A DNA stretch of 22,154 nt, taken from positions 1 through 22,154 of the IMG/VR virus record IMGVR_UViG_3300047629_000005. One strand, 5' to 3'. The notes under the pieces were generated by a model. That model did no database searches. It was given only the letters and a program-made list of their open reading frames with translations, and had not been told where the DNA came from. The stretch comes from a virus. Shown here one piece after another: positions 1 through 22,154 of the stretch. Each line of letters starts with the position of its first letter. Within the stretch, counting starts at the first letter, position 1. The translations under genes and the position numbers were made by a program.

Positions 1-132
1 ACCGATAGAAGTAAAGAAGATATTGTTCTTGATGTATATAACAAATTATCTTCTTTACCTATCTTAGCTGTTCAATGGCCAGCGGATCATTCTGTTAAAT
101 TAGAGATTACAAAAAATGCCGTACAAGCTTGA
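1..132 (+). CDS. C-terminal end of an unidentified protein (5' end outside window)
   Basis: Frame 1 is open from the first base and ends at a TGA at 130-132, giving the last 43 residues of a protein that starts upstream of the window. The visible tail has no motif I recognise; it contains a mixed charged and hydrophobic stretch (LPILAVQWPAD). The following gene starts at 116, inside this frame, which is the same tight overlapping layout seen in the rest of the rightward block and supports this being a real gene end. The function cannot be judged from this fragment. Confidence 0.5.
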   Translation, partial: TDRSKEDIVLDVYNKLSSLPILAVQWPADHSVKLEITKNAVQA

Positions 133-433
133 AGTATCTGTAGCTTGCTATAATGAAATAGCTCAAAAGCTAGAAGCTCAAGGCTACAAGTTTGGAGAAA
201 ATTTAAAAGAATTAACTTTAGAAAAAGGAACGTCTTTAAAGCATCCTATTGATTATCGTGCTGCTACAATGCGAAAAGATGCAGCTATGATATATGCAAC
301 GGCTCGAAAAGATAGCAACGATAGTTATAAATTGGAGGCAATAGAACAGCTATATCAATATATTTTAACAGGAGAATTACCTAAGCCTGATACTCCAGAT
401 ATTCAACAGACAACAGTAAGCGAATGGAATTAA
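116..433 (+). CDS. Conserved-looking small phage protein, unknown function
   Basis: This is a 105-residue soluble protein that I do not recognise. It has no signal peptide or membrane segment. It is rich in alanine, lysine and glutamate and looks mostly helical, with a proline-rich tail (ELPKPDTPD). It starts at an ATG overlapping the end of the previous frame by 17 bases. Its stop TAA (431-433) shares its last base with an ATG at 433, so it is probably translationally coupled to the single-stranded-DNA-binding protein that follows. The position at the head of a replication cassette suggests a DNA-metabolism accessory role, but that is only context. Confidence 0.65.
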   Translation: MPYKLEVSVACYNEIAQKLEAQGYKFGENLKELTLEKGTSLKHPIDYRAATMRKDAAMIYATARKDSNDSYKLEAIEQLYQYILTGELPKPDTPDIQQTTVSEWN

Positions 434-1230
434 TGGCTTTTAAACGCTACTGGTATCATCCCGAAAGTGATGCTTTATGGTCATCGAATAAAGACGAACT
501 ACTTAATAGTGATGGACTAGTAGAAGAAATAACTTATACCGAATATGAAGAACTAAAACGAAAGAAGGAAATAAATATGGACCTTAATAGCCTTGGCGCA
601 TTCGACGCTAATCAACATACCCCCAATCAATTGGGGCCTAAAGTACCTGTAGGTAAATGGCCATTTGGAATTTCCAATACTGCTATCGAGCCTACTAAAA
701 ATCAAGATGGAGGAATGTTTGTAGTAACGTTTAGTACTCCACATGGTGAAATTAAGTTCCGCTATAATCTTTGGAACCAATCGCCAAAGGCTGTAGAGGT
801 TGCACATGGTCAACTTTCAGCCTTGTGTCATGCTACAGGAGTATTTAAGATTAATTGGGCTACGCAAGGTGCCGAGCTTCGCGGTGCTCAAGGTATGATT
901 GATGTTGGTTTGCAAGACCCTGATAAGCCGGATGGATATACAGAAGTTAAGAAGGTGTATGACCGCAACGGTAATGAACCGGGTAAGGCACCAGCACAAG
1001 CACCGCAAGTAGCTCAACCCCATACAATGCAGCCTCCTAATCCTCAACAAAGTGCAGGAGGATGGGGAGCATCTGGAAATGCAGCGCAACAGGCAACAGG
1101 ATGGGGTAATGCTAATCCTAATGCTGGACAAGCTCAGCCTAATCCACCTCCGCAGCAGCCACAAGCTCCACAAGGCTGGACACAAGGTCCAACAATGGAT
1201 CAAAATGCAAAGCCACCGTGGGCTAAGTAA
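433..1230 (+). CDS. DUF669-like single-stranded-DNA-binding protein with N-terminal extension
   Basis: This probably coats single-stranded DNA during phage replication or recombination. The core (about residues 49-190 from the ATG at 433) carries a stretch I recognise from DUF669 phage proteins: a hydrophobic strand, then YNLWNQSPKAVEVAHGQLS, an alpha-helical LCHATGVF segment and a charged loop. The tail (about 195-265) is low-complexity Pro/Gln/Gly/Asn and ends PPWAK, like the flexible tails of single-stranded-DNA-binding proteins. I chose the ATG at 433 because the upstream stop gives a TAATG junction; an in-frame ATG at 424 is also possible. The first 48 residues (FKRYWYHPESDALWSS) resemble a separate small phage protein, and a second start with a good ribosome site lies at 577. 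The neighbouring nuclease and helicase genes fit a replication/recombination role. Confidence 0.7.
   Translation: MAFKRYWYHPESDALWSSNKDELLNSDGLVEEITYTEYEELKRKKEINMDLNSLGAFDANQHTPNQLGPKVPVGKWPFGISNTAIEPTKNQDGGMFVVTFSTPHGEIKFRYNLWNQSPKAVEVAHGQLSALCHATGVFKINWATQGAELRGAQGMIDVGLQDPDKPDGYTEVKKVYDRNGNEPGKAPAQAPQVAQPHTMQPPNPQQSAGGWGASGNAAQQATGWGNANPNAGQAQPNPPPQQPQAPQGWTQGPTMDQNAKPPWAK
565..579 (+). promoter_or_regulatory. Internal ribosome binding site and alternative start of the DUF669-like gene
   Basis: AAGGAA at 565-570 lies six bases before an in-frame ATG at 577. The DUF669-like homology begins just after this ATG (MDLNSLGAF), so a shorter 217-residue product starting here is likely, either as the main product or beside the longer one. 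The upstream starts at 424 and 433 have no comparable Shine-Dalgarno sequence. Confidence 0.5.
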
Positions 1231-1271
1231 TCTAGCTCTATAATAACAAAATCCTCTTAGCTAAACTCAAT

Positions 1272-1305
1272 AGCCGTTAGTTTGAAATATAGCTAACGGC
1301 TTTTT
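1272..1305 (+). terminator. Rho-independent terminator after the DUF669-like gene
   Basis: A perfect 9-bp stem, AGCCGTTAG (1272-1280) with CTAACGGCT (1293-1301), closes a 12-base loop and runs into TTTTT (1301-1305). It lies about 40 bases after the stop of the DNA-binding gene and before the next small gene, so it ends or attenuates the first rightward transcript. Confidence 0.85.
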
Positions 1306-1319
1306 AAATGAGATGAAAA

Positions 1320-1496
1320 ATGTGTGAAAAAGAACCATTCTGGTGGAACGATTTTGAATTTTCATTTGGACCTTTTAAATATGAAATGAGAAATGGATTT
1401 TTATCAATTAATAATATGGAATATAGAGAAAGTGAAAATTTCGAAATTTATTATCTAGCAAGAGAATATTATAGACTTGCAATAAGACCTACTTAA
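1320..1496 (+). CDS. Small acidic aromatic-rich protein, unknown
   Basis: A 58-residue frame that is rich in aromatic residues (WWNDFEFSFGPF near the start, then several Tyr) and in Glu. I do not recognise it. It has no signal peptide or membrane helix. It starts with an ATG directly downstream of the terminator; the Shine-Dalgarno is weak (GAGATG). Its TAA at 1494-1496 ends one base before the ATG of the nuclease gene, a spacing typical of co-translated phage genes. No frame on the other strand competes here, and the segment would otherwise be an unusual gap in a packed block. Confidence 0.5.
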   Translation: MCEKEPFWWNDFEFSFGPFKYEMRNGFLSINNMEYRESENFEIYYLAREYYRLAIRPT

Positions 1497-1497
1497 T

Positions 1498-2379
1498 ATG
1501 CCCACATTCCAGTATGAAGATATCATCTCTAAAACCCTTTCTCCCGAAACGAGAAAGGCTATCGCCAAACAAATTAAAGCCGACATAGATGCATATTCGA
1601 TCAAGACCCTAACTGATGATCATAGAAAGCATCTAGGAGCTTCCCTAATCGGTGCTGAATGTGCCAGACAAGTATGGTACATATTTCGTTGGGTTAAATT
1701 TGCTTCATTCGATGGAAGAATGCTAAGACTATTCGAAAGAGGGAAGAAAGAAGAAGCTAATTTTGTTGAGTTGCTTCGCGGTATCGGTTGTCAAGTGTGG
1801 GAAGTTGATCCAAAAACAGGTAAGCAGTTTCGTATTTATGGTGTCAAAGGTCATTATGGAGGTGGACTTGATAGCGGAGGAATTCTCCCCTATCTTCCAG
1901 ATTTACCTGTATTAATGGAATTCAAAACTCATAATGCAAAGTCTTTTGTCAATCTTACTAATAAAGGTGTTATTCTCGCCAAGCCTCAACATTATTCGCA
2001 AATGTGTAATTACGGAAAATTTTACGAATTTAAATATGCTTTATATTGCGCGATTAATAAGAACGACGATGATCTTTGGATAGAGCTTGTAGAATTGAAT
2101 TGGAATTTAGCACATGATATGGAGAATAAAGCACAAGACATAATTGAAGCTAAATTTCCTCCACCTCGCATATCTGATAATCCTGCTTACTATCAATGTA
2201 AGTTTTGTAATTTTAGCGACATATGTCACGATAATAAACCTGTAGAAATAAATTGTCGTAGCTGTAAATGTGCTATACCTGTTGAAGACGCAAATTGGTT
2301 TTGTAATAGATATAGTAATATAATACCTGAAGATTTTATTAAAAAAGGATGTGAATATCATGTCTCAATCAATACCTAA
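1498..2379 (+). CDS. Cas4-like PD-(D/E)XK exonuclease with Fe-S cysteines and C-terminal zinc module
   Basis: Predicted DNA exonuclease acting in replication or recombination. The catalytic signature is D125 (GGGLDSGG), then E141-x-K143 (LMEFKTH), then Gln residues in the following helix (PQHYSQM, 164-168). C55 (GAECARQVWY) together with C234-x2-C237-x5-C243 matches the four-cysteine arrangement of Cas4/AddB-type nucleases that bind a 4Fe-4S cluster. After that comes an extra module, C253-x2-C256, C269, x15, C285-x2-H288, which looks zinc-binding. The length of 293 residues is usual for phage members. The gene sits directly upstream of the helicase cluster. The next gene starts 20 bases before this one stops. 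No CRISPR array or cas1/cas2 is nearby, so this is a phage replication enzyme rather than a CRISPR adaptation protein. Confidence 0.8.
   Translation: MPTFQYEDIISKTLSPETRKAIAKQIKADIDAYSIKTLTDDHRKHLGASLIGAECARQVWYIFRWVKFASFDGRMLRLFERGKKEEANFVELLRGIGCQVWEVDPKTGKQFRIYGVKGHYGGGLDSGGILPYLPDLPVLMEFKTHNAKSFVNLTNKGVILAKPQHYSQMCNYGKFYEFKYALYCAINKNDDDLWIELVELNWNLAHDMENKAQDIIEAKFPPPRISDNPAYYQCKFCNFSDICHDNKPVEINCRSCKCAIPVEDANWFCNRYSNIIPEDFIKKGCEYHVSINT
2360..2375 (+). repeat. 16-base direct repeat at translation start, copy 1
   Basis: ATGTCTCAATCAATAC occurs here and exactly again at 2572-2587. Each copy begins at the ATG of a small gene, and each is preceded by AAAGGA within 9-10 bases, so the duplicated unit is the start of translation (MSQSI) rather than a whole gene. 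Confidence 0.8.
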
Positions 2380-2566
2380 AAATCCAATTTTAAATGTTAT
2401 GGATACATTTGCTAGAGCTTATTCAATTAATAAGGATTTGAATATTTCTGATGAAACGCCACTTAGAGATATATTACCTGGAGTTTGGCCTACATTCGGA
2501 GAATTAAGAGAACTTTATATTGTAGCTAGCTTAATGGGTTGGACAACAAACTACACAAAGGAATAA
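2360..2566 (+). CDS. Small protein A of a twin-start pair, unknown
   Basis: A 68-residue soluble protein starting MSQSIPKNP, not recognised. I chose the ATG at 2360 rather than the in-frame GTG at 2351 because AAGGAT (2345-2350) sits nine bases before the ATG but is directly against the GTG. It overlaps the end of the nuclease gene by 20 bases. The first 16 bases of the coding sequence are identical to those of the next gene. The rest of the protein (FARAYSINKDL, PTFGELRELYIVASLMGW) looks helical and differs from its neighbour. Confidence 0.6.
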   Translation: MSQSIPKNPILNVMDTFARAYSINKDLNISDETPLRDILPGVWPTFGELRELYIVASLMGWTTNYTKE

Positions 2567-2571
2567 AAATA

Positions 2572-2587
2572 ATGTCTCAATCAATAC
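2572..2587 (+). repeat. 16-base direct repeat at translation start, copy 2
   Basis: Exact second copy of ATGTCTCAATCAATAC (first copy 2360-2375), again placed at an ATG with AAAGGA upstream. Sequence similarity fades within a few codons after the repeat. Confidence 0.8.
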
Positions 2588-2799
2588 TTGAAAAAGTTAA
2601 ACAAAATATAGCTGAAAAATTCGAGCCTGCTATAGATTTCAAGGCTCCATATGCTAAAATAATACTAGATATGGCTGCCAAAGCTACATTGCAAATGCTA
2701 CTTGATTATTACGATCATAAAGACGCAGAATGTGAAGCTTGTAATGCTTCTACACCAAATTTACAAATGATGATAGAAGACGCTTTAAAAAATTCATGA
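2572..2799 (+). CDS. Small protein B of a twin-start pair, unknown
   Basis: A 75-residue soluble, probably helical protein beginning MSQSILEKVKQNIAEKF and containing a Cys pair (CEAC, about residues 49-52); function unknown. The start at 2572 is preferred over an in-frame upstream ATG at 2539 because AAAGGA (2557-2562) lies nine bases before it, after the stop of the preceding gene at 2566. Its stop TGA overlaps the helicase ATG (ATGA at 2796-2799), so translation is coupled to the helicase; a helicase-associated role is possible but only inferred from position. Confidence 0.65.
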   Translation: MSQSILEKVKQNIAEKFEPAIDFKAPYAKIILDMAAKATLQMLLDYYDHKDAECEACNASTPNLQMMIEDALKNS

Positions 2800-4376
2800 T
2801 CCAACTCCGACCATATCAAGAGGATGGTATAGAAGCCATCTGGAATTACTTTTGTAAAGACAAAGGTAATCCCTTGATTGCGTGGCCAACTGGAGTAGGT
2901 AAATCAATTATCCCTGCCATCTTCATTCAAAGAGTAATGCATCATTGGGCAAGTCAAAAATTCTTACTTCTAACTCACGTATCGGAACTAATCAAACAAA
3001 ATGCTGAAGTTCTTCAATACGTATGGCCAAATGCTCCATTAGGTATCTTCAGTGCAGGTTTAAAGAAAAAGCAGCCATTCTTTCCGATAGTATATGCAGG
3101 TATTCAATCGGCTATTAAAGACCCTGCCCGATTTGGTCATAGAGATATTATCTTCATTGATGAAGCTCATTTGATTAGCGAAGATGAAAGCTCGCAATAT
3201 CTTACTTTTCTCGCTACAATGAAACTAATAAATCCAAATATTAAAATTATTGGTATGACCGCTACCCCTTTCCGTATGGGAATGGGAATGCTTACAGACG
3301 GTGGATTATTTACAGATATAATTCACGATCTGACTGGAGTTGATGAATTCAATAGACTTATAGCCGAAGGCTATCTTTCTCCCCTCATTCCTAAGCGAAC
3401 TAAAGTAGAACTTGATATTACTAATGTGGGTATGTCGCGAGGTGAATTTATTGGTAGTCAATTACAAAGTGCAGTAGATAAAGCTGAAATAACTTATGCA
3501 GGTTTGCGCGAAGCTGTTGAGCTTGGACGTGATAGAAAGTCGTGGTTAATATTTTCATCAGGTGTTGAACATGCTGACCATATTGCTGCTATGCTTACAA
3601 GTTTCGGTATTGATTGCGTGGCTGTTCATTCTAAAAAATCTGCTGATCATAATGAACAGACAATCAAACATTTTAAGTCAAACTCACTTCGGGCAATCGT
3701 TAATTACAGCAAGCTTACGACGGGTTTTAACCACCCTAATATTGACCTTATTTGTGATTTTCGGCCAACTATGGCTATTCCTCTACACATTCAAAAACTC
3801 GGAAGGGGAACTAGACCATCTGATGGGAAAAGTAATTGCTTGGTTCTGGATTTTGCTAGGAACATTCCTAGGCTAGGACCTATCAACGATCCTGTTATCC
3901 CTCGTAAGCGAGGTGAAAGCGGTGGAGATGTTCCAATTAAAATTTGCGAAGCTTGCGGAACCTATAACCACGCTAGAGTAAGATACTGTACTAATTGCGG
4001 CAATGAATTTGAATTTAAAATTAAGATAGTCGCTAAAGCCGGCACAACAGAAATCATTAGATCGGATATTCCGGTAGTGGAGTATTTTGATGTTGATTAT
4101 GCGATTTATGCAAAAAAGCAAAAAGACCCCGCGAAGTCTGCCTATATTCAAGCTAGTTATTTTTGCGGCCTTCGCAAATTTAATGAGTTTGTGTTTCCAG
4201 AAGCCGCAAAATATGGTAAGCATTTATTTCATCAATGGTGGATGCAGCGTCATTCTTCAAATCCTCCTGTCTCTACTGATGAAGCTTTAAAGTATGTTTC
4301 CGAATTAAGATGTCCTAAGCGAATTCGCGTTTGGGTGAATAAAAAATACCCGGAGGTATTAAGTGCAGAATACTAA
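2796..4376 (+). CDS. SF2 DEAD/DEAH-box helicase with zinc ribbon
   Basis: ATP-dependent nucleic-acid helicase of superfamily 2, likely to unwind DNA in phage replication or recombination. Motifs in order: Q-like RPYQ (5-8), Walker A PTGVGKS (31-37), Ia LTHVSEL (59-65), Walker B DEAH (122-125), motif III TATP (155-158), motif V LTTGFN (307-312), motif VI QKLGRGTRP (333-341). A four-cysteine zinc ribbon follows (C384, C387, C398, C401), then about 120 residues without a recognised domain that include a WW-containing segment (FHQWWMQRH). The 526-residue length fits phage helicases of this type. It is coupled to the preceding gene by ATGA and overlaps the next gene by 14 bases. All key residues are present, so the enzyme should be active. 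It is not a DnaB-type replicative helicase. Confidence 0.9.
   Translation: MIQLRPYQEDGIEAIWNYFCKDKGNPLIAWPTGVGKSIIPAIFIQRVMHHWASQKFLLLTHVSELIKQNAEVLQYVWPNAPLGIFSAGLKKKQPFFPIVYAGIQSAIKDPARFGHRDIIFIDEAHLISEDESSQYLTFLATMKLINPNIKIIGMTATPFRMGMGMLTDGGLFTDIIHDLTGVDEFNRLIAEGYLSPLIPKRTKVELDITNVGMSRGEFIGSQLQSAVDKAEITYAGLREAVELGRDRKSWLIFSSGVEHADHIAAMLTSFGIDCVAVHSKKSADHNEQTIKHFKSNSLRAIVNYSKLTTGFNHPNIDLICDFRPTMAIPLHIQKLGRGTRPSDGKSNCLVLDFARNIPRLGPINDPVIPRKRGESGGDVPIKICEACGTYNHARVRYCTNCGNEFEFKIKIVAKAGTTEIIRSDIPVVEYFDVDYAIYAKKQKDPAKSAYIQASYFCGLRKFNEFVFPEAAKYGKHLFHQWWMQRHSSNPPVSTDEALKYVSELRCPKRIRVWVNKKYPEVLSAEY
4352..4365 (+). promoter_or_regulatory. Strong ribosome binding site that fixes a GTG start
   Basis: GGAGGT at 4352-4357 lies five bases before the GTG at 4363, inside the end of the helicase gene. 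It is among the strongest Shine-Dalgarno sequences in the window and supports the GTG as the true start of the zinc-knuckle protein. Confidence 0.65.
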
Positions 4377-4587
4377 TGCAGAACAAATTCTAACTAATCC
4401 ATGTAGAGAGAGCGCTTTAAAGCAGCTAGCTGATTTAATGGTAAAGCATTGGCTCGAAATAGGACTATTCCAAACTTGTTTAAATTGTTCTGATTGGAGC
4501 ATTGATAGATGTACAAAATTTAATCAACGTCCACCTGATAGAGTTATAGTTTGTGGTTGTGAATATCATTCTGATATTCCATTTTAA
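4363..4587 (+). CDS. Small zinc-knuckle protein related to the nuclease C-terminal module
   Basis: A 74-residue protein: a short helical N-terminal half, then C39-x2-C42, C50, x15, C66-x2-H69, ending in SDIPF. The cysteine/histidine pattern should hold a zinc ion. The same C-x15-C-x2-H spacing and the same GCEYH end occur in the C-terminal module of the Cas4-like nuclease in this window, so the two proteins share a module, probably for DNA or protein binding. Small proteins of this type occur in other phage replication blocks. It starts at GTG behind GGAGGT and overlaps the helicase gene by 14 bases. The exact role is unknown. Confidence 0.7.
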   Translation: MQNTNAEQILTNPCRESALKQLADLMVKHWLEIGLFQTCLNCSDWSIDRCTKFNQRPPDRVIVCGCEYHSDIPF

Positions 4588-4600
4588 GAAAATAAAAAAA

Positions 4601-4876
4601 ATGATTATTATCAAAGTTGAATTGCATTCTGCCGTCACTGGTAAAGTACAAGAACTTGCACGAATGCATATTATAAATCAAGGTTCTACTACAATTAAAA
4701 ATCCAAATTTTGGAGATTATCAAGTACAAACTTTTAGAGGTAGAAGTAAAGAAATCCTCGATAAGCTTACTATTTCAAAAGCAACAATTATTCATAATTG
4801 GCGAAGAAATGATTATCACGTTTGGAATTTAATTTGTAAAGCTCTTACTAAAATGGGCTATACACAAGGTCATTAA
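4601..4876 (+). CDS. Small protein of unknown function in the replication block
   Basis: A 91-residue basic soluble protein starting MIIIKVELHSAVTGKV. The N-terminal half looks like beta strands (VELHSAVTGKVQEL, DYQVQTFRGR), and a helical C-terminal half ends ICKALTKMGYTQGH. I do not recognise the family. I prefer the ATG at 4601 to an in-frame GTG at 4553, which would lie deep inside the preceding gene; the chosen ATG has only a weak A-rich leader. The next small gene starts one base after the stop, so it is part of the same transcript. Confidence 0.6.
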   Translation: MIIIKVELHSAVTGKVQELARMHIINQGSTTIKNPNFGDYQVQTFRGRSKEILDKLTISKATIIHNWRRNDYHVWNLICKALTKMGYTQGH

Positions 4877-4877
4877 A

Positions 4878-5036
4878 ATGCCAGCCGGTATCTTTCTTCG
4901 AAAAGATAAAAACGAGAAACGAAATCGAAATATAATAGATTTATATCTGACAGGAAGTACCTATGATGAAATTGCTTATAGTTTAAATATAACTAGAAAT
5001 GTTGTAGCTGGATTAATTCATAGATACAAAGAATAG
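4878..5036 (+). CDS. GcrA-like miniature helix-turn-helix protein
   Basis: A 52-residue protein. Residues 18-50 form a helix-turn-helix with the hallmark of the GcrA N-terminal domain: a helix (IIDLYLTG), then YDEIAYSLN, then ITRNVVAGLIHRYK, matching the GcrA pattern of IA..LG..TRNAVIGK.HR as I remember it. GcrA is a cell-cycle transcription factor of alphaproteobacteria that binds methylated DNA and contacts sigma-70. This product has only the DNA-binding part; the sigma-interacting C-terminal domain is absent. It could therefore compete for GcrA sites or regulate phage genes. It begins with ATG one base after the preceding stop and ends 32 bases before the sliding-clamp gene. A generic sigma-region-4-like or resolvase-like helix-turn-helix is the alternative reading. 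Confidence 0.6.
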   Translation: MPAGIFLRKDKNEKRNRNIIDLYLTGSTYDEIAYSLNITRNVVAGLIHRYKE

Positions 5037-5068
5037 AAATTTAAGAGTAGCATCTATATATCATAATT

Positions 5069-6064
5069 ATGTCTAGACCTAAAAAACGAACTACCGAAGC
5101 TCCTGTGGCATCTAATACATTTTTAGATGCGTTACGCTTTTGCGGTATGATTACTAAGAACGAAGGTCCAATCAACGAAACTCATATTCATCTAGGAGCA
5201 CATTGGGCAACTGCGTTTAACGGTACAATAGCTGCTGGCCATCCTATCGGAGAAGATATCTTCGCTTGCCCACAAGCTAAAACTATCATTGAAGCCATTA
5301 GTAAATGCAACGAACAGATTTCATTTACTCAATTAGATAGTAATCGGCTATCAATCAAATCGGGTAAATTTAAAGCTATAGTTCCTTGCATTGATCCGAT
5401 GCTATTAAATGTCGCAATACCTGATCAACCAATAGCCTTAATAGATGATAGATTTAAAGAAGGTTTATCAATTGTAGGCATTTTAGCAAATGAACACTCG
5501 CAATATGTACATTTAGCTTCTATATTGATGAACGGTCAATCTCTATACTCGACTACTGGTAAAGTTATTTTTGAATATTGGCACGGAGTAGATTTACCTT
5601 ATGGGATATCTTTACCAAAAGCTCTTGTAGACCCGTTAACTAAAGTAAACAAAAAGCTAGCTCGATTTGGATTTAGCCGTACAAGCGTCACATTCTATTT
5701 TGAGGATCGAAGCTGGATACGAAGTCAATTGTATCTAGAGCAATGGCCAGATATAGCCTCTATATTAAATAAACCGTCGAATGCATGGCCGGTGTCGGCT
5801 GACTTCTGGAATGGGCTAGAGGCGGTAGCGCCGTTCACTGATAGCTTTATTTACTTCGACGCTGGCTTAATGCGTAGTCACGACAACGCCGCTCAAGGGG
5901 CCTCCTATGAGGTTCCAGGCTTGCCTAAAGGTCTTGCTTTTCCTGCCAAGCAGCTAGCTATGATCCGACCTTATGCAAAGTCGATAGATTTTTTAGCGAA
6001 GGATTGTTTAATGTTCTTTGGCGATCGAATTAGAGGTGTCATAGCAGGGATAAATAGAACATGA
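5069..6064 (+). CDS. Probable DNA sliding clamp (beta-clamp-like processivity factor)
   Basis: A 331-residue protein that I read as a diverged DnaN/beta-clamp fold. Support: three similar-sized parts of about 110 residues, and the typical run of a helix (TFLDALRFCGMI), strands ending in WATAFNG, and LSIKSGKFKAIVPC, which is like the clamp motif (LSV.SG.F.A.VP). A second repeat has VHLASILMNGQSLYSTTGK, like the clamp T-D/N-G turn. It would encircle DNA and tether the family B polymerase encoded 450 bases downstream. No ring-opening partner (clamp loader) is seen in this window. The start has no clear Shine-Dalgarno. A structural check is needed because sequence identity to bacterial clamps is low. 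Confidence 0.6.
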   Translation: MSRPKKRTTEAPVASNTFLDALRFCGMITKNEGPINETHIHLGAHWATAFNGTIAAGHPIGEDIFACPQAKTIIEAISKCNEQISFTQLDSNRLSIKSGKFKAIVPCIDPMLLNVAIPDQPIALIDDRFKEGLSIVGILANEHSQYVHLASILMNGQSLYSTTGKVIFEYWHGVDLPYGISLPKALVDPLTKVNKKLARFGFSRTSVTFYFEDRSWIRSQLYLEQWPDIASILNKPSNAWPVSADFWNGLEAVAPFTDSFIYFDAGLMRSHDNAAQGASYEVPGLPKGLAFPAKQLAMIRPYAKSIDFLAKDCLMFFGDRIRGVIAGINRT

Positions 6065-6240
6065 GCCATAATAATTATAAATATCATTTAGAAATGATAA
6101 TAGAAGAATTAAGAAATAAAGTATTTGTTAATTCTACTAGAATATGTTTATATTTAGATAGAACCGAGCATCAATTTTTACAAGAGATTTTGAAAAGTGA
6201 GCTTGCTTCTGTTAATCGAACTTTGGATAATAAACAATGA
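6061..6240 (+). CDS. Small helical protein, unknown
   Basis: A 59-residue, probably all-helical charged protein (YHLEMIIEELRNK, then RTEHQFLQEILKSELASV). The start overlaps the clamp gene stop by four bases (ATGA at 6061-6064), and its own stop overlaps the next ATG in the same way (6237-6240). These two stop-start couplings are the main evidence that it is translated. The function is not recognised. Its place between clamp and polymerase genes suggests a replication accessory. Confidence 0.55.
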   Translation: MSHNNYKYHLEMIIEELRNKVFVNSTRICLYLDRTEHQFLQEILKSELASVNRTLDNKQ

Positions 6241-6518
6241 GACTTAAATGTATAGGTGGAAAATCAGACGGTAAATTTATAGATGTTAATGATAATGAAA
6301 GAGTAGGAAGTGTAATTAAAGTACCTAATGTAGAAAATAATTATATTTACGGTAGAAGCAATATAAATGATACAATCAAAATTACAGACGAGTTTTATAT
6401 AATAGAAACATTAAAATATAATACACAATCTAGAATATTGTCTTGGTTTTTTCTTAAACCTGTAAATACCAATTCAGAAATTGCTATAATAGAAGCTATC
6501 GACAAAGTTTTTAAATGA
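6237..6518 (+). CDS. Small beta-rich protein, unknown
   Basis: A 93-residue protein beginning MRLKCIGGKSDGKFIDV, a start often seen in small phage proteins of unknown function. Predicted beta strands continue through VIKVPNVENNYIYG and the FYIIETLKY segment, and a short helix ends it. It has no membrane segment. It is coupled on both sides by ATGA overlaps, with the 59-residue gene before it and the DNA polymerase gene after it (6515-6518). I cannot assign a function. Confidence 0.65.
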   Translation: MRLKCIGGKSDGKFIDVNDNERVGSVIKVPNVENNYIYGRSNINDTIKITDEFYIIETLKYNTQSRILSWFFLKPVNTNSEIAIIEAIDKVFK

Positions 6519-8461
6519 ACGAAGCTCTAAGCCTTTCCAAATCTATCGAGCTTAAGCCTTACGTTCCACGTAAGCCTATTTTTATTGAGTACATGAGCGA
6601 TGAAGAAATTGCATTCGGCAAAGGTGGAGTGCTCATTCTCGATACCGAAACATATATAAACTATTTTCTGCTTCAATTCCTCGATATCAAGACTGGTAAG
6701 ATAATTAAATTTGAATGTAGGCAAGATGAAGATATCTATTTTAATGAGAAAAAACTAAAATGGATAATGTACAATTATCATACGATAGGCTTTAACTCGA
6801 TTAAATATGATCTTTGTCTAATTTGGTTTGCAATTCTTTATCAAAACAACGAGCTTATCAAAAAGCTATCTGATGAAATCATTTTTTCAAATACTTGGCC
6901 AAAACAATTAGAGCACGATTTTAGTTTTAAGATTGAACAAACTTCTCATATTGATCTTATTGAAGTATGTCCGTTGCGAGGATCGCTTAAGCTCTATGGA
7001 GCACGGCTACATGCAAAACGTATTCAAGACTTGCCTTTCAACGTTATGCGAACATTGGATAGCTGGCAATTTCCTATTGTGGCTGATTATAATATTAGTG
7101 ATTTGCTGGCCACTCAAATACTTTTCAATAATTTAACAGAACAGCTTCAATTACGTTTTGATTTAACAAAAGAATACAAACAAGACTTAATGAGTAAATC
7201 AGATGCTCAAATTGCTGAAGCTGTTATATCTAGTGAGATTAAGCGTCTTACTGGTAAATGGCCGCAAAAGCCTAAAATTACTTCCGACATTCATTTCAAT
7301 TATAAAGCTCCTGAATTTATTAAGTTCAAAACTCCATTAATGCAGAGAATTTTAGAAAAAGTATGTTCATATAAATATAGTCTCCTCGAAAGTGGGAGAC
7401 TTGATAAAAGTGAAATCGAAAATATTAATATTCAAATCGGTGCAAATATTTATCGTATGGGTAGCGGAGGATTGCATTCCTCTGAAAAATGCATAGGAAT
7501 AAAGGCAACAAATGAATATAGGCTTTTGGATAGAGATGTTGCTAGCTATTATCCTGCTATTGTGCTTAATTGCGGGCTTTTTCCTAGTCATGTTGGAGAG
7601 ATTTTTTTACAAGTATACAGAAGCTTGGTTGAAAGACGAATTTCCGCAAAACGAGCAAAAAATATAGCTATCTCAGAATGTCTTAAAATTTGTATCAATG
7701 GAACATTCGGTAAAACAGGTTCCCCTTATTCAGTTCTGTATGCTCCAGAAATGATGATACAAATTACCGTTACTGGACAACTTGCTTTATTAATGCTAAT
7801 CGAACAACTGGAGCTACAAAATATTCAAGTTGTTAGTGCTAATACCGACGGAATTCTTACATATTGCCACGTATCAAAAGTAGAACAATATTTAGATATT
7901 ATTAAAAAATGGGAAGATAATACAGGCTTTGTAACAGAAGAAACAGAATATGACGCAATTTACTCGCGAGATGTTAACGCTTACATTGCTATTAAAAAAA
8001 ATGGCAAAGGTATCAAAGGTAAAAACCTCTATTATGATCCTTGGCGAGGTAAGACCGCTAGAGATGGATATTGGAGATTTCAAAAAAATCCATCAACACA
8101 AATTTGTATTGAAGCCTGCGAACGATTTATAATAGAAAAAATCTCAATCGAGCAAACCATAAAAGAAAGTAAAGATATAACTAAATTTGTAGCTGTAAAA
8201 AATGTCAACGGAGGTGCCCACAAAGAAGGTAACTATCTTGGTAAAGTAATACGATGGTATTATGCCAAAAATCAATTTGGAACTATAAATTATATAACTT
8301 CTGGTAATAAAGTTCCTGATAGCGAGGGAGCTAAGCCTTGTATGGATTTACCGGATGAATTTCCAGACGATATTGATTATAATTGGTATGTAAAAAGAAG
8401 TGTTGACATGCTATATGATATGGGATACTATAGGAGGCAAGAGCAGATTAAATTTTTTTAG
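6515..8461 (+). CDS. Family B DNA polymerase with 3'-5' exonuclease
   Basis: The phage replicative DNA polymerase, 648 residues. The N-terminal proofreading domain has ExoI D43-x-E45 (ILDTET), ExoII N94...D99 (GFNSIKYD) and ExoIII Y192-x3-D196. The polymerase domain has motif A D341-x2-S-Y-Y-P (DVASYYPAI), motif B K391...N395-G-x-F-G (KICINGTFGKTG) and motif C NTDG with D445. In motif C the usual first Asp is Asn, a form I associate with short phage family B enzymes; the catalytic D341 and D445 remain. There is no obvious terminal-protein region, so priming is undefined. It is coupled to the preceding gene by ATGA. It ends in a run of T and A bases that also leads into the next gene's ribosome site. 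Confidence 0.9.
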   Translation: MNEALSLSKSIELKPYVPRKPIFIEYMSDEEIAFGKGGVLILDTETYINYFLLQFLDIKTGKIIKFECRQDEDIYFNEKKLKWIMYNYHTIGFNSIKYDLCLIWFAILYQNNELIKKLSDEIIFSNTWPKQLEHDFSFKIEQTSHIDLIEVCPLRGSLKLYGARLHAKRIQDLPFNVMRTLDSWQFPIVADYNISDLLATQILFNNLTEQLQLRFDLTKEYKQDLMSKSDAQIAEAVISSEIKRLTGKWPQKPKITSDIHFNYKAPEFIKFKTPLMQRILEKVCSYKYSLLESGRLDKSEIENINIQIGANIYRMGSGGLHSSEKCIGIKATNEYRLLDRDVASYYPAIVLNCGLFPSHVGEIFLQVYRSLVERRISAKRAKNIAISECLKICINGTFGKTGSPYSVLYAPEMMIQITVTGQLALLMLIEQLELQNIQVVSANTDGILTYCHVSKVEQYLDIIKKWEDNTGFVTEETEYDAIYSRDVNAYIAIKKNGKGIKGKNLYYDPWRGKTARDGYWRFQKNPSTQICIEACERFIIEKISIEQTIKESKDITKFVAVKNVNGGAHKEGNYLGKVIRWYYAKNQFGTINYITSGNKVPDSEGAKPCMDLPDEFPDDIDYNWYVKRSVDMLYDMGYYRRQEQIKFF

Positions 8462-8471
8462 GAAACATAAA

Positions 8472-8579
8472 ATGATCAATCTTTTATGGATTATTCCTGG
8501 ATTTGTTGCAATATTTTTGATTGTATCTATAATTGTAGGTTATTCTAATTCGGAAAGCTTTAAAGATAATGCTTGGTAA
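8472..8579 (+). CDS. 35-residue single-span membrane peptide
   Basis: MINLLWIIPGFVAIFLIV begins a frame with one strong hydrophobic helix (about residues 3-26) and a short polar tail (SNSESFKDNAW). AGGAA at 8460-8464 lies seven bases before the ATG, and the gene follows the polymerase stop by ten bases. Small one-span peptides like this occur in phages as inhibitors of host envelope functions, holins or superinfection factors, but nothing here tells which. The good ribosome site and the fit between stop codons make translation likely. Confidence 0.5.
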   Translation: MINLLWIIPGFVAIFLIVSIIVGYSNSESFKDNAW

Positions 8580-8605
8580 GTTGCATTAATGGAGGATGAA
8601 CGAGG

Positions 8606-8815
8606 ATGAGAGAAAAAGAGAAATCCAGAAAAGGAAAATATCGAGGCGAGTTGCGGTCCCGTTTCAACATCCTCGAACAGTGGGACGGTAAGAAGTGGAG
8701 AGAGCCGCCAGAAGTAGGCGTTTATGGCGGTGCGGTCACAAAAATAAACTTTTCTGTCGAAAATTCGCTACTCGATTGCGGCGACGCAGTAGATAGAGCG
8801 TTTCGTCCGCGTTAA
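8606..8815 (+). CDS. Small basic protein in a G+C-rich segment, unknown
   Basis: A 69-residue basic protein starting MREKEKSRKGKYRGELRSRF, with a tryptophan-containing middle (LEQWDGKKWREPPEV) and an Arg-rich end. It is not recognised. GGAGG at 8591-8595 lies ten bases upstream, and the leader has an imperfect tandem GAGGATGA repeat giving a second ATG at 8596 in another frame (31 codons only). The base composition is about half G+C by hand count, against about one third in the polymerase gene, which suggests a recent arrival or a different constraint. It is the last rightward gene before the convergent junction. It could also be a chance frame inside a noncoding control region. Confidence 0.45.
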   Translation: MREKEKSRKGKYRGELRSRFNILEQWDGKKWREPPEVGVYGGAVTKINFSVENSLLDCGDAVDRAFRPR

Positions 8816-8831
8816 CGTGTCGAAAATGCAA

Positions 8832-8911
8832 TGTAGAGCCACGGCATTACCCGTTTGGCTCTACAAAGGCCGGTGCAAAGCACCCGTACCACTCCCTTTC
8901 GGGAGGCTTTT
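8832..8911. terminator. Triple-hairpin convergent terminator region or small structured RNA
   Basis: Three hairpins follow one another. The first is a perfect 10-bp stem, TGTAGAGCCA (8832-8841) with TGGCTCTACA (8856-8865). Its 14-base loop can form three more pairs (CGG with CCG). The second is GGTGC-AAA-GCACC (8872-8884). The third is CTCCC-TTTC-GGGAG (8892-8905), then GCTTTT (8906-8911). On the rightward strand the last hairpin and T run fit a rho-independent terminator. On the leftward strand the third hairpin has a GAAA loop, and the first is followed by TTGCATTTT. The region lies between the last rightward gene and the last leftward gene, so stopping both transcripts is the simplest role; a discrete noncoding RNA is the alternative. 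Confidence 0.55.
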
Positions 8912-9287
8912 AGGCCCCACCAGGAGCCACATAACAGTAAACTTGTCCAGCACTACCAATAAATATAATTCCGTGCCCTGTAGGATTACCCTTATCCCAT
9001 TTCATTTTAATATTAGGAACGTCAATTTTAGTTCCATTTGTAATTATATTTTTACCATCTGTTATAATTGCAATGTAATGATCGCCATTAACTTCAAATG
9101 TATCTGCCTCAAATGCATCAGCTTCACCGCAGCATGACATATACGGATTATCAGGTTGCATTAAAGATTGAAACCATTCGCGTATAGCAATAGGCTTATC
9201 GGACCACGAAGGCGAAGCGCGACCAAAAGCAATTTTAACTTCAATAATCAAAGCTATTAAAGATAATACAATTATAAGTTTGCGCAT
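8910..9287 (-). CDS. Secreted conserved protein with paired cysteines, unknown
   Basis: A 125-residue protein with an N-terminal signal peptide (MRKLIIVLSLIALIIEVKIA, likely cut near AFG-RA), so it should act in the periplasm or beyond. The mature part has C52-C53 (SCCGEADAF), a beta segment (HYIAIITDGKN), GNPTGH and a C118 near the end (GQVYCYVAPGG); the cysteines may form a disulfide. I associate this arrangement with secreted proteins of unknown function in Rhizobiales and their phages, from memory only. It is the last leftward gene; its stop lies in the junction hairpin region. Its ATG overlaps the preceding stop by one base, so it is coupled to the NlpC/P60-like gene and may share its envelope target. 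Confidence 0.65.
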   Translation of the reverse strand: MRKLIIVLSLIALIIEVKIAFGRASPSWSDKPIAIREWFQSLMQPDNPYMSCCGEADAFEADTFEVNGDHYIAIITDGKNIITNGTKIDVPNIKMKWDKGNPTGHGIIFIGSAGQVYCYVAPGGA

Positions 9288-9616
9288 TATAGCATCCTAA
9301 AAGCTATAGCTCCTGTAACCGATCTTTCACGCTCGCGCACCATATGACCATCATTGCCGCTTTTAACGATCCAACCGCCATCAGAAGCTTTTCCGGTTAT
9401 ATATCCGACATGATGCGACCAAACGACTATAGCGCCAACTTGCGGAGACACGGCGCGACCCACATTAACCCAATTGCGAGCAAGATTAAGCTCCGATCCA
9501 CCAGCACCAGGGAACCATTGACGCATTTGCCAGCCACACCATGCCGAAGGACGATTATCGTGCGCTTCTACAGAAGTAGAAATTAAAGCAAGTGATAATA
9601 AAATCAATTTATTCAT
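9287..9616 (-). CDS. Secreted NlpC/P60-like (CHAP-like) protein
   Basis: A 109-residue protein with a signal peptide (MNKLILLSLALISTSVEA, cut before HDNRP). The mature domain is a compact papain-like fold by pattern: C27 in AWCGWQMRQW, a central NLARNWVNVG, then VGAIVVWSHHVGYITG with H68/H69, and a polar residue after a strand (IVKSGND). This C-then-H order with the VGAIVVW-HHVG strand is typical of NlpC/P60 and CHAP peptidoglycan amidases/endopeptidases. It would reach the periplasm by Sec export and could cleave peptidoglycan peptides. It is separate from the GH24 endolysin encoded 1.5 kb upstream in the same transcription direction. It overlaps the coiled-coil gene by ATGA (9613-9616). Related small proteins without proven activity exist, so the enzyme role is inferred. 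Confidence 0.6.
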   Translation of the reverse strand: MNKLILLSLALISTSVEAHDNRPSAWCGWQMRQWFPGAGGSELNLARNWVNVGRAVSPQVGAIVVWSHHVGYITGKASDGGWIVKSGNDGHMVRERERSVTGAIAFRML

Positions 9617-10110
9617 GCTTTTGTTTTCCTCACTGGATATTCTGTAGGCAATGTACCATCTTTAGCCGCATTTCTTAATTCAATATTCCATATTCTATCA
9701 TAAGCTTGTTTAAGTCCGTCGCCTATACTCTTAGCTATTTCTGCAAACCTTTCATCATCATGTCTACCATGATATTCATACTTTTCATTTAATGTATCAA
9801 AACATTTAGTTATTAAAGCGTCTGTTTTGCTCAATTCTCTTTGTAAGATAGCTGCCCATTCGTGTCTATTTTGTTTATCTTGTTCGTCAACATAAAGCCT
9901 TAATTTATGTAATTCTTCTGTAATTTTAAAATTTGCTATATTAATAGCAGCATTTGCTTTAACAGTTGATAAATCAATTGAGCTATCAATAGATTGATCT
10001 CGTTTGCCAAATCTCCAACCTATAGATAATAAGCCAAGAACGGCCGTCACAATTCCGCTTAAAGCACCTGTAATAATTTCTACCCATAATGGATTTTGGT
10101 CTTGTATCAC
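9613..10110 (-). CDS. Membrane-anchored coiled-coil protein (possible spanin-like or lysis accessory)
   Basis: A 165-residue protein starting with GTG. One membrane helix (about residues 9-32, WVEIITGALSGIVTAVLGLL) is followed by a basic stop-transfer (RFGKRD) and a long charged helical stretch (about 40-150) likely to form a coiled coil. This layout resembles inner-membrane spanins and other phage lysis accessories, but no lipoprotein partner is encoded beside it, so the spanin call is tentative. It follows the terminator after the beta-barrel gene and is coupled by ATGA to the NlpC/P60-like gene. The ribosome site is weak (GGAATTATTAAA before GTG). It must be read by read-through of the terminator or from an unseen promoter. 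Confidence 0.5.
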   Translation of the reverse strand: MIQDQNPLWVEIITGALSGIVTAVLGLLSIGWRFGKRDQSIDSSIDLSTVKANAAINIANFKITEELHKLRLYVDEQDKQNRHEWAAILQRELSKTDALITKCFDTLNEKYEYHGRHDDERFAEIAKSIGDGLKQAYDRIWNIELRNAAKDGTLPTEYPVRKTKA

Positions 10111-10121
10111 TTTAATAATTC

Positions 10122-10153
10122 CAAAGAAAAGGGGATAGTTAATTCTATCCCCT
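10122..10153 (-). terminator. Rho-independent terminator after the outer-membrane protein gene
   Basis: AGGGGATAG (10130-10138) pairs with CTATCCCCT (10145-10153) around a six-base loop. On the minus strand the stem is followed by TTTTCTTT (complement of 10123-10130). It lies just after the beta-barrel gene stop. The other strand also has a T-rich tract (TAATTTTTCTT), so it may work both ways. Confidence 0.85.
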
Positions 10154-10161
10154 AATTTTTC

Positions 10162-10842
10162 TTAGAAACCAAAATGTCTATTGAGAGAAATACCTACCCA
10201 ATTTTCATCTTTCTGAGTAGTCGTAAGACCTGCCGAGCTACCAGCATTACCACCCTGATTGTAAGTATAATGCAGATAATCGGCATTAAGTGTCCAGGAA
10301 GAATGTCCTGTAGCATCAGCAGCAAGCAAAGCCTCAACACCAACACCTGTACCTAACGCAGGCTGGCCGTGTCGCTTTTCTTCATTGACATTAATATAAG
10401 GTGTCATCAATGAATTTAACAACTGCGTTGGAAGGGAAGGTGTAGTTCCTTGAGTTGTAACTGTACCAAAAATACCAGCAAGCGAATATCCAACTCTGAT
10501 ACCGCCACCGTAAGAAGTCTTATCAGCAATGCTATTGCTAACCGAACTTAAAGAAATATCATAATTGACATTTACATATGGAGCAAAATAGATACTGTTA
10601 TTAAAATATTCGTATCCACCCTGCATTCCAATAGCTAAACCATTCTGAGTAAGTCCACTAACTCCAGAACCGATAATGTCGATATTACCACCACCATTAC
10701 CAACTGTCATACCGATAAAACCGCCGATACAGCTAGTGACAGAACAAATAGGAGTAGTAAAAACAGGAGCCTTTAAAGCTAAATTAGCGGCTGAAGCAGA
10801 AGAAGCGAGCAGCATAAGTGCAAATACTGACAATTTACGCAT
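10162..10842 (-). CDS. Outer-membrane beta-barrel protein (Omp25/opacity-like), moron-like
   Basis: A 226-residue exported protein. A signal peptide (MRKLSVFALMLLASSASA, cut before ANLALKAPV) is followed by alternating polar/hydrophobic strands rich in Gly, Asn, Tyr and Thr (GLAIGMQGGYEYF, YFAPYVNVNYDISL, SYGGGIRVGYSLAG). It ends RHFGF, with the C-terminal Phe that outer-membrane barrels use for assembly. The order of strands resembles eight-strand Omp25/opacity proteins of alphaproteobacteria. I chose the start at 10842 because AAGGGGA lies six bases before it; an upstream ATG at 10908 would put 22 residues ahead of the signal peptide. Made in an infected cell or lysogen it would sit in the host outer membrane, perhaps blocking other phages or altering the surface. 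A palindromic promoter region and its own terminator flank it. Confidence 0.75.
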   Translation of the reverse strand: MRKLSVFALMLLASSASAANLALKAPVFTTPICSVTSCIGGFIGMTVGNGGGNIDIIGSGVSGLTQNGLAIGMQGGYEYFNNSIYFAPYVNVNYDISLSSVSNSIADKTSYGGGIRVGYSLAGIFGTVTTQGTTPSLPTQLLNSLMTPYINVNEEKRHGQPALGTGVGVEALLAADATGHSSWTLNADYLHYTYNQGGNAGSSAGLTTTQKDENWVGISLNRHFGF

Positions 10843-10871
10843 GATAAATCCCCTTGATTGATTGCCCACAT

Positions 10872-10916
10872 TTAGGCTTAAGCACTTAAGCATAAAATTC
10901 TGTGTCAAAACCGCAA
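10872..10916 (-). promoter_or_regulatory. Putative promoter with palindromic operator upstream of the beta-barrel gene
   Basis: The region holds GCTTAAG-CA-CTTAAGC (10876-10891), a perfect 7-bp inverted repeat with a two-base centre; the outer bases 10872-10895 extend it to about 10 of 11 pairs. On the minus strand TTGCGG (10916-10911) and TATGCT (10894-10889) are 16 bases apart and could be -35 and -10 elements, so a repressor bound to the palindrome would cover the -10. A second -35-like TTGACA is at 10908-10903 without a good partner. The beta-barrel ATG is about 45 bases downstream. Confidence 0.4.
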
Positions 10917-10930
10917 CAGTAAGGAATTAT

Positions 10931-11170
10931 TTATCCCTGATTTTTGGAACCTGGGGGCGACCAATGCCAGAAGAAATGGACGGCTAAACCTCCAAAAACC
11001 ATACCGTAAATAACTGCGATTAATGGCCATCCCTCGTATAAATCCCAAGTATAACGCGATAGGGTAACTCCACCAGTACCTATAGCAATTCCTTCAAGCA
11101 CTCCGAAAGAAGCCATAACTATCAATAACCAAGCGGACCAGATGGCATACCACTTTGTTTGTTTGTTCAT
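10931..11170 (-). CDS. Two-span small membrane protein (holin or holin-like)
   Basis: A 79-residue protein with two hydrophobic helices (about residues 8-28 and 47-68), a short Ser/Thr/Arg/Trp loop and a tail FFWHWSPPG. I associate this pattern (SAW...LEGIAI...GGLAVHFFWHW) with small membrane proteins next to endolysin genes in phages of alphaproteobacteria. The size and two spans fit a class II holin or antiholin. It overlaps the GH24 endolysin gene by ATGA (11167-11170), a classic holin-endolysin coupling although here it is downstream. A second holin candidate is on the other side of the endolysin, so one of the two could be an antiholin or have another role. Confidence 0.55.
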   Translation of the reverse strand: MNKQTKWYAIWSAWLLIVMASFGVLEGIAIGTGGVTLSRYTWDLYEGWPLIAVIYGMVFGGLAVHFFWHWSPPGSKNQG

Positions 11171-11667
11171 GTTGTCACCGGAGTATGAAATAAATCTTTT
11201 TCAGCTTGTCGCCTTCGATCTAATCCGACTAAAACTCTACCATTAGCTCTATCGTAAAGCATAAAATCTTCATCAGCTAATTGATAATTACCTGAATTTA
11301 ACGCATTCAACAATGAACAATGAGGATGTTCTAACCAACCTAAATTAAATTCAAAATCTACAATTGCATCAAATTGATTTTGATTAAGAGGTACTTTAAC
11401 CAAACGTTTTACATTATTTTCAACAGGTAATAAATCATTAATTAATATTGTATCCGCTTCTTTTTCGGTAATAACTTGCCCTACATAAACTTTCGGTGGA
11501 CCAGCGGAACTTGTATGACCACGACCTATAGTTAAAGTACCTCTTATAGATTGTCCAGGCTTTACGATCTTATCATCATAATCATCGTAAGCCTGTAAAA
11601 TAAGACCTTCGAACTTTTCAGTTAAATTAACACGACTTGAAACACTCATATGCAAATCATCATTCAT
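11167..11667 (-). CDS. Endolysin, GH24 lysozyme (T4-type muramidase)
   Basis: Hydrolyses the glycan backbone of peptidoglycan at lysis. The 166-residue protein has the GH24 catalytic arrangement E20 (EKFEG), D29 (YDDYDD, eight residues after E20) and T46 in TLTIGRGHT. A loop of about 11 residues (KIVKPGQSIRG) sits between D29 and the TIGRGH strand, as in many phage muramidases that are longer here than T4 lysozyme. The C-terminal half has FNLGWLEHPHC and the VGLDRRRQAEKDLF helix that ends the family. There is no signal peptide or SAR anchor, so it needs a holin for release. It is coupled by four-base overlaps to a holin candidate on each side. Confidence 0.9.
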   Translation of the reverse strand: MNDDLHMSVSSRVNLTEKFEGLILQAYDDYDDKIVKPGQSIRGTLTIGRGHTSSAGPPKVYVGQVITEKEADTILINDLLPVENNVKRLVKVPLNQNQFDAIVDFEFNLGWLEHPHCSLLNALNSGNYQLADEDFMLYDRANGRVLVGLDRRRQAEKDLFHTPVTT

Positions 11668-12008
11668 GAAGATTGCACCTTATCACTCGGAGTAGCCTTT
11701 GCTACTTCAGGAGTAGTTATAATCTTACTAACTTCCGGCATAGCTGCAACTGCATTTAATCGAACTTGTGGGGATGCGTTATGTGCAGCCATCCAAGCAG
11801 TATAGATCGGAGTAATAATAGCAATAAGTCCAGCTACACCTTTAGCAACGCTTTCAAGACCAGATATAATCGAATTGATATCTGCGTTAGCATCTACACC
11901 TTGAGAGCTAGTTAAAACTCCGAAAGCTACAGCAACAGTAACTCCACCAGCAGTATAAGAAGCTAAATGCTTACCTGCTGCTTTATATTGATCCCATGTC
12001 CAGTTCAT
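11664..12008 (-). CDS. Holin candidate (Pam3-gp28-like)
   Basis: A 114-residue protein with two hydrophobic segments (about residues 17-34, YTAGGVTVAVAFGVL, and 55-75, AKGVAGLIAIITPIYTAW) separated by a short acidic loop, then a tail with AAMPEVSKIITTPEVAKA. I recall this order of two spans followed by a MP.V..I. motif from putative phage holins (Pam3-gp28 type); I cannot check this here. GAGG six bases before the ATG gives a good ribosome site. It directly precedes the GH24 endolysin in the transcript with an ATGA overlap (11664-11667), which fits the role of opening the inner membrane for it. Confidence 0.6.
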   Translation of the reverse strand: MNWTWDQYKAAGKHLASYTAGGVTVAVAFGVLTSSQGVDANADINSIISGLESVAKGVAGLIAIITPIYTAWMAAHNASPQVRLNAVAAMPEVSKIITTPEVAKATPSDKVQSS

Positions 12009-12016
12009 AACTTACC

Positions 12017-15000
12017 TCACATTTTAAATTGAAAACCAATGTTATTTAATGCATTTGTATTAAAATTATTTGCATGAGAATTGTCGCTACCTTCGTTACA
12101 ACTTATTGTATGTAATCCAAGTTGCGGAGCATATAAAATACTTTTTGCTTGTGTCATAGTACCGGACAAGCTAATAGCTAAAGGTAATGTTTGACCAATT
12201 GTATTTGTAGCATCTAATCCTAAATTTACAGAAGCAGAGTCACCATTAGCTAATACACCAGTAGTTACATTTAATGTTGCTATAATTCCATCTTCGTTAT
12301 TACCACTAACAAAAGTTATTTGATTTCCAGCACTAGCCCTACATTCTCTTGCTGTAGAAGATGTATAAGTATATGAACTACCAGTATCGACAACAGTTGT
12401 CGTTATATTAACTCTATTATAATAATTCCACAAATTAAGTGAAGCCGCTACACCACCGCTTCCAGAACCACCATAAATCCAATCTACTGAAGCACTTCCA
12501 TTGCTACAAAACGAACCCACATAAGTACCTTGATTTGTTGTTGGTCCATTTGTAATTGCTACATTATTAACTTGAAATCCATTAATTTGATTAAGTGCCG
12601 TACCAGCACTCCGAGTAGTTGTATTTGTCCAAGCCGGTCCGCGCGTGGCTCTAATTGTTCCGCTATCATTCCAAACAAATACATCATAGCAAGAATTATT
12701 AGCTACGGCTGCTGGACTTTTAGTAGTATCTGTAGTCGCTTGACTTAAAGTTCCTCCTGTATCTTTGCAAACAAAACGAGTACCATCCCAAATAGGAACT
12801 TGTTGACCTAAATATGGAGTATAATAAACTGTAGTTTGTGCCGAATGAGTAGCTGTCATAACAGGAGTACCACTAACTAAACTCAAACGACCTTGAGGAT
12901 TTAAAGTGCAATTATAAATTTGATTTAAATTATAATCTCCAGCATTAGCTGTAACCGCTCCAGTTCTGGTAAATACACTCGAAACGGCACCACCGCAAGC
13001 TAAGCCTGCATCAACCAAATTACCGCTTGCATCAATACTGACACAATCGTTATTTGTAAGTGTTCCACTTGTTGTTGCTAATTGATTAGTATTACCAGAA
13101 ATTGTAGAAATGGCAGTTCCGTTAATTTGTAAAATATTTCCAGCACCGGCAGTATTAAAAGTTTTATGAGTTAGTGTATCGGTTGTCGCTCTACCTACAA
13201 GAGTATCTGTACTTGTGGGTAAAGTTAAAGTACCTGTATTTATAATTGTTCCAATTACCGGAGAAGTTAAAGTTTTGTTAGTAAGAGTATCAGTAGTAGC
13301 GCGACCTACAATCGTATCACTACCAGCTTGTAAAGTCATGGTACCACCGCCTGAAGTTTGAGCGGCTATTGTTGTAGTTCCTCCAACGGAGCCTGCAAGA
13401 TTTAAGCTACCTTGTACAGATGCAGCAATGCCAAGTGTAAGAGCACCTGAAGAAATTGTAGCATTTGAATTACCGCTAACGGCTGTTCCTGTAGAACCAT
13501 AATAAGTTAATTGACCACTTGTGCCACTATTAACAGTGCCGCCGCCTCCACCAGTAGTACAAGCACCACCAGCATCAATAAAATTTAAATTTGCGTCGAT
13601 GCTAACACAATGCCCACTTGTTAAAACACCTGCAACAGTTCCAACCTTAGCTGTATTACCACCGATAGCTGTAATTGAAGTTCCGTTAATTTTTAATACA
13701 TTACCGGTTCCGGCAGTATCGTATGTTTTATTTGTTAATGTGTCAGTAGTGGTGCGACCTATATAAGTATCAGTTCCTTGAAATGTAATTGTTGTAGCGT
13801 CTGTACCAGCTAATGTAAGACTATTGTTAGCAGTTAATGTTTTTCCATCTAAAATAGTTAAAATAGAACCTGTAGCAGGCTGAGTTAAAGTTACTTTATT
13901 AATTGTTGTAGCTGTAGCGGCTCCTAAAACTGGAGTTACTAATGTAGGAGTGTTAGCAAATACTGCTGATCCTGTTCCAGTTTCATCAGATAAAACACTA
14001 GCCAATTGAACAGATGTTGTTGAAGCAAATTGAGATAAAGGGTTTGTTGTAATTCCGCAAGTCGCACAAGCAATATTTCCGTTAGAAGTAGTAATAGCTA
14101 ATGGAGAGGTAGCTGTTACAGCAGGTGTGCCGCTTGTATTACCCCATGTAATTGTAGGAGTACCTGCTGTTGGTTGAACAGTTTGAACGACATTGCCGCT
14201 TCCTGATCCAACAATTGATAATTGTCCTGTTGTACCAAAAGCACCTATTGTTAAAGTCGGATTAACCCATGTTAAATTAGGTGAACCGCCAAATAATCCG
14301 CCATTATTAAATTGAATATCTGTACTTCCGCCACCAGGATTACCACCACCCCCACCACCACCGGTAACAGAAACGATATTACCAGTACAAGACAAACCGG
14401 CACCGCAAGCTATATCTCCGGTCATTCCTCCAAGCGAAGTAACTCCGCTAGCAATCGCAGAATTGCTATCAGGTAATACTTTAATTATATAATTTAATGT
14501 GAGTGTAGGTTGTAAAAGCGAAAACGCAGTTTGTGTTATATTTCCATTAAGCTGAATTGCAGTAACGGAACCTGTTGGTGTATAGCTTGGAATATTAATA
14601 TTAACATGATTTGTTGTAGTTGGACCTACACCAGAACCGCCTCCAGGTCTATCGTTCGAATTGCCTAAATCAACATTAGCTTCATTTGAAGCAACTGTTC
14701 CAGGAGCATACGTATTTGTTGCTGTAAACGTTCCTGTTAAAGCTACGTTAGGCAAATTTGATCTAATCAAAGTTTGAGTTTGACTACCGCAAATAGCTCC
14801 TGTTGCAGTAGGATTAGAGCAAGACGCAGAAGTTAAATTTGAAGAAGCTGTTCCGCCCATATTAGGACGGCCAGCAACAACATTTCCTCTTAAATCTGGT
14901 AATGTAAATGTACTAGAACCATTTCCGTTTCCAAAAGGAAAGAATGTAGCAGAAGTATTTAAATTAACAGTTGAAGGATTGGATAATGTAACAGTTGAAC

Positions 15001-15649
15001 TTGTTTTAGAAATAACTGTTGTACCGGGAATAACACAAGATACTTCAACCGGAGCACCAATAGGAATTTGTGTTGTGTCAGCAATGCTTGTAAGAGTATT
15101 GCTCGAATTAGTACAAACGACATTAGAGATTTGAGTAATGGCTGTTAATAAAACAGAATAAGTTAATCTCGATATTTGTTGCCCGTAAGCAAACATATAT
15201 TGATTAGGGGCCTGAATACCTGCCCAAGGCTTAACTGTTCCAACGAGATCACCATCCCCTGTAGATGTAATAGAATTAGTTCCAGGAGCGGCCGTAACAG
15301 CATCCCAGATTAAATTATTGCTGGCATCCTTGACGATTTGCCGATAGGTTCCTTGACCGTAGATGCCGCCAGAACCACCAGGAGGCTTACCGCCTGCATC
15401 TAATGTAATCGGATTAGTCCAAGGTGTCACTTCTCCACTATCTTGCCAAACAGGCTTAAGATTGGTTGTAGACGGATAATAAAAACCAACAGAACCACCT
15501 GAAAGCGGATTACCATTATTATCAAAATACTGCTGAAGTGCATTAGGAAGTAATGCAGCAGTTTGAGCAAAAACAAACGTACAGCTAATAGCATAAATAA
15601 AGGAACTATAAATGAAAGATGCTATAACTCTGTTTATCTTTTGGGCCAT
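12017..15649 (-). CDS. Large tail-collar/tail-fibre protein with signal peptide
   Basis: A 1210-residue receptor-binding or tail protein. Residues 1-28 are a clear Sec signal peptide (hydrophobic core, cut at VFA-QT), odd for a virion protein. The mature start (TAALLPNALQQYFDNNGNPL) and GGSVGFYYPSTTNLKPVW form the N-terminal module I know from such phage proteins. A tail-collar-like domain follows (VGTVKPWAGIQAPNQYMFAYG, then FTLPDLRGNVVAGRP). The rest is Gly/Thr/Ser-rich with repeated TTDTLTNKT units, a poly-Gly stretch (13th-15th tenths of the leftward gene start), and a beta-rich C-terminus ending QFKM. No chaperone or peptidase domain is visible at the end. It precedes the lysis genes, the usual place for a tail fibre. 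The ribosome site is modest (GGAAA before GCCAA-ATG). Confidence 0.8.
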   Translation of the reverse strand: MAQKINRVIASFIYSSFIYAISCTFVFAQTAALLPNALQQYFDNNGNPLSGGSVGFYYPSTTNLKPVWQDSGEVTPWTNPITLDAGGKPPGGSGGIYGQGTYRQIVKDASNNLIWDAVTAAPGTNSITSTGDGDLVGTVKPWAGIQAPNQYMFAYGQQISRLTYSVLLTAITQISNVVCTNSSNTLTSIADTTQIPIGAPVEVSCVIPGTTVISKTSSTVTLSNPSTVNLNTSATFFPFGNGNGSSTFTLPDLRGNVVAGRPNMGGTASSNLTSASCSNPTATGAICGSQTQTLIRSNLPNVALTGTFTATNTYAPGTVASNEANVDLGNSNDRPGGGSGVGPTTTNHVNINIPSYTPTGSVTAIQLNGNITQTAFSLLQPTLTLNYIIKVLPDSNSAIASGVTSLGGMTGDIACGAGLSCTGNIVSVTGGGGGGGNPGGGSTDIQFNNGGLFGGSPNLTWVNPTLTIGAFGTTGQLSIVGSGSGNVVQTVQPTAGTPTITWGNTSGTPAVTATSPLAITTSNGNIACATCGITTNPLSQFASTTSVQLASVLSDETGTGSAVFANTPTLVTPVLGAATATTINKVTLTQPATGSILTILDGKTLTANNSLTLAGTDATTITFQGTDTYIGRTTTDTLTNKTYDTAGTGNVLKINGTSITAIGGNTAKVGTVAGVLTSGHCVSIDANLNFIDAGGACTTGGGGGTVNSGTSGQLTYYGSTGTAVSGNSNATISSGALTLGIAASVQGSLNLAGSVGGTTTIAAQTSGGGTMTLQAGSDTIVGRATTDTLTNKTLTSPVIGTIINTGTLTLPTSTDTLVGRATTDTLTHKTFNTAGAGNILQINGTAISTISGNTNQLATTSGTLTNNDCVSIDASGNLVDAGLACGGAVSSVFTRTGAVTANAGDYNLNQIYNCTLNPQGRLSLVSGTPVMTATHSAQTTVYYTPYLGQQVPIWDGTRFVCKDTGGTLSQATTDTTKSPAAVANNSCYDVFVWNDSGTIRATRGPAWTNTTTRSAGTALNQINGFQVNNVAITNGPTTNQGTYVGSFCSNGSASVDWIYGGSGSGGVAASLNLWNYYNRVNITTTVVDTGSSYTYTSSTARECRASAGNQITFVSGNNEDGIIATLNVTTGVLANGDSASVNLGLDATNTIGQTLPLAISLSGTMTQAKSILYAPQLGLHTISCNEGSDNSHANNFNTNALNNIGFQFKM
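12995..13192 (-). repeat. Internal 66-residue repeat of the tail protein, copy 2
   Basis: It encodes a unit running from RATTDTLTHKT through ILQINGTAIS and CVSIDASGNLVDAGLAC. It matches the unit at 13559-13756, has the same length (198 bases) and many identical positions, but the DNA has diverged at third positions, so the duplication is not recent. Confidence 0.7.
13559..13756 (-). repeat. Internal 66-residue repeat of the tail protein, copy 1
   Basis: It encodes RTTTDTLTNKT through VLKINGTSIT and CVSIDANLNFIDAGGAC. It is the N-terminal member of the pair with 12995-13192; further partial copies of TTDTLTNKT lie between them. Each unit carries cysteines at the same two places. Confidence 0.7.
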
Positions 15650-15728
15650 TTGGCTTTCCGTCGTAATAGTTTTTAATATGTGGAGACTTGTATTTACTTG
15701 TATAATAATAAGCGTAGCAATTTATATT

Positions 15729-18110
15729 TTATCGCTCGCCTACGAGCTTTTTATATTTATCTGTTGCATAGTCTACCATCGGCTTACCCACAATAGGCGC
15801 AATGTTTACAGGTAGTTTAATATTAGGATTATTTCGAGTAACTGCCTTTTGAATACGATTAACATTCTTCATAGAATTTAAAGTTGTTTGTAAAGGCAAT
15901 CCTGATCTAGAAAGAACATCTGTAACACCTTCATTTCTAGCATTCAATTTATTTGAAGAATAATTAATAACTCTATTACCAATAAATTTCTTACCGGTCA
16001 TGACAGTAGCCGCGATAGGCGGATGACCAGCAGCCATATCGTAAACTAATCCTTTTACAGCTTCCTTAGCATATCCTCCACCGCTATCGTTTCTTTCCCC
16101 AATTTTTCTTTGAATAGCTTGACCTTCAGCAGTATGGGAACGAGCTAGAACACCTTTTTCAGTAGCTCTAAATGTAGCTTCTTTTTCAAGAGTATCTAAT
16201 ATCGTGTCAGCCTTAGAACCGAAAGCAGTTTTAAGAATTGCTCTATTTCGGGAAGTCTTGCTAAATAATCTTTGCGCTTCTGGTAATTCACCTTTAGATG
16301 CTTGTTCTAATTGTTCATGAATATAATTAGAGACGCCTTTTCTAATAGCCTCTTTTTCTTCAGTAGAAGCAGCATTAAATTTAGCTTGAAAAACTTCTTT
16401 TGGATCGCCATTCTTCCTAAGAATATCGTTACCGTAATCAAGGGACTTCTTTACTTCCATTTTTTCCGCAAATTTTTGATCAGCCGCTTTCATTTGTGGA
16501 TTAGTCTTAAGTAAAGCATCTAAATCATTGCGAATACTTTTAACTTGACCTTTTGTAATATTGCCAAGAGAAGTAGTAGGATTTTTACTATTAAGTATTG
16601 CATCGAGCCCTATACGAACGCCATGCAATTCTTCAATATTATCTTTAATTTCATTAGTAAATTGTCCAGCTTTATCTTTACGTAAGAAAAAGCTCCCTAT
16701 AGTCTTTAAAGCTTTTTCTTGCTCGCCAACAGCCGAAGGTAATTTATTTTTAATACTTTCTACAATCGGATTTACATCAAGCTTTTGACCGCTCGATTTA
16801 GCAGCAGCATAATCAGGAGCTACAGCTTTTTGAGCTTGATCTACAATTGCTTCTCTTTCAGCTTCAATATCCGGCTTAGGTCCAAGCTCTCTTGTAATTA
16901 AATTAGAAGCATTATTATTAGCTGTATCGGCTCTAGCCTGCATTCGACTTTTAGCAATAGCTGTAGGCTTTCCGCCTAATGTGGAAAAACCTCCTAATTC
17001 AGTTGCTATCGAAGGATCAAGATCAGCAAGTGTTGCTTGCGGTCCTAACTTCGCTAAAGCAGCTTTAGCTGTTTGCGGAGTAAATCCAGCATTTTCTAAT
17101 ACATTAATTGTATAATCTATAGCAGATGACGGAACACCGGCTTTATTAGTCAAATCCCTAATAGGTCCAACAGTTGCCCATAATGATCTAACAGCAGGAG
17201 CCACTTTTGTTAATGCGCTTCCTGCTGCTGCTAAAACCGGACCAGCAACAGCACCGCCTAATGCATTTTGAGCAACATTAGAAGCGATACCTTTATTATT
17301 TGATGCGTTAGTTAATGCTCCGAATTCACCTCCGGTAACACCACCAGCAACCGCAGCTTTAGCTAAAGGTTGAGCTATTGTAGGCAAAGCTCTAGCTGCT
17401 AATGATGCACCTTCAGCCGCGCCACCATAAGCCATGAATGGAGCAGTAGCTAATAATTGTCCACCAACACGACCGACACTAGCAGCCGTGCTATTTCCTG
17501 TTTGCTGTTCGAAAGCTTGATTTTGTTTATTTACATAATCTTCAAATCTATTAGCTCTATCTGCACCAGCACCACCTGTAACTTTAGATACTAATTTATC
17601 TAAATAACCTATGCCAGTTCCGATAGTATTTGCAACATCTTTTACACCTTGAGAAACACCACTAGCAGCATTAGCTATAGTTCCTTGATTATTTGGTTCA
17701 TCTTGAGGTGCTTGATACATCACCTTCATTCCATACTTATTAAGATTAGCGTTATTGAATTGATCAGTTAATTGGTTAACTTCATCAGGACTAACCGGAT
17801 TTGGTATATTATTTATAATTGAAGAAGGTGTGGCTTTTTGATTAGAAGAAGGCTTGCTAGGTGCAGCACCATATTTTGAAGTTAAATCGTTTACTTCATC
17901 TGGAGTAACATCAGCTAAAATAGGTTTAGGTGTAACAGTTATGTGTTGAACACCACCATAATAACCTTCTCCAGGTAAATCAGCTTCGGCAGGATGAGGG
18001 GTTCCATTTTCATCCCAATATCCTACCGGAGTATCAAAATTTTGTTGTACTGGTAAAGATGAATTACCAGATGATCCATTTGGTAATGATACAGTAATAG
18101 AAGAAGGCAT
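15729..18110 (-). CDS. Large internal virion / DNA-ejection protein
   Basis: A 793-residue protein I read as a podovirus internal (ejection) protein. The polar N-terminus has two related motifs (TPDEVNDLT 69-77 and SPDEVNQLT 107-115). A Gly/Ala-rich, weakly hydrophobic region (about 200-310, TAAPFMAYGGAAEG through AVAGPVLAAAGSAL) looks able to insert into membranes, as expected for a protein that helps form a DNA channel across the envelope. A long charged helical half follows and ends KKLVGER. It directly follows the proline-rich virion gene (stop 18111, start 18110) and precedes the tail fibre, the P22-like place for such proteins. No lytic transglycosylase motif is seen. The exact counterpart among P22 gp7/gp16/gp20 cannot be told. 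Confidence 0.6.
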   Translation of the reverse strand: MPSSITVSLPNGSSGNSSLPVQQNFDTPVGYWDENGTPHPAEADLPGEGYYGGVQHITVTPKPILADVTPDEVNDLTSKYGAAPSKPSSNQKATPSSIINNIPNPVSPDEVNQLTDQFNNANLNKYGMKVMYQAPQDEPNNQGTIANAASGVSQGVKDVANTIGTGIGYLDKLVSKVTGGAGADRANRFEDYVNKQNQAFEQQTGNSTAASVGRVGGQLLATAPFMAYGGAAEGASLAARALPTIAQPLAKAAVAGGVTGGEFGALTNASNNKGIASNVAQNALGGAVAGPVLAAAGSALTKVAPAVRSLWATVGPIRDLTNKAGVPSSAIDYTINVLENAGFTPQTAKAALAKLGPQATLADLDPSIATELGGFSTLGGKPTAIAKSRMQARADTANNNASNLITRELGPKPDIEAEREAIVDQAQKAVAPDYAAAKSSGQKLDVNPIVESIKNKLPSAVGEQEKALKTIGSFFLRKDKAGQFTNEIKDNIEELHGVRIGLDAILNSKNPTTSLGNITKGQVKSIRNDLDALLKTNPQMKAADQKFAEKMEVKKSLDYGNDILRKNGDPKEVFQAKFNAASTEEKEAIRKGVSNYIHEQLEQASKGELPEAQRLFSKTSRNRAILKTAFGSKADTILDTLEKEATFRATEKGVLARSHTAEGQAIQRKIGERNDSGGGYAKEAVKGLVYDMAAGHPPIAATVMTGKKFIGNRVINYSSNKLNARNEGVTDVLSRSGLPLQTTLNSMKNVNRIQKAVTRNNPNIKLPVNIAPIVGKPMVDYATDKYKKLVGER

Positions 18111-19496
18111 TTATCCACCTGTATTAATCAAACCTTGTTGATTAACAACTTTTAAAGAATTGAAAAATTTATTAGCTTCAAACTTATCATTTTTATTATC
18201 TGAATTATATTTCTTTTTCATATCATTTAATAATTGCTGGCGATCTTGCGGCGCCATCAAATCAAGTTTAAAAGCTCTTTCGTCCATTTGTGCGGGAAAC
18301 TGTGAACGAAAACCACCATATTTTGAAAAGTCTTGATCTTGAAATGCTCCAGCACGAGCCGCTTGAATTCGATCAAGCGCAACAGCATCAGCAGTAAGAG
18401 ATTTTAAAGCAGGAAGAATTTGAACATTAGGAGATGGGCTAGAAGCTTCTGCTAATGATTGTGCAGCATCCGAACGTTGTCCAACTGGATTACTCGAAAT
18501 ATATTGATTAAGCTTCTTAACAACTTCCTGTCTAACTGCAACAGGATCGTTAACACCTGTAGGCACAATTCCAAATGCTTTTAATCCTGCTAAAGCGTGT
18601 GTATATGCTGATGTACCAGGACCAGCCATAATACCATCAATTAATGGATACGCTTGTAAAGCCGGTTTAATAGCAGTTAATTTTTGTGTCGCTAAATCCT
18701 GATCTTGAACATATTGATTTTTACCAGCTTCAAAGAGCGGCGTGGTGCCGGTAACAACAAGCTTCGCTCCTGACCCTGTATCGGGGCCTACGTTAATGCC
18801 AGTGACGTTCTCGCCTCCAAGCTTCATACCAGGAGGCACTGGCGCCGGACCAACTGGTAAAGCTCCCGGTGCTGTTGGCAAGCCTGTCTTAGCACCTGTA
18901 TTCCCCAAAAGCGTAGGTGTTCCAGGAGGCGGTTGATTTGCTCCACCTTGCGAAACAACAGGCGTAGTTGGAGGCGGTTGAACTGGAATACCCGGTTGCG
19001 GACCAATTACACCACCAGCATTAGGATTGCCAGCAAATCCAGGTTTAGGACTTGATAAAGTCGGATTTACGGATTGTCCAGTATCTACACTTCCACCTTG
19101 CCCTAAATGATAATTTAAAGCTTCCATAGTGGATTGAGCCATTTGAAGCTTATTGCCCAAATGGTTCTTTAATGTCAATGCTGCTTGTGGAGCAGGCATA
19201 CCAGCAGTAGTAGGAATTTGTGATATTTCCGTTGCAGCTTGGTCAGGAGTAATTAAACCTTCTTTAACATTATTCTGATAAAATTGACGAACGTCGTTTT
19301 CATTTAAATCAGGCTTGCTTAATAAACCAGGAATTTGACCAGAAACGGCTGCAAAACGCTGTTTAATCAAACCTAATTGCTGCTGTTGAATAGTTAAATT
19401 ATTGCTTTGAAGCTGTTGATACTTTTGTGCAGTATCAAGGAAGCTTGGCGGATTAGTCGGTAGCTTAGGATAAGATGAGGTATCTACTTCAGCCAT
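18111..19496 (-). CDS. Proline-rich structural protein, probably internal virion/ejection protein
   Basis: A 461-residue protein in three parts. Residues 1-130 are helical and Gln-rich (YQQLQSNNLTIQQQQLG). The middle (about 135-225) is a Pro/Gly low-complexity linker (PGIPVQPPPTTPVV, GALPVGPAPVPPG). The C-terminal part is a helical domain (about 260-461) with KYGGFRSQFPAQMDERAF. It is not recognised at family level. It lies between two ejection-type genes that abut it within a few bases, so a virion-internal or tail-hub role is likely. Its linker DNA is richer in G+C than its surroundings, as proline/glycine codons demand. Confidence 0.5.
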   Translation of the reverse strand: MAEVDTSSYPKLPTNPPSFLDTAQKYQQLQSNNLTIQQQQLGLIKQRFAAVSGQIPGLLSKPDLNENDVRQFYQNNVKEGLITPDQAATEISQIPTTAGMPAPQAALTLKNHLGNKLQMAQSTMEALNYHLGQGGSVDTGQSVNPTLSSPKPGFAGNPNAGGVIGPQPGIPVQPPPTTPVVSQGGANQPPPGTPTLLGNTGAKTGLPTAPGALPVGPAPVPPGMKLGGENVTGINVGPDTGSGAKLVVTGTTPLFEAGKNQYVQDQDLATQKLTAIKPALQAYPLIDGIMAGPGTSAYTHALAGLKAFGIVPTGVNDPVAVRQEVVKKLNQYISSNPVGQRSDAAQSLAEASSPSPNVQILPALKSLTADAVALDRIQAARAGAFQDQDFSKYGGFRSQFPAQMDERAFKLDLMAPQDRQQLLNDMKKKYNSDNKNDKFEANKFFNSLKVVNQQGLINTGG

Positions 19497-19504
19497 AGGC
19501 TATC

Positions 19505-20218
19505 CTAACTATATTGAGGTTCACCCATAGGGCCAACTTGTAATGTTCCAGGCGCAACACCACCTCCACCACCACCGTATAAGCCTTTATAAGCAGCATA
19601 ACCGCCAATATTACTCGCTATTCCATTAACAGCCGCACCAGTAGCATTAGCTGCTGCTGCATTAGCATTACCAGCACCAATTTGAGCACCAGCTATGCTA
19701 GAACCTGTATTAGCTCCAATAACACCTTGACCAGCAGCAGAACTTTCACCAGTATCTACTAATCCTTTTAAACGATTATAAGCATTTGTTTGATTAATAT
19801 TAGCGTTGTTGAATTGATTTTGATAAGTGCTATCAGCAAGACCTGTAGCGAAAGTAGAAGCACCCTTTAAAGCTGCTCCTGAAATTCCCAATCCTCTAGC
19901 AGCCGCAGAATTCTGAGTTGCTTTTAAACCTTGTGTTAAATTAAATTGATAACCAGGAGTATTACGAAGTGTCGTTTCGTCCATCGTAATAGGAGAAGTC
20001 AATGTAGGCAATTGAGCATTTAACTGATTAGTAGCTGTATTACCTTCTTGAATATAAGGCGAAAGATTTTTCTGAGTTTGATTAAATATATCTTTTTGAG
20101 TTTGCGCAGCAGTATTAGCGGCTGATGTTTGAGCACTAGCCGCTTTACTTGCTGAATAAGCTTGCACGGCACCACCGATAACGGCACTGCCTACAATTGC
20201 TGTAGCAACCCATGCCAT
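19505..20218 (-). CDS. Internal virion DNA-ejection protein (P22 gp7-like)
   Basis: A 237-residue virion protein, likely injected with the genome. The N-terminus is a hydrophobic Ala/Gly helix (AWVATAIVGSAVIGGAVQAY), followed by an Ala/Ser/Gln helix (SAQTSAANTAAQTQKDIFNQ). The region 83-110 has the signature I know from this family: NTPGYQFNLTQGLK, then QNSAAARGLG, the GYQF...G..A.QNSAAARG motif. Then come SGAALKGASTFATG and an Asn-rich NQTNAYNRLKGL, and the C-terminal third is a Gly/Ala stretch. It stands first of three ejection genes, downstream of the tail accessory genes. Family recognition is from motif memory, not a search. Confidence 0.75.
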   Translation of the reverse strand: MAWVATAIVGSAVIGGAVQAYSASKAASAQTSAANTAAQTQKDIFNQTQKNLSPYIQEGNTATNQLNAQLPTLTSPITMDETTLRNTPGYQFNLTQGLKATQNSAAARGLGISGAALKGASTFATGLADSTYQNQFNNANINQTNAYNRLKGLVDTGESSAAGQGVIGANTGSSIAGAQIGAGNANAAAANATGAAVNGIASNIGGYAAYKGLYGGGGGGVAPGTLQVGPMGEPQYS

Positions 20219-20221
20219 AAT

Positions 20222-20734
20222 TTAATAATCCAAATGTCCACCTTTAGGCTTTTCTAAAGGTAATTGCAATTGCTTTTCAAATTCTAAATATTCAGCATCA
20301 GTCTTACAAATAAAAATTTGTTCAATCTTATCTATATCTGTTTCTTCAGTTCCGTGAACTGTAGTCCAAACAGTTTCTTCAAGCGCTCTAGCAATACGTT
20401 TAGTTCCAGGAGGCGAAACAATCGTAGCTGGAGCTTCTATAATCTTTAATTCATCACCTACCAAAACTTCAATTTTACCTTTAGAAATAATATTCAAGTT
20501 TTGGTATTTGTGAATATGTCCAGTAAGAATAACACCTTTAGGAATAGTAATCTCGCGAGCATAAACACCTTTAGAAAAATAATGTTTTGTAGGTATATCA
20601 ACTTGCGGCTTTTCTTTCATTAAGCCTTCAACAGCATTTACCTTTTCTCTTGTAGTTAATTCTCGTTCATAAGTAATTGTTCCACCGTGTCGCAAAGTAA
20701 TTGTATTAGGAGCTATTTCTAAACCTTTATCCAT
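20222..20734 (-). CDS. Cupin-fold phage protein
   Basis: A 170-residue protein whose second half is a beta-barrel with the cupin pattern: YAREITIPKGVILTGHIHK (the GHIH with H73 and H75 could bind metal), NIISKGKIEVLVGDE, then ATIVSPPGTKRIARALEET and TVWTTVHG. Residues 1-50 are a separate charged arm. Small cupin proteins of this kind often sit near tail genes in podoviruses of alphaproteobacteria, and their role is not defined. Its ATG lies eight bases inside the stop region of the preceding 105-residue gene (overlap 20727-20734). It may be a virion decoration or assembly factor rather than an enzyme. Confidence 0.65.
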   Translation of the reverse strand: MDKGLEIAPNTITLRHGGTITYERELTTREKVNAVEGLMKEKPQVDIPTKHYFSKGVYAREITIPKGVILTGHIHKYQNLNIISKGKIEVLVGDELKIIEAPATIVSPPGTKRIARALEETVWTTVHGTEETDIDKIEQIFICKTDAEYLEFEKQLQLPLEKPKGGHLDY

Positions 20735-21044
20735 TTGTCGTATTAGCTCCGTAAATCGGTATAAATTGTAATTTGGTAGCTGTTGAAGCTGTTACAGTAT
20801 CTTTAATCGAAACTGGAATAATCACTTGACCTGTAAGAGTAAGAATAGCTCTACCTCTTGTAAGCGTAATCGCTCCACCACCAGTAACAACTATATATCC
20901 AGGTTCAACAGCCGTATAAGGACTAACAACAGTTGTGATTGCAGGTGGAGCTTGTACAAACTGTTGTAAAAATTGTACCCAAGGTTTAATAAGTTTACCA
21001 GCTTTGCCCACAATAGGGGCGACTAAATTAGGAAGCGGTTGCAT
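20727..21044 (-). CDS. Small beta-rich structural protein, unknown
   Basis: A 105-residue protein: an N-terminal helix (APIVGKAGKLIKPWVQFLQ), then a beta-rich part with ITTVVSPYTAVEPGYIVVTG and the GGAITLTRGRAIL and LTGQVIIPVSIKDTVT segments. It is not assigned to a family. It is placed between the gp10-like gene (TAATG overlap at 21044) and the cupin gene, so a small tail or head-tail component is likely. Confidence 0.55.
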   Translation of the reverse strand: MQPLPNLVAPIVGKAGKLIKPWVQFLQQFVQAPPAITTVVSPYTAVEPGYIVVTGGGAITLTRGRAILTLTGQVIIPVSIKDTVTASTATKLQFIPIYGANTTNG

Positions 21045-22154
21045 TAGCTTCTAGCCGGCACAACTTCTGAAAATCCACCATTCAAAGCAGTCTTAATAGG
21101 TTCCGACCATTCAAGCTTAAATATTCTATCGCGAGCCATTCCTAAACGTGTCCATTGGATCGCAGTTAGAAATTCGCCACCACGACCCATCTCTTGTTGG
21201 ACCGGAAAACCATACGAAACGCCGCGATTGTCGGACCAGCTTAGACTTACCATTGGTTCTGTCAATATCGTAGGGTCTTGCTCCCCTACTTCCATATCAG
21301 CGTCGAATGTTTTATAAGTTACACGATCCATATTATTAAGCATATGAAGGAAAGTTTTACGTCTTAATATTGGACCTGTATCATCAGTATATGTCTCAAG
21401 GCTTAATGTATAAAGCTTTCCATTCTCCCAATCGCCAATTATATTTTGCTCATTGTAATACATTGCGCAATTAGCACGACTTCTATTAAGCGAGCCATCA
21501 TCTGTATTATACCAAGCCCATCGAAACCATTGTTTAACTTTAAGTGAATAAAGCCAAGTCTCATTTGCAGTAGGAAAAGCTAAAACATAAAATGCATGGG
21601 AACCGATTTGAAAGAAGAAGCCTATAGCATCATCCGTTGTTTGATAATTATTAAATCTATCAACTAAATAAGGTGTAGAGATTTCATCAACTTCATAAGC
21701 CGTTCCCATAACGACTATATTTTTACCAGCTTTATCCTGCATCAACCAAATACCAATAACATCTGTATTAGCGCACGAGTACTTAGCTATACAACCATGT
21801 TCAATGTAGGCACCTTGTACACGTTGATAAAAGAAATCAGCCGCACCTGTACCTACCCACACTTCAGTAGTTAAAGCTCCGATCAACCAAAGTTCATCGT
21901 GAATACTCAATATTGCAACAATCGGATCAGAAGCACCAGACTTAGCAGCAATATCAAGAGGATCGAAAGCTAATTGAGTTCCTGTTAAAGTATAAGTAAA
22001 TCCAGCACCTCCACCTATACTAGCGGAATTGGCCGAAAGAACATCTCCTACTTGATAGTTCTTACCACCATCTCCAATATCAACGGCCGTTACAGCATTT
22101 CCTGTAACGGTTATCGTAGCTAATGCTCCTGTTCCAGAACCTCCTGTAAGTGCA
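21044..22154 (-). CDS. P22 gp10-like packaged-DNA stabilisation / tail accessory protein (5' end outside window)
   Basis: The minus frame stays open to the right edge, so 370 residues are visible and the protein is incomplete at its start; a TTG at 21910 is not the true start. The stretch around it (SDPIVAILSIHDELWLIG, then EVWVGTGAADFFYQRVQG and YIEHGCIAKYS) is the DP.V...H...W..G...TE.W...GAA..F.RVQG..IE.GC pattern of P22 gp10-like proteins that close the head-tail channel. More strands follow (WFRWAWYNTDDG, IIGDWENGKLYTL) and it ends in VVPARS. The visible N-terminal 60 residues are a Gly/Thr-rich module (ATITVTGNAVTAV...NYQVGDVL) that I know as a mobile beta-module of phage tail proteins, here inserted ahead of the gp10 core. 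It supports a podovirus tail. Confidence 0.75.
   Translation of the reverse strand, partial: ALTGGSGTGALATITVTGNAVTAVDIGDGGKNYQVGDVLSANSASIGGGAGFTYTLTGTQLAFDPLDIAAKSGASDPIVAILSIHDELWLIGALTTEVWVGTGAADFFYQRVQGAYIEHGCIAKYSCANTDVIGIWLMQDKAGKNIVVMGTAYEVDEISTPYLVDRFNNYQTTDDAIGFFFQIGSHAFYVLAFPTANETWLYSLKVKQWFRWAWYNTDDGSLNRSRANCAMYYNEQNIIGDWENGKLYTLSLETYTDDTGPILRRKTFLHMLNNMDRVTYKTFDADMEVGEQDPTILTEPMVSLSWSDNRGVSYGFPVQQEMGRGGEFLTAIQWTRLGMARDRIFKLEWSEPIKTALNGGFSEVVPARS

Follow-up and report, generated by a model that had tools for sequence, protein, structure and literature searches.

Phage lambda encodes a small outer-membrane barrel, Lom, among its late genes. Lysogens express the lom gene (PMC7067206). 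Llp of phage T5 shows that outer-membrane proteins serve lytic phages against rebinding; it is a periplasmic lipoprotein and not a barrel (PMC9586334). The o-spanins are also lipoproteins (PMC9636201). We analysed a whole IMG/VR virus record of 22,154 bases (hereafter the window), which carries a putative barrel gene among its late genes.

This gene resembles each of these systems in part. It shares with lom the coding of a small outer-membrane barrel by a phage, and Ail is among the matches to its predicted fold; it differs in having no sequence match to the Lom family, no supported promoter and no lysogeny genes found. Llp, as an outer-membrane protein of a lytic phage, would be a possible analogue if the barrel masks a receptor, but the present protein is predicted to be a barrel and not a lipoprotein. 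If the barrel is an outer-membrane lysis factor, its role in the lysis programme would be that of the Rz/Rz1 spanins; here, however, the barrel has no lipobox and the coil of the neighbouring protein is predicted to be cytoplasmic. The OMP_b-brl family (PF13505) has in common with it eight strands, a signal peptide and an aromatic C-terminus, whereas the family described below is phage-borne, lies mostly in lysis modules and has a P-x-LP motif in the long periplasmic turn that joins strands 4 and 5.

Results

Organization of the window

The replication genes of the window lie on the plus strand and the late genes on the minus strand (Table 1). A first-pass annotation had located the barrel gene in the lysis region, and its neighbourhood bears this out: a Phage_lysozyme gene (PF00959) and a CHAP-like gene lie nearby. 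Most neighbouring late genes of this region overlap by 4 bases or abut. The barrel gene, unlike them, is preceded by a gap of 88 nt and followed by one of 51 nt, the latter including the terminator. The 79-aa membrane protein encoded upstream has homologues in three other loci (L002, L064 and L116), each likewise close upstream of a barrel.

Table 1. Features of the window and in-frame fusions found in related loci
Feature	Position	Strand	Evidence or remark
DNA polymerase	6515-8461	+	phrog_1252, E 1e-188
Secreted SCCGEAD protein	8910-9287	-	
Exported CHAP-like putative cell-wall hydrolase	9287-9616	-	PF05257, E 0.003, below cut-off
Small protein after the terminator, with a single membrane helix at its N-terminus and the rest coiled-coil-like	9613-10110	-	
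Intrinsic terminator, hairpin AGGGGATAGAATTAACTATCCCCT then TTTTCTTT	10130-10153	-	sequence, folding, sister alignment
Barrel gene, 226 aa	10162-10842	-	
Codons of periplasmic turn T2 (residues 119-147), P-x-LP motif (P135, L137, P138)	10402-10488	-	29-member alignment
88-nt gap before the barrel gene	10843-10930	-	SD; palindrome 10891-10876; TTGACA 10908-10903
79-aa membrane protein, upstream of the barrel	10931-11170	-	
Endolysin (phage lysozyme)	11167-11667	-	PF00959, E 4e-32; phrog_7 endolysin, E 1e-38
Holin-like membrane protein, 114 aa	11664-12008	-	L116 homologue directly followed by a barrel
Fibre/collar protein	12017-15649	-	
Fusion holin-like/signal/barrel, L145	5638-6534		
Fusion holin-like/signal/barrel, L128	5806-6675		
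Fusion holin-like/signal/barrel, L129	5632-6558		
Fusion holin-like/signal/barrel, L132	5782-6663		
Fusion holin-like/signal/barrel, L137	5647-6639		less sure

The fibre/collar-like protein of the window starts with an apparent Sec signal peptide (MAQKINRVIASFIYSSFIYAISCTFVFAQ-TAALLP), and fibre/collar-like proteins of six other loci also seem to start with one (L002 5833-8928, L057 1042-2982, L053 4023-5927, L061 2796-4880, L034 41-2002 and L069 67-3413). Such a signal is odd on a virion protein assembled in the cytoplasm. Seven consecutive genes of L155 (2412-10484, positions 2412-10484 of the L002 genome) have signal-peptide-like N-termini; fibre-like sequences occur in several of them, and one includes a tail-spike chaperone domain (Peptidase_S74, E 4.5e-11). 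The sister phage L002 appears to export tail-fibre-like proteins. It also encodes, between the fibre and the holin-like gene, a secreted GDSL-lipase-like protein (8930-9652; PF13472 E 9e-5, below cut-off) that is absent from the window. The small secreted SCCGEAD protein, whose motif is strongly conserved, is widespread in metagenomic phages near lysis or tail genes (70 viral loci, L045-L114) and has no match in Pfam or among isolated phages.

A conserved terminator without a supported promoter

The hairpin behind the barrel gene has nine perfect pairs, five of them G-C, and a folding z of -3.0; a 9-bp stem with at least five G-C pairs was absent from 20 simulated 22-kb sequences. The two sisters of the window phage, L002 (58 kb) and L057 (37 kb), have an equally good hairpin at the same place, with a stem that differs in part, GGGGAGGG/CCCTCCCC instead of GGGGATAG/CTATCCCC, and with compensatory changes. 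The terminator that the first-pass annotation had placed right after the barrel stop was therefore recovered and is conserved. Its other side is A-rich, and it may be active in both directions. A second perfect 9-bp hairpin, CCGTTACAGGAAATGCTGTAACGG, lies near the end of the record (22087-22110).

The annotation had also seen a promoter-like pair with a palindrome in the preceding gap. The palindrome, GCTTAAGTGCTTAAGC, exists, and the sisters have other small hairpins in their gaps; the promoter pair was not confirmed. No -10-like hexamer follows the TTGACA at a distance of 16-18 nt, the promoter scan lists no site there, and in the alignment of the three phages this TTGACA is not conserved. 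A TTGAC common to their upstream regions was considered and rejected, as in the alignment the window copy is not homologous. In the whole region the scan, which covers only sigma-70-type consensus, gave 18 promoter-like sites against 17.3 expected. The window gap folds no better than shuffled sequences (z -0.6). An own promoter before the barrel gene is not supported by the sequence. Of the insulation by private signals that had been proposed, the terminator and the gaps remain and the private promoter does not; even these are limited to the phage group of the window.

The sister gaps (L002 10719-10808, L057 4802-4893) contain, beside small hairpins, the motif TTGTGCTTGAC, and that of L002 folds better than shuffles (z -3.0). 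The motif occurs exactly once in each sister genome, before the barrel only, and is therefore not a repeated phage promoter.

The barrel protein

The open reading frame begins with an ATG at 10842, 7 nt downstream of AAGGGG (SD 10855-10850). As first annotated, its product has a signal peptide (MRKLSVFALMLLASSASA-A, residues 1-18/19) and a last residue Phe; the signal is of the signal peptidase I type, without a lipobox Cys. The structure prediction proposed at that stage agrees with a barrel: the AlphaFold2 model has eight strands (39-52, 69-80, 85-95, 109-118, 146-157, 160-175, 181-195 and 210-225), with pLDDT mostly 80-91 in the strand blocks and an overall mean of 69. Among solved structures the best match is NspA (PDB 1p4t; Z 16.7, rmsd 3.1 over 144 residues), followed by the OprF barrel (Z 16.2), OmpA (14-15), PagL (2erv, 13.9) and Ail (3qra, 11.2). 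NspA is thus the closest solved fold, but it is a cellular protein and only 13% identical. From this model, the product is predicted to be an outer-membrane barrel of eight strands. Like OMP_b-brl proteins, it has a signal peptide, eight predicted amphipathic strands and a C-terminal aromatic residue.

Taken alone, the protein has no match in Pfam (E up to 1), PHROGs, NCBIfam, 50,697 phage records or IMG/VR, and a profile search of the sequences of solved structures gave nothing relevant.

A family of phage barrels

Relatives were reached through the neighbouring genes. The conserved SCCGEAD gene led to the 70 viral loci and the endolysin to the syntenic sister L002; iterated profile searches within those loci gave ten barrels, and further scans brought the total to 29 distinct members, window included. 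The 28 relatives belong to viruses that are often otherwise unrelated. Ten records were searched for additional copies, and each of these has one barrel. The members form two main clades, one with the window, L053, L064, L061 and others, the second with L002, L057, L116, L069, L145, L148-L154 and others. One member, L129, is above the curated cut-off of OMP_b-brl (41.8 bits vs 28.7, 1.6e-10); L053, L061 and L064 are just below it, and the window protein itself does not match.

Outside these loci, a collection of 50,697 isolated-phage records gave no match to the four members tried (window, L002, L053 and L116), the genome collection searched with the barrel alignment (A6) and the neighbour alignment (A2) no confirmed relative, and plasmids searched with the L061 barrel none. 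The Ail/Lom family profile matched neither the window protein (E up to 1) nor ten members of the family.

The most conserved residues outside the strands lie in turn T2, between strands 4 and 5, and not in the surface loops. This turn counts 23-36 residues in all 29 members and is proline-rich in most; P135 is the most conserved position of the alignment (4.3 bits). An 8-strand barrel whose two termini are both inside has its strand 4-5 turn on the periplasmic side. The periplasmic turns of NspA are short. Of the surface loops, L1 and L2 span 10-18 residues and L4 shows the lowest conservation. This distribution of conservation favours a putative inward-acting role over surface masking.

A stable slot with an exchanged occupant

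The window, L002 and L057 have in common the DNA polymerase (73-81% identity) and the endolysin (71-82%), and in all three the barrel occupies the same slot and is followed by a similar terminator. However, the window barrel is only 28-32% identical to those of L002 and L057, which belong to the other clade. Its identity to the L053 and L064 barrels is 50-54%, and no relative of the window polymerase is present in the records of these two. The L002 barrel has a GC3 of 0.54; over the 20 kb examined there, the remaining genes range from 0.09 to 0.46. As far as these identities tell, the slot is stable and its barrel is exchanged between phages. No empty site was seen: both close relatives found carry a barrel there.

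An association of the barrel type with that of the tail fibre was considered and, on the three genomes compared, rejected. The fibres of the window and L002 are 71% identical over 920 aa and their barrels 28%; conversely, the L002 and L057 barrels are 75% identical, but the match between the two fibres is confined to the N-terminal ~430 aa.

Association and fusion with holin-like genes

In 19 of the 29 cases the barrel gene comes directly after the gene of a small membrane protein or is fused to it in frame; this membrane protein was called holin-like by inspection of its size and hydrophobicity, no holin family or profile being matched. No holin-like neighbour was recognised for about a third of the members (L033, L138, L149, L153, L154, L147, L130 and others). 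Outside the window group, most barrel genes stand in tight succession with their neighbours or are fused to a holin-like gene.

The two parts of the fusions are joined by a hydrophobic stretch with an AxA-type signal-peptidase site at its end. For three of them, L128 (the same phage as L064; E 5e-19), L129 (2e-7) and L137 (9e-25), the N-terminal part has homologues that stand alone in other loci, and the close relative L053 carries both genes as separate frames. Within L137 there is a GTG with a good ribosome site, so that its fusion may be a mere run-on. The length of the open frame was rejected as evidence on its own, as run-ons of similar length were present in 14 of 70 control genes, open frames upstream being common in GC-rich loci. 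Because long run-ons are that common, only fusions whose N-terminal part is recognisable as a gene were counted.

A simple lipobox scan gave no convincing o-spanin-type lipoprotein close to the barrels, nor a convincing spanin lipoprotein in the 58-kb L002 genome. Lipoproteins were found in about a dozen loci without a barrel and in one or none of those with a barrel, numbers too small to show barrel and lipoprotein as alternatives.

Discussion

The position of the gene, together with the fusions, suggests a role in the exit of the phage from the cell rather than that of a passenger gene for the benefit of the host. We tentatively consider the barrel, which lies in the late lysis region, an outer-membrane factor of the lysis module; among the explanations this is the best guess, though short of an even chance. 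It would be made late, together with the holin and the endolysin, exported by Sec and inserted by BAM. Its conserved periplasmic turn could then let it contribute, as the holin fires, to the outer-membrane step of cell exit, by making the outer membrane or its connection to the wall weaker or by remodelling them. For some relatives, the barrel would be the C-terminal half of a holin-like/signal/barrel polypeptide and be released by signal peptidase. We know of no beta-barrel lysis factor, and it also speaks against this role that the window barrel is not fused to a holin and that a terminator separates it from the next gene. A stronger version, in which the family replaces the spanins, is made along with the holin (in some members as one polypeptide), is freed by signal peptidase and acts from inside via the turn, is unlikely. 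So is, and considerably more so, a spanin-like pair in which the barrel would be the outer-membrane half and the downstream membrane/coiled-coil protein the inner-membrane half. Such a protein adjoins 18 of the barrels examined, two of the coil proteins weakly match Rz-like spanin PHROGs (L064 E 1e-4, L137 E 2e-3), and the shortage of lipoprotein o-spanins near the barrels and in L002 would fit. Yet these Rz matches are weak and coiled-coil-like, the coil protein of the window has none, and the positive-inside rule predicts, for the window as for nearly all relatives, a cytoplasmic coil, which is the opposite of an i-spanin. Because of this charge pattern the coil protein was not called a spanin partner, and its candidacy is weakened by the predicted topology.

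Other explanations place the action of the barrel at the cell surface. In superinfection exclusion or 'lytic conversion', a barrel present in the outer membrane during infection would block or replace the receptor and so keep progeny from adsorbing to infected cells or debris. The surface location, the strong divergence and exchange of the barrel between sisters in one slot, and the precedent of outer-membrane proteins of lytic phages such as T5 Llp (PMC9586334) agree with it, but conservation concentrates on the periplasmic side and the strands and not on a surface feature, and the barrel type does not follow the fibre type in the only three genomes compared, where fibre tips vary in all; we regard it as the main rival, somewhat less probable than the lysis role. 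An enzyme of the PagL type, altering the LPS receptor by lipid-A modification, is extremely improbable. PagL has the same barrel size and is among the fold matches (2erv, Z 13.9), and two members carry an HYS motif on strand 7; in the window, however, HYT stands in its place, most members lack the motif and no Pfam PagL match was obtained, and this candidate was rejected on the lack of conservation. The insulated moron comparable to lambda lom, as initially annotated, would be a gene of lysogenic conversion with its own promoter and terminator, expressed from the prophage and altering the host surface. The terminator and gaps do isolate the gene in three related phages, the GC3 of the L002 barrel, above that of the other genes examined there, is a sign of recent import, and integrases are present in the records of two other family members (L064 and L061). 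Against this, no promoter of sigma-70-type consensus is supported in the gap, the window, the 58-kb L002 and the 37-kb L057 (records that may be incomplete) yielded neither a tyrosine integrase nor a serine resolvase, barrels occur in lysis modules with unrelated backbones, and neither a sister without the gene nor an empty site was found. The moron assignment was thus not upheld, and we consider it quite improbable. The comparison with lom holds in the sense of a small outer-membrane barrel encoded by a phage, not as family membership or expression in lysogens.

Conclusions

On the evidence of the alignments and gene neighbourhoods, we regard the window barrel as a member of a newly recognised phage family that resides in late/lysis regions and is exchanged between phages. 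Outer-membrane barrels of phages are usually filed singly as lom-like or unknown; here, 29 of them form one recognisable family, defined by its periplasmic turn. A lone terminator is no proof of a moron. The genomic slot is fixed, and its barrel is swapped between otherwise unrelated phages. Most of the 29 lie beside holin-like genes and at least four are fused to one, which leads to testable predictions of how phages without recognisable spanins may open or prepare the outer membrane.
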